IMG/VR virus record: IMGVR_UViG_3300030104_006634
Location: 1-45,982 of that record
From: a virus
Direction: 5' to 3' (one strand)
DNA: 45,982 bases
The notes below the pieces were generated by a model. That model was not told the DNA's origin. It made no database searches and was given only the letters and a program-made list of their open reading frames with translations. Made by a program: the position numbers and the translations under genes. Below, piece after piece: positions 1-45,982 of the stretch. Every line of letters starts with the position of its first letter. The first letter of the stretch is position 1.

Positions 1-161
1 CAGGCAGCTTGCATCTTGAGGATCTGACGCATATTCAGAACTTCCTCAATATCCTTGGTCTTTTCTTCAGTGTAGAAGAACTCATTTGGTGGTCGGGATG
101 GAGGTGCCTTTACTATGTTGTATGTTGTGGTGGCAATGAAAATACTATACACCGCAGTCAT
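1..161 (-). CDS. Small phage protein, 3' end outside window
   Basis: A leftward reading frame starts at ATG 161-159 and stays open to the left edge, so only about 53 N-terminal residues are visible (MTAVYSIFIATTTYNIVKAP...). The start is rather hydrophobic, then comes a Pro-rich turn and a charged helical stretch. The stop codon of the upstream gene lies 4 bases before the start, as in a packed operon. No strong Shine-Dalgarno sequence is visible. I do not recognise a family. The start could be different because the gene is truncated. Confidence 0.5.
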   Translation of the reverse strand, partial: MTAVYSIFIATTTYNIVKAPPSRPPNEFFYTEEKTKDIEEVLNMRQILKMQAA

Positions 162-165
162 TAAA

Positions 166-432
166 CTAGCTCTCATCATTGTTCTCTTCCTCGACTTCTT
201 TATCAAGACGGTCAAACAGTTCTTGCTCTCTCTTACGCTTCTCCTCTGCAAGCTTCTCTCTAAATTCTAGATCTTGCATCTTGAGATGTCTTGCATTTTT
301 GATGTGAAAAGGCTCAACATCAGACGTATCTATATCTTCTTCTTTACTTCCAAAGATACGGTCCCAGTTTTCTACAAATTGCTTTTTGTTTACCTTTTCG
401 TTCTCTCTACGATTATCACCCTTACCCGCCAT
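166..432 (-). CDS. Small highly charged phage protein
   Basis: This is an 88-residue protein beginning MAGKGDNRRENEKVNKK. I placed the start at 432 rather than further upstream because GGAGGG lies 6-7 bases before this ATG and because a separate small gene (422..592) occupies the upstream DNA in another frame. The second half is one long Glu/Lys/Arg-rich segment, probably a coiled coil, ending in an acidic tail. Function unknown. It overlaps the upstream gene by 11 bases, which suggests translational coupling. Confidence 0.7.
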   Translation of the reverse strand: MAGKGDNRRENEKVNKKQFVENWDRIFGSKEEDIDTSDVEPFHIKNARHLKMQDLEFREKLAEEKRKREQELFDRLDKEVEEENNDES

Positions 433-592
433 CGCTACCCTCCGGTCTTGGATTGTCGAGATTGTTAAGATCGGTTTGAAGGTCAGTAAGCCTCGACTTG
501 ATATTTCTTGCCTCTGTGGTGTTAACCGCATCACAAAGATTCTTTAATGACTCCATGGTTTGATAGAGATAATCCTTTGATAAATCTTCCAT
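422..592 (-). CDS. Very small phage protein (56 aa)
   Basis: Reading the minus strand directly gives an ORF starting MEDLSKDYLYQTMESLKNL and ending EGSDGG before TAA. An AGGAG lies 6 bases before the ATG. The start shares one base with the stop of the upstream gene (TAATG), and the end overlaps the downstream gene start by 11 bases. This packing is the main evidence that it is real. The sequence is helical and charged; no family recognised. Confidence 0.6.
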   Translation of the reverse strand: MEDLSKDYLYQTMESLKNLCDAVNTTEARNIKSRLTDLQTDLNNLDNPRPEGSDGG

Positions 593-753
593 TATACGCT
601 CCTCACTGTATATCTAACTTTCTCAGAATTGCAGAACTTCCTACGCTTGATGGAGAAAGTCCGTCCAGGCATCTCCTTCTGAAGCTTTTCAACTAGCTTC
701 TTGGCCTTTGCCTGATCCTTAAACGTCTTGTGATTTCTGTATCTAGTCTTCAT
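592..753 (-). CDS. Very small basic phage protein (53 aa)
   Basis: This minus-strand ORF reads MKTRYRNHKTFKDQAKAKKL and ends VRYTVRSV. It is rich in Lys and Arg and looks predominantly helical. It is the first gene of the leftward group: the promoter-like motif CACTATAAT ends 6 bases before its ATG. Its stop overlaps the next start by one base (TAATG). Function unknown. Confidence 0.6.
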   Translation of the reverse strand: MKTRYRNHKTFKDQAKAKKLVEKLQKEMPGRTFSIKRRKFCNSEKVRYTVRSV

Positions 754-759
754 GTCGGT

Positions 760-765
760 ATTATA
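760..765 (-). promoter_or_regulatory. Short-leader promoter motif (TATAAT, minus strand)
   Basis: The minus strand reads CCACTATAAT, then 6 bases, then the ATG of the 592..753 gene. The hexamer matches a sigma70-type -10 box, but I see no -35 hexamer at 17 bases. The same motif with 5-7 base spacing recurs before many other genes in the window. Confidence 0.55.
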
Positions 766-810
766 GTGGCATGCACGAGATTTTTAAAAATTAGTTTCTT
801 GTTTATTAGA

Positions 811-816
811 TAAATA
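811..816 (+). promoter_or_regulatory. T4-type late promoter box (TAAATA)
   Basis: GATAAATACT on the plus strand resembles the T4 late promoter TATAAATA, the sequence read by gp55-type sigma factors. It lies 25 bases before the ATG of the putative virion gene at 842. Confidence 0.5.
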
Positions 817-841
817 CTAATAACAACCTTATTTAGAAACC

Positions 842-1759
842 ATGACTGACGCAAACGACACAGGAATTACGAAAAGCAGCTTTGTTGCTGGGGCAAACAC
901 AGACTTTGTTGCTACGAGTGGCACGATTAATGCATCCGCATTAAGTGGCCTTAACGGCCCTTGGTACATTACCAGACAAGAACTGGACATCACCTACGTT
1001 CGTGTGCCAACGCAGCAATTCACGGCAGCTAGCTCGACCTCGGTTAGCTTAACAGGATGCACAACCTCACACACTGCAATTGAAGGAACGCATATCCTTT
1101 TCTATGCAACAGCAAAAGTGAGCGGTAGGGTAGTGAATCAAGCATTCTCAACCTCTGGTGCCCAGCAACCGCAAACCTTCATCATTAACGCTGCCTCTGC
1201 TGATATTAATGGAGTAAGTTATGGTAACATAACCGCTTCTACGATGGGTGCGATGGGCACCATCCAGACTGAGAACCCCTTCATCAGAAGAGAGATTTAT
1301 ACTAGTGGAACTTACCAACCATTATTCGATAAGACTCTTACATTCTCGAACCATGCACAATTCTTCAGTCAAGTTCCAAACCCTGTCAATCCCGCCGCCG
1401 TACTCATTCCAGGTGAGACGGTTAATGCTACTCAATATTTCTATGATTTAGGACACCATAAGGATACAGGTGCTAAACCAGGAACGACTCGCACTGGAGT
1501 TGCGATAAAAAACACCTACTTATACCCTGAATTGCCAGCTACGTTCGCCGTCTTTGGAGATTACCAAATTCCAGGAGCTTTCAATGTCTCGAAAGAGTCC
1601 TTACAACAGATTAGAGGGTTTATTAACGACATTGCTACCCGACTGAGCGCCAAGAATCACCATGATTGGCCGATATCCAATGAGATAGCCTTCGGCTCCC
1701 AAATAATACCTGCTGCTGACGTTGGCATACCAGAGTATGATGTTAACAGACACGCATAA
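842..1759 (+). CDS. Putative virion structural protein (fibre or decoration type)
   Basis: This is a 305-residue protein, one of the few rightward genes. The N-terminal ~200 residues are rich in Ser, Thr, Ala, Gly and Asn with almost no charged clusters, a composition typical of beta-rich phage fibre or surface proteins. The C-terminal ~50 residues are more mixed, with a helix-like stretch around SLQQIRGFINDIATRL. I recognise no defined family. It forms its own transcription unit, with a late-type TAAATA box upstream and a strong intrinsic terminator 22 bases after the stop. That arrangement supports late expression of a virion component; the role itself is inference. Confidence 0.7.
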   Translation: MTDANDTGITKSSFVAGANTDFVATSGTINASALSGLNGPWYITRQELDITYVRVPTQQFTAASSTSVSLTGCTTSHTAIEGTHILFYATAKVSGRVVNQAFSTSGAQQPQTFIINAASADINGVSYGNITASTMGAMGTIQTENPFIRREIYTSGTYQPLFDKTLTFSNHAQFFSQVPNPVNPAAVLIPGETVNATQYFYDLGHHKDTGAKPGTTRTGVAIKNTYLYPELPATFAVFGDYQIPGAFNVSKESLQQIRGFINDIATRLSAKNHHDWPISNEIAFGSQIIPAADVGIPEYDVNRHA

Positions 1760-1781
1760 TAAACCGTGTCATATAAAATTA

Positions 1782-1810
1782 AAAGGCTCCCTTTGTGGGA
1801 GCCTTTTTTT
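1782..1810 (+). terminator. Rho-independent terminator
   Basis: AAGGCTCCC, a short TTTGT loop, GGGAGCCTT and a run of T residues form a textbook intrinsic terminator on the plus strand, just after the 842..1759 gene. Confidence 0.9.
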
Positions 1811-1812
1811 AT

Positions 1813-1917
1813 TGGTGGCAGTAATTGGATTCGCACCAATATCGCTCCCTAGTCTAAGGTAATTAGGCCATTGGACGGTCAATACGGGAGGTGTAATAAC
1901 TGTTATACGATACTGCC
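1813..1917 (-). tRNA. tRNA-like element with 36-base anticodon loop (tRNA with insertion, or degenerate tRNA)
   Basis: On the minus strand a 7-bp acceptor stem pairs perfectly (GGCAGTA at 1917-1911 with TACTGCC at 1823-1817), followed by A and an encoded CCA. The T arm is ATTGG-TGCGAAT-CCAAT. The D arm GTATAACAGTTATTAC resembles those of bacterial tRNA-Gly, but lacks the usual GG. A 5-bp stem CTCCC/GGGAG (1890-1886 with 1849-1845) sits where the anticodon stem belongs, but it encloses 36 bases instead of 7. Inside that loop lies a second D-arm-like stretch (GTCCAATGGCCTAATTAC). The anticodon cannot be assigned. It may be a tRNA with a 29-base insertion, a recombined tandem tRNA, or a decayed tRNA. 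Confidence 0.55.
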
Positions 1918-1934
1918 ATGGGGTAAATATATGT

Positions 1935-2288
1935 ATGCCTGTTAAACCAAAGGACCGTCTTCACCCTTTAGAACTTCATACCGGAATAAAAACCTTCAAG
2001 ATCAAGCTTCAGTCCTTAGAGAAGGATGAACTACACGGTTGTGTGGAAATGCACAAAGGATTGATTACAATCGATCCTAATCAAAGTATAGAGGATTACA
2101 AAGGCACTCTGCTACATGAAATCTGCCACGTTGGGTTTGATATTTATGGACTTGGTCACGACGATCAAATCCCTCAGATAACTAATGAATACTTAACCAC
2201 GATGACATCAAATATGATTCAACAGCTTGCTACTTTGAATCCTGAATTGTTTAGTTATTTATTAGGTGGTGCCCATCACAGGACTTGA
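1935..2288 (+). CDS. Small HExxH putative zinc metallopeptidase
   Basis: This is a 117-residue protein with the motif HEICH (H61, E62, H65) in a hydrophobic helix (GTLLHEICHVGFDIYGL), the zinc-binding signature of small metallopeptidases of SprT or ImmA/IrrE type. The C-terminal half is helical. It is clearly related to the 27047..27448 product: both share HEI.H followed by a helix and the ending LNPxLF. TAAATA at 1924-1929 lies 5 bases before the ATG. Its last 22 bases overlap the 3' end of tRNA-Thr on the other strand. Substrate unknown; catalytic activity is inferred from the motif only. Confidence 0.65.
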   Translation: MPVKPKDRLHPLELHTGIKTFKIKLQSLEKDELHGCVEMHKGLITIDPNQSIEDYKGTLLHEICHVGFDIYGLGHDDQIPQITNEYLTTMTSNMIQQLATLNPELFSYLLGGAHHRT

Positions 2289-2342
2289 ACCTGTAACCTA
2301 CGGTTTACAAAACCGTTGCTCTACCAATTGAGCTAGACGGGC
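2267..2342 (-). tRNA. tRNA-Thr (anticodon TGT)
   Basis: The minus strand folds as a standard 76-base tRNA with encoded CCA. Acceptor is GCCCGTC/GATGGGC, the D arm contains AGCTCAATTGGTAGAGC, the anticodon arm is ACGGT-TTTGTAA-ACCGT (anticodon TGT, Thr) and the T arm contains GGTTCAAGTCC. Its 3' end overlaps a rightward CDS by 22 bases. Confidence 0.95.
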
Positions 2343-2344
2343 AA

Positions 2345-2545
2345 TTAGTTGAAGTAGTTATCAAGCAATTCTAAAATGTCTTGCTGTTCAGCCATCTTCT
2401 TCATTTCAGACTCCACCGACTCAATCATGTCCGTGTGTTCTGCGACACCTACACTTGAATTGAGAATAACCTCAACGTTTGCGTGATGCTTTGCGATGTT
2501 GCCCTCAACGTGCAGGCGAACTGCCTTTAGTAGTGCTTCTCTCAT
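2345..2545 (-). CDS. Small conserved-looking phage protein (66 aa)
   Basis: The protein begins MREALLKAVRLHVEGNIAKH and is helical throughout, with an acidic C-terminus. GAGGAG stands about 9 bases before the ATG. The start resembles small uncharacterised proteins I remember from T4-like aquatic phages, but I cannot verify this. It lies between pstS (5 bases upstream) and tRNA-Thr. No function can be assigned. Confidence 0.7.
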   Translation of the reverse strand: MREALLKAVRLHVEGNIAKHHANVEVILNSSVGVAEHTDMIESVESEMKKMAEQQDILELLDNYFN

Positions 2546-2550
2546 AGTAA

Positions 2551-3420
2551 TTACTCCTCACTGTTGGGGACACTTAAAGGAATATAGCCTTTTTTAGATA
2601 GAATACTCTGGCCTTCAAGACCCTTGATCCATTTGAGATACTTTCCTATCTCCCCTTGAGGCTCGCCGTTAGTATACATGTAGAGTGGTCTTGATATAGG
2701 GTAAAGCCCTGATTGAACTGTCTCTAAGCTAGGGTAAACGGGGGACTCCCCTTCACCATAGGAAATTTTAACGATTTTCACCTCGTCTGTCTTGTATGCA
2801 AGGCCGCTGTAACCAATGGCACTCTTAGAACTTGCACAGAACTCTACAACATCTTTACTGCCGTTTAGGTTGTTGCATCGCTGCTTGAATCTCCCCAGCT
2901 TACCAAGGACTTTTTCACGGAAGCATTCGTAGGTACCGCTGTTATTCTGACGGCTACCAAGTTGTATCTTGTTGGCACCAGGAGCTTCTAAGCTAACGCC
3001 AAGCTGATCCCAATTTTCAATATCTCCACCCTCTCCAAAGATAGCCTTCAACTGGTTCATCGTCAGACTGTTAATGGGTGAGTCCTTGTGTACAAAGACA
3101 GCAATCCCATCGTATCCTACGATGTGCTGAACGGGAGTGACTCCATTCTTCTCTGCTTGCTTAAGTTCCTTATCTTTCAGTGGACGGCTACAGTTAGCAA
3201 TCTCACAATCATTTGCAAGAAGTGCTGCAACCCCAACACCAGACCCTCCACCTGAAACTGATACCGCTACATTTGGTTCAGCCTTGGTGTAGTGTTCAGC
3301 AAAGGATCCTGCCACCTCTAAGAGAGTATCAGATCCTACGTTCTCGATTTCAGTAAACGATTGACCACCACAAGAAAAGAGAGTGATCATAAAAAGAAAA
3401 GTTGTAAATAGTTTAATCAT
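2551..3420 (-). CDS. pstS: Phosphate-binding lipoprotein PstS
   Basis: A 289-residue periplasmic substrate-binding protein of the PstS family. I chose ATG 3420 because the frame upstream runs into tRNA-Lys. The N-terminus MIKLFTTFLFMITLFSCGG is a signal peptide with a lipobox Cys, so the mature protein should be lipid-anchored. The N-terminal domain has NVGSDTLLEV and SVSGGGSGVG, matching phosphate-contacting loops of PstS, and GSRQNNSGTYECF further on fits the second lobe. PstS feeds the high-affinity PstCAB transporter. Aquatic phages often carry pstS as an auxiliary gene used under phosphate starvation. No Pho box is obvious upstream. The family call is strong. Confidence 0.9.
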   Translation of the reverse strand: MIKLFTTFLFMITLFSCGGQSFTEIENVGSDTLLEVAGSFAEHYTKAEPNVAVSVSGGGSGVGVAALLANDCEIANCSRPLKDKELKQAEKNGVTPVQHIVGYDGIAVFVHKDSPINSLTMNQLKAIFGEGGDIENWDQLGVSLEAPGANKIQLGSRQNNSGTYECFREKVLGKLGRFKQRCNNLNGSKDVVEFCASSKSAIGYSGLAYKTDEVKIVKISYGEGESPVYPSLETVQSGLYPISRPLYMYTNGEPQGEIGKYLKWIKGLEGQSILSKKGYIPLSVPNSEE

Positions 3421-3442
3421 TGTAATAAGTTTTGTAAGTAAC

Positions 3443-3518
3443 TGGTACCCTCGCAAGGACTCGAACCTTGGACCAATCGGTTAAAAGCCGATTGCTCTAC
3501 CAACTGAGCTACGAGGGC
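3443..3518 (-). tRNA. tRNA-Lys (anticodon TTT)
   Basis: A standard 76-base minus-strand tRNA with encoded CCA. The acceptor GCCCTCG pairs with CGAGGGT, the anticodon arm is ATCGG-CTTTTAA-CCGAT (anticodon TTT, Lys) and the T arm contains GGTTCGAGTCC. It lies just upstream of pstS. Confidence 0.95.
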
Positions 3519-3604
3519 ATAAAATAAGCAGTTTGAATACATGCTTAGGTATCCTGTGATTGACGACCAGAGAGATCCAGAAGTCACGCAACAGTCCTCC
3601 TTAA
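3519..3604. other. Spacer between tRNAs, no gene seen
   Basis: These 86 bases separate tRNA-Lys from tRNA-Leu. I looked for a further tRNA or a small ORF and found neither: there is no T-loop-like sequence and no convincing start site. Confidence 0.5.
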
Positions 3605-3692
3605 TGGTAACAGTGGCGGGACTCGAACCCGCAAGACCGATATGGTCAACAGATTTTAAGTCTGTCGTGTATGCCAATTCCACCACACTGTC
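3605..3692 (-). tRNA. tRNA-Leu (anticodon TAA)
   Basis: An 88-base class II tRNA on the minus strand with a long variable arm and encoded CCA. The acceptor GACAGTG pairs with CACTGTT, the anticodon arm is ACAGA-CTTAAAA-TCTGT (anticodon TAA, Leu) and the T arm is GCGGG-TTCGAGT-CCCGC. Confidence 0.95.
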
Positions 3693-3693
3693 A

Positions 3694-3770
3694 TGGTAGG
3701 GTGACCAGGACTTGAACCTGGGACCTGAGGTATATAAGACCCCTGCTCTAACCAACTGAGCTATCACCCC
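3694..3770 (-). tRNA. tRNA-Ile (anticodon TAT)
   Basis: A 77-base minus-strand tRNA with encoded CCA, one base from tRNA-Leu. The acceptor is GGGGTGA/TCACCCT with a terminal G-T pair, and the anticodon arm is GGGGT-CTTATAT-ACCTC. T33 precedes anticodon TAT, which reads the Ile codon ATA. Bacteria usually read ATA with a CAU tRNA modified by TilS; a UAU anticodon would not need that modification. Confidence 0.88.
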
Positions 3771-3778
3771 GAACATGC

Positions 3779-4474
3779 CTAGATTATAGCTTTTGATATC
3801 TGAGGATCAACAGGAACATCATAAGAAACGTCATTATCTCGATAAGAAATTATGCGATCCTTCATCTTCAGTCGGACATCAACTTTAGGAAAGTCCAACT
3901 TAAGAATACTCTTAATGGCTCCTCCTACGGTCGTTTTAGAACTACGAGAGAACACATCGGCCAATAAATTACTATAATCGATGATCTTTACGTCACCATT
4001 ACGCATGACACGCATGTTTTCCTCGTGAAAGTCTGCGCCCCACACATACTTGTTGTACCTGCCGATAAAAGAAAAATGGCTCTCAAGTCTATCACGCATT
4101 CTTGCAAAGTCTGGATTGAACCAGTAGTATTGCCCTCTTGCTTGAGGGAAGGCGCGAGGTATAAACTGCATCTCAAGAGCATAGCCTCCCTTGCTTATAT
4201 TATGACAAGGGGCTAGTAAATCTCCAAGCACAGAACATTCTAAAGCTTTGTATGAAGCATACTCAGCACGATTATGAGCAGGATACCCTACCTTAATGAC
4301 AGTGCGAGACCCTTTCTTCTTAAGGACAATCCTAGTGCTGCCCGCAGTATCGACAATTTGTAATTTAAACTTATCAGCTATCTCTTCTGAGTGATCCCAC
4401 AACTCTTGAACCTCATCCACGATGAGGTTCTGCACATAGGAGTCAATCCTATTCAATAGGGAGGTCGAAGCCAT
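3779..4474 (-). CDS. Protein-kinase-fold (aminoglycoside phosphotransferase-like) protein
   Basis: A 231-residue protein with the hallmarks of a small kinase fold. SRTVIKVGYP carries a candidate ATP-binding Lys (K61), followed by a possible pairing Glu (E71). WGADFHEENMRVM (145-157) resembles the catalytic loop, with D148 or H150 and N153, and VKIIDYSN (162-169) resembles the metal-binding Asp segment (D166). The glycine-rich loop is weak. Substrate unknown: it could phosphorylate host proteins or a small molecule. The first 26 bases overlap the upstream gene and the last codons contain the promoter-like motif that precedes tRNA-Ile. No strong Shine-Dalgarno is visible before the chosen ATG. 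Confidence 0.65.
   Translation of the reverse strand: MASTSLLNRIDSYVQNLIVDEVQELWDHSEEIADKFKLQIVDTAGSTRIVLKKKGSRTVIKVGYPAHNRAEYASYKALECSVLGDLLAPCHNISKGGYALEMQFIPRAFPQARGQYYWFNPDFARMRDRLESHFSFIGRYNKYVWGADFHEENMRVMRNGDVKIIDYSNLLADVFSRSSKTTVGGAIKSILKLDFPKVDVRLKMKDRIISYRDNDVSYDVPVDPQISKAII
3783..3788 (-). promoter_or_regulatory. Promoter motif upstream of the tRNA cluster
   Basis: The minus strand reads GCTATAATCTAGGC, with TATAAT ending 12 bases before the 5' base of tRNA-Ile. The same 14 bases stand before the gene starting at 9745. It overlaps the final codons and stop of the kinase-like gene. Probable promoter for tRNA-Ile, -Leu, -Lys and perhaps pstS. Confidence 0.5.
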
Positions 4475-4652
4475 GAGTTTTACGAGCGGCCTTAGCCATC
4501 AACTCAAATTTTAACATTTCAAAAGGATCCCAATCATCTGCAAGCATGGTGTTATGCACATAGTCGGATACGAACTCTATCGGCTTCTCATTCTCCCACA
4601 CCACCTTATAGGCAACATGATCTAAAAGCTGCTCAATATCCTCAGACTTCAT
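4449..4652 (-). CDS. Small acidic phage protein (67 aa)
   Basis: It begins MKSEDIEQLLDHVAYKVVWE and ends HGFDLPIE. GGAAG lies about 6 bases before the ATG. It overlaps the upstream gene by 11 bases and the downstream kinase-like gene by 26 bases. Composition is acidic and helical with several Trp residues. No family recognised. The tight packing and good start support it as real. Confidence 0.6.
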   Translation of the reverse strand: MKSEDIEQLLDHVAYKVVWENEKPIEFVSDYVHNTMLADDWDPFEMLKFELMAKAARKTHGFDLPIE

Positions 4653-5244
4653 AGTTCTTCCTTAAAGAGTCCTTGAGTTGGTCTACCGCTTTAGCTGTAT
4701 AGTGAACGGAAAGTCCCGTTTCCTTTCTTAAGACCGAATTATTAAAGAATCCGTCCTTTGAAAGGATGCCAGGGTTTTTTATGATAGCGTTAATTACCTT
4801 TTTAACATCCTCAGGTTGAGACTCAGTAAAGTCTTCCAAGTCCACAGCAGACACACCGAAGGATGCGCGAGTATCCTCGATTCTCTGGTGTGAGCCTTGG
4901 CTTTCATATCCTGAATCGTGAGACAGGTCGGCGTCGATTGAGTAATGCTTGTTTCTGAAATCCATCTTCTTAGATAAGGGAATACCTTTCTTTGCTTTGC
5001 GATTCCAAAGGACAGTCTTTGTATACTGATCAAAGAGTTTATTTTCGATAGCTTGGTCGAAGTCCTCCCCTGTCTTCTTCTTGAAACCTTCAATAGACTC
5101 TAACGCAGCCATACAAAGATCTGCATAGTTATCATCATGGTTTGCGATAGCATCATCACCTGAAATCTTCATAGCGATGGTGTGCATCAGTCTACCGTAA
5201 CGCTCCTCGTAAAGAGCCCATTGTTCGTCAGTAAGTTTGATCAT
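4642..5244 (-). CDS. Sigma-70-region-2-like protein (putative phage transcription factor)
   Basis: A 200-residue protein. Residues ~18-90 look like sigma factor region 2: LMHTIAMKISGDD, then an acidic stretch ending NYADLCMAALESIEGFKKK, then FDQYTKTVLWNRKAKKG, in the same order as the helices that bind core polymerase and the -10 element. The last ~45 residues contain a possible helix-turn-helix (VLRKETGLSVHYTAKAVDQL) that could act as region 4. It is distinct from the gp55-like protein at 38400. It is led by a CTATAAT motif ending 7 bases before the start. Function as a sigma factor is inference from pattern; a structural protein with a chance match is possible. Confidence 0.5.
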   Translation of the reverse strand: MIKLTDEQWALYEERYGRLMHTIAMKISGDDAIANHDDNYADLCMAALESIEGFKKKTGEDFDQAIENKLFDQYTKTVLWNRKAKKGIPLSKKMDFRNKHYSIDADLSHDSGYESQGSHQRIEDTRASFGVSAVDLEDFTESQPEDVKKVINAIIKNPGILSKDGFFNNSVLRKETGLSVHYTAKAVDQLKDSLRKNYEV

Positions 5245-5251
5245 GTGACCT

Positions 5252-5257
5252 ATTATA
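5252..5257 (-). promoter_or_regulatory. Short-leader promoter motif (TATAAT, minus strand)
   Basis: TGTGCTATAATAGGTCAC precedes the ATG at 5244. The box includes an extended -10 TG and ends 7 bases before the start codon. Confidence 0.55.
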
Positions 5258-5267
5258 GCACAAAGGG

Positions 5268-5585
5268 TTATGATTTCTCATCTAATCTAGACTTTTCGTC
5301 ACGAGATGCTTCCCGAGCGTCTTTACCCATGCTCAGTAGACTATAACCGCAGATATCTCTCCAGGGTGATTCGTCCCCATAACTAGGGTCGGTGGCGAGT
5401 CTGAAAAGCTTGTCTACCACTCTACAAATTGTTAGAACATCTAGGTATTGATCTGGCTGGATTCCTTCGGGGAATAATACCTTTAGAATTTTGTGTGCCT
5501 TGCCAAATGAGTCTCCGTATGCCTCTTGCTTCTCAGCTACAAGCTTACCAACGCTTTTTCCCAGTTCTTCGTATCTGTTGTTCAT
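5268..5585 (-). CDS. DUF1599-like small phage protein
   Basis: A 105-residue helical protein. The segments KQEAYGDSFGKAHKIL, VVDKLFRLATDP and SPWRDICGYSLLSM follow the pattern of the DUF1599 / nucleotide-modification-associated domain (a helix with YG.S, then DK..RL, then D..GY..L), a family often found in phages and distantly like all-alpha NTP pyrophosphatases. That would fit nucleotide handling, but the match is by eye. The C-terminus is charged and probably disordered. It overlaps the start of the cell's next upstream gene (5545..5775) by 41 bases. Confidence 0.6.
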   Translation of the reverse strand: MNNRYEELGKSVGKLVAEKQEAYGDSFGKAHKILKVLFPEGIQPDQYLDVLTICRVVDKLFRLATDPSYGDESPWRDICGYSLLSMGKDAREASRDEKSRLDEKS

Positions 5586-5775
5586 TTTTCTTTCCAGTTG
5601 CTCTTTTTAAAATTTCAGGTCTACTAATACCTCTACGATCCATTCCCAAACAGAACGCACAGGACTTTGATTGGTTGTATTCGTATAACTCGGCGTAATC
5701 CCCACAAGAGTTACACTTCCCTTTCTCGATTAGCTTACGCAATCTCACTCTCCAACCATTGAATGATAGGGTCAT
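5545..5775 (-). CDS. Small zinc-ribbon protein
   Basis: A 76-residue basic protein with two CxxC knuckles: CNSC (21-24) and CAFC (39-42), a probable single zinc site. The C-terminal part is Lys/Arg-rich. With the ATG at 5775 it overlaps the upstream gene by 41 bases; an in-frame GTG nine codons later would reduce this and is a possible alternative start. It could bind nucleic acid. No named family. Confidence 0.5.
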   Translation of the reverse strand: MTLSFNGWRVRLRKLIEKGKCNSCGDYAELYEYNQSKSCAFCLGMDRRGISRPEILKRATGKKNEQQIRRTGKKRW

Positions 5776-5992
5776 ACATCTGTTGCTGTATTATAACAGA
5801 GAAATCATCATGCCCACCAGCCTTAACATAATTATAAGTGGCGTTAGCTCTACTCCAAGTAATCGTAAGCATGGAAGTTATCGCTTTAAACTTCTTGGTC
5901 TTATTTCTTTTTGACGCACGAGACTGTAGTATCTTAAGTTGAGCCATCACATCAATAAGATATGCAGTGAGTTCTGTTTGTTGAGGTGTCAT
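5735..5992 (-). CDS. Small helical phage protein (85 aa)
   Basis: I start this gene at ATG 5992 (MTPQQTELTAYLIDVMAQ) because CGCTATAAT ends 6 bases before it; the frame could be opened 13 codons further upstream, but that start would lie inside the stop region of the neighbouring ATPase gene. The protein is helical and slightly basic with a WLESEIA end. No family recognised. Confidence 0.55.
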   Translation of the reverse strand: MTPQQTELTAYLIDVMAQLKILQSRASKRNKTKKFKAITSMLTITWSRANATYNYVKAGGHDDFSVIIQQQMYDPIIQWLESEIA

Positions 5993-5998
5993 GCCTTT

Positions 5999-6004
5999 AT
6001 TATA
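5999..6004 (-). promoter_or_regulatory. Short-leader promoter motif overlapping the ATPase stop codon
   Basis: The minus strand reads TCGCTATAATAAAGGC followed by ATG 5992. The TATAAT box contains the TAA stop of the upstream ATPase gene, so the last codons of that gene and the promoter share bases. Confidence 0.5.
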
Positions 6005-7385
6005 GCGATGACAAGGCGACAGTGTTAACAATTTCTAATTTATCTTCTCTAACTTCAGCATCATACCTAGCAGTCCCATTATCTGGTTGACGGTTAGATA
6101 GTATTTCTTCTGCTAAGGGCAGTCCGACAAGTCTTTTAATCACCCTTTGAATGTCTCTAGCACCAAATTCCTCCGAGTATCCATGCTTAATTATGTAATC
6201 AATGATTTCAGGGGAGGCTTTTATTGGATACCTAGAAAGAGCCAACTTTGCAATCTTATTAATATCCTCACTATCAAGATCATTAAAGAAGACAAACTCA
6301 TCAACTCTTCCCCTGAACTCTGGAGAGAATGTTGCCTCTATAGACTTCATAATCTCCTCCTTATCCCCTTCACTGCTAACTTCTTCATTAAACCCTACAG
6401 TCTTAGTCTTTAAATCTTTAAGACCGCAGTTAGAGGTCATAATAAATATCGAGTCTGTGAGATCAATTTCGTTACCAGAATTATCAGTAAGAGTGCCTGT
6501 ATCCAAAAGAGAAAGTAAAATGTTGTACAGCTTAGGGTGTGCTTTTTCAATTTCATCAAAAACAATTGTCCATCTACTAGATTTATCGGCTTTCTCTTTT
6601 ATCAGAGAACTCTCAGAGTGACCAATATACCCAGGAGGTGACCCTAAGAGACGGCTAACCTCATGTCCATTGGTAAACTCTGCACAGTTTATAACCCAGA
6701 AGTGAGGTGAGTATTTCTCACCTAGTTTTCTTGCTAACTGTGTTTTACCTCGACCAGTCTTCCCAATGAAGAATAAGTTCATATGCTTACTGAACTCAGC
6801 GGCCTTAAGTTTCACCGAGTCAGAAACCGCCCTAATAGCTTCATCCTGACCTATGATGTTTTTCTTTAAGAACTTCTCAAGTTCTTTAATCTGATCTATT
6901 GTGGATAAGTTAGGCTTTTTATCCTTAGATTTCTTTTTAGAGGTTTTCTGTTCAAGTCTTTTCTTAAATTCAACGTCTTCTTTGGAATCCTTAATTAGGG
7001 ATTCCAGTATAACGGATTCAGGCATCACCTCATTTATCTCATAACAAACGAACTCAATCCTAAGTTCAGGATAGTATTCTGTGATGGTATTGTAATAAGC
7101 GCCTAATAACTTATACTCAAGCAAGGGATCCTTTACAGTCTCTTTAACTTGTTGAGCCTCCTCCATACGGGCTAGGAAAGTTTTTCTCTCATCAGCAGTA
7201 AGAGCATCAGTAACAATGATCTTTACATACTTAACGAAATCAAACTCCCCAGACTTAGTCGTCTTAACAAGTCTAATAAGTTTATTAAGAATTATTTTGA
7301 ATTGACGCTCAGTTAATCTCTTAACGTGAATAACTGAGTTCAACTCAGAACAATAAGCTTTAATACTATTAGTCTTCCTGGGCAT
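6000..7385 (-). CDS. ClpA/B-type AAA+ ATPase with unusual N-terminal domain
   Basis: A 461-residue protein. Residues ~165-430 form one AAA+ module of the ClpA/ClpB D2 type: IIGQDEAI, Walker A GKTGRGKT (208-215), pore loop GSPPGYIG (248-255), Walker B TIVFDEIEKAH (273-283), sensor 1 FIMTSN and arginine-finger region FSPEFRGRVDEFVFF. A C-terminal small domain (YSEEFGARDIQRVIKRL) follows. Residues 1-155 are not a Clp N-domain: they are helical and end in a Lys-rich linker. The N-terminal part might be related to phage baseplate assembly proteins, but I cannot confirm it. Likely an energy-driven chaperone or remodeller. AGGA precedes the ATG; it overlaps the upstream gene by 17 bases. Confidence 0.85.
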   Translation of the reverse strand: MPRKTNSIKAYCSELNSVIHVKRLTERQFKIILNKLIRLVKTTKSGEFDFVKYVKIIVTDALTADERKTFLARMEEAQQVKETVKDPLLEYKLLGAYYNTITEYYPELRIEFVCYEINEVMPESVILESLIKDSKEDVEFKKRLEQKTSKKKSKDKKPNLSTIDQIKELEKFLKKNIIGQDEAIRAVSDSVKLKAAEFSKHMNLFFIGKTGRGKTQLARKLGEKYSPHFWVINCAEFTNGHEVSRLLGSPPGYIGHSESSLIKEKADKSSRWTIVFDEIEKAHPKLYNILLSLLDTGTLTDNSGNEIDLTDSIFIMTSNCGLKDLKTKTVGFNEEVSSEGDKEEIMKSIEATFSPEFRGRVDEFVFFNDLDSEDINKIAKLALSRYPIKASPEIIDYIIKHGYSEEFGARDIQRVIKRLVGLPLAEEILSNRQPDNGTARYDAEVREDKLEIVNTVALSSL

Positions 7386-7779
7386 CTTTATCCTTCTTGA
7401 GCATGGCGTTTAAGTTACTAAAGAAAGATCCTTTAAGTTCTTGTTGAGCAGGTCCAGCCTTACCCTCTAAGTCCATCTCTTTCAGTTGATACTTTTGCAT
7501 AGTCTGTGCCAGCTTAAGAAGTTTCTCATTCGCTACACCCATCTGACCAAGAGCGTTGGTAGATGCAGCGATGATCTTTGTGAAGGCATCCACATTAGGG
7601 TTGCCATTATCATCAAAGTTAACGCGGGCCTGACCCAAATCAGTCATAGCGGCCTTGCAATCCTCAAACAACTGCTGGGCTGCTTCACGATCCGCCTGTG
7701 CGTTAATTTTGATTTCTTTGACGAGTCGGTTCATCTTCTGATCCGACCACATCTTGTTCTTTAGAATGTAGTTTGCCAT
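7369..7779 (-). CDS. Helical phage protein of unknown function (136 aa)
   Basis: A helical, probably coiled-coil protein (MANYILKNKMWSDQKMNRLV...) with many Ala, Gln, Lys and Leu and an acidic C-terminal end (KKDKDAQED). Alternative starts exist at the internal Met 9 and Met 15. It overlaps both neighbours (17 and 77 bases), and the large upstream overlap makes a later start attractive. It sits next to the AAA+ ATPase and may be a partner or adaptor; that is inference from position only. Confidence 0.65.
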   Translation of the reverse strand: MANYILKNKMWSDQKMNRLVKEIKINAQADREAAQQLFEDCKAAMTDLGQARVNFDDNGNPNVDAFTKIIAASTNALGQMGVANEKLLKLAQTMQKYQLKEMDLEGKAGPAQQELKGSFFSNLNAMLKKDKDAQED

Positions 7780-7915
7780 CTAAAAATTCCTCGTCGTTGT
7801 AAAAAAGATCTTCTTCATCCAAAATATCATCCTGAATATCAGGAAGATCCCTATGAGTATGTAGTCTTGGGGTCTTACGACCGTAAGTTTTCTCTCGTCT
7901 AAATGTTCTGCCCAT
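7703..7915 (-). CDS. Small charged phage protein (70 aa)
   Basis: I start at ATG 7915 (MGRTFRREKTYGRKTPRLHT): an AGGA lies 7 bases upstream, and the longer upstream frame is hydrophobic shadow of another gene. The N-terminus is basic, the middle strongly acidic (DDILDEEDLFYNDEE), the end Gln/Asn-rich. It is probably disordered. It overlaps the upstream gene by 17 bases. Function unknown. Confidence 0.6.
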   Translation of the reverse strand: MGRTFRREKTYGRKTPRLHTHRDLPDIQDDILDEEDLFYNDEEFLDGKLHSKEQDVVGSEDEPTRQRNQN

Positions 7916-8111
7916 GAGTATCCTGTAGTTTAGAGATATAGCCAGCTTTAAGAAATTTGTCGAAATACCAGAAATGGAAAGGTAGAGCCAAGTCCAAAGG
8001 CTTGATAACGACATCGAGATGTGTGATGTAAAGGGCGAAATTTGCCACAGCCTCCACGACTGATAATAGACCATAAACCAATAAACCTAATCTTTTTAAT
8101 AAATAGCTCAT
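7899..8111 (-). CDS. Small membrane protein (70 aa)
   Basis: Begins MSYLLKRLGLLVYGLLSVVE and contains one clear hydrophobic segment in residues ~4-33, then a mixed aromatic-rich tail. Most likely a single-pass inner-membrane protein. Its ATG overlaps the stop of the upstream gene (ATGA). Candidate roles such as holin or anti-restriction are unproven. Confidence 0.6.
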   Translation of the reverse strand: MSYLLKRLGLLVYGLLSVVEAVANFALYITHLDVVIKPLDLALPFHFWYFDKFLKAGYISKLQDTHGQNI

Positions 8112-8323
8112 TGCTTATCAACCATATTCTCCATAAACTCTTGAAATGCTTGCTCTCTCGTCAATCCCGCATCTCTTTGTGCTTTTGTAATTCTAAATCT
8201 CTTCCCAGTCTTTTTCTTGTAGTCTTCGATATCTATGAAAGGTGCATTGATATCGTTGCTATTGGACAGTTGCCTTCGCAGAGCCTCCTGAATCATGGAT
8301 GTAAGCCGTTCTTCGATATTCAT
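8108..8323 (-). CDS. Small phage protein (71 aa)
   Basis: A helical protein, MNIEERLTSMIQEALRRQL at the start and ITKAQRDAGLTREQAFQEF near the end. A CTATAAT motif ends 5 bases before the ATG, making it the first gene of a small leftward set. The downstream gene overlaps by ATGA. Unknown function. Confidence 0.65.
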   Translation of the reverse strand: MNIEERLTSMIQEALRRQLSNSNDINAPFIDIEDYKKKTGKRFRITKAQRDAGLTREQAFQEFMENMVDKQ

Positions 8324-8328
8324 ACCAT

Positions 8329-8334
8329 ATTATA
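8329..8334 (-). promoter_or_regulatory. Short-leader promoter motif (TATAAT, minus strand)
   Basis: ATACTATAATATGGT precedes ATG 8323; the box ends 5 bases before the start codon and lies just after the uvsX stop. Confidence 0.55.
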
Positions 8335-8338
8335 GTAT

Positions 8339-9316
8339 TTAGCTCTCACCCTTGAGGAGTTTAATTATTGGAGAAACACCTTCGTCGCCCTGATCAATCA
8401 AAGTCTTCAGGGACGGGGATTGAAATTTCTTACCTGTAGCCTTCACGGTGTACCAAGCTCCGCCCCTCTCCACAACCCCATCACGCTCTAGGAGGGGTAG
8501 TAAACCATAGTAGGGGTTCAGACCCTCATTAAATACAAGCTCAAACTCACAGGACTTGAAAGGCTCAATGATCTTATTCTTCTTGTTTCTTACCTTTCCT
8601 CGAATACCCGTAGGACTGTCCTTTTCACCTATAGTGTCAGTCTTTGCTGTCTCCAAGTTTACTCCAAGGTAATAATCCAAAGCATTACCGCCAGCAGCAG
8701 AGGTTCTAGGATCTCCATACATCACACCAACCTTGGTCCTGATCTGATTGACCAGGATTAGAGCTACATTCTTGGGTCTGAGGATAGGGTTGATCTTTCG
8801 AAGAGCGGCTCCAATAGTCTTCGCCCTTACTGCGCCTTGCATGTTGTTTCCTTCGTAGCCTTCAGAATCCATCTCAGCCTTAGATGGAGAGACTGCAAGG
8901 CTGTCATAGAATACGACTATTGGAGTGTCTGGATCTTCACCACGGATGGCCTCAATCGTTTTTTGGATAGTATCGAAGCAATCCTCTACGGTAGGGGGTG
9001 CAGCGTAGATTAACTTCTCAGGATCGATGCCTAAGGTTACGGCAAACTTAGGGCTGTATGCATTCTCTGAATCAATAATGATGGAGTAGAAGCCCTTTCT
9101 CTGCGCCTCACGAAGAATGTGAGTTCCAAATACAGTCTTAGCTGTAGACGCCTGTCCGATAAACTGAGTGATCATGCCGATAGGTACACCACCATTATAC
9201 TTACCCGAAATGATCTTGTTCAGTGCATACGAGCCTGTAGAGATTAAATCAGGTGTAAGCTCCTGCTCTGAGAGCATAGAAGCATTCTTAAGCTTGGCTA
9301 AAACGTCTTTGTTCAT
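8339..9316 (-). CDS. uvsX: UvsX-like RecA-family recombinase
   Basis: A 325-residue RecA-fold protein. The Walker A region is IGQASTAKT (53-61), which keeps the Lys-Thr pair. The Walker B strand is PIVVFYDSLA, preceded by a conserved DPEKLIYAAPPTVED segment, and ILVNQIRTKVGVMYGDP is the L2-like region followed by GGNALDYYLGVNLE. Order and spacing fit T4 UvsX, slightly shorter than the usual 340-390 residues. It forms filaments on ssDNA and catalyses strand exchange with gp32 and UvsY. A CTATAAT motif ends 5 bases before the ATG, within the stop of the preceding gene. Confidence 0.92.
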   Translation of the reverse strand: MNKDVLAKLKNASMLSEQELTPDLISTGSYALNKIISGKYNGGVPIGMITQFIGQASTAKTVFGTHILREAQRKGFYSIIIDSENAYSPKFAVTLGIDPEKLIYAAPPTVEDCFDTIQKTIEAIRGEDPDTPIVVFYDSLAVSPSKAEMDSEGYEGNNMQGAVRAKTIGAALRKINPILRPKNVALILVNQIRTKVGVMYGDPRTSAAGGNALDYYLGVNLETAKTDTIGEKDSPTGIRGKVRNKKNKIIEPFKSCEFELVFNEGLNPYYGLLPLLERDGVVERGGAWYTVKATGKKFQSPSLKTLIDQGDEGVSPIIKLLKGES

Positions 9317-9321
9317 GCAAC

Positions 9322-9327
9322 ATTATA
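9322..9327 (-). promoter_or_regulatory. Short-leader promoter motif before uvsX
   Basis: The minus strand reads GAGCTATAATGTTGC followed by the uvsX ATG, a 5-base spacing. The TAA inside the box is the stop codon of the upstream gene. Confidence 0.55.
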
Positions 9328-9745
9328 GCTCTACAGGCCAAAAGTATTCGATATTATCTGGCTCAGTCCAGCCATGCACAGCATAGTAATCAGGATCCTT
9401 ACGAAGAAGGTTAGAGCGATGGCTAGTGTGGACTCGATCGTCGCCAATCCAGTCGGGCATTTGAATATCATCAGGAAGATCATAATACTTCATGGTGTTG
9501 TTGTAACCACGGTCAATCCACTCTTGAATGCAAACATTGTGGTAGAGCTTGAGAGCGGGTAGGTAACCACGCCACATGGTACGGGCAGGGTGATTAGCCC
9601 AACCAACCTTGGCACTAGGATTAGCGGCAAGCTTGTTGGTGCTGTTGACCAGTTGCATGGCCTCCACACGCTGTTTACCAAGGCGACGGTAATCAAGAGC
9701 TTTGACGGAAGATACGAAGTCTGGATACGGTAAAAACGTTTGCAT
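9323..9745 (-). CDS. DNA-glycosylase-fold family protein (MSMEG_6728-like)
   Basis: A 140-residue protein beginning MQTFLPYPDF with DYRRLGKQRVEAMQLVN, NHPARTMWRGYLPALKLY and CIQEWIDRGY. This matches a family I know from bacteria as MSMEG_6728-like proteins, which appear related to pyrimidine-dimer glycosylases of the T4 DenV type (the R.GKQR..A region is shared). A repair function is plausible for a surface-water phage, but the catalytic residue is not certain. It is a single gene between two promoter motifs; the upstream motif is identical over 14 bases to the one before tRNA-Ile. Confidence 0.7.
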   Translation of the reverse strand: MQTFLPYPDFVSSVKALDYRRLGKQRVEAMQLVNSTNKLAANPSAKVGWANHPARTMWRGYLPALKLYHNVCIQEWIDRGYNNTMKYYDLPDDIQMPDWIGDDRVHTSHRSNLLRKDPDYYAVHGWTEPDNIEYFWPVEL

Positions 9746-9752
9746 GGCCTAG

Positions 9753-9758
9753 ATTATA
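9753..9758 (-). promoter_or_regulatory. Short-leader promoter motif (TATAAT, minus strand)
   Basis: TTTGCTATAATCTAGGCC precedes ATG 9745, box ending 7 bases before the start. TG one base before the hexamer is an extended -10 feature. No -35 box seen. Confidence 0.55.
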
Positions 9759-9802
9759 GCAAACCGTTCCAGTTTTACCAGTGTCCTTTTTGCGAAACTC
9801 AC

Positions 9803-9808
9803 TAAATA
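9803..9808 (+). promoter_or_regulatory. T4-type late promoter box (CTAAATA)
   Basis: CACTAAATACTTATATACC leads directly to the ATG at 9819, with TAAATA ending 10 bases before it. CTAAATA-like boxes are typical of late promoters in T4-like aquatic phages. Confidence 0.5.
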
Positions 9809-9818
9809 CTTATATACC

Positions 9819-10097
9819 ATGGCCATCGTAGACCCGAACCCCAACGATACGGTTACCAGAGCGGATCTTAATCAGCAGCTTGAAGTTCACGCTAAAACTA
9901 TTGAGCTTCAGATACTGTTATCCAAGCAGCAAGAGGAGATACTCGAAGAGTTATCCAACTGCGTTGAAGATCACAAAAGAATTAAAACAGCTTTGGAGAC
10001 CCTAGAGAGAAGAACTTGGAAGCAGGGTTGGCTTTTCTGGGGCATGATATTTTCACTGATAACCACAGCGGCAACTTTAATGACAAAGGCAAGCTAA
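9819..10097 (+). CDS. Coiled-coil protein with C-terminal membrane anchor (XhlA-like)
   Basis: A 92-residue protein. Residues ~14-65 form a heptad-rich amphipathic coiled coil, followed by Arg-Arg-Thr-Trp-Lys and one transmembrane segment (GWLFWGMIFSLITTAATLM), then a short end. This architecture resembles the haemolysin XhlA family, membrane-associated proteins often found in phage lysis or tail-tip regions. A late-type CTAAATA box upstream fits late expression. Role in lysis or as a membrane-anchored virion factor is inference. Confidence 0.65.
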   Translation: MAIVDPNPNDTVTRADLNQQLEVHAKTIELQILLSKQQEEILEELSNCVEDHKRIKTALETLERRTWKQGWLFWGMIFSLITTAATLMTKAS

Positions 10098-10261
10098 TGA
10101 CTGATACCCACCGGCAGCTTCTTGATAAGATCAACACTATTCAAAGTGATGAAACACCTTGTTCTTCTTATGAAGATACCGACACTTACAGAAAGACATT
10201 AGCTGATGCTTCAGTCATGCTGGAAGATGAGATTGAAAAGATTAAAAGCCGAATCGCTTAG
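10097..10261 (+). CDS. Very small acidic protein (54 aa)
   Basis: The start MTDTHRQLLDKINTI overlaps the previous stop by one base (TAATG), so it is coupled to the membrane-anchored gene; a longer frame upstream is only shadow. Acidic, helical, ending DEIEKIKSRIA. It ends 4 bases before the end of the convergent mazG gene. Unknown function. Confidence 0.6.
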   Translation: MTDTHRQLLDKINTIQSDETPCSSYEDTDTYRKTLADASVMLEDEIEKIKSRIA

Positions 10262-10265
10262 TTGG

Positions 10266-10616
10266 CTAACAGCCATCATCTTCGTGATCGTTGTTACCCT
10301 GGCGAATGCCACCACCTCTTACAAATCCATTAGGGTATCGAGATAGTAGTTTGGCTACATTAGCTTGAGCAATGTCATTCAAAGATATGTTGAGATTCGA
10401 AGCAGCCATAGCAACGTAGTATAGAACGTCACCAAGCTCTTTCTTTGCATCCTGAAGATCTAACTCTTTACCATGGAAGTGACGCTTTTTAATTAGTTCG
10501 CAATACTCACCAGCCTCTCCTGCAATACCTAGTGCCCAGTTTAGATTAGCGTCGGTCCAACTGATGTCAGGGTTAGCTGTTCGCTTGCACGCTTCTTGAA
10601 ATGTGTTGAAGTTCAT
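10266..10616 (-). CDS. mazG: MazG-like nucleotide pyrophosphohydrolase
   Basis: A 116-residue protein with the all-alpha NTP pyrophosphatase signature: WALGIAGEAGEYCELIKK (Glu helices) and DAKKELGDVLYYVAMAA (the KEELGDvlyy motif). These carboxylates bind Mg2+ and cleave NTPs to NMP and pyrophosphate. I start at ATG 10616 (MNFNTFQEACKRT); the upstream part of the frame lies in the epimerase gene. It overlaps that gene by 44 bases. Phage MazG has been proposed to modulate host nucleotide pools or to clean noncanonical dNTPs. It is the last gene of the glycan operon, which may be positional only. Confidence 0.88.
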   Translation of the reverse strand: MNFNTFQEACKRTANPDISWTDANLNWALGIAGEAGEYCELIKKRHFHGKELDLQDAKKELGDVLYYVAMAASNLNISLNDIAQANVAKLLSRYPNGFVRGGGIRQGNNDHEDDGC

Positions 10617-11568
10617 TATTGATCCATTCGTATGTTTTCTTGATACCATCTCGGAGAGGCATAGATGGAGCCCATCCGAGCTTTTGTTGAATGAGCCTGT
10701 TGTCTGAGTTCCTACCCATGACACCGAGTGGCCCCTCGACGTTATCAATGATACACTCTTTACCGGATATATCAATGATCATTTTTCCAAGGTCGTTTAT
10801 AGAGATCATTTCTTCAGATCCAATGTTAACCGGATCCTTAAAATCTGAAGCCATAAGTCTCTGCATAGCCTCAATGCACTCATCAATGTAGAGAAATGAA
10901 CGAGTTTGAGTTCCTGGACCCCATACGTCTATACTGCCTTCGGACTTAGCGACCTTTCGACACAAGGCGGCAGGGGCCTTCTCTTTACCACCATCGTAAA
11001 TGCCTTCAGGGCCAAAGATATTATGGAATCTGGCAATGCGAACATCTAGTCCAAAGTTTCTGAAAGCTGAGAGAAAGAGTCTCTCACTGAATAACTTCTC
11101 CCACCCATACTCCGAATCAGGATTAGCTGGATATGCAGAATCCTCAGAACAAAGGGGGTTGTCTGGGTCTTCCTGGTTGTGGCTAGGGTACATACAAGCA
11201 GAGCTAGAGTAAAACACTTTAGCCTTCCATTTAATAGCAAACTCGGCGCAGTGGAGGTTTATCAATCCAGAGTTACGCATCACATTGAAATCATTCTCAC
11301 CTGTAAAAATGTAACCTGCTCCCCCCATGTCGGCTGCTAATTGGTAGATTTCATCAACCTTATTACTGTAGGCAAAATCCAGATAATACCAAGAAGTTTG
11401 CTTAGAAAGGTCTAGCTTATGATAATCATCACAGAACGTATCACTTTCACAATACTCGTTACGGTCCTTGATATCGACAACGATAACCTTATGACCTTCG
11501 GACTTTAACTTACGGGCAAGATGGTGTCCGATAAATCCTGCGCCTCCACAAACCATTATTGTTTTCAT
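10573..11568 (-). CDS. GDP-mannose 3,5-epimerase-like extended SDR
   Basis: A 331-residue NAD-dependent sugar-nucleotide epimerase. CGGAGFIGHHLARKL is the Rossmann GxxGxxG, FYSSSACMYP carries the catalytic Ser and Cys region, and SEYGWEKLFSERL is the YxxxK pair. RIARFHNIFGPEG and the following GGKEKAPAALCRK match plant GDP-mannose 3,5-epimerase nearly motif for motif, better than UDP-glucose epimerases. The reaction converts GDP-mannose to GDP-L-galactose or GDP-L-gulose, sugar donors. Its start overlaps the stop of the upstream gene by 4 bases (ATGA). A GT10-type transferase in the same operon could use a GDP-sugar product. Confidence 0.88.
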   Translation of the reverse strand: MKTIMVCGGAGFIGHHLARKLKSEGHKVIVVDIKDRNEYCESDTFCDDYHKLDLSKQTSWYYLDFAYSNKVDEIYQLAADMGGAGYIFTGENDFNVMRNSGLINLHCAEFAIKWKAKVFYSSSACMYPSHNQEDPDNPLCSEDSAYPANPDSEYGWEKLFSERLFLSAFRNFGLDVRIARFHNIFGPEGIYDGGKEKAPAALCRKVAKSEGSIDVWGPGTQTRSFLYIDECIEAMQRLMASDFKDPVNIGSEEMISINDLGKMIIDISGKECIIDNVEGPLGVMGRNSDNRLIQQKLGWAPSMPLRDGIKKTYEWINNELQHISRSVQANS

Positions 11569-12347
11569 AATTGCACGTTGTAAAAGAAGTCTTCAGTCAC
11601 GTATGCTGGATCCTTATGAACCCAATCTTTGCCCCAAACGTAAGGGCTTGGGTCAAACTTATTATCCAAAAGGTCCTGCTCGCTATACTGCTTCTTAAGT
11701 AATTTTAGTTTTCCCTCTTTATGGGGATGAGGTCCTAGTAAATCCACCCAACCAAGACTATCAGGAGATCTGTAAACAACATGTTCTCTCAGAAATTTAA
11801 TCCAGGATTTGCCTGTATCTTCAGGAGAAATATATTTGTAAAATCCTGTCCCAAAGTTTTCCAATCCATTAGTATTATAGTTCCAACTCTTAGAATCCCA
11901 AGAAGAATTCAGAACCTTAGGGTTGCAAAAAGTAAATAAATCCCCCAACCAATTCTTACCTGCACAGGTTCCGTAGGAAACTAATAGTTCTCGTCTTTCT
12001 TGCTGTAAAGCTTGAATGCACTTTTCAAAAATATCAGAAACTACAATTATACTGTCTGCTCTGTTCTTTAAAAGGAAAGAAAATCCCTTTTCCATAGAAT
12101 GATCAACACCTATATCAACCAAACGAGGGTGGCCCTTACCAATTTCACTAGCATCAACCTCATCCTCCCAGTAAACATGATCAACATTTTCTAAAATTTT
12201 ATCTGAAGGGCGGACGCCATGACCGGTAAGAATTAAGTATGCATTTGGGTGATGCTTCCTGTAGTGCTTTAAACTAAAATCTAGTATATCATGTTTATAA
12301 AGCTCATGAGGATAAACATGAGTGTGGCTTAATAATATGCAATTCAT
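11565..12347 (-). CDS. Unidentified glycan-operon protein (260 aa)
   Basis: I do not recognise a family. The N-terminus MNCILLSHTHVYPHELYKHD and the segment NAYLILTGHGVRP suggest an alpha/beta fold; ADSIIVVSDI could be a GT-A like strand with an acidic end. It is rich in Trp and His in the C-terminal half (KDWVHKDP). No signal peptide or membrane segment. Position inside the operon, with a 4-base overlap to the epimerase and 3 bases from the sulfotransferase, suggests a glycosyl- or sugar-modifying enzyme; that is inference from context. Confidence 0.7.
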   Translation of the reverse strand: MNCILLSHTHVYPHELYKHDILDFSLKHYRKHHPNAYLILTGHGVRPSDKILENVDHVYWEDEVDASEIGKGHPRLVDIGVDHSMEKGFSFLLKNRADSIIVVSDIFEKCIQALQQERRELLVSYGTCAGKNWLGDLFTFCNPKVLNSSWDSKSWNYNTNGLENFGTGFYKYISPEDTGKSWIKFLREHVVYRSPDSLGWVDLLGPHPHKEGKLKLLKKQYSEQDLLDNKFDPSPYVWGKDWVHKDPAYVTEDFFYNVQL

Positions 12348-12350
12348 TGT

Positions 12351-12986
12351 TTAGAACTCATACCCCAAGGAAGTTATATCCTCTTCAAAAATTTCACCTA
12401 CTATATTTTTTGTAGTTTCAGAATACATATCCTTGTAGTGCGGATGACCCGAGTTTCTGTGCCATCCTAGTTTTGGGGGGTATCCATACTTGCTTGCTAT
12501 GGCACACCAATCACTACTCAAAGTTTCATATCTTCCCAAGTAGGAAAGGCCATAGTTAGGTTTGTCATTATAGATAAAAGACATCTGAGGTTTAAAGTGG
12601 ATATCCGATAAAACAACATCTTTTATTTTAGGCAAGTCTTCACAGAAACCTATAAAGCCTTTGTTTTTATACTCATCTTGTATGAGACAGGCAACCGCGC
12701 CCTGTGTATCTTTGGGCCTAGACACAGGATTTGAAAACTCTGTAAATGCAGAGAGCAGTCTATCCCAAGGATTTCTAACAAACGTCACTCTATCATATCC
12801 TCTGGTGCTTTCACTTTCTACGCTCGTGTCATAACTCAACATGCTCATATGATGAATAGGAGGCAAAGGATCTAGACGATCTGATCCGCGTAAACCGTTT
12901 ACATCTTTGAGAAGCACACCAACGCTAGAACCAGCAGTTTTTGGAATATGAAAAAATATTACCTTTTTTTTGTGATCTATAAACAT
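12351..12986 (-). CDS. Sulfotransferase family protein
   Basis: A 211-residue protein with the two PAPS-binding motifs of the carbohydrate sulfotransferase family: IFFHIPKTAGSS (5'-phosphosulfate loop) near residues 10-21 and VTFVRNPWDRLLSAF (3'-phosphate motif) at about 67-81. The C-terminal YSETTKNIVGEIFEED is also typical of Sulfotransfer_2 proteins. It should move sulfate from PAPS to a hydroxyl on a glycan. Sulfated surface sugars occur in marine microbes, and a phage-encoded copy in a glycan operon suggests decoration of its product. PAPS must come from the host. Confidence 0.85.
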   Translation of the reverse strand: MFIDHKKKVIFFHIPKTAGSSVGVLLKDVNGLRGSDRLDPLPPIHHMSMLSYDTSVESESTRGYDRVTFVRNPWDRLLSAFTEFSNPVSRPKDTQGAVACLIQDEYKNKGFIGFCEDLPKIKDVVLSDIHFKPQMSFIYNDKPNYGLSYLGRYETLSSDWCAIASKYGYPPKLGWHRNSGHPHYKDMYSETTKNIVGEIFEEDITSLGYEF

Positions 12987-12991
12987 GTGTA

Positions 12992-13732
12992 TTACTCAAA
13001 AAAGGTATCAGGATCAACAACGCCATGGCCTCTAGGATGACTATGATCCTCGCCCTCGTCCTTTCTAAATGTTTGGTCTGCTACACCTAGCCTTACCACC
13101 CAATCATCAAAAGCATTAATATCAATAATTTTGTATGCCTCAGAAACATTGCCAAAATCATTAGCTCTCATATAAGCTCTGGATAATCCCAACTCAGCGA
13201 TGCGGTCATGAGTGGTTACATCGCTGAACAGTAGATCATATGTTTTCATTAGTCTCTCAGTTTTATCCATAAAAATATGATCTCCGATATGGAAAGCGAG
13301 CGGGTCAGAGCAGTCGCCTCCCATGGCACTCCATGCGGACCGTTTAAGCGCCCATATATTGCCCCACACAATTTTGTCCGATTCAAAGCATAGATCAATC
13401 ATGGGTTGAAGGTTTGAAAAACGCTCATCACTTCTAGTCTTTATAACATATTCTGTATCGACTTCCTTCAATCCGTGGTAGGTCGTCTTGCAAGCTAGGT
13501 GGAAAGTGCCATAGTGTGGAGTGTGATCCCATACTCCTCCTTCGTATTTCTTTAGACTTTGCGAAACTACCTTAACGTCAGCATCTTCAGTGACGTAATT
13601 ATCCAAAAGGGTAGTATCGTCGTCGTCCCAATGAGACACAACAACTTTACCAAATTTTAAATATTCTTGTATGTTATTTATACTTCGACTATTTAAAGGA
13701 CCTTGAATTAATATTGTTACCTTATCCTTCAT
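12992..13732 (-). CDS. WavE-like putative glycosyltransferase (copy 1)
   Basis: A 246-residue protein beginning KVTILIQGPLNSRSINNI and containing KVVVSHWDDDD and TEYVIKTRSDERF, which follow the pattern of the WavE lipopolysaccharide-synthesis family (IQGP, then a strand with S.W, then LK.RSDE). WavE proteins are thought to build LPS core or capsule. It is distantly paralogous to the 18395..19198 product. Catalytic residues are not established for the family, so activity as a transferase is inference. Confidence 0.75.
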   Translation of the reverse strand: MKDKVTILIQGPLNSRSINNIQEYLKFGKVVVSHWDDDDTTLLDNYVTEDADVKVVSQSLKKYEGGVWDHTPHYGTFHLACKTTYHGLKEVDTEYVIKTRSDERFSNLQPMIDLCFESDKIVWGNIWALKRSAWSAMGGDCSDPLAFHIGDHIFMDKTERLMKTYDLLFSDVTTHDRIAELGLSRAYMRANDFGNVSEAYKIIDINAFDDWVVRLGVADQTFRKDEGEDHSHPRGHGVVDPDTFFE

Positions 13733-13751
13733 GTGTATATGATTCTATGCT

Positions 13752-14138
13752 TTATAATAGCCAATCAGAGCAAATACCCCAAAGTTTACCATCAAAATAT
13801 ACTTCAGGATATTTCCAAATAAAACCATTAGACGTTAGAGCAACTTCATCATTTTGATGCCAGAAACAATGTATCTTAGGTTTCTTCAACATAAAATGTA
13901 AAGCTTCTATGTTTTTTGCATGACAGAAAAATTTGGGATTCTCTAAAAAACTTACTTCTATAGGGTATTGAGGTTTGTCATGGCCCAAATATAGGTTACC
14001 ACGTATAAACCAAACATCCACTTCAACATGATAACCTAATTCAACAGCTTCTTTAATGTAGTTGTTAGAGTTTTCTCTGGCCGGGTCTATGCCTTTCCAA
14101 TTACCTCTATGAGCTATTTTAATTATAGTATCAGTCAT
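13752..14138 (-). CDS. Short glycerophosphodiester phosphodiesterase-like protein
   Basis: A 128-residue protein with IAHRGNWKGI (His-Arg pair), a conserved ENS.N.IKEA, HVEVDVW (Glu-Val-Asp) and LYLGHDKP, matching the N-terminal catalytic face of GDPD enzymes. Full-length GDPDs are about 240-300 residues, so the C-terminal half of the barrel is missing or replaced. FFCHAKNIEALHFML and HCFWHQNDEVALTS are a feature of a short GDPD-like group. It could cleave a phosphodiester in a glycan or lipid, or bind it. It overlaps the upstream fusion gene by 8 bases. Confidence 0.72.
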   Translation of the reverse strand: MTDTIIKIAHRGNWKGIDPARENSNNYIKEAVELGYHVEVDVWFIRGNLYLGHDKPQYPIEVSFLENPKFFCHAKNIEALHFMLKKPKIHCFWHQNDEVALTSNGFIWKYPEVYFDGKLWGICSDWLL

Positions 14139-15348
14139 CCCTCTTCAATACATTAATGGTTTTACTCATTCGAGTCATATGCCTACCTCCCTCAAAAGAG
14201 GTGGCTTTTAGTTGTTTAACGATTGCATCTAAAATTTCTACATTTACATACTTAGAGGGTATGGAAAAGAAATTAGCACAGTTATGTTTAACTGCATGTT
14301 CAGCCATGTAATCATCGAACACTAGTGCAGCGCGAACGAGAGCAAGCTTATTAGCAAGAATATTTACGCCTTGCCCTGTCCTACAAAAGGCAAAAACAAA
14401 GTCCACTTGTCTTGTTATTTCTTTAGCAGCGGGAGCAACGTAGTCGCCATAATCACATCCCTTTTCGTTATAGCAGCCAAAGTCAATGTACTCAATACCA
14501 TTATCCTGAAGAACCTCCTTTGCCTGTTCTTTAAGGATGTAGCCTGAGTGGTCACAACAAAGAGCTATGGGCTTTTGTCCAAACTTAGGTGCCACATTAT
14601 TAACGAAGAACTCTAACTCCTCTGGGGTACCTAAAACGTGCATACTATCCACCAAACTAGTCGTAACGCATAAGCCATCCTTAACCATCAGATCATAAAG
14701 AGGACAGATATAAAACTCACCCTTACTCTTCAAGTTCTCGGAGATCATCCTATTTGCATACTTAATAAACAAATCTCCACTATTAAAGTAATATACCCCA
14801 ACCGCAGCCTCATTACTAATAACTTCTTTTTCTCTAGTCTCTACTACTTGTTCAAAGTTTTTAGATAAGGGGTCTTCGTCTTTCCTCACATAACTATGTG
14901 CAGGACTATTTGCCTTGAAAGTTAGAATATGCCCATCAGGATCTAAGTTATTTAAGACATTAAAAGGTTCTTTGAAATACACATCCGGGGTATAGACTAG
15001 CAAGCCATCAGTACCCTGGATGAGTTTTTCTGCTAAGAGACAAGTAGAGACTGCTCCGTCTGTGTCGTGATCACATACGACAATCTCCACATTGTCTTCC
15101 CCAAATTTTTGTTTAATAATTTCATCAATCGAGAAATTATTGATGTGCTCCAATCTAACAACAAAAATTAACTTGTACGAAAAGCTTTCTTTTAATGTAT
15201 CAAAAATCTCTAAATCAAGGGAGTCCATAGCCCAATCAATTATGTGCTTGTCTTTTGCCATGATTAAAGGTTTGGGCAAATGGTATCCTGCGTCTACAAA
15301 TCGTTGCGCTTTTCCTGCTATAGGAAGTAATATATTGATGTGCTTCAT
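14131..15348 (-). CDS. Fusion: sugar nucleotidyltransferase + RpiB-type sugar-phosphate isomerase
   Basis: A 405-residue two-domain protein. Residues 1-250 are a nucleotidyltransferase: INILLPIAGKAQRF and PKPLIM (nucleotide loop), TPDVYF, and KGEFYICPLYDLM. Residues ~258-405 are a ribose-5-phosphate isomerase B/LacAB fold: LCCDHSGYILKE (CDHSG), YIDFGCYN, DYGDYV, FCRTGQGVNILANK with C322 at the position of the catalytic Cys, and KHNCANFF. RpiB-type enzymes isomerise aldose/ketose phosphates. The fusion suggests that the isomerase product feeds the same sugar-nucleotide route. The N-terminal half is a paralog of the 16469..17191 product. The substrate is unknown. Confidence 0.88.
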   Translation of the reverse strand: MKHINILLPIAGKAQRFVDAGYHLPKPLIMAKDKHIIDWAMDSLDLEIFDTLKESFSYKLIFVVRLEHINNFSIDEIIKQKFGEDNVEIVVCDHDTDGAVSTCLLAEKLIQGTDGLLVYTPDVYFKEPFNVLNNLDPDGHILTFKANSPAHSYVRKDEDPLSKNFEQVVETREKEVISNEAAVGVYYFNSGDLFIKYANRMISENLKSKGEFYICPLYDLMVKDGLCVTTSLVDSMHVLGTPEELEFFVNNVAPKFGQKPIALCCDHSGYILKEQAKEVLQDNGIEYIDFGCYNEKGCDYGDYVAPAAKEITRQVDFVFAFCRTGQGVNILANKLALVRAALVFDDYMAEHAVKHNCANFFSIPSKYVNVEILDAIVKQLKATSFEGGRHMTRMSKTINVLKRDD

Positions 15349-15351
15349 AAT

Positions 15352-15834
15352 TTACCTCGATAGGTTTACATAAGTAGGCTTGGGAGAATATAAGACATCA
15401 TGAAAGATAGTTTTCATTTCTTCTGCGTCTTTGGGCCAAAACTTATCAATATTTTTAAAGCCCGACAAGTGCTCTTTATCGTCGTGTGCCCAGTGAGACC
15501 AGCCCAGCCAATCATAATCTTTGTCTCTTCCTGCCCCGAAAAGCTTAACAGGAATTTGATCTCTTTCTAAATAGTTTCTGATAAATTCAAACGGACGATA
15601 AAGGGTAAATGGAGTCATAGAATAGCAGATGGGGATCTTTCCCTCCAAAGCAATACCCGCGCAAGCCCCTACCATTAATTGTTCTGCGGCTCCTACATTA
15701 AACACCCTATCAGGGTAAGTGAGGCGGTGTTGATCAAACTGCTTCCAGCCTAAATCGCCCAAGACCAACACAAGACGAGAATCAATTGCCATCTCATAAA
15801 AAAGTAATTCAGAGAACTTCTTTCTAACACTCAT
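15352..15834 (-). CDS. Transketolase, pyrimidine-binding subunit
   Basis: A 160-residue protein corresponding to the middle (pyrimidine-binding) domain of transketolase: LVLVLGDLGWKQFDQHR, RVFNVGAAEQLMVGACAGIA with the Glu that activates thiamine diphosphate, then RPFEFIRNY. It pairs with the downstream-in-sequence N-terminal subunit at 15824..16462; the two genes overlap by 11 bases. The C-terminal transketolase domain is absent. Split two-subunit transketolases are known in archaea and some bacterial sugar clusters. Together they should exchange C2 units between sugar phosphates. Confidence 0.85.
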   Translation of the reverse strand: MSVRKKFSELLFYEMAIDSRLVLVLGDLGWKQFDQHRLTYPDRVFNVGAAEQLMVGACAGIALEGKIPICYSMTPFTLYRPFEFIRNYLERDQIPVKLFGAGRDKDYDWLGWSHWAHDDKEHLSGFKNIDKFWPKDAEEMKTIFHDVLYSPKPTYVNLSR

Positions 15835-16462
15835 TGTCTAACTCCTTTAAACCTCTTTCGTAATCCTCTTTTGTTAATTTCATGTAGTGAGCATCTAATC
15901 CACGCAGAAAGGATAATGGAGAAGGGTTTGTCCTGTGGAAGTGAATGCTCGGCAGAAATGCTTTACATCTCCTCTCTAAGTAGTCAACATCAACAGGATC
16001 GTAACAAGCATAACCATTTGCGTTTACATGAACTTCAATATTCTTTAGATTCTTTTCTTCTATATACCGTAAACTCTCCCACACAGAGCCTTCAGCACAT
16101 TCACCATCGCTCAGGGTTACGTAAACCTTTTTATGAGGGCTGGCGATTGCGCTCCCTACAGCGACGGTAATCCCTTGACCTAAACTCCCTGTGGAACAAT
16201 GAATATGATGTTCGGGGTCTAAGTTAGGGTGCCCTAAATGTTTTTCTACCAACTTGTCGGCATCATGCCCATGATACTTCTCTAAAATACAATATAAAGC
16301 ATAAGCGGCATGTCCATTAGACAGAACAAAAATATCATCAGTATTTTTTTTAGAGAAAATATTGTCAATAAAATCTATACAAGAAAAACAGCTTCCAACA
16401 TGTTCTTCATTGTGATCGTATAAAAGTTTAAGAAGTCTCTTCTTTAATTTAGCATCTGTCAT
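15824..16462 (-). CDS. Transketolase, thiamine-diphosphate-binding subunit
   Basis: A 212-residue protein with the N-terminal transketolase domain: FVLSNGHAAYALYCIL, HCSTGSLGQGITVAVGSA, and the ThDP/Mg motif VTLSDGECAEGSVWESL ending near VHVNANGYACYD (GDGE...NxNG pattern, with SDGE here). It is about 60 residues shorter than typical archaeal TktA subunits. The two subunits are encoded in adjacent overlapping frames. The enzyme would make or consume pentose, heptose or tetrose phosphates for the sugar nucleotide of this operon. Confidence 0.87.
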   Translation of the reverse strand: MTDAKLKKRLLKLLYDHNEEHVGSCFSCIDFIDNIFSKKNTDDIFVLSNGHAAYALYCILEKYHGHDADKLVEKHLGHPNLDPEHHIHCSTGSLGQGITVAVGSAIASPHKKVYVTLSDGECAEGSVWESLRYIEEKNLKNIEVHVNANGYACYDPVDVDYLERRCKAFLPSIHFHRTNPSPLSFLRGLDAHYMKLTKEDYERGLKELDNEC

Positions 16463-16468
16463 TATGAC

Positions 16469-17191
16469 TTACCTTCCTTTTTCATAGGAGAGAATATCCT
16501 CTGGAGTGCCAAGTATTAGGTGTTTATCATTCTTATCCACTCCAATTTTAAGACCATCCTCTAGGAGAAGGTTGTATATAGGGCAGATATAAAACTCACC
16601 TTTTGATCTCATGTTCCTCTCAACCAAGTCTTCGGCATACTTAACAAACATGCTACCCGTCTTGAAATAATAAAACCCTCCGACCGCATCACTACTAATT
16701 ACTTCTTTTTCTGCGGCGCGAGTAACCAAATTATTCTCATCTAAAGTTACATAACTGTGGGCTGGACTCTGTGAGGTAAAAGTACAAACCAATCCATCAT
16801 AATCTTCAGAGATATTAGACACGTTAATATGCGGCTCGAAATAGCAATCGGGAGTAAATATTGCAAGAGGAGCTTCGTTGTTAATCAGATCTTTAGCAAG
16901 AAGACATGTGGATAAGGCTCCTTGCGTAGTATAGTCCACAGATATAATTTTTATATCCTGCCCGAACTTATACCTAAGCTTGGCATCTATTGAAAAAGAA
17001 TCAATATGTTCTTGACGAACAATAAAAATTAAATCTGCATCAGTTGTATCTATAGAGTCTAGTGATTTCTCTACCAAGTATTTCCCGTCCACCTCTATAA
17101 GAGGCTTAGGTGTTGCGAAGCCGCCGTCTGCAAACCGCTGACCTAAGCCAGCAATAGGTAAAATAATATTAGCTTTCATGTGTTTTTCCAT
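16469..17191 (-). CDS. Sugar nucleotidyltransferase
   Basis: A 240-residue NTP_transferase protein. ANIILPIAGLGQRFADGG and TPKPLIEVDGK form the nucleotide-binding loop (Gly-rich plus Arg and Lys), FTPDCYF carries the metal-binding Asp, and GEFYICPIYNLLLEDG with LILGTPED closes the domain. It activates a sugar phosphate to an NDP-sugar; which base and sugar cannot be told. ATG 17191 or the second Met at 17179 could be the start; the later one overlaps the kinase gene by 11 bases. It is a close relative of the N-terminal half of the 14131..15348 fusion. Confidence 0.85.
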   Translation of the reverse strand: MEKHMKANIILPIAGLGQRFADGGFATPKPLIEVDGKYLVEKSLDSIDTTDADLIFIVRQEHIDSFSIDAKLRYKFGQDIKIISVDYTTQGALSTCLLAKDLINNEAPLAIFTPDCYFEPHINVSNISEDYDGLVCTFTSQSPAHSYVTLDENNLVTRAAEKEVISSDAVGGFYYFKTGSMFVKYAEDLVERNMRSKGEFYICPIYNLLLEDGLKIGVDKNDKHLILGTPEDILSYEKGR

Positions 17192-17855
17192 TTTTCTCTA
17201 AAAGTAACTTAGTTGTTGTAGAGTGAGAGTATTCGACAACTTTCTTTAGGGAAGTCTGGGAAGTTAAGCAGCGAGACATAAAGCTTGCAGCAAACATATC
17301 CCCAGCACCCAGAACATTAACATCTTCGATTAGAGGAGTTTTGCATTCAAAAGACTCTTTTCCATCAGTAACATAACTCCCTGTAGGGTAGTGAAGAATT
17401 GCATACCCTTTAACCTTACTCCCCAACTCATCTATGTCCATAAATAAATCCTCATCGGAAATAAAGAGATAGTCTATCTTTGAAAGATATCGCTCTATAT
17501 CCATAGCACCAGAACTTAAATCAACAGAAATTATACCATCTTCTATTTCATCGATAAAGCTAGCGTCTCGTAATTGATTGAGATACATGATATGATGCCA
17601 TTTTGCTTTTGATATAGAAGGGTTTACTGTTTTTAAATTAAGATTACCTTTGCCTACCCTAAAACCTTTTTCTTTGTTAACTAGGATCATAGCAGTTCCC
17701 AAAGCGACAGGATTTAGTTTAATCGAGAGATCACAATCTAAATTAACCAATGCGTTCCAGACATTCGCCATTGCTCCTAAAGTTACAGACTCTTCAAAGT
17801 CATGAAAGATGTGATCTACAGTTAAGTGACCGTATAAAGCAAGATCATAGTACAT
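17169..17855 (-). CDS. PfkB/ribokinase-family sugar kinase
   Basis: A 228-residue protein. YDLALYGHLTVDHIF near the N-terminus and NVLGAGDMFAASFMSR near residue 180 are the two PfkB signatures; the Asp of GAGD is the catalytic base. It is shorter than typical ribokinase (about 300 residues), missing part of the lid. It likely phosphorylates a sugar, possibly the step before nucleotidyl transfer, as HldE/HldA kinases do in heptose synthesis. Neighbours are a phosphatase and a nucleotidyltransferase, the same set as in nucleotide-sugar routes. Confidence 0.85.
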   Translation of the reverse strand: MYYDLALYGHLTVDHIFHDFEESVTLGAMANVWNALVNLDCDLSIKLNPVALGTAMILVNKEKGFRVGKGNLNLKTVNPSISKAKWHHIMYLNQLRDASFIDEIEDGIISVDLSSGAMDIERYLSKIDYLFISDEDLFMDIDELGSKVKGYAILHYPTGSYVTDGKESFECKTPLIEDVNVLGAGDMFAASFMSRCLTSQTSLKKVVEYSHSTTTKLLLEKNGKTHES

Positions 17856-17862
17856 GTAATGA

Positions 17863-18402
17863 TTATCCCATTTCCTTACTTGATATTTCTTCTTTGTCTA
17901 ACTTAGCGACTTCTTCTGGGGAAGCTTCAACTAACCAGTCAGAGGCACATCTATCATAAATCTCTACGAGAACACCCTCTCCACCTTTCACATCGCATAC
18001 TGTAGTTGCACATTCTTTAATGGCCTGAGGGGCATCGCTGGGGCAGTAAGTAGCATCCAAAGACTCAAACATAGACAAATCAAAATAATCATCCCCAACA
18101 AACGCCATTTCTGCGGGTGAGACCTGATAATCTTCACAAAATTTATGAATATATTTTGATTTATCTAAACTTAAATTATTGTCTCTGGAGCAGAAGAAAT
18201 CAATATTTCTCTTCTCTGCCATGCTCCTATTCCATTCATCCCCTGAGATCATTACAACTTTAACTCCAGCAGCTATGAATCGCTTAATTGCCGTAAAGTC
18301 CTTACATAAGAATTTTTTAGATAAAACATTATGATGTCTATCGTATTCTTTGGTTCCGTCAGTTAAAACCCCATCCACATCCAATATTAATAATTTAAAC
18401 AT
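17863..18402 (-). CDS. KdsC-like HAD phosphatase
   Basis: A 179-residue HAD-superfamily protein. LLILDVDGVLTDG at the start is the KdsC/C0 signature with nucleophile and acid/base Asp residues, VVMISGDEW is motif II, and MAFVGDDYFDLSMF is motif III/IV. KdsC removes phosphate from KDO-8-phosphate in LPS synthesis; related enzymes act on other keto-sugar phosphates. I start at ATG 18402 because the longer frame lies in the upstream gene; the overlap is 8 bases. No KdsA synthase is visible nearby, so a KDO route is not shown. Confidence 0.87.
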   Translation of the reverse strand: MFKLLILDVDGVLTDGTKEYDRHHNVLSKKFLCKDFTAIKRFIAAGVKVVMISGDEWNRSMAEKRNIDFFCSRDNNLSLDKSKYIHKFCEDYQVSPAEMAFVGDDYFDLSMFESLDATYCPSDAPQAIKECATTVCDVKGGEGVLVEIYDRCASDWLVEASPEEVAKLDKEEISSKEMG

Positions 18403-19198
18403 CCATTTCTCCGTACATCTCTCCCATGCTCCCATACCAACTCCAAGGGTATTGTTTGTTAAACTTCTCCCACCACAAATCAATAATAGGCATCGGACGG
18501 AAAATTGAATCTATATGTTTTAAATAAAAGCTCATGGCTTGCGACCTTTTAGGAGAATCGTCTAAAAGATAGTCTTTATAATTATTTAAATGATGTTTGG
18601 CTTCATCAAAGAACATAGCATAGTAATTAGACCCAATATATATTGGGTTCCGTAGATGCATCGTTCTAGTAGAGAACTCAACGGGCTCTGGCCCTTGTGG
18701 CGGTGCTTCTGAAAAGGGCATATTAAAGAATTTTAGTAAGTCACTCTTATACCCTATAAATACATGATCCTGCGGATGATAAGGATGTAAGGTATTTATA
18801 CCTACTGCACATATCTTACTTTTCTGCTTTGTCCCATCTAAGTAAGATAAAGTTTCTTCACCCTCATGGTTGAAAAAGAAATCAATCCAGGTAGTAAGGC
18901 CACTATCAGAAATTTTCTCGTCAGAACGAACCTTTAAAACAATATCCTTTTCACAATTTTCTATTCCGACGCGAGTAGAGAGTAAATGAAGATGCAAGTT
19001 TCCAGGTCCTATGTACGAGGGCTTATCATTTTCAATTAGAATAACTCTGCTATCAGTTATCTCTTTTTTATGAACCTCATTCTTCCAAGTGGAAACATAA
19101 ACCTTATTAACATTTTCGTTGGAAAGGTAGGCATGAGCATTGTCAATAGTGCTCGGCCACAGACCCCCCTGAATAACTATATCCACCTTTCGTTTCAT
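18395..19198 (-). CDS. WavE-like putative glycosyltransferase (copy 2)
   Basis: A 267-residue protein beginning KVDIVIQGGLWPSTIDNA with VNKVYVSTWKNE and DIVLKVRSDEKIS, the WavE family pattern. It also has a region HPYHPQDHVFIGYKSDLL that is characteristic of WavE. Two copies in one operon, with low identity by eye, suggest two different linkages or acceptors. 2 bases separate it from the next gene upstream. Transferase activity is inferred. Confidence 0.78.
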   Translation of the reverse strand: MKRKVDIVIQGGLWPSTIDNAHAYLSNENVNKVYVSTWKNEVHKKEITDSRVILIENDKPSYIGPGNLHLHLLSTRVGIENCEKDIVLKVRSDEKISDSGLTTWIDFFFNHEGEETLSYLDGTKQKSKICAVGINTLHPYHPQDHVFIGYKSDLLKFFNMPFSEAPPQGPEPVEFSTRTMHLRNPIYIGSNYYAMFFDEAKHHLNNYKDYLLDDSPKRSQAMSFYLKHIDSIFRPMPIIDLWWEKFNKQYPWSWYGSMGEMYGEMDV

Positions 19199-19200
19199 AA

Positions 19201-19788
19201 TTAAACCTTTGGAGTTAGGATTAGAAATCCTTGATGTCTGTAGTCTCTAGTAAAAGTATGAGTTTCACCAAAGGCATTAGAAATAAAGTCCGTGCCCAGT
19301 TCACCATACTTATCTTTAAACTCTTGATTCAATAACTCAAAAGGACCATCTTCATAGATCATCAAATCGTCAATAATGAAAACGTCTTTACTATTAGGCC
19401 GCTTAGACGCAATCAACTCAACTTCATATTTAAGAGGTTTATGCAGCTTAGGCTGGTCAGCTAGGTGATCATAGCTGTTGAAATGAAAGTCCGCTCCTGG
19501 GAAGTGAGCATCGAGCCAAAACAGGCAAGGCTCTTCACTCAAGTCTTCCAAAACAAGCTCCAAGCCTACAAGGGAATCCGCATTAATTAGCTTCAACCTA
19601 GGATCGAAAAATTTAGATTTACATTCTTCGTAGAGTTCTTTAACATACTCTATGCTATACAAAGATTTGAAGGGATGATTAAGGGCGTGCTGCGTCCCAG
19701 TCCCCTTTCCCGTTCCAGTTTCTACAAAAGAAGCACAAGAGTACTTTCTTAAATAAGGATTTAGATCGTGAATATATAACTCTCCCAT
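19201..19788 (-). CDS. Class I SAM methyltransferase-like protein (A)
   Basis: A 195-residue Rossmann-like protein: SFVETGTGKGTGTQHAL (glycine-rich SAM-type loop), SLYSIEYVKELYEEC (acidic end of the second strand), and LFWLDAHFPGADFHF. VFIIDDLMIYEDG is a further Asp-rich strand. The same layout is in the 21185..21727 product. Such FVETGT...WLDAHxPG proteins occur in phage and marine bacterial surface-sugar clusters and are usually annotated as methyltransferases, although the conserved WLDAH is unusual for that class and the reaction is not proven. It overlaps the upstream gene by one base. Confidence 0.68.
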   Translation of the reverse strand: MGELYIHDLNPYLRKYSCASFVETGTGKGTGTQHALNHPFKSLYSIEYVKELYEECKSKFFDPRLKLINADSLVGLELVLEDLSEEPCLFWLDAHFPGADFHFNSYDHLADQPKLHKPLKYEVELIASKRPNSKDVFIIDDLMIYEDGPFELLNQEFKDKYGELGTDFISNAFGETHTFTRDYRHQGFLILTPKV

Positions 19789-20462
19789 TACTTTACCCTC
19801 CTAAAAGGCATAATCCAAGTTCCGAACTGTTGAGCAGATTGAGCAAAGTTATGATCAACCTCTAAATTGTATTTTTTAATAGTATCCTCAATTTGATGCA
19901 TATGAATCTCAACTCCCCAGTCATGCACGGCAATGCAATCTCCTGGCTTTAGAAGGGGTGCATATGTGTTAAACTCTTTAACCTTATCTCCACCGTCACA
20001 AAAGATAAATGTCTTGTGCTCTTGAATATTTTCAGAAACATGATCTATCGTCTCCTTACTGAATACATCCTGGTGATGATAGTTGATATATGGAGAGATC
20101 TCTGCTAATTTTTTAAACCAGTGTCCGGCCCCTTCATTGGGTCTGCTCCACCAGTCTTTATCAGGGAACAATTCAAAAGTATCAAAGAATACTTTCTCAG
20201 TGATTCCTGCATAGTTAGCAAAGTAAGTGCTGAGGCACCCCTTTTGACTGCCGAACTCTGCAATGTACTCAAACTGGTGAGCGTCTAGATAGTATTCAAA
20301 CCAGGGAATGGCAAGAAAATTTTGAGACATACCTGCACCCATATACCGTTGGTTAATGGCCGCTATGTTATCTAAAGTGATTACTTTATCTGCATAAATT
20401 CTTTTAGGAATAAGGTCAGAACTTCCCTGCTCATCTGTTAACAACTTTTTATCATAAATCAT
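19788..20462 (-). CDS. Methyltransferase/CmcI-like protein
   Basis: A 224-residue protein with EFGSQKGCLSTYFANY (SAM-type loop), TFIFCDGGDKVKEF, and PLLKPGDCIAVHDWG, a pattern shared by the rhamnosyl O-methyltransferase / cephalosporin hydroxylase (CmcI) group. The combination of a Rossmann loop and a metal-binding Asp-His (HDWG) supports an O-methyltransferase of sugars. It overlaps the next gene upstream by 4 bases and the next downstream by one. Methylation of a hexose or deoxyhexose is a plausible but unproven role. Confidence 0.7.
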   Translation of the reverse strand: MIYDKKLLTDEQGSSDLIPKRIYADKVITLDNIAAINQRYMGAGMSQNFLAIPWFEYYLDAHQFEYIAEFGSQKGCLSTYFANYAGITEKVFFDTFELFPDKDWWSRPNEGAGHWFKKLAEISPYINYHHQDVFSKETIDHVSENIQEHKTFIFCDGGDKVKEFNTYAPLLKPGDCIAVHDWGVEIHMHQIEDTIKKYNLEVDHNFAQSAQQFGTWIMPFRRVK

Positions 20463-21181
20463 AGTGCTTCGTACTCCCAGTTCTTATTGTGTATTCTACA
20501 AATGTAATCCCAGCCGTCATACTGAGTTAAAAAAGATTCCTTACTGCCCTTCAGATACATAAACAACTTATCGGTAGTTTGTAAATATTCGACTAAGTAT
20601 ACTAAGGAAGTCTCTACAGTATGAATCTCATCCGCGTGTTCAATAACCTTAGACCAGTCAAATAAACTAAACCCCTCAACAGGTTCCAGAAAAACAGCAG
20701 AGTCATCGTTAGAAAATTTACTTAGTAAGTCCGACCTAGTGTTCTCGGAGAACTTACTTTCCGGTGAAGAACCAAATCCCAAATTTATCAGTTTATACTT
20801 TTTTTGCTTCACCACTTTGTTGAAAAGATTAGATTCCTTTTCACTATCCCTGCTATATTTAAAGTCTAGCATCCACATACTAGGATCAAGACCTAGCATT
20901 TCATATTTTGAATACATGAAGCTTTTTTGCGCGGTCTTATGTATTAAGTGAGACTTATCAAAATTAGCAACTCCATCAAACTTAAGATCGCCATTATCCA
21001 AAGCTGGTGAGGAATTAGAGATATACGTCACCTTCTCACTACTAAGGTAAGTATTGCAATCGTCCAGATAGTGGTCATACACAGGCCAGTAAACTTTAGA
21101 AAAGTTGATATTCTTAACCAAAGTCTGTAGAAACATAATATCTCCGAGACCTGCGGGCTGATTCACTAATAAGTTGCTCAT
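20459..21181 (-). CDS. GT9 (heptosyltransferase)-like glycosyltransferase
   Basis: A 240-residue protein that starts LLVNQPAGLGDIMFLQTLVK, the opening of ADP-heptose LPS heptosyltransferases (GDxxxxxP region), and contains KLINLGFGSS in the middle, VIEHADEIHTVETSLVYLVEYL near the end. The C-terminal pattern with conserved acidic and Ser/Thr residues fits the nucleotide-sugar side of a GT-B fold. It is shorter than typical GT9 enzymes (about 330), so the donor domain may be reduced. It overlaps the next gene by 4 bases. Confidence 0.65.
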   Translation of the reverse strand: MSNLLVNQPAGLGDIMFLQTLVKNINFSKVYWPVYDHYLDDCNTYLSSEKVTYISNSSPALDNGDLKFDGVANFDKSHLIHKTAQKSFMYSKYEMLGLDPSMWMLDFKYSRDSEKESNLFNKVVKQKKYKLINLGFGSSPESKFSENTRSDLLSKFSNDDSAVFLEPVEGFSLFDWSKVIEHADEIHTVETSLVYLVEYLQTTDKLFMYLKGSKESFLTQYDGWDYICRIHNKNWEYEAL

Positions 21182-21184
21182 GAG

Positions 21185-21727
21185 TTACTCGTTAGTATCC
21201 TCTAGATAAGCAACCATGACGTAATCTTCTCTGATGGTTGGGAGACGCTTTATCTTATACTGAGGGTTAATACTCAAAAGCTTTTTCTCAAGCTCCTTGC
21301 CGTCCCCAAAATACACAGGAACATCGTCGATTGCGATGGTGGCTGTTTTTGTGTATTCTGAAATCATATCCAACTCCTCATACGTCGGCACGCCGCCGCC
21401 CTCACCGTGAGCGTCTAGCCAGAAAAAAGTTTTCCCCTTAAGTGATGGCAGAATATCATGAAGGGCATTTGTTGACATTTCATTGAATAATTCAACTGGC
21501 AATCCCTTGAATCGCTCTTTACAATGTCTATACCTATCGGTATTCAATTCACAAGAATAGGCTTTCTCAAAGCCTATAAGTAAAGCCATCGCCACTCCAT
21601 TTCCGTAGTGTGTCCCGGTCTCTACAAAGTTTACACAGTCTCCGATATGATCACTAAATATCTTATAGCATCCAGGGGAAAAAACTCCTGGTATTTCATG
21701 CATTGTGTCTAATAAATGTTTATGCAT
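21185..21727 (-). CDS. Class I SAM methyltransferase-like protein (B)
   Basis: A 180-residue protein with NFVETGTHYGNGVAMALL, KAYSCELNTDRYRHC and FFWLDAHGEGGGVPTYEEL, closely matching the family of the 19201..19788 product. I start at ATG 21727 because it overlaps the stop of the upstream GT10 gene by one base (TAATG); an earlier in-frame Met exists. It ends with VAYLEDTNE. A sugar or lipid methyltransferase is likely, but the WLDAH signature may indicate a different reaction. Confidence 0.7.
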   Translation of the reverse strand: MHKHLLDTMHEIPGVFSPGCYKIFSDHIGDCVNFVETGTHYGNGVAMALLIGFEKAYSCELNTDRYRHCKERFKGLPVELFNEMSTNALHDILPSLKGKTFFWLDAHGEGGGVPTYEELDMISEYTKTATIAIDDVPVYFGDGKELEKKLLSINPQYKIKRLPTIREDYVMVAYLEDTNE

Positions 21728-22515
21728 TATATCATGTCCTTTAAATATGTTTCGTAAATCCAATCTTCAGAGATTTCATGCTTCTTGATACGCTCAAAAT
21801 TATCTCTAACTGCATCTAGCTTTGAGAGATACAACTCTTCTGTAAGATTGCTAACATCCAACTCATGGTTAAGATGTATTATAGCCTCTTTGTTAAAGAA
21901 GTTATCAATATTCGTACAACCGATATACACGGGAATGGTCCCCACAGCGAAACAGTCTCCAATCTTCTCTGTAAAATAGTTAGGGACAGAACAATTCTCT
22001 ATCGCTATAGAGAACATATAGTCGTTTAGTCCTTCTTCTTTGTTAGAAATCTCTTTGAATCCTCTGCCAAAGAAATCAACCTTATCCCGTAGTCTCTGAA
22101 TCCATCCGTGCCTGATTGCATGTCCTAGGCACATAACTTTATTAGAAGCTATCATGGAAACTTTTTTCTTCTTCTTGAAGATCTCGGGCTTCTTAATCCA
22201 ATGAGTTCCCACAGGAGCTAACTTGAAACGACTATCTAAATCAAGAAGCTCTTTACTATGAGTGAATATACACTCATAATTATCTAAGACATTGGGAGCG
22301 TTAGCATACACCTGAGGCACGATTGCCTGAGACTCTAGGATCCAACCGAATCTCTTAGAAGTTATGGACGGCTGAAAGAGTCCATCATCAACATGCACTG
22401 ACACATCAGAACTACCATCAGTAACCCATTCAATATACTTTGAGTCTTTACCATGCGTCGCTGATTTATCACCTGCAAAGGTGCTACCAATAATGTTTAT
22501 CTTTCTTTTTTCCAT
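21727..22515 (-). CDS. GT10 (fucosyltransferase-type) glycosyltransferase
   Basis: A 262-residue protein. The segment YMFSIAIENCSVPNYFTEKI followed by GDCFAVGTIPVYIGC at about residues 166-200 is the conserved GT10 alpha-1,3/4-fucosyltransferase motif that binds GDP-fucose. An N-terminal acceptor half (GWILESQAIVPQVY) is also present. GT10 enzymes use GDP-L-fucose or related GDP-L-sugars, and the same operon carries a GDP-mannose 3,5-epimerase that makes GDP-L-galactose, so donor and transferase could be matched. It lacks the N-terminal membrane anchor of eukaryotic homologues, as bacterial ones do. Confidence 0.87.
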   Translation of the reverse strand: MEKRKINIIGSTFAGDKSATHGKDSKYIEWVTDGSSDVSVHVDDGLFQPSITSKRFGWILESQAIVPQVYANAPNVLDNYECIFTHSKELLDLDSRFKLAPVGTHWIKKPEIFKKKKKVSMIASNKVMCLGHAIRHGWIQRLRDKVDFFGRGFKEISNKEEGLNDYMFSIAIENCSVPNYFTEKIGDCFAVGTIPVYIGCTNIDNFFNKEAIIHLNHELDVSNLTEELYLSKLDAVRDNFERIKKHEISEDWIYETYLKDMI

Positions 22516-23240
22516 AACTGTTTAGGCTTCTTCATTATTACCTCTCTGGCATGGGCAATCACTAACGACCTGTTCACCTTGTCATCGTTGTTAGGCGTGT
22601 CTCTATTATAGATCATTTGAATTTTATCAATATATTTCACTCTGTTTAGGCCAGCCATCTCCAAAACCGGCACAAATACAGCAACGTCTGCCACAGCAAT
22701 GAAGCCTCCATCGGTTGACATGAAGTCTTCCGAAGAAAGCCCTTCGCAAAGGAAAGCTCTGAATGATCTTACTTGAGAAAAGATCCAGTTGGTTGCCAAG
22801 TATTCTCTAGGAGTCTTGCTTAAGTCTGGAATCGGTTTGCAATATGATGGGGTGCCATCTGTTGTCTCATAGTTACCATAAGTAGCCCAAACGTTTGAGT
22901 CCTGATATGCCTCGTTAAGAGTGCTTAACACCTCAACACTTGAGAACCAATCATCACCGTCCAAGTGAACCATTATACTTTCGGGATTATACGCATGAGC
23001 CATCGCAGCCATGTGTCCATGCATCGTGCCTAACTTAGAATTTTTAGTTAGGAGTACGAACCTATCATCGCCTGCAATTGCTTTCTTAGCCTCCTCTAAA
23101 GTGTTGTCGGAGGAATGATCATCAACAATAACTTGTTTAAAGTTAGAGTGAGACTGGCTCTTCACACTTTCAATGCATTTTGAAATCCAAGACTCTGCAT
23201 TGTAGACAGGTGTTATTATGTGAAAATTAAAGTTTTCCAT
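22497..23240 (-). CDS. GT2-family glycosyltransferase
   Basis: A 247-residue GT-A protein: FHIITPVYNAESWISKCIES (nucleotide loop), VIVDDHSSDNT (first Asp motif), and VHLDGDDWF (the DxD motif coordinating Mn2+ and sugar nucleotide). AEYLATNWIF-like acceptor-side region follows. Inverting GT2 enzymes build oligosaccharides from NDP-sugars. It overlaps both neighbouring genes by 19-25 bases. Confidence 0.87.
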   Translation of the reverse strand: MENFNFHIITPVYNAESWISKCIESVKSQSHSNFKQVIVDDHSSDNTLEEAKKAIAGDDRFVLLTKNSKLGTMHGHMAAMAHAYNPESIMVHLDGDDWFSSVEVLSTLNEAYQDSNVWATYGNYETTDGTPSYCKPIPDLSKTPREYLATNWIFSQVRSFRAFLCEGLSSEDFMSTDGGFIAVADVAVFVPVLEMAGLNRVKYIDKIQMIYNRDTPNNDDKVNRSLVIAHAREVIMKKPKQLWKKER

Positions 23241-23992
23241 GTGTCATAAACCTTATCATCATCCCAATACTCAGCTTGAGTGTCGTTTCCCTCATCCCCA
23301 TGATAGTTTACTTCAGCGTATTCACACTCGGGCTTTATGAGATTAAACGTTTCAAGCTCAGGAGAGTGATAGACATCCGTAAGAGTGTTATAAACAGCCT
23401 GCATGTCGCTCGCTACGCCTCTGTAAGAGACTTTATCACCCAACAAGGGCAATACCTCGGCGTTGAAATATCCAAGGTCTGAGAGGCCCCCATACACTCT
23501 CACATCTGTATGCCCATCATCCAAAGCCCTGCTAATAGATCTATGCGTCCTCTTGTTCGAATCGATACTTCCTAAAACTCCAGCACAACTCACTTTAAAT
23601 TTATTAGGTCTCGGTGCGTATTTCTTGAAAAGGTTGGGGATCACTTGTCCATCTACATCCTGCCAATCTTTTTGAAACTGAGAGACAAAGTGAACATCAT
23701 CGTAGATTAAATCTTTTTGATTTTTAATGGGAAAGACTTGAGTCTCGTGACATGAAAGAATCAGCTTATGGACTGGTGGGCGCTTGGCAAACTTCATGAA
23801 GTGGTATATGACAACGTCATCCCTATTAAACTTAAGGTTCTGATGGCTATCCCACTTACAGGTAACACCGTCCCACTTAGAAGCAGTGTAATAACATGCA
23901 TTTCTCCCCCTACTATTAAACAAGTTAACAAGATTGTTGAATGCAACGGTAGATCCTCCAGGACCACTCCAACCACTAACAACTTTAATCAT
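23216..23992 (-). CDS. GT-B fold glycosyltransferase (small GT4-like)
   Basis: A 258-residue protein. VVSGWSGPGGSTVAFNNL at the start is a GT-B N-terminal loop; HKLILSCHETQVFP, KVSCAGVLGSIDSNKRTHR and DVYHSPELETFNLIKPECEYAE (close to the conserved E-x7-E region of GT4) support it. The two halves are short, so it is a compact GT-B. It overlaps the GT4 gene upstream by 8 bases and the GT2 gene downstream by 25. Confidence 0.75.
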   Translation of the reverse strand: MIKVVSGWSGPGGSTVAFNNLVNLFNSRGRNACYYTASKWDGVTCKWDSHQNLKFNRDDVVIYHFMKFAKRPPVHKLILSCHETQVFPIKNQKDLIYDDVHFVSQFQKDWQDVDGQVIPNLFKKYAPRPNKFKVSCAGVLGSIDSNKRTHRSISRALDDGHTDVRVYGGLSDLGYFNAEVLPLLGDKVSYRGVASDMQAVYNTLTDVYHSPELETFNLIKPECEYAEVNYHGDEGNDTQAEYWDDDKVYDTWKTLIFT

Positions 23993-25145
23993 CTAACTTA
24001 TGCCCCGTGTCCTTTATGGCAGCTTCGTATAAACTAAATCTTGCCAGTGTTTGCTTTCGCCCATCAAACAAATCCTTAGTCTTTTCATGTAGATTTAGAC
24101 CAAGTTCAATTCGATGCTTCTTATCCTTGCAGATCTTAGAAAGAACCCTAACCCATTCTGACTTAGGAGCACCGGGTTCAATTAAATAACCTGTCTCTCC
24201 GTTAACAATTGTATCCTCATAACACCCTACATTACTGGCCACCAAAGGAATCTTGTAACGTGAGCACTCTGCAACTTTAATATCAGATTTAGAATCATTA
24301 AACTCATTCATTTCTAAAGGAGCAATAGCAACATCCATGTCGGCATAATACCTACCATAATCATTTGGAGGTAGGGCGTAATGAATGTTGTAATTTTTAG
24401 ATCCCTTAAATCCGTTAAGGAGATGAGACATATACTCGGGCCACACTTTGGCTTCCCATGTACCCTTCTTCTTTGGGTCTGGAGGTGGGTGACCGTAGAA
24501 GTTCCACTGCACATTCTCTCTCCCAACTTTCTGATTAACTAGGTGAGGAATTGCGTTGAATACTTTAACGTCGCCACGGTGGTGAATGCCAGCAGCATAA
24601 CCAATCCTAGTAAACTTTGCCTTACTCCTTGGATGATTCCAAGCTGGCAAAGAGTAATCGATAACGTTTTTAATCACCGCCATACACTTTCTTATGTAAG
24701 GCTTGATACGATTAGCAAACTTCATCTGAGTCACTGTAACTAAGTCTGCATTGTAGTAGCAGAACTTGGTGATCTCGTCTAACTTATTGTCTTTGTAAGT
24801 GCTATAAAGGTGATGCTCCTCATAAAGACCAGTTAACAAATCATCAGTGTCAAAGTGGACAAACTTTCCCAACTCCTTTGCTAGCCCTATGACTCTTGCA
24901 GTATAAGGTCCCCCAAACTTTAATATGTTGGCTACAAATACGATATCAGCCCAGTTCATATCCCCCAACTTCTCAGGATCAGGTTGATAATTCTTTTCAG
25001 GGTCTACCTCCAAAGGGTTGTCAGTGTATCGAACTTCAACCTTATCAGGTAACATCTCCTGCATCATCTTCATTGGGGAGAGTTGTCTATAGTAGCTGCA
25101 CCCTCCATGATTTGCGAATACGACCAGTATCTTCAGTTTACGCAT
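23985..25145 (-). CDS. GT4-family glycosyltransferase
   Basis: A 386-residue GT-B protein. It begins MRKLKILVVFANHGGCSYYRQL and I choose ATG 25145 because CTATAAT ends 6 bases before it; six codons upstream there is another Met that I consider too early. FTRIGYAAGIHHRGD, YYADMDVAIAPLEMNEFN and SDIKVAECSRYKIPLVASNVGCY (the E-x7-E acidic pair region) match GT4. First gene of the glycan operon. Confidence 0.88.
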   Translation of the reverse strand: MRKLKILVVFANHGGCSYYRQLSPMKMMQEMLPDKVEVRYTDNPLEVDPEKNYQPDPEKLGDMNWADIVFVANILKFGGPYTARVIGLAKELGKFVHFDTDDLLTGLYEEHHLYSTYKDNKLDEITKFCYYNADLVTVTQMKFANRIKPYIRKCMAVIKNVIDYSLPAWNHPRSKAKFTRIGYAAGIHHRGDVKVFNAIPHLVNQKVGRENVQWNFYGHPPPDPKKKGTWEAKVWPEYMSHLLNGFKGSKNYNIHYALPPNDYGRYYADMDVAIAPLEMNEFNDSKSDIKVAECSRYKIPLVASNVGCYEDTIVNGETGYLIEPGAPKSEWVRVLSKICKDKKHRIELGLNLHEKTKDLFDGRKQTLARFSLYEAAIKDTGHKLDD

Positions 25146-25151
25146 GAAGAC

Positions 25152-25157
25152 ATTATA
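25152..25157 (-). promoter_or_regulatory. Short-leader promoter of the glycan operon
   Basis: TTGAGCTATAATGTCTTC leads into ATG 25145. The box ends 6 bases before the start codon. It sits just downstream of the terminator of the replication operon, so it can start an independent transcript covering up to 21 genes. Confidence 0.6.
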
Positions 25158-25170
25158 GCTCAATGGGTAT

Positions 25171-25206
25171 AAAAAAAAACTACCTCAGGTTTATAACCTG
25201 AGGTAG
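25171..25206 (-). terminator. Rho-independent terminator (minus strand)
   Basis: A 12-bp perfect stem (CTACCTCAGGTT/AACCTGAGGTAG) with a 3-base loop, followed on the minus strand by nine T residues. It ends the replication operon after the lipoprotein gene and insulates the glycan operon. Confidence 0.93.
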
Positions 25207-25231
25207 AAACATTGGTTCGCCCTTTGTTTTT

Positions 25232-25789
25232 TTATGCCGAAGCCGTAGGTTTCTTATCTTCCTCTTCGAAGACTTTCTTAGAACCATCCGAACTGTGAGC
25301 CGCTCCGATAGCCTTGCCCAACGACATTACCGCATCCTTCAGTTCCATCTTACCATTGCCTGGAACAGCAGCCTTTACAGCAGCACCATAGTGTTTACGC
25401 TTTCTCTTTGAAAACAGGAGTCCAAGACCCTCAAGGGCGGCAACCCCTGGGAAGACAGTATTAAGACCTCCAAGAGCCATGCTGATAGCAGAATCTAAGG
25501 CTTCTGAACCAGGATCCATCACATCAACGACATCCGCTGTAGGGTCTAGAACATGAGCCTTGTCCACCAAAACTAAGGTTTCCCCCGTAGCAGCCATCTT
25601 GCCTGCGACCTCTGGTGGAAGCATACCTAAATCAGCCGGGACTGCGTCTGCACGACCCGCAGGGGTCACATTACCAATTGTAGTCACTACCTTGTCGGCA
25701 AAAAGACTTTCCGCCAAAGCGCAACCAGTACATAACAAGCCCATCACAGTAGCGAAGAAGGCTGTCAACCAAAATTTCTTAATCATCAT
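25232..25789 (-). CDS. Phage lipoprotein of unknown function
   Basis: A 185-residue protein with a signal peptide: MMIKKFWLTAFFATVMGLLC followed by TGCALAES gives a lipobox with lipidated Cys. The mature part has Val/Ala/Pro-rich segments and a hydrophobic glycine-rich stretch (AISMALGGLNTVFPGVAAL) before a basic patch FSKRKRKHYG, which could be a second membrane segment. The Lys/Glu end is disordered. Its ATG overlaps the gp32 stop by 4 bases, so it is translated with gp32. It does not match a spanin I know. A host-envelope function (superinfection exclusion, envelope docking) is possible. Confidence 0.7.
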   Translation of the reverse strand: MMIKKFWLTAFFATVMGLLCTGCALAESLFADKVVTTIGNVTPAGRADAVPADLGMLPPEVAGKMAATGETLVLVDKAHVLDPTADVVDVMDPGSEALDSAISMALGGLNTVFPGVAALEGLGLLFSKRKRKHYGAAVKAAVPGNGKMELKDAVMSLGKAIGAAHSSDGSKKVFEEEDKKPTASA

Positions 25790-26589
25790 ACTTGTAAATC
25801 CTCCCCACTGTCCGAGGTCGTCTCGGTCCTAATAGGGTTAAGAGAAGCTTCGAAACCCATAACAAGTTCCTTACCCTTCTCGTAGCTATCAATCTCAACA
25901 AGAGATTGAAGGTTCAGTTCGTTATCCATCCACTCAGCCACCTGAGCGGGTGTTCCAGCACGAGACTTCTTGTACTTTGCGCTAGATTCTACGAAGCTCG
26001 GGAACTGGCCCTGTCGCGTGATCTTCACGTTAAAGTCGTTACCCCGCTCAAGCGAGATGATCGTCGTGTTATCAGGATCGTCCTCATCCTGGTAGTCATC
26101 GCTTACCATGGCGTGCATAACACGGTCGAAAAGCTGTTGACTCATTGCTACATATTTAACTGGGTCTTCGCCAGCCTCTTCCAAGGATCGGATGACAGCG
26201 ATGGAGTAGTATCGAGCCTTTGGCTTAATCTTGACCGCGAGGTCACCATACTTAGACTTGACGTTCCTACCATTCTCATCCTTACCAAGGTTGAGTTCCT
26301 TGTGACGCTTCCAAAGATCAAAGTAGTATTCGCACACAGGGCATTTCTCGTTCTGAGTCTTGCGACACTTGTAGTTGCGCCACATCCCCTGGTCATCCTG
26401 ATACTTGTGTACGTGCCCCTCAGCGAAGAACTCAAGAGGATCTTCCTTTCCAGGAAGGAACCTAATGATGTTATCGCCATCCTCAAACGATGCCCAGTCA
26501 GACTTCCCTCCACCACTATTGGTAGCGGGCTTAGTCTCTGACATCATGCTCTTGTGCATCTCACGAAGTTCTGCTAGTGTTTTTGCCAT
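25786..26589 (-). CDS. gp32: gp32-like single-stranded DNA-binding protein
   Basis: A 267-residue protein. The N-terminal basic helix (TLAELREMHKSMM) resembles the cooperativity domain of T4 gp32. The zinc module is H59/H61, C75, C83, C86 in HVHKYQDDQGMWRNYKCRK and KCPVC, matching the His-Cys3 site of gp32. The OB-fold core continues with KARYYSIAVIRSLEEAG and FNVKITRQGQFPSF. The C-terminal tail is acidic, as required for partner binding. It coats ssDNA and works with UvsX, UvsY and gp41. T4 gp32 is 301 residues. Confidence 0.93.
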   Translation of the reverse strand: MAKTLAELREMHKSMMSETKPATNSGGGKSDWASFEDGDNIIRFLPGKEDPLEFFAEGHVHKYQDDQGMWRNYKCRKTQNEKCPVCEYYFDLWKRHKELNLGKDENGRNVKSKYGDLAVKIKPKARYYSIAVIRSLEEAGEDPVKYVAMSQQLFDRVMHAMVSDDYQDEDDPDNTTIISLERGNDFNVKITRQGQFPSFVESSAKYKKSRAGTPAQVAEWMDNELNLQSLVEIDSYEKGKELVMGFEASLNPIRTETTSDSGEDLQV

Positions 26590-26631
26590 TGTATTTTGCT
26601 TAGTATTGATTTGCTGTTGAGTGCTAACAAG

Positions 26632-27054
26632 TTATTGGTAAAGCTTGGATTCCTGCCGACTGTTAGCGGAAAGCTGGACAAGCATATCTTTCTTCATCTC
26701 TAGGGTGCTACAGATGCCCTTAGCATAACCGTAACCTTCCTTGAGACGAAGCACTTCTTTATTTAGTTCCCCAGTTAATTCTAGAGACTGTACATAATCC
26801 TCAGCCGCAACTGCGGTCAACTTAACCCCCTCGCTTCTCTTACTAGTGCGAGCAGAGGCTTTGTAATTCTCCAAAGCATCTTCGGCGTTGTCTAATAGCC
26901 TCTTGGCTTTAATCATTATACCATAATAATAGCCATAAAGGGCAGAAATTTCACGAAGCTGGTCAGCCACCTCATTGGGATCTCGGGCTACCTGCCCCAT
27001 ATCCTTGACGGCACCCTCGTAAGTTTCTTGTGTAATGTTATTTGGATCAAGCAT
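26632..27054 (-). CDS. UvsY-like recombination mediator (candidate)
   Basis: A 140-residue almost fully helical protein: YGYYYGIMIKAKRLLDNAED then KASARTSKRSEGVKLTAVAA (a basic, Ser-rich loop) and LNKEVLRLKEGYGYAKGICS. Length, helical content and position between gp32 and the helicase fit T4 UvsY (137 residues), which loads UvsX onto gp32-coated ssDNA. Sequence similarity is faint, so this is mainly a context call. It overlaps the upstream gene by 8 bases. Confidence 0.5.
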   Translation of the reverse strand: MLDPNNITQETYEGAVKDMGQVARDPNEVADQLREISALYGYYYGIMIKAKRLLDNAEDALENYKASARTSKRSEGVKLTAVAAEDYVQSLELTGELNKEVLRLKEGYGYAKGICSTLEMKKDMLVQLSANSRQESKLYQ

Positions 27055-27448
27055 AGATTGTTGCGAACAGTTTAGGGTTTAGCTTCTGGATGAGCATGGT
27101 CTGTTTTGTAAGAGCTACTACAAGTTGCTCATTAGACATGAACATCCTCTGCTGGTCAAAGTTTTTCTCGTCTAATCCTACACCTTCTAGCATACAGTGA
27201 TAGATTTCATGAATTATAGTCTCTCTAGCATCGAAATCAGAAAGATTCATTTCTAATTTAATTGATCTTTCGTCCCAACAACAGACGCCATCGACCTTTT
27301 GGTCGTCCTGATGGAGGTCTGAATGGAGTTCAAAGGTAAAAGTAGCCCACCCTAATTCTAGCTCTCCAATCTCCTTATCTACAAATTTATTGTAGATGTG
27401 CTTCTTTTCTTTAATAAAAGGGAAATCAGTCGGCTTGCTGTTCTTCAT
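27047..27448 (-). CDS. Small HExxH putative zinc metallopeptidase (paralog)
   Basis: A 133-residue protein with ETIIHEIYHCMLEGVGLDE: H80, E81, H84 form the HExxH zinc site. The N-terminal half has a WATFTFELHSDLHQDD strand-like region and a CCWDE. The C-terminus MLIQKLNPKLFATIY parallels the end of the 1935..2288 product. It is embedded between the UvsY-like gene and the helicase, overlapping both (8 and 23 bases). The biological target is unknown. Confidence 0.7.
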   Translation of the reverse strand: MKNSKPTDFPFIKEKKHIYNKFVDKEIGELELGWATFTFELHSDLHQDDQKVDGVCCWDERSIKLEMNLSDFDARETIIHEIYHCMLEGVGLDEKNFDQQRMFMSNEQLVVALTKQTMLIQKLNPKLFATIYA

Positions 27449-28736
27449 AAGATGGCTCCTTCATCTGTAGAGTTGAGTAATCTACCGCAATATTGATTAG
27501 ATAGTGCTGCTTCGAATCACGAGCCTTAATAACGAAAACACGCATGGCACCCTCATCATACTCCTCTTGATTCTGGTTGAGCGAAATAACCCAGTCAGCC
27601 GGTCGAATCTTACCATAGGAATCTCCCAACTCAGCGTCAGTAATAATATTTACTCTTCGGGCCTGACGATTAGTCTGAGAGGCTGTCCACACCAAGCAGT
27701 TCTGCTCAACACCTAGACCGCGAAGCTCCTCAGCAATACGCTGCTGGGCCTGATACTCAGAATCAATGATGCGGTTTGGTCTCAAGAGTTCAAGGTAATC
27801 TACGATAATCAGGTCAGGTACGAAATTCCTGTGAAGCTTTAACTGCACCAATAGAGATCTAAGCTGGTTCACATTCGAAGCTCCAGTGGGGAACTCCTTA
27901 ATGATAAGCCTGCCATTAGTTTTTTCCTTCACCTCTTGCAGGCGACCCTTAAGCTTGATTTGAGCCTGAGGCTTCTTTAGGTCTGAGTTACGAATCTCAG
28001 TCAGAACAGAGTCGAATCGACCTGCAATCTTGTCCTGGCTCATCTCAAGAGAGACGTAGAGGACGTTCTTGCCCTCATAGATAGCGTGAGCACCCTGATT
28101 AACAAGGTAAAGAGACTTACCAACGCCAGGAGGAGCTACCACCATAGCTAGCTCTTTAGGTGCGAGTCCACCTTCCAAGTTTCTATCGTGAGTTTTGAAG
28201 ACAGTTCCTATCTTTGTCTGATTTTTCTCCTCGTAGGATCGACAAAGCCTAGCGTGAACATCATCAAAATATTCTTGTCCAACATCGACATTACGGTTTA
28301 CGAGTAGGGCATCCTTAACAAGCTCTTCAACCTCAGCAATTTCACCCTCTTCGTTTAAGATGACAATAGCCTTCCTTACTGCCTGCTCCATAGACTTATT
28401 ACGAGCAAAGATTTCAACAGTATCAAGGAGGAACTCACGGTCTCCAAGGCAAGACTTGTCGATCGTATTAATCTCGGCCAAGGTATTCTCATAATCAACA
28501 CCGAGATCCGAAGCACCCGAGACATTAGCATTGATATAATCGGGAAGAACCGAGTCGGATGGAAGCTTCTGATACTTCTCATAGTAATTACGAACACCTA
28601 AGAATACATTCTTGTATGCAGGGAAGTCGAAATACTCAGGCTTTAGAAGAGGAACGATCTCAGAGAAGAACTCAACGTCCTTCTTGAGAAGATACAAACA
28701 ACCACGCTTGGTGTTGTCTGAGATGTGGTAGGGCAT
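27426..28736 (-). CDS. gp41: DnaB-family replicative helicase (gp41-like)
   Basis: A 436-residue hexameric helicase. The N-terminal ~150 residues form the helical scaffold (FFSEIVPLLKPEYFDFPAY). The RecA-like motor has Walker A APPGVGKSLY (201-210), LEMSQDKIAGR (motif H1a region), Walker B LIIVDYLELLRP, and WTASQTNRQAR (H3/sensor), ending with GAMRVFVIKARDSKQ (arginine finger and H4). Matches T4 gp41 and DnaB. It unwinds DNA at the fork on the lagging strand. The motif CCTATCAT ends 5 bases before the ATG. Confidence 0.93.
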   Translation of the reverse strand: MPYHISDNTKRGCLYLLKKDVEFFSEIVPLLKPEYFDFPAYKNVFLGVRNYYEKYQKLPSDSVLPDYINANVSGASDLGVDYENTLAEINTIDKSCLGDREFLLDTVEIFARNKSMEQAVRKAIVILNEEGEIAEVEELVKDALLVNRNVDVGQEYFDDVHARLCRSYEEKNQTKIGTVFKTHDRNLEGGLAPKELAMVVAPPGVGKSLYLVNQGAHAIYEGKNVLYVSLEMSQDKIAGRFDSVLTEIRNSDLKKPQAQIKLKGRLQEVKEKTNGRLIIKEFPTGASNVNQLRSLLVQLKLHRNFVPDLIIVDYLELLRPNRIIDSEYQAQQRIAEELRGLGVEQNCLVWTASQTNRQARRVNIITDAELGDSYGKIRPADWVISLNQNQEEYDEGAMRVFVIKARDSKQHYLINIAVDYSTLQMKEPSYEEQQAD

Positions 28737-28741
28737 TTTGT

Positions 28742-28747
28742 ATGATA
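28742..28747 (-). promoter_or_regulatory. Short-leader promoter motif (TATCAT) before the helicase
   Basis: CCTATCATACAAA precedes ATG 28736: a variant of CTATAAT with C at position 4, box ending 5 bases from the start. The same TATCAT variant appears before the polymerase gene. Confidence 0.5.
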
Positions 28748-28766
28748 GGTTCGGAGTTTACGGGAT

Positions 28767-29330
28767 TTAGGATTTCTTATTATTAGCCCCTCTGCCAAGA
28801 GTGCTGTCTTTAGTTAGTGATACATTTACGCTCTTCATGGCTTCGGTCTTCTCTGCTTTTTCTTTGTCATTCAATTTTTTTACTGAGCCTTCCTTAGCAA
28901 GAACTTCATAATTAGGAACTATTTTAGCATAGTGCTGGTGTCCATCCTTTCTTCTCTTTTTAGAAGCTTCAATTGACTCTTGCAAGAACTTGTCACCTTG
29001 TTTCTTATCCATGCCGTAATGATGATATCTTTGTCTTTCTTTCAAAGCTTGATAGGAATTTCTACCGTGCTTAATTTGTGGTGCGCCTTCAACTAATCGT
29101 TCGCCTTTACCACCGCAATGACAGTCTACCACATCAGGTGGCATATCACCATACTTAACTTCCTTATAAACTTCATAATCTCTAGGATCATCCCAGTCAG
29201 GAAGAGCATCAATTTCTTCCTGACTGAGACTGCTAACTAAAACTTGTTCAGTGAATACATCATCCACCAAAGGAATATGACGCATTTCCTCTTTGTCACA
29301 CTCCACGCAGTAATAGTTATAGTAAGGCAT
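28767..29330 (-). CDS. FmdB-like zinc-ribbon protein
   Basis: A 187-residue protein starting MPYYNYYCVECDKEEMRHIP, the FmdB-type N-terminal zinc ribbon (YxYxCxxC), with the second Cys pair at VVDCHCGGKGERLVEG (unusual C-H-C spacing). The second half is Lys/Glu/Asn-rich and helical. I start at ATG 29330, which shares a base with the RNR stop (TAATG). In phages such small zinc ribbons are frequent beside nucleotide metabolism genes; function unknown. Confidence 0.7.
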   Translation of the reverse strand: MPYYNYYCVECDKEEMRHIPLVDDVFTEQVLVSSLSQEEIDALPDWDDPRDYEVYKEVKYGDMPPDVVDCHCGGKGERLVEGAPQIKHGRNSYQALKERQRYHHYGMDKKQGDKFLQESIEASKKRRKDGHQHYAKIVPNYEVLAKEGSVKKLNDKEKAEKTEAMKSVNVSLTKDSTLGRGANNKKS

Positions 29331-31234
29331 TAGGCTCCGCACTCCCCACCAATCTTACAAGCCTCTACTGCCATTTCAGTCTCTGCTTGTTCAGAGGCAA
29401 TAAGCTCCCTAGCTTTGGCAATATTCTCCTCAGTAGGAGACAAAGCTTCTAAAGGCTCCATGCCCTTGGATCCCGCACGGTAGACCGTCATACCCTTGAG
29501 ATAAGGAGCATACTTGAGAGCCATCTTAGAAACAACCTCGTGGCTTGCATCGTTAGGGAGGTTGATGGTCTTGCTAATGGCATTATCAACATACTTCTGA
29601 ATGCAGGCTTGAACAGCCATGTGTTGCTCAGGGGTAATATCATAAGATCCCACAATATGCCGACCATTACTACCCTTCATCAACTCCTCCTTGAACAGAG
29701 GGTCAAGAACAAGAGTAGACTTCCAAGTGTTTCCTTCACGGTAACGACGGTTATACATTGGAGCAAAGATCGGCTCAATGCCAGTTGAAGCTCCGTGAAC
29801 CATTGAAATCGTACCTGTAGGAGCAGCCGTAAGCATCACAGCGTTACGAATACCATGCTCCTTGATAAGCATTCGGATTCGGGCCGGAAGAGTCTTAGCG
29901 AACTCTTCGTTCAAATACTTGCGAGCATTGAACTCAGGGAACGAACCACGCTCACGAGCAATGTAAACCGACGCAAGGTAAGATTCGTTACGAATCGTGG
30001 TGTAGAGTCGATCAATGAACTCGATGCACTTATCCGTGCCATACTTGATGCCAAGCTTAATGAGCATGTGGTGCAGACCCATTGTGCCAAGTCCGATACG
30101 ACGGGAACGATCACCTGCTATCTTGCACTCCTCAATCGGGTAGTGGTTTGCAGTCAGCGTGTTGTCGAGGAATCTAATGCCAGTGCGAATAGTTCTAGCA
30201 AGTCGGTTCCAATCCAGATCGTCGCCTTCCTCGTTCACCATGTTGGACAGATTAACGTGACCCAGACAGCAGTTAGCATACGAGTCCAACGGAATCTCAC
30301 CACAAGGGTTAGTGGCGTTCATGCGAAGGAAGTAGGACATGTTGGTGTAACGGTTCGTCAGCGACAGGTTAAAGATACCCGGCTCGCCAGACTTCACCGC
30401 ATTTTCCCACAGTCGGTTCCACAGATCAATAGCCTTGAACTGAACTTCCTGAACATCCTCAAACTGATCATCCCAGCCACGAAGATGGTGTTGCTTTGCA
30501 CGACCGAGAGCATCCTCTTCAGACAGTGCAACAATGTTAATGACCTCACTGTGTCCGTCACTAGAGATTCTGTTTGCCGAGTAGACCTTGTAGTCTCGAT
30601 TACCAAACTTGAACTGCCAAGCGTCATCGTTCTCACATGCTTCAATAAACTTATCGGTAATTGCAACCGAGATGTTGAAGTTTGTTAGCTGAGAAAGATC
30701 CAGCTTAATATGCAAAAAGTCCAGTAGATCAGGGTGATCCACATTAAGTTCCGCCATAAGCGCGGTTCTTCTGTTTTTACCTGCTTTAACATGATTTCCT
30801 ACCTCATTAATCATTTGCATCACCGACACAGAGCCAGGAGCAGAGTTCTTCACGTTACCAATGTCATCGCCTTTTGGACGAATCTTGGAAAAGTTAAAAC
30901 CAATGCCACCACCCCCACAGGAGATGCGATACATATCTTGAATGGTCTTACCAATAGATTCAACACTGTCTTCAGGCTCAATAGCATAGCAGTTGAGAAG
31001 ATTCTGTTGACTACGGCCAGCACCATAAATAATTCGGCCACCAGGGACGAGATCACCTGTGCTTAAAGCATCGTAGAACTTCTTCTCATACTTTTCAATT
31101 TCTTCTTCACTCTCAACAGACGCGATGTGCTTCGCCATCGACTTGCATCTCTCGGAGTATTTCGTTTCGCCAGGGTAAGCGTAACGCTGCATAAAAATAT
31201 CTTGACCCAAACTATCCAACTGCTTAATTGCCAT
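29330..31234 (-). CDS. nrdJ: Class II (cobalamin-dependent) ribonucleotide reductase
   Basis: A 634-residue protein. NLLNCYAIEP holds C82 of the redox pair, SCGGGGIGFNFSKIRP the nucleotide loop, RRTALMAELNVDHPDLLDFL a substrate loop, NPCGEIPLDSYANCC (309-323) the catalytic thiyl Cys311 and Glu313, and MLTAAPTGTISMVHGASTGIEP the C-terminal active-site loop. The end CKIGGEC is the thiol shuttle pair. No separate small subunit gene is near, and the pattern fits class II (NrdJ) enzymes, which use adenosylcobalamin. It reduces ribonucleotides for phage DNA synthesis. It overlaps gp46 by 11 bases. Confidence 0.92.
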   Translation of the reverse strand: MAIKQLDSLGQDIFMQRYAYPGETKYSERCKSMAKHIASVESEEEIEKYEKKFYDALSTGDLVPGGRIIYGAGRSQQNLLNCYAIEPEDSVESIGKTIQDMYRISCGGGGIGFNFSKIRPKGDDIGNVKNSAPGSVSVMQMINEVGNHVKAGKNRRTALMAELNVDHPDLLDFLHIKLDLSQLTNFNISVAITDKFIEACENDDAWQFKFGNRDYKVYSANRISSDGHSEVINIVALSEEDALGRAKQHHLRGWDDQFEDVQEVQFKAIDLWNRLWENAVKSGEPGIFNLSLTNRYTNMSYFLRMNATNPCGEIPLDSYANCCLGHVNLSNMVNEEGDDLDWNRLARTIRTGIRFLDNTLTANHYPIEECKIAGDRSRRIGLGTMGLHHMLIKLGIKYGTDKCIEFIDRLYTTIRNESYLASVYIARERGSFPEFNARKYLNEEFAKTLPARIRMLIKEHGIRNAVMLTAAPTGTISMVHGASTGIEPIFAPMYNRRYREGNTWKSTLVLDPLFKEELMKGSNGRHIVGSYDITPEQHMAVQACIQKYVDNAISKTINLPNDASHEVVSKMALKYAPYLKGMTVYRAGSKGMEPLEALSPTEENIAKARELIASEQAETEMAVEACKIGGECGA

Positions 31235-32825
31235 GATTGACCTTACTAATACCTTTGTGTTTTCTAACTGTAATTGCGTTCGTATCTCCCAGAAGTTCCT
31301 GTAAATAATTATTATGTGTAATCACTAAAACCTTCTTCTCAGGATTCTGGGATTCGAGAGTGCGAAGAAGATTATTGACGGCCAAGATACCAGGATTATC
31401 GATGTTATCACAAACCTCATCAAAGAACAAGAGGTTGCAATCAGTTCTCGAAATCTTAGAGCTAAGATCTTGAAGGGCAAGCATTATAGCTAGGTTGACC
31501 TTCCTTTTCTCACCCCCAGATAAAGAAATATACTTGGTCTCTACGTTGTTGTTACAAATGGTCTCAGACAATTCGTCATTGAACTCTAAAGAGAACTGTC
31601 CACCAGTAAGGATTGAAGCATACTCATTAGATCGTAAGTTGAAGTAATCCAAAATGTTCCTAATGATATAACGAATAAGTCCCTTTTCTGAGAAGGCAAT
31701 CTCCCAGAACTTCATAACCTCAAGTAGAGAATCAAGCTCCAGCCTTTTGGCTTCGTATTCCTCCAACTGTGCTGATACTTGGGATAGTCTATGTATGCTA
31801 CTTTGAGCATTCTCTATCTGTTTATTTTTCTTATTATATTTCGCCCACTCAGAAGAGGAGATCTTGGGCACTGATGTCTCGTTTATTTCTTTAAGATCCT
31901 TGATCAAGATCTCTTTTTCTTTGATCTGTAGGGCCAGTTCGTCTGCGTCTCCACTGAGGTCGATAACATCTTGCTTGGTTTGGGACTTGGTGTATTTGCT
32001 TTTGCATACATGGCACTCTTTCTCGTCCTCGTAGACTCCTTCTTTAATTGCATCGTTAATTCTACGAAGACGGTCACGTTCTTTCTTTACTGCTCGTTGA
32101 TACTCTCTTATATGCTTCTGATTTTCAGCAATCTTGGATTCATCTTTTAAGATTTTCTCCAGGCTAGGCAGCTTCATCAGCTTGTACTTCTCGTCGGGAA
32201 CTTCAGCCTGCAACTTATCTTTCTCGTTGACAAGGTTCGCTATCAGGGTTCCGATAACTTTTAGCTCACCTTGGTATGAAGATTTGAGTTGCTTTACAGA
32301 CGCTCTCTTTGAGAAGATGTCATCAAGGTTAAAACAATTCTTGATTATCTTACGCTTATCCTCAGGGGTTGAGTCCAGGAAAGTAAAGGTGGAGTGCTGA
32401 CCAAATACTACTGATGCTAGAAAAGATTTATAATCGCTCTCAAGCAAATCTTCAAGAGCCTCCTGAGTCTGGGTAGCGTTTGCTTTGTTTATCAGAGAAC
32501 CATTAACTTCTACGTCCAAACCAGTGGGCCTCTTAGACCTTGTAATTACAATGGTCCCAACACCCTGCTTATTAATTTCAACGCATACAGAGCAATCCTT
32601 ACCAGCTTGAGAGTTGACTAGAGCCGCTTCAGTGGACTTACGAATCGTCGTTCCATAAATGCCCCATGTGACAGCTTCGAACAAGACACTCTTACCAGCG
32701 CCATTGGATCCTCCACTATCTTTATTGGTACCAAGTATCCTGGTAATCCCATCAAGGTCGGAAAAGTCTAAGTCTAACCGCTTGAAGGAGTAGAAGTTTT
32801 TAGCTGTGATCTTCTTGATCTGCAT
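31224..32825 (-). CDS. gp46: gp46 / SbcC-Rad50-like recombination ATPase
   Basis: A 533-residue SMC-type ATPase. Walker A is GGSNGAGKS (38-46), the coiled-coil arms carry a zinc hook CHVC (271-274), the ABC signature is YISLSGGEKRKVNLAI, and Walker B is NLLFFDEVCDNID near the end. Matches T4 gp46. With gp47 it forms the nuclease that resects ends and releases host DNA for recombination-dependent replication. It overlaps gp47 by 26 bases. Confidence 0.93.
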   Translation of the reverse strand: MQIKKITAKNFYSFKRLDLDFSDLDGITRILGTNKDSGGSNGAGKSVLFEAVTWGIYGTTIRKSTEAALVNSQAGKDCSVCVEINKQGVGTIVITRSKRPTGLDVEVNGSLINKANATQTQEALEDLLESDYKSFLASVVFGQHSTFTFLDSTPEDKRKIIKNCFNLDDIFSKRASVKQLKSSYQGELKVIGTLIANLVNEKDKLQAEVPDEKYKLMKLPSLEKILKDESKIAENQKHIREYQRAVKKERDRLRRINDAIKEGVYEDEKECHVCKSKYTKSQTKQDVIDLSGDADELALQIKEKEILIKDLKEINETSVPKISSSEWAKYNKKNKQIENAQSSIHRLSQVSAQLEEYEAKRLELDSLLEVMKFWEIAFSEKGLIRYIIRNILDYFNLRSNEYASILTGGQFSLEFNDELSETICNNNVETKYISLSGGEKRKVNLAIMLALQDLSSKISRTDCNLLFFDEVCDNIDNPGILAVNNLLRTLESQNPEKKVLVITHNNYLQELLGDTNAITVRKHKGISKVNHGN

Positions 32826-33852
32826 AATCTTTTATAAGGTTTAATCCCTCCTCTAATCTCTCCTTCGGTATTGTGGAGCATTGCTCTTCAATATACTTAC
32901 CAATGATGTCTGCATCAATTACAGTCAAAGGCACATTAGGATCATAGCCCGACAATCTTTCGTTTAGAGTATCATCATAAACGGGTTGAAACTTTAGATC
33001 GACATAAGCCACTTTAAATTTATTAGCAATGTCGGCGCGGAGAAGAGAAGGTGGATCTTCTGAGAATTTATCAATAGTTACTCGCAGAAGAGTGAAGTAG
33101 TTAGGATCTGAGATCTCACCCTCCATTGCTTCAAGAGCATCGTAAGGAGCCTCGTAAAAGCGTGGTCCGAATCCCACTTTAAATTTATTAAGTGGACCCC
33201 AGCCGCTAGGAGTTTCCTCCAGAATTCCTACGTAATGCTCGTTATCAGCCTCCCCAAAGTTAGTAGACCAGGGAGTCCCTAAAATGGTTACGTGCTCGTC
33301 CTCTAGGTATTTATGAATGTGACCAAGAATGGTTCGACATTCAAAGTTAGCTAGCTTAAGGTCAGAATCAAAGCCACGGATGCCAAGGTGATCAGGGCAA
33401 TAGCTGAAATGGCCGAAAGCGATATAATTATCATCAGGTCCTCTACGTAGGTGCTCCTTAATCGTCTCTTCATTTTCATAGTGTGGTATTAGTAAGAATT
33501 TAAGATCAGTATCAATATGAGTTTGCTGGACAAGCCGCACTTTCGACCCTGGGTAGCAAAGTGTTTCCAGCGCAGTCAACCCGTCATCGTTTCTATTTTG
33601 CGAATCATGGTTTCCTCTGAGCACGTACATGAATTTCAAACCTGGGGTCAGAGCAAGTTTCTTGAACATATCATGTGTAGCTACGATTACCTCAGGTGAT
33701 GGCTTTCGATGATGATAAATGTCACCAAGGAAAACAACATGAGTTGGCTTGTATTCATTGACAAGCCTAATCGTAGATTCTATCTGGCTTTGGAGATATC
33801 CTTCACATTTAGTGTCGTAGTGAGTGTCTCCAATAATCAGGCATTTCTTCAC
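32800..33852 (-). CDS. gp47: gp47 / SbcD-Mre11-like nuclease
   Basis: A 350-residue metallophosphoesterase. CLIIGDTHYD (motif I), FLGDIYHHRKP (II), YVLRGNHDSQ (III), LIPHYEN, and FGHFSY and GHIHKY metal-binding His motifs are present, as in Mre11/SbcD. I start at GTG 33852: AAAGGAG lies 7 bases upstream and the codon overlaps the ThyX stop (GTGA); the frame could be opened ten codons earlier but only inside thyX. It cuts DNA in partnership with gp46. Confidence 0.93.
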   Translation of the reverse strand: MKKCLIIGDTHYDTKCEGYLQSQIESTIRLVNEYKPTHVVFLGDIYHHRKPSPEVIVATHDMFKKLALTPGLKFMYVLRGNHDSQNRNDDGLTALETLCYPGSKVRLVQQTHIDTDLKFLLIPHYENEETIKEHLRRGPDDNYIAFGHFSYCPDHLGIRGFDSDLKLANFECRTILGHIHKYLEDEHVTILGTPWSTNFGEADNEHYVGILEETPSGWGPLNKFKVGFGPRFYEAPYDALEAMEGEISDPNYFTLLRVTIDKFSEDPPSLLRADIANKFKVAYVDLKFQPVYDDTLNERLSGYDPNVPLTVIDADIIGKYIEEQCSTIPKERLEEGLNLIKDYADQEDHS

Positions 33853-34637
33853 AGATTCTCCTTTGTAATACCTAGCTTGCACAGATCATCTCTCATAAGC
33901 TCGTAAATTCCTTCAGCGAGCATTCTAATCTCATACTGAGCGTCTGGCTTTAGACGCTGGTGTAAGAACCAAATAATACTTTGGAGGCTAAGGGTCCAAT
34001 ACGCCTTAGTGTACATGCATTGAGGAAGGATGCCTCTTGCCTGCTCTTTAGCTACGCCATTCTTCACCATGCGATTATACATGTAAAGGGAATTAATGCA
34101 TAGCTGATCCATGTATTCGATGACCTCACCAGGATACATGTAACCCATAGTGTTTTCATCCATGGGGTTTTCATACTCACCAGAGGACTGCTTGTTCCCA
34201 TGTGGAGGATTAGACCTCAATTCCGCAGGAATGTAGTAATCATCCGAGGTTTGAGTGTATCTACCACTAACCTCATTCCAGGAGCATCCCTTGTCTATAT
34301 CATACAAGTGATCAAACTCCTCAATAAATACCTCCCTTCCGTCAGCCTCTACCGACCTAAACCCTGAACCAACCTGATATTTCATCAACTGCCTTGCCAC
34401 GAAAATAGGCAGCTTCACCTGAAATGTATAGTAGGAGTGACGGAAGGGAGATGTGTGCTCATGTGACCAAAGAAACTTTGTAAGTTTTTGGTCTTTCTCA
34501 TCAAACAAGCTTTTCTCATTATTATAAGAACAGCGGGCAGCATTAACTGTCTTCAAGGAGGAGTTAGCAACCATACGATCCACAAGGGATACACCGCTTT
34601 TCTTGTCTTGGAGAAAGTCTATAATTTTATCATCCAT
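33849..34637 (-). CDS. thyX: Flavin-dependent thymidylate synthase ThyX with insertion
   Basis: A 262-residue protein. VNAARCSYNN, LWSHEHTSPFRH (residues 56-67), a flavin region RQLMKYQVG (82-90) and SWNEVSGRYT (119-128) correspond to ThyX; a third segment is ARGILPQCMYTKAYWTL with a Trp-rich end. In normal ThyX the RHRxxS part and the NExSxRY part are contiguous. Here about 28 residues separate them. ThyX makes dTMP from dUMP using FAD, NADPH and methylene-tetrahydrofolate. It overlaps gp47 by 4 bases. A CTATAAT copy lies about 35 bases upstream, so its leader would be longer than in other genes. Confidence 0.88.
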   Translation of the reverse strand: MDDKIIDFLQDKKSGVSLVDRMVANSSLKTVNAARCSYNNEKSLFDEKDQKLTKFLWSHEHTSPFRHSYYTFQVKLPIFVARQLMKYQVGSGFRSVEADGREVFIEEFDHLYDIDKGCSWNEVSGRYTQTSDDYYIPAELRSNPPHGNKQSSGEYENPMDENTMGYMYPGEVIEYMDQLCINSLYMYNRMVKNGVAKEQARGILPQCMYTKAYWTLSLQSIIWFLHQRLKPDAQYEIRMLAEGIYELMRDDLCKLGITKENL

Positions 34638-34669
34638 ATAACAGGCTATTCAGGTAAATAGTATAGGAG

Positions 34670-34675
34670 TATTAT
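34670..34675. promoter_or_regulatory. Divergent promoter region between thyX and the basic protein
   Basis: On the plus strand TATTAT ends 5 bases before ATG 34681; on the minus strand the same bases read GCTATAAT, about 35 bases before the thyX start. It can thus serve both directions. Confidence 0.45.
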
Positions 34676-34680
34676 AGCTG

Positions 34681-35754
34681 ATGAGTAATCAATCATTGAA
34701 TGAAAAGGGTAAAATGCCAAAGAAGTTTTCCGTCAAAAGTGGTGACAAATCTGCGGCAGGAGGGCTGACAGATAAGGGTGTAAAGCGTTACAGAGCGGAG
34801 AACCCAGGGTCCAAGCTTAAGACTGCTGTAACTACTAAGCCTTCAAAACTCAAAAAGGGCAGTAAGTCTGCCAACCGTCGCAAATCTTTCTGCGCTCGTA
34901 TGGGTGGCATGAAAAAACGCCTAACCTCTGCCAAGACTGCTAGAGATCCTGATAGCCGTATCAACAAAGCTCTGCGTAAGTGGAATTGCTCAACTGATAT
35001 AAACTCCGATGCTTTGGACAGAATGAGTGAAATGATTGTGATGTCCATGTTAGATGAAGGAATTCTTGGATTTGGCATGGATACATCCACTGGTCGAAGC
35101 CGCACGCGCAGACAAGTTCTAAAAGCTAAGTCTGGTCGGGCCGGAGCTTTGGCAAGAATTGCTAAACGCAAGCGAATGAAAGGTGAAGACCCTAAACCCA
35201 TCCCAGGATCAATCCTTCCTAAAACCAAAAGCGGTCGCGGTCCCGGTGCGCGACGAGGTTCTCCAACATCTAAATCAACTTTACAGGGTAAAAGTTCCGA
35301 TAGACCATTAACGAAGGGTAATATATCACAACCTAAGGTTCCCGGTGAAGGTAGTAAGTATTATGACAAAGCAGGACACCAGGCTCACATCGACAGAGTC
35401 GAAGCACAACAAGCTAAAAGGAAGAAGACTAAGAAGACCGCAAACTCAACAGGTTCGAAAAAGAACAAGGATACTAAGACCTCAACAAAAACAGATTCGA
35501 ACGATGCGAATAGAGTTCAGAGACAAATGGCTGCACGAATAGCACAGCAAAGGAAGGGCAGGAAAGAGAAACTGGATAAGGATAGGGACCGATTAATCGG
35601 TCCTGCTACTGATTCGACTAAAATTATTAGAAATGCTAGATTAGCTTTAGCTGAGATGGTGGTCGAATGTTGGAAGACTCATAAAAAAGTTGGCACTAAA
35701 ATGAAAGGTGGTCGTATAGTTAATGACTGCGTGCCTAAATCTAAAAAGAAGTGA
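34681..35754 (+). CDS. Highly basic phage protein with DUF6321-like N-terminus
   Basis: A 357-residue protein with an extreme Lys/Arg/Ser/Gly composition. Residues ~14-105 are the most conserved-looking part (KSGDKSAAGGLTDKGVKRYR, then KGSKSANRRKSFCARMGGMK and SRINKALRKWNC), which I recall as the DUF6321 domain of aquatic phages. The remaining part is low-complexity, basic, and probably disordered, with a short helical cap around LALAEMVVECWKTH. Such composition suggests DNA or RNA binding: DNA condensation, packaging or a virion-internal protein. It stands alone on the plus strand between two leftward operons. Confidence 0.7.
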   Translation: MSNQSLNEKGKMPKKFSVKSGDKSAAGGLTDKGVKRYRAENPGSKLKTAVTTKPSKLKKGSKSANRRKSFCARMGGMKKRLTSAKTARDPDSRINKALRKWNCSTDINSDALDRMSEMIVMSMLDEGILGFGMDTSTGRSRTRRQVLKAKSGRAGALARIAKRKRMKGEDPKPIPGSILPKTKSGRGPGARRGSPTSKSTLQGKSSDRPLTKGNISQPKVPGEGSKYYDKAGHQAHIDRVEAQQAKRKKTKKTANSTGSKKNKDTKTSTKTDSNDANRVQRQMAARIAQQRKGRKEKLDKDRDRLIGPATDSTKIIRNARLALAEMVVECWKTHKKVGTKMKGGRIVNDCVPKSKKK

Positions 35755-35766
35755 TGCCTAGGGGTG

Positions 35767-36831
35767 TTAGAGTTCGTACTCTACACCGTTACCAAAGCTA
35801 GAACCAACTTCAACATCTACGCCAAGAGGAACCCTCAAGTGGATGTTGAAGTTTTCTTTTAAGTAGTGGTAGTTCTCAAGCTCATCACTAACAATTTCAA
35901 CAACCTTCCTGGTTTCTTCTTTAGGGGCTATAAGCTCAATCGAGTCGTGAACAGTTGCCACGACTTTGGCCTTCATACCCTTAAGCTTTTCAATAACGCC
36001 AAGCATACCACAAAGTAGAATGTCGCTAGCAGCAGATTGAATTGTGAAGTTCAAACCTTGTCGGAAAGCCTCACGACGAACACCCTTAAAAGGTGATCGT
36101 ACATTAGGAAGATGGCGATATCGACCGAAGATGGTCTTAGCGTAACCAAACTGCTTGATATAGTCATCAATCGTATTCATATATCTACCCACACCTGGAA
36201 AAGCCGCTAGCCAACTATTGATAATTTCCTCAGCGCGATCCTCAGGAATGTTGCGTTTTGATGCAAGAGTATAAGCAGTGCCACCATATACTGTCAGGAA
36301 GCTAACCTCCTTTGCAATCTGCCTTTCAAGTTTACTCACATCCTTGGGATCTTTATTAAACGTTAAACCAGCAGAATAGCTGTGCAGATCTACGCCAGAT
36401 TTGAAGGCGTGGATCATATTTTCTTCATTAGCAACATGAGCAAGAACTCTTAGCTCCATCGCTTTCATGTCAATAGTGATGAAGTCGTGACCCTTAGGTG
36501 CCACCACGTAATCACGGATGTTTACATCTAGCGACTCACGAGGAAGCGTGTGAAAAGAAACACCAATCTTGTCAGTCTTCTTTCTACCAACGTTAGCACC
36601 TGAATTTGAGATGCGCCCTGTAACCGTACCATCGATGTTATACTTCACATACATCCTACTGTTGCCAGTGTTCTGTAGTGCAGTGCGAGCACCTTCGATA
36701 TAGACAGAGTGAAGCTTGGTCAGCTTCTTATACTCCGAGAAACGATCAAAGAACTTCTTTGCAGCTTTCAACTTATCATTAGACATGTTGTTCAAGACTG
36801 CCTTCGCAATGCTTACTTCTTCGTTATTCAA
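35767..36831 (-). CDS. polA: Family A DNA polymerase, palm/fingers piece
   Basis: A 354-residue C-terminal polymerase piece. It has TGRISN (71-76), motif A ITIDMKAMELRVLAH (D121 metal ligand), motif B RQIAKEVSFLTVYGG (170-184, with Phe178 at the position equal to E. coli F762) and motif C VVATVHDSIEL (metal Asp). The start is a TTG at 36831 overlapping the stop of the upstream piece by 8 bases (TTGAATAA); no better start is in frame because a stop lies just upstream. The 5'-3' nuclease domain is absent, as is usual in phage enzymes. The thumb is in the next frame. Confidence 0.88.
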   Translation of the reverse strand: MNNEEVSIAKAVLNNMSNDKLKAAKKFFDRFSEYKKLTKLHSVYIEGARTALQNTGNSRMYVKYNIDGTVTGRISNSGANVGRKKTDKIGVSFHTLPRESLDVNIRDYVVAPKGHDFITIDMKAMELRVLAHVANEENMIHAFKSGVDLHSYSAGLTFNKDPKDVSKLERQIAKEVSFLTVYGGTAYTLASKRNIPEDRAEEIINSWLAAFPGVGRYMNTIDDYIKQFGYAKTIFGRYRHLPNVRSPFKGVRREAFRQGLNFTIQSAASDILLCGMLGVIEKLKGMKAKVVATVHDSIELIAPKEETRKVVEIVSDELENYHYLKENFNIHLRVPLGVDVEVGSSFGNGVEYEL

Positions 36832-37348
36832 CCTTCAAGCCTCTCGCTGTAAACTCCTCTTCGACCATGGCTTTCACCTTGGTCAGCGTCTCCTCGTTGG
36901 TAGAAGGAGCGCCCTTTTTAGTGAACTCAAAAGGATACAACCCAAGACCAAAGTCGTCAACCTGAATCCACTCACCCTCATCATTCTTCTCGAATGAATA
37001 GATAATCTTTACAAGTTGATTAGTGGAATTAAGGTTAGCATCCTCCTCCAAACCAGCAGCCTCTCGTAAAGCGATGTCTGCCAGTCTGAGCTTGTCTTGA
37101 AGTTGCTCATCCAATTCGTTGAGCTTATCCTCATCGATAAGCAATCCCTCAAATTCCATATCACGGAAAGCAACTGTCAAAGGTGCAATCAGCTTTTCAT
37201 ACAGGTGTTCCAGCTTCTTCTGACGGACCTCTTCAAGTAGTTTTACATATACCTTTGCGGTGGCGTAGGTATCCTTTGCATTACCCTCAACGCATTGAAT
37301 CAATGGAATGTTCTTCCAATCGAACTTCTTACCTTCAACTGTAAGCAT
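36824..37348 (-). CDS. Family A DNA polymerase, exonuclease-end/thumb piece
   Basis: A 174-residue middle piece. Its start, IPLIQCVEGNAKDTYATAKV, includes the third exonuclease motif (Asp26), so the 3'-5' exonuclease domain is divided between this gene and the previous one; the Tyr normally four residues before that Asp is not present. The rest (EKLIAPLTVAFRDMEFEGL, LNSTNQLVKIIY, GAPSTNEETL) is the thumb of a PolI enzyme. Start ATG 37348 shares a base with the upstream stop (TAATG). Its stop overlaps the TTG start of the palm piece. Confidence 0.85.
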   Translation of the reverse strand: MLTVEGKKFDWKNIPLIQCVEGNAKDTYATAKVYVKLLEEVRQKKLEHLYEKLIAPLTVAFRDMEFEGLLIDEDKLNELDEQLQDKLRLADIALREAAGLEEDANLNSTNQLVKIIYSFEKNDEGEWIQVDDFGLGLYPFEFTKKGAPSTNEETLTKVKAMVEEEFTARGLKVE

Positions 37349-38382
37349 TAGAACTTTTCTTCTGGGAAGTAGTAGTAGACAAGATCGGCCAAAGATTTTG
37401 GAACATCCTCTTTGTAGAGGTGTTGCAAAAGCTTCGTGTCATACACATTATACACATCTTCGACGCCATAACGCTTCAAGAACTTAAGGTCGAACCCGGC
37501 ATTCTGCAATATCTTTCTGTTCTTTTTATTTGCCATAACCTGACAGACGAATCGCATGAAAGCACCCTTTACCTTGTAACCAAGTTTTGCTTCTTTGTGA
37601 TCAATAGGCAATACTAAAGTCCTACCGAGATCTCCAGTGTCACGATTAACGAGCGTCATGGAGACTGTGTGAATTGTATCCTCAAGGAAATTAAGACCAG
37701 TGGTCTCAATATCTACAGCAAGATCCATCTCGGTATCAATAAACTCGCCGCTCACCTCATTCAACTCACCAATACTCATGGCAAGGGTATGGTCTACCTG
37801 AGCGTCTGTAGCCTTCCCTAAAAGCTCATTATTTAATGCGTTCTCCAGGTCAGTCCGAAAAAGATAGGCGTTCTTAGGCTCTGCTACGACCTGGAAAGGG
37901 TGAATAATGGGCACTACCTGGAACTTTGTCCCTGCCTCTGTGATAAGATCATCAACCTTGCCGCGAATCTTACTTTCCTCTCTCGCCTTACCATATAGGA
38001 GAGTGGTAGCGACCTTACCGCAAGCAAATACAAGTCGAGGCTTGTAGTGATCAATGGTGTCATGCAAGTGAGTCTTACAGGACTTCTTAATGCCAGTGCT
38101 AAGATTTTCAGAGGTAATATTAGGACACTTCACAGCAGTCGTGTAGCCAACCTCCCAATCGTGTGAGAACCTAGCAAGCTCACGCTGAATTACATTATAT
38201 TCTTGTGGTCGGAAAGCGGTGAACTCACCTTCAAACATCTTCGCTGAATCTGATATGAAGAGAATATCTACTGGGGTGTCTTTATACTCATAGTCTAAGA
38301 TCGTATGCGTCGGCAGATTCATCTTCAGCGCAGGGCAACCCTCACACTTGGAGTTGACACCCTGGAAACTTAGTTGTGGCAT
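37348..38382 (-). CDS. Uracil-DNA-glycosylase-like domain fused to 3'-5' exonuclease start (polymerase N-terminus)
   Basis: A 344-residue protein. Residues 1-185 resemble family 4 UDGs: C13-x2-C16 and C86-x15-C102 fit the Fe-S ligands, and IIHPFQVV (160-166) the HP motif, but the GExPG active-site loop is degenerate (ISDSAKMFEGE). Residues ~219-344 are the exonuclease start: DLAVDIETTGLN (D224, E226), ILQNAGFDLKFL (exo II) and LADLVYYYFPEE. It ends inside that domain, so the polymerase continues in the next gene. Phage SPO1 polymerase also has a UDG-type N-terminal domain. ACCTATCAT ends 6 bases before the ATG. Confidence 0.85.
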   Translation of the reverse strand: MPQLSFQGVNSKCEGCPALKMNLPTHTILDYEYKDTPVDILFISDSAKMFEGEFTAFRPQEYNVIQRELARFSHDWEVGYTTAVKCPNITSENLSTGIKKSCKTHLHDTIDHYKPRLVFACGKVATTLLYGKAREESKIRGKVDDLITEAGTKFQVVPIIHPFQVVAEPKNAYLFRTDLENALNNELLGKATDAQVDHTLAMSIGELNEVSGEFIDTEMDLAVDIETTGLNFLEDTIHTVSMTLVNRDTGDLGRTLVLPIDHKEAKLGYKVKGAFMRFVCQVMANKKNRKILQNAGFDLKFLKRYGVEDVYNVYDTKLLQHLYKEDVPKSLADLVYYYFPEEKF

Positions 38383-38386
38383 AAGA

Positions 38387-38395
38387 CTATGATAG
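38387..38395. promoter_or_regulatory. Palindromic CTATGATAG motif between polymerase and gp55 genes
   Basis: The 17-base gap between divergent start codons contains CTATGATAG. On the minus strand TATCAT ends 6 bases before the polymerase ATG; on the plus strand TATGAT ends 6 bases before the GTG of the sigma gene. One element may be the promoter for both genes. Confidence 0.55.
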
Positions 38396-38399
38396 GTGA

Positions 38400-38753
38400 G
38401 TGAGTTATTATATTGACAACAAAAGGTTTGAGGAGTTGATCCAAGAATTCAAACTTAACATTCGAACTAACGAAGATGAATTATTCAACATGTTCGACAC
38501 ATTAATTAATAGACTCATGCTATCTTTCAAGTTTAATGTTGATCATGAAGAGGCTAAACAAGAGTGCTTCCTACTTATACTCAAAGTGCTCAAGAACTTC
38601 AACAGAGAATCTGGGCAAGCCTTTAACTACTTTACCACAGTAATACTGAATAATCTACGCCTCTTATACTCCAAGAACAAAAAGTATAATGAAAAACTTG
38701 AATCCTATAGGAACCATAAAATGGGAGTTCCTAAGGATCCAAGTTCTATTTAG
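38400..38753 (+). CDS. gp55: gp55-like late sigma factor
   Basis: A 117-residue protein starting at GTG 38400. HEEAKQECFLLILKVLKNF, GQAFNYFTTVILNNLRLLY and SKNKKYNEKLESY correspond to sigma region 2 in T4 gp55-type late sigma factors, which bind host RNA polymerase and read TATAAATA promoters. It is shorter than T4 gp55 (185 residues), lacking the C-terminal extension that contacts the sliding clamp; DNA gp45 is not visible in the window. TAAATA boxes in the window agree with its presence. Convergent to the next gene with a 4-base overlap. Confidence 0.78.
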   Translation: MSYYIDNKRFEELIQEFKLNIRTNEDELFNMFDTLINRLMLSFKFNVDHEEAKQECFLLILKVLKNFNRESGQAFNYFTTVILNNLRLLYSKNKKYNEKLESYRNHKMGVPKDPSSI

Positions 38754-39121
38754 ATTCCAATCTCTGCGCCAACCGAGCCGTTGTAGGATACGACTCTTGG
38801 GAAGGACTTATGAATCACAACCAGCATGGGTAACTGATCATAACGTGAGAGACAGGATGTTGATATTGTCTCCCTGTGAGATTTAATCGAGGACTTAATT
38901 ACGTCCAGTGCGTTAGGCACATTAAAAATGTCTACAACATTTAGATCCGTAGTGCCATCTAACGGAAGCCTATCATTAAAATGGTTGCAAACCTTATCCC
39001 ATGTATTAGTGATAAGGTAGTATGAGTTTTTCTTACTCTCAATATTTGAGGTCACAATGGAACTCAAATGCTTCGAATTGTAAACCTTACTTGTCTTGAA
39101 GTTGTTCTTCTGTTTGCTCAT
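38750..39121 (-). CDS. Unidentified phage protein (123 aa)
   Basis: I start at ATG 39121 (MSKQKNNFKTSKVYNSKHLS) because the longer frame contains a Lys/Arg-rich stretch that is shadow of the upstream gene. The protein has a hydrophilic N-terminus and a more globular C-terminal half (NVVDIFNVPNALDVI, LPMLVVIHKSFPRVV). It overlaps the upstream gene by 35 bases and converges on the sigma gene. No family recognised. Confidence 0.55.
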   Translation of the reverse strand: MSKQKNNFKTSKVYNSKHLSSIVTSNIESKKNSYYLITNTWDKVCNHFNDRLPLDGTTDLNVVDIFNVPNALDVIKSSIKSHRETISTSCLSRYDQLPMLVVIHKSFPRVVSYNGSVGAEIGI

Positions 39122-39422
39122 CTTTTTTCGGCCATTCAGAAATTTCTGCTTGAGTTTCCTGTTCTTGCGAACCTTCTTCAGCTTGCGATGCCTTGTGAGC
39201 TTCAACAAGAGATTGAATTTGTTCGGTCATCGCGTTACACCCAGCAAAGAAGATTTGCTTAAAAAAGGTGTCATCCTCAAGCTCTGGTGGTTTGAGCTTA
39301 CAAAAGTTCTTGAAGCCCTCGGCCTCTTCTTTGGAAAACTTGATTTGAATTTTCATACGTCCTCTACTTCGTTCAACTAATTTAAATTTGGTATCCTTAA
39401 ACGATAATGATACATTGTCCAT
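39087..39422 (-). CDS. Small helical phage protein (111 aa)
   Basis: I start at ATG 39422 (MDNVSLSFKDTKFKLVERSR): CTATAAT ends 6 bases before it, and the hydrophobic stretch upstream is shadow. KIQIKFSKEEAEGFKNFCK and DDTFFKQIFFAGC are a pattern I have seen in small T4-like phage proteins of unknown function. The C-terminus is Gln/Glu-rich. Divergent from the resolvase gene. Confidence 0.65.
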   Translation of the reverse strand: MDNVSLSFKDTKFKLVERSRGRMKIQIKFSKEEAEGFKNFCKLKPPELEDDTFFKQIFFAGCNAMTEQIQSLVEAHKASQAEEGSQEQETQAEISEWPKKDEQTEEQLQDK

Positions 39423-39428
39423 GCAGCT

Positions 39429-39434
39429 ATTATA
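39429..39434 (-). promoter_or_regulatory. Short-leader promoter motif (TATAAT, minus strand)
   Basis: AGACTATAATAGCTGC precedes ATG 39422 with the box ending 6 bases before it. On the plus strand the same bases read CTATTATAG, 17 bases before the resolvase ATG. Confidence 0.55.
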
Positions 39435-39450
39435 GTCTAGAGGTATTGAA

Positions 39451-39972
39451 ATGAAAGACGACTTTGATATATCGCCCTTAAGAAAAAAGAAGAAAGTAAA
39501 CTCAAGAGCTAAGGGTAACAGATTTGAAAACAAGATTGCAAAAACTCTGAATGAGAGATTCGATACAAAAGAGTTTTGTCGCACCCCTGGTTCTGGGGCC
39601 TTTGCTACCACTCACAAATTACCAGAATACTTAAAAGTATATGGAGACTTAATAACTCCTGAAAAGTTTAGATTCGTTATTGAATGCAAGAAAGGATATA
39701 ATGATGAACAAGTAAGTGATTTATTAAATCCTAAATCAACAATTTCGAAAATGATAGCTCAGTCTCATCGAGATTCCAAGAAATCTTCAAGAAAGTTTTT
39801 ACTGCTTATTGGTCAGAATCGAAAGGAGCCAATAGCTATAACCAACGAGTTAAGGCTTCCAGTTAAAGGTCCAAGCTTTGTAGGTTCTGTCGGTGATGTT
39901 CAAGTTGCAATGTTTAGACTTAGTGATCTAGTCAACATTGATGATTCTTACTTTTTCCTTGATGATGCCTAA
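39451..39972 (+). CDS. PD-(D/E)XK nuclease, Holliday-junction-resolvase-like
   Basis: A 173-residue protein: KGNRFENKIAKTLNERF (Glu), CRTPGSGAFATT, YGDLITPEKF (Asp) and FRFVIECKKGYND (E-x-K) are the four catalytic positions of the restriction-endonuclease fold used by archaeal Hjc and phage resolvases. A role in branch resolution before packaging, like T4 gp49, is likely. GAGG lies about 8 bases before the ATG. Its last 45 bases overlap the convergent 859-residue gene. Confidence 0.82.
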   Translation: MKDDFDISPLRKKKKVNSRAKGNRFENKIAKTLNERFDTKEFCRTPGSGAFATTHKLPEYLKVYGDLITPEKFRFVIECKKGYNDEQVSDLLNPKSTISKMIAQSHRDSKKSSRKFLLLIGQNRKEPIAITNELRLPVKGPSFVGSVGDVQVAMFRLSDLVNIDDSYFFLDDA

Positions 39973-42507
39973 GGCTTCTGTGAGCTTAGACAAAACATCG
40001 ATAACCGTTGCAGACTCTTTCTTACTTTCCTCTCCTCCAGATAACTGGTTATTTGCATCTTTGGAACTCTTTCGAGTTGATGCGTTTCGAAGAGAGGTAG
40101 CAGACCTGTATGCAATCCATTTACCACCTTTAAGAGTGACAGATATCGTTCTGTTCGGATCATCGGATCTCTTGAAGGTTAATGATCCTTGGCTAGGATC
40201 AAACTCCCATTTGCCATCATTTGCTTGAATTGAATCAAGCACAGATAGCATCTCACCATTTTGTGTTGATATGTAAGATGCAAGTTCATCAAGAGCATCA
40301 ACTTGAAATACTGTGCCGTTTCGAGCAGAGCCACCAGCCTGATTTAAAACAGCTAAAGCATACATAGCCGCAACCCTAGAGGTCTTGTTGGGCCTGCCAG
40401 TTCTACTATCTTGCCCTTGAGCTTTTAAGGTAAGATTGTTAAACAGAGTCATTTTAAATAATTTCTCTTTCACTTTTTTTACAAAATTCTTATCAGCATC
40501 CTTCCCTTCTGCGAACTTTTTTATATCTTCTTCAAGTGTGCGGTAGTCATCCTCATTAAGCTCCTTGAAAGTTCTATTCTTTTGTAAATTCTTAAGCAGA
40601 GCGGTAGCATACATTTTTACAGAGTTTTCTGTAATGTTTCCTATCTTTACTTTGGCACTCAGGCTTTCTACAGCATCCGAAATCTTATCGGCTACTTCTT
40701 GCACACCCCTAACATCTGACGGTTTGATATTACCAGCCGGATCAAACTGGTTGAAAAAGTTGGAAGCTCTAGGATCAGAAGCTGTCGGATCGGATAAGGA
40801 TTTAGAAACTGAGTTACGAGTTGTCTCTCCTTTCTTTGCTGAACTAAGGCTTAAAAGTGTTTTCAAGCTAATCTCTGATACGAAAAGGCTTTGTCCTGGC
40901 TTAACAACACCGGCTTTAATGTACCGTTCTAGCAGATCAGGTTTGTTCTTAAATATATCCTCCACAGTCGCTTCAACAACACTATCCTCAGATAATCTAG
41001 ATCTGGTTTCACCATCAACCTCAAACTCTTCAGATTTTCTAAGAGCCTTCAACGCCTTATCCCTACTTGCCCAGCATTCGAGCACATCTTGCTTTTCACC
41101 AGAACCTGTTTGTTCAGCGACTTGAACAGCTAAGAGAGGTTGTCTAACTTTAGCAGTGGTAACTGCCGTACTAAACATTGCTAGAATGAATTTTTCTGGG
41201 ACCTCAGTGATCCTAGAAAGCATTTCTATTTGAGCTTGTTCTTCTTCACTGACTACTGCACCCTGAGCTTTTTCTAACCAACTCTCGCGTTCTTCGCTTA
41301 ATTTTCTCATCTGTGCATAAACATTTTTTATGCTATCAACTGCGAGTGATCTACGTTCTTCTAATTCCTCTGAATCACCTTGCCCTTGCCCACGACCCCT
41401 GCCAATATTCAAAACATCTACAACTGCAATTTTTGCAACTTCCCCCATCTCCCCTCTAATAGCACTTTCCGCTCCGACACTACCGAGCACAGTGGCTTTT
41501 CTGGCAGACTGAGCTTCCATACTACAACCTGCCATACTCATTAAACCTTTTAAGGATCTAGCAGAAGCTTCATTGTTGAATACTCTACCACTCATTCCTC
41601 TTCCGTTTTCCCCTAGTTCGGTGTATACTGTAACAGCTTTAAGACCACCACCTTCAGTCACTTTAAATCTACCACATGCCTCTTCTTTTGATTCCTCATC
41701 ACCATCTGCTGCGTCTGCCAACACATTCAGCAGTCTTGATACTTCAATAGAAGCTATGGGGTCTTGCTCCGAACTTCCCACAACCCAATCACCAGACTCA
41801 CCTTCATACCGTAATGTAGGAGCATTACTAACTAGTTGCCTTTCTACATTCCCGATTTGATTACCCGTTAAGAATTGTGTGTGATTGCCGCACTCAGCCC
41901 AGAAAGAAGTATTAGTATCATAAGTTTTAATATCATTCCTAACGGCTTCTAAATAATCTAAATCTATTTGTCCTTCATTGCAAAGTAATTCATTTATTTT
42001 CTGCTCAAAGGTAGCTACATTATCAATGATCTTTGCAACGTCCTCAAAGTTATTCACAGCCATGCTAGACTTTAGGATCTGCTCTCTTCTCTTGTCTCGA
42101 AGAATAGCTTCGGCTTCTTCTGGAGATCTTTCTGTTTTCTGAGTTATTTTTTCTTTTCTCTTTTCCTCATCTGGTGTTAATTCCGCTCCAACTAACATGG
42201 AAATTATTTGCTTGAATTGTTTGGGGTCTGATCCTGGTATTATTTTTTGATTCTGAGCATCCCATGAAGCTGTTGGATATCCAATCTTAAGACTTCCATT
42301 AGCAGTCAGACTAAGATTCTTAGGACCAGAATTGAATGTTTGTATCTGGGCGACCGTGGAGTTACCCCTTACCTGACCTTGTGTCAAAGCATCAGCGACC
42401 ATTTGTGAAGCCTGATCAACTCTAGGGTCAGACTCCTGCTCCAACAATGTAAGTTTACGGCTGTGCTTTCTACTAAAGCTTTCCAAAAGTTCATTGAAAA
42501 AATCCAT
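39928..42507 (-). CDS. Large phage protein of unknown function (859 aa)
   Basis: No family recognised. It starts MDFFNELLESFSRKHSRKLT and is highly charged and helical in several blocks (AEAILRDKRREQILK, DSEELEERRSLAVDSI), with Gly-rich turns (NIGRGRGQGQGD) and small repeated Ser/Lys patches near the C-terminus. No signal peptide or membrane helices are apparent, and no protease or nuclease motif is clear. Its position next to the tail tube and sheath and its size suggest a virion protein (packaged internal protein or tail component), which is inference. It starts after an imperfect terminator hairpin. Its 3' end overlaps the resolvase gene antisense by 45 bases. Confidence 0.75.
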   Translation of the reverse strand: MDFFNELLESFSRKHSRKLTLLEQESDPRVDQASQMVADALTQGQVRGNSTVAQIQTFNSGPKNLSLTANGSLKIGYPTASWDAQNQKIIPGSDPKQFKQIISMLVGAELTPDEEKRKEKITQKTERSPEEAEAILRDKRREQILKSSMAVNNFEDVAKIIDNVATFEQKINELLCNEGQIDLDYLEAVRNDIKTYDTNTSFWAECGNHTQFLTGNQIGNVERQLVSNAPTLRYEGESGDWVVGSSEQDPIASIEVSRLLNVLADAADGDEESKEEACGRFKVTEGGGLKAVTVYTELGENGRGMSGRVFNNEASARSLKGLMSMAGCSMEAQSARKATVLGSVGAESAIRGEMGEVAKIAVVDVLNIGRGRGQGQGDSEELEERRSLAVDSIKNVYAQMRKLSEERESWLEKAQGAVVSEEEQAQIEMLSRITEVPEKFILAMFSTAVTTAKVRQPLLAVQVAEQTGSGEKQDVLECWASRDKALKALRKSEEFEVDGETRSRLSEDSVVEATVEDIFKNKPDLLERYIKAGVVKPGQSLFVSEISLKTLLSLSSAKKGETTRNSVSKSLSDPTASDPRASNFFNQFDPAGNIKPSDVRGVQEVADKISDAVESLSAKVKIGNITENSVKMYATALLKNLQKNRTFKELNEDDYRTLEEDIKKFAEGKDADKNFVKKVKEKLFKMTLFNNLTLKAQGQDSRTGRPNKTSRVAAMYALAVLNQAGGSARNGTVFQVDALDELASYISTQNGEMLSVLDSIQANDGKWEFDPSQGSLTFKRSDDPNRTISVTLKGGKWIAYRSATSLRNASTRKSSKDANNQLSGGEESKKESATVIDVLSKLTEALGIIKEKVRIINVD

Positions 42508-42525
42508 AACTTATAATAGACAAAT

Positions 42526-42554
42526 AGCCCTCTCTCTTATTTAGAGAGAAGGCT
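42526..42554 (-). terminator. Probable terminator after the tail-tube gene
   Basis: On the minus strand AGCCTTCTCTCT, loop AAATA and AGAGAGAGGGCT pair over 12 positions with one mismatch, followed by ATTTG. The T-run is weak, so termination may be partial. It lies between the tube stop and the 859-residue gene. Confidence 0.6.
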
Positions 42555-42575
42555 ACCTGAATTAGATCTAAGAGG

Positions 42576-43163
42576 TTAGTTGATCTTGTCGTAGTCCACG
42601 AAGTCGTAGCGGAAGGTCACTTCAACTGTGGAGAAATCATTCGTGGCGTAGTTCTTCTCCGAGTATCTAACACCTGTGGGATACACGCCATACATTTCGA
42701 TGAAAGCATGTGGCTCGTTAGTATTATCAAGCTCAAGAATAGTAAGTTTGTTAGCCTTGAATGATCTGTTTCCAGGTCCACCGGGAGCAGCCAGTTTAGT
42801 CATGTCACCCGAAATCGGATCATATATTGTCTTAAACCAATTCCAAAGAGCCGGAGTGGTCTGAGTTAATAACTGATTATCAAAGGTGATCGTGACAGCC
42901 TCAGGTGTGAATTTACCAGGGTAGTACATCTTATCATTAAGACGATCAACAACAATGTCATCAACCGCACCACCAACCGGACTCACTTGCTTCGCAGCAG
43001 CAGTTAGAACTTGTTGGGTACCGATGAACTCAGGCGGAACACCAAAGAACTTCACTTCAAATTGATACGACCTTACAGCGTCGAGCTTCGTAGAGATCTT
43101 AGGAAGACTCTTCCCAGGCTCAAAGTTCGCTCTGTAATCGTTCTTTAAAAAACTATCTACCAT
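42576..43163 (-). CDS. gp19: Tail tube protein (gp19-like)
   Basis: A 195-residue protein. RSYQFEVKFFGVPPEFIG, DRLNDKMYYPGKFTPEAVTI and TVEVTFRYDFVDYDKI fit the beta-barrel rings of T4 gp19 and other contractile-tail tube proteins; NLALWNWFK-type segment LWNWFKTIYDP is also typical. It assembles hexameric rings inside the sheath. The gene follows the sheath gene in the standard order, 8 bases apart. Confidence 0.9.
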   Translation of the reverse strand: MVDSFLKNDYRANFEPGKSLPKISTKLDAVRSYQFEVKFFGVPPEFIGTQQVLTAAAKQVSPVGGAVDDIVVDRLNDKMYYPGKFTPEAVTITFDNQLLTQTTPALWNWFKTIYDPISGDMTKLAAPGGPGNRSFKANKLTILELDNTNEPHAFIEMYGVYPTGVRYSEKNYATNDFSTVEVTFRYDFVDYDKIN

Positions 43164-43171
43164 GATTATTA

Positions 43172-45208
43172 CTAGTTAATGGTTGCCGATTGGCTGGTGA
43201 GGTTGACCTCGAAGACAATCGATTCAGCAGCCTTTGTGGGCTTAATTGTCACCGAGCACCAAAGCTCATTTCTATCAACTCTTGCGGGAGTGTTCGTTGT
43301 TGAGTCACACTTAACAGAACCTTCAGTGATGGCTCTTCTAGCCAGAAGATCGTCGAGGAACGGGTTGATCGATTCCTCGACCAGTTCCCATGTGAATTGA
43401 TCGTTAGGCTCAAACTGGAAGGGCTTACCAAGCTCAAGCAGAACCTTTCGAGTGTAGATCATCAATCTGCGGACGTTGACTCGGTCGAGAGCAGTCGGTG
43501 CTCTTTGCGTGGTCTTCTGACCAAAGATTGTAATACCCGTGGTCGGATCCTTAGTGATCGGGTTGATCGAGTTAGAGTAAAGGGCATCTCTATCGCCTTG
43601 GTTAAGAGCGATCTCAACGTCCGTAGGCTTAGTTAAACGCCCTCTTCGGAAGCCAGCCGGAGCAAACCAAGGCTCCGAGACAGCATCTGTGAAGACACAC
43701 TGCCTAGCTGCAAAGATCGAAGGATCGTAGTACTCTTCTGCGCCTGCGAAAGCGTTAAAGATCTGAACCCATGGCCAGTAAACGGCGGCATAAGAGGAGT
43801 TTAGAGCGGTTGCTCTTATTGCAGCGTCTTGACCGTTGATCCATTGAATTGCATCCTGAACCTCATCCAATCCAAATGGCGGAGCAACTAAGGCTAAGAA
43901 GTTTTTGGAAGACTCAGCCAAAGTAATAAAGGCATTTTGAACAGCATCGTCCGTAACACCAGGGACAATGCCAATCGATATGTTTAAGGAATCATCATCA
44001 AGAGCGTAGATTCCAGTCTTATTAACAGCTTTCCCAATTAAGGAAGTTGCATTCGTAGCACCACTATCGCCTCCACCAAGGTTATAGGTACCTCCAATCA
44101 ATTTTAAGAATCGAGGAGTGGCGTCAGGCAAGTTGTCCTGGTTGAAACCACCGATAAATCCAGCTTGGGCAGCTTGTTCACCAAATAGACTAGGAGCAAT
44201 GTAGTCTGCTTCACTCTTTTCAAGCTCTGCAAACACATACTCAGACTGGTTACTATCCTCATTGATATTTAATAAGAATTCAACGGAGTTGGCGCTAGAA
44301 GCGGCAAGTTCTATTGCATTGTAAGATTCAACTTGAGACCCATCGTTGTTAACCACCAGTTGATCTCTGGTTGAGAGGTTATTAACTTCAATGGAAACAC
44401 CTCTAGTAGAACCATCCCTGAGGCTGCTCAAGTTATAGCCAGCACCAGGGTAAATCGAGTATAAGTTTACAGCAACATCGGAAGAGCTATAACCACTTAC
44501 TGTTAAGTTGGTACCGCTAATACCATCTGTAAGGTAGCCATCAGCAGCGACACCATTTATGTTTAGACCGGAGAATCCTAAACCTTCTAGAACATCACCG
44601 TCATCAGCGTTGGCTGAAACTTGTAAACTTGCACCCGATCCCGCAAACTTAGAAGCGAGGAAAACAGAGTTTCCTTCCGCAAAGGCAAAGACATCTTGAG
44701 AACCTAAGACGCTAGAATTAAACGCTTGTTGGAAGATCTTAACTCGCTCTATAGCGGAAGTATCGCCAACGGTATCCACGGAGCTAACTAGAGTGACTAT
44801 ACCCTCAGCCGACTGAGTGCCATCGTGGCTTTTTGTTTGGTAAGAAATTGAGGAAGGGTTGATGCTTGGAACGTAACCACTAACTAAAACAGCCGGACAT
44901 GCGCCGACCGTAACAGCAGCGGAAGCGTAAGAAGAAACAGAAGCGGTATCAATACCTCTAACAAAGTATAGTTGATTGGTGGCTTCTAATACTTCAAGAG
45001 CGCCTTCAAGCCCTTGGCCCAAGAGTCCTGTGTCTGGGTTACCAAACTTTCTAATGAGGTTCTCTTGACTCGTAATAAGAGTAGGCTTATTGATCGGACC
45101 TTTATTAGCGAAGCCGACTATGCCTACAACGCTTGAGTTGATATTTGGAGTGAAAATCGAAATATCATTTTCAAGAACTACAACGGATGGACTGGTTGGA
45201 ATTGCCAT
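43172..45208 (-). CDS. gp18: Tail sheath protein (gp18-like)
   Basis: A 678-residue protein. The N-terminus PSVVVLENDISIFTPNINSS and VVGIVGFANKGPINKPTLIT, and the C-terminal INVRRLMIYTRKVLLELGKP-like region (DRVNVRRLMIYTRKVLLEL), QFTWELVEESINPFL and SVTIKPTKAAESIVFEVNL are the signature of contractile-tail sheaths. T4 gp18 is 659 residues. A long Ser/Asn/Gly-rich insert between about residues 110 and 360 should be the variable surface domain. It is the major tail component that contracts on infection. Confidence 0.95.
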   Translation of the reverse strand: MAIPTSPSVVVLENDISIFTPNINSSVVGIVGFANKGPINKPTLITSQENLIRKFGNPDTGLLGQGLEGALEVLEATNQLYFVRGIDTASVSSYASAAVTVGACPAVLVSGYVPSINPSSISYQTKSHDGTQSAEGIVTLVSSVDTVGDTSAIERVKIFQQAFNSSVLGSQDVFAFAEGNSVFLASKFAGSGASLQVSANADDGDVLEGLGFSGLNINGVAADGYLTDGISGTNLTVSGYSSSDVAVNLYSIYPGAGYNLSSLRDGSTRGVSIEVNNLSTRDQLVVNNDGSQVESYNAIELAASSANSVEFLLNINEDSNQSEYVFAELEKSEADYIAPSLFGEQAAQAGFIGGFNQDNLPDATPRFLKLIGGTYNLGGGDSGATNATSLIGKAVNKTGIYALDDDSLNISIGIVPGVTDDAVQNAFITLAESSKNFLALVAPPFGLDEVQDAIQWINGQDAAIRATALNSSYAAVYWPWVQIFNAFAGAEEYYDPSIFAARQCVFTDAVSEPWFAPAGFRRGRLTKPTDVEIALNQGDRDALYSNSINPITKDPTTGITIFGQKTTQRAPTALDRVNVRRLMIYTRKVLLELGKPFQFEPNDQFTWELVEESINPFLDDLLARRAITEGSVKCDSTTNTPARVDRNELWCSVTIKPTKAAESIVFEVNLTSQSATIN

Positions 45209-45210
45209 GA

Positions 45211-45465
45211 TTAAGTACTCTTACGGATGGTTTTTTTAGTCTTAAGGTTAGTATGTTGGACAGGCGCCACTGGCTCAGGAGCCGGATCTGCGATATTGAT
45301 TATTTTTACTAATCTGCGATGAACTAGGTTCTCCGCGATCTTACTACTCCATTGTTGTGGAACTTGAAGCCTATCCTGAGGAGCCAAGAAAAAAGTTTTA
45401 GTACCATCCGGCGTTCCGAAGGGTATGTTCAAACCTTGCATACTCGTGTTTTTGACAATTTTCAT
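45211..45465 (-). CDS. Small putative structural protein upstream of sheath (84 aa)
   Basis: The protein has KNTSMQGLNIPFGTPDGTKT, FFLAPQDRLQVPQQW and LVHRRLVKIINIADP, short beta-strand segments, then a Pro/Thr/Lys-rich tail. This pattern (strand, FLAP, VP, LV.RR) recurs in small proteins that precede sheath genes in T4-like phages. AGGAG lies 8 bases before the ATG and TAAATA 15 bases before it. 2 bases separate it from the sheath gene, so it is in the late tail operon. Role unknown. Confidence 0.7.
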   Translation of the reverse strand: MKIVKNTSMQGLNIPFGTPDGTKTFFLAPQDRLQVPQQWSSKIAENLVHRRLVKIINIADPAPEPVAPVQHTNLKTKKTIRKST

Positions 45466-45480
45466 ATAAAGCTCCTACTA

Positions 45481-45486
45481 TATTTA
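45481..45486 (-). promoter_or_regulatory. T4-type late promoter box before the tail genes
   Basis: AGTAAATATAGTAGGAGC on the minus strand holds TAAATA, 15 bases before the ATG at 45465, with AGGAG between. It probably drives the tail operon (small protein, sheath, tube). Confidence 0.5.
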
Positions 45487-45514
45487 CTATTTTTGGGATG
45501 GAAAGTTGATTAAT

Positions 45515-45982
45515 TTACTGCCCTTGTAATGATAAGTTAGTAATAGTAAGGGTATTGCCTTCTGCGATATCGGTATCAGTTCCTATATCCCACCAAGCAT
45601 AAATTTCTTTACCTGCGGTATACGAGAAAGCCGAACCTACCGCTCCTGCCTCCACTAGTGCCACATACCTAGCATCACTAAAGGCCCCAGAAAATTGAAA
45701 AGCGTTATTGGCCGTTTGTAAAACTGCTCGCGCAGCACTGGCACTTAATTGCGAGGCGCTTGAAACATCAAAGTTTGCTTGATCTCCTGCTGCATCTCTT
45801 AGAACCACAAGACCTGAGGTTCCTCCAAGATTACTCGATGGTAATGAAGAAACAACTGCTCCACTAAGACTAGCCTCACCAGTAGAACTAGTGTCGGCAG
45901 TAAGTGAAGATGCAGTATTATCTAACAGAACAACTCTAAAAGTAGCATCCACTGCACCTGAGCAGAAGAACTCTTCAAACAT
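45515..45982 (-). CDS. Putative virion protein, possibly extends beyond window
   Basis: The open frame covers 155 residues from an ATG exactly at the right edge, so a true start further upstream cannot be excluded. It is rich in Ala, Ser, Thr, Gly and Val with few charged residues (TASSLTADTSSTGEASLSG) and contains ARYVALVEAGAVGSAFSYTA and YAWWDIGTDTDIAEGNTLTI, a beta-rich look typical of decoration or fibre-associated proteins. It belongs to the tail/virion block. No family recognised. Confidence 0.6.
   Translation of the reverse strand: MFEEFFCSGAVDATFRVVLLDNTASSLTADTSSTGEASLSGAVVSSLPSSNLGGTSGLVVLRDAAGDQANFDVSSASQLSASAARAVLQTANNAFQFSGAFSDARYVALVEAGAVGSAFSYTAGKEIYAWWDIGTDTDIAEGNTLTITNLSLQGQ

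Follow-up and report, generated by a model that had tools for sequence, protein, structure and literature searches.

The textbook family A DNA polymerases, among them Klenow, Taq and T7, are single-chain enzymes. Do the three consecutive minus-strand genes that carry the polymerase domains in an IMG/VR virus record (IMGVR_UViG_3300030104_006634, positions 1 to 45,982, hereafter "the window") represent a broken gene, a gene read by recoding, or a polymerase truly made in three parts? ORF calls re-found the three frames of the initial annotation, here named A, B and C, with C starting at TTG and the genes meeting at a TAATG and an TTGAATAA overlap (Table 1), and their combined length, estimated at about 870 residues, was counted as 872 aa. 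The sequence runs ..GAA AAG TTC TAATG CTT ACA.. across junction 1 and ..GTTGAATAAC.. across junction 2, the latter containing TTGAATAA at 36831-36824; A and C share a frame in the window, and B is offset. We consider it very probable that this layout reflects an ancient fission, fixed in a viral clade, which left three translationally coupled polypeptides that reassemble as one replicative polymerase. An ancestral single-gene family A UDG-exonuclease-polymerase would have been cut into three before a large phage clade diversified, and its members would have retained the split since, with A, B and C each translated as its own protein.

Table 1. Positions of the three genes, their junctions and their catalytic residues in the window
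Feature	Position	Strand	Details
Gene A (UDG + exo I/II)	37348..38382	-	ORF, 344 aa, ATG start
Gene B (C-terminal exonuclease helix with exo III Asp D26 + thumb)	36824..37348	-	ORF, 174 aa, ATG start
Gene C (palm + fingers; motifs A, B, C)	35767..36831	-	ORF, 354 aa, TTG start
Junction 1, TAATG stop/start overlap of A/B	37346..37350	-	Equal geometry in 67/94 loci
Junction 2, TTGAATAA, C start overlapping B stop	36824..36831	-	In-frame ATG/GTG/TTG for C in 94/94 loci
GAGG Shine-Dalgarno-like site	36840..36843	-	8 nt before C start; AGA-GGC of B R169-G170
Exo I D224-x-E226 of A	37705..37713	-	D and E in 92/92
Exo II D298 of A	37489..37491	-	D in 94/94
Exo III D26 of B	37271..37273	-	D in 94/94
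Motif A D121 of C	36469..36471	-	94/94
Motif B R170, K174, F178, Y182 of C	36286..36324	-	Each 94/94
Motif C H295-D296 of C	35944..35949	-	94/94

Conservation of the split among related viruses

Relatives were gathered by scans with single proteins and by alignments (80 kept of the 218 listed in one scan), which gave 94 distinct loci having all three parts, from IMG/VR and a Prochlorococcus single-cell genome; most are uncultivated contigs, and loci that come from related metagenomes are only partly independent. The three-ORF layout, which the initial annotation had proposed to look for in related phages, was found in all of these: A, B and C are separate genes in every locus and fused in 0 of 94, their order and synteny are kept throughout, and the palm genes range down to ~47% identity. 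Neither an intact gene nor an intermediate was found in any clade member, and the only fused forms among the scan matches were distant bacterial and MAG polymerases at ~30% identity. A quick maximum-likelihood tree, in which the outgroup rows are long branches and the exact root is unsure, separated the split forms as one clade from 12 unsplit polymerases (SH-aLRT 100). A search of known phages with B (tblastn) returned a single match, Pseudomonas phage Almagne. The viruses concerned form a large, uncultivated group infecting bacteria, apparently a marine one, and cyanobacterial hosts are hinted at for part of the clade by a relative that sits on a 130,604-base contig of the Prochlorococcus single-cell genome and is also present as IMG/VR virus record L283.

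Division of the catalytic sites and proposed assembly

Pfam and PHROG domains, together with the catalytic motifs, agree with the proposal of a UDG-exonuclease-polymerase split in three. Gene A matches UDG (PF03167, 2.4e-7) and DNA_pol_A_exo1 (3.9e-11), the latter over positions 22-128 of the 173 in the profile, with the profile end absent, and it contains exo I (DIE) and exo II (NAGFD). Gene B matches the start of DNA_pol_A below the cut-off (0.0029) and DNA polymerase PHROG 17 at 2.8e-11, whereas C matches DNA_pol_A (PF00476) at 1e-71 with motifs A, B and C intact. The placement of exo motif III in the second gene likewise held, as a PDB profile match puts B D26 at Klenow residue 501, a number derived arithmetically from the 605-residue Klenow chain of that match, which we take to span residues 324-928. 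All four exonuclease carboxylates are thus present, on two polypeptides: D224, E226 and D298 in A, and D26 in B. Wherever the residue is present, the exo I D/E, exo II D, exo III D, motif A D/E, motif B R/K/F/Y and motif C H-D are invariant.

At its N-terminus, A carries a UDG-superfamily domain, with the PF03167 match, family-4 UDG fold matches and four conserved Cys; an AF2 model of A (pLDDT 82) matched both family-4 UDGs and family A polymerases. Residues 44-48 of A (window 38239-38253) read SDSAK, beside the four Cys as in Fe-S family-4 enzymes. Because SDSAK stands in place of the GEAPG motif that family 4 UDGs carry there, the UDG-like domain may be inactive as a glycosylase. In the palm, motif A of C (window 36448-36471) is DMKAMELR compared to the usual DYSQ-ELR, and DYA(A/G)MELR in most other split relatives; the Gln is replaced by Ala or Gly in 94 of 94 split loci, and the Ser usually by Lys or Ala.

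The positions of the cuts were compared with unsplit UDG-exo-polymerases from phages SPO1 (gp31), PaBG (gp205), Thermus phage phiLo, Lysinibacillus phage LysYB1 and Almagne, which share domain order and catalytic motifs with the split forms but are encoded by one gene rather than three (802-926 aa in the compact ones, 1175 in phiLo, PDB 9qhs). The SPO1 polymerase gene has an intron, and a further distant unsplit UDG-exo-polymerase, 1527 aa long with an intein-like insert, was seen on a viral contig (L189:5671-10251). Single-gene enzymes of this type have been described in SPO1-like and Lupandier phages (PMC7412058). Junction 1 falls between exo II and exo III with no residue lost or gained, as the exo II and exo III Asp are 72 residues apart in the split forms, against 67-83 in five compact unsplit polymerases. 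Junction 2 falls where the thumb meets the palm, and there split forms have ~35 more residues than the compact unsplit ones (54-59 vs 22-23); phiLo was left out of both length comparisons, its alignment at the junctions (136 and 71 residues between anchors) looking unreliable. The extra residues form a C-terminal tail of B and an N-terminal extension of C, which suggests that these may act as docking elements. An interruption by an intron or intein was considered and rejected, as the three genes overlap here, a search at the gathering threshold found no group I intron in the window, L103 or L178, and junction 1 offers no room for an intein.

Since the exonuclease is divided between A and B, it follows from the anatomy that a working proofreading domain would need to be assembled from pieces, as the initial annotation had argued, with recoding as its other option. 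Building on the observed layout and its conservation, the separate starts, purifying selection and catalytic residues, we infer that A (UDG + exo I/II), B (exo III + thumb) and C (palm + fingers) would assemble non-covalently into a replicative polymerase in which the 3'-5' exonuclease site becomes complete only where A meets B. AlphaFold2 predicted a poor fold for B alone (pLDDT 75, pTM 0.40), which would fit a protein needing partners but proves nothing; a Foldseek search with this isolated model gave only noise and no structural match, as expected from its low pTM. How strongly the assembled enzyme would proofread is uncertain, because the Tyr that precedes the exo III Asp by four residues (YxxxD), present in 6 of 6 aligned unsplit relatives, is Gly in 94 of 94 split forms, and proofreading may be weak.

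Two other readings of the divided exonuclease were weighed, both improbable. In the first, A would join and leave a B-C core, so that the enzyme alternates between a plain polymerase and a form able to proofread and sense uracil; we give this only about one chance in ten, but if true, the fission would be kept for regulation and not merely tolerated. Slightly less likely still is that C alone is the working polymerase, with A and B having been turned to other tasks, for example sensing uracil or binding DNA. The exo III Tyr-to-Gly change and the separation of A from B in some genomes would be in keeping with such a loss of partnership, whereas in every locus both A and B retain their exonuclease carboxylates, a pattern that would make sense only if these meet in one site. 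In addition, B contains the thumb, on which DNA binding by family A enzymes depends, and the three genes remain syntenic and ordered. We retain reassembly of all three polypeptides as the preferred explanation.

Separate translation and retained function

Separate translation of the three genes was evaluated against programmed ribosomal frameshifting (-1 at junction 1, +1 at junction 2), which would yield a full-length polymerase with the short products as by-products. This possibility, raised in the initial annotation, is in line with the common frame of A and C, with the absence of missing or extra residues at junction 1, and with fixed commonest frame relations, A to B being +2 in 67 of the 68 adjacent loci and B to C +1 in 85 of all 94. 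The +2 relation corresponds to a stop/start overlap in which B starts 2 nt past the first base of the A stop (67 of 94 loci). However, these relations are not universal: one locus (L057/L185) has TAATATG at junction 1 and an A to B relation of +1, B to C is +2 in 9 of 94 loci, and L195 and others also differ, while in L030, a further truncated locus, a new ATG restores C after a frame change. No classical X-XXY-YYZ slippery heptamer was seen at junction 1 by eye.

Starts are kept despite these changes, switching only among ATG, GTG and TTG: B begins with ATG in 91 loci and GTG in 3, and C with GTG in 56, ATG in 20 and TTG in 18. Ahead of C, B R169 is encoded by AGA in 35 of 39 loci, compared to 21.6% of all Arg codons in these genes and never >38% at other conserved Arg columns, and AGA with the following GG creates GAGG, a Shine-Dalgarno core. 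This bias argues for a codon-biased, selected Shine-Dalgarno before C.

Other genes also stand between A and B, with at least 100 nt separating the two in 26 of 94 loci. In many loci these gaps hold opposite-strand genes for lipoprotein-like or basic proteins, and elsewhere a same-strand, 91-aa membrane-like ORF or, in L103, a 205-aa HNH homing endonuclease (HNH_3, 4.9e-10). Along the tree, loci switch between having and lacking an insertion at least 12 times, and the A-B junction is a hot spot for insertion of unrelated genes, mostly on the opposite strand. Gap genes including a lipoprotein-like 'SCSTIKHA..GG' type and basic proteins were seen in L239, L244, L250, L251, L257, L259, L261, L262, L270, L274, L283, L296 and others. 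Because frames change while starts stay, genes intervene and C has a Shine-Dalgarno, recoding by frameshifting is very unlikely. Under separate translation, B would start by termination-reinitiation at TAATG, or independently where genes intervene, and C from an ATG, GTG or TTG overlapping the end of B with a Shine-Dalgarno ahead.

Two last alternatives have next to no probability. Sequencing or assembly error breaking one continuous gene, suggested by a single metagenome contig with two compensating frame changes, is excluded by the equal layout of some 94 loci from many samples and the Prochlorococcus single-cell genome, with conserved junction geometry and genes inserted at junction 1. A decaying pseudogene in a virus that uses another polymerase, decay often being marked by split genes, conflicts with invariant catalytic residues, with median dN/dS within 0.02-0.04 (A 0.037, B 0.031, C 0.022), values that point to strong purifying selection on all three genes, and with six related records of 91-131 kb, none certified complete, that have one family A palm gene each and lack genes for family B polymerase and Pol III alpha.

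Origin, known split enzymes and genomic setting

Divided replication enzymes have precedents in phages. The split gene 43 of T4-like Aeromonas phages 25 and 44RR is likewise a divided replicative polymerase linked to homing endonucleases, and gp43A and gp43B of phage 25 co-purify and have polymerase activity, but this enzyme belongs to family B and has two parts (PMC2988022). The PolA of OM43 phages MEP401 and MEP402 is also a family A enzyme in separate ORFs in most of its group; however, it consists of two ORFs that flank a small one, the exonuclease domain and N-terminal polymerase part remain together, and its authors suspected an intron (PMC10580990). The T4 gp39/gp60 topoisomerase and Aeh1 NrdA (mobA/mobE) exemplify fission by free-standing HNH endonucleases followed by reassembly to a working enzyme, NrdA split by mobE being still functional (PMC2988022), although these are other enzymes, each split in few phages and not across a whole deep clade. 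Split phage polymerases were known before, and the literature searched, which did not cover subscription papers or outside preprints, contained several (MEP401, MIJ3, T4-like gp43 and jumbo-phage Pol III). It described no family A polymerase encoded by three genes, and hence none in which the exonuclease is divided and the split is fixed throughout a deep clade.

More loosely, free-standing homing endonucleases may have made the first cut. Endonuclease genes occur at the split site in two relatives, the L103 gene described above and an HNH-like ORF after A in L178 (HNH PHROG 374, 3.4e-8), both at junction 1, and no such trace was seen at junction 2. By analogy, these HNH genes suggest, without proving, a homing-endonuclease origin of the first cut; they may equally have entered an existing junction after the split.

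The existence of a three-gene version across a deep clade of viruses, with 218 relatives in a single scan, suggests that the family A fold can act as a heterotrimer in nature. Cuts through the exonuclease domain and the thumb-palm border represent natural cut points for split-polymerase engineering, and three small genes make both the reassembly of split replication enzymes and the question of neutral versus useful splitting testable. Surveys of polA and gene callers will miss or fragment such polymerases.

The window encodes contractile tail genes (sheath, tube) along with replication and repair genes, including a UvsX-like recombinase, a DnaB-like helicase, a gp32-like SSB, SbcC/SbcD, RNR and a RusA-like resolvase. 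Judging from this gene content, the virus resembles T4 in general character, except that its polymerase belongs to family A. It has no close isolate, the aligned part of its tail sheath being at most ~36% identical to known phages. In a nucleotide search of positions 33000-45982 against known phages, the only close match was a short stretch at the end of a neighbouring DUF6321 gene (35665-35740, plus strand), 84-92% identical to cyanophages S-TIM4 and P-RSM4. Beside the tail tube and sheath lies a gene for an 859-aa protein (39928-42507, minus strand) with no PHROG or significant Pfam match. Adjoining A, a divergent 117-aa ORF (38400-38753, plus strand) with a sub-threshold match to sigma-70 region 2 (E 0.0014) is perhaps a small phage sigma factor. 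Four tRNAs were found at 2267-3770, where tRNA-Lys is overlapped by a gene resembling the PstS phosphate-transporter subunit (2551-3456, minus strand; PHROG 5385).
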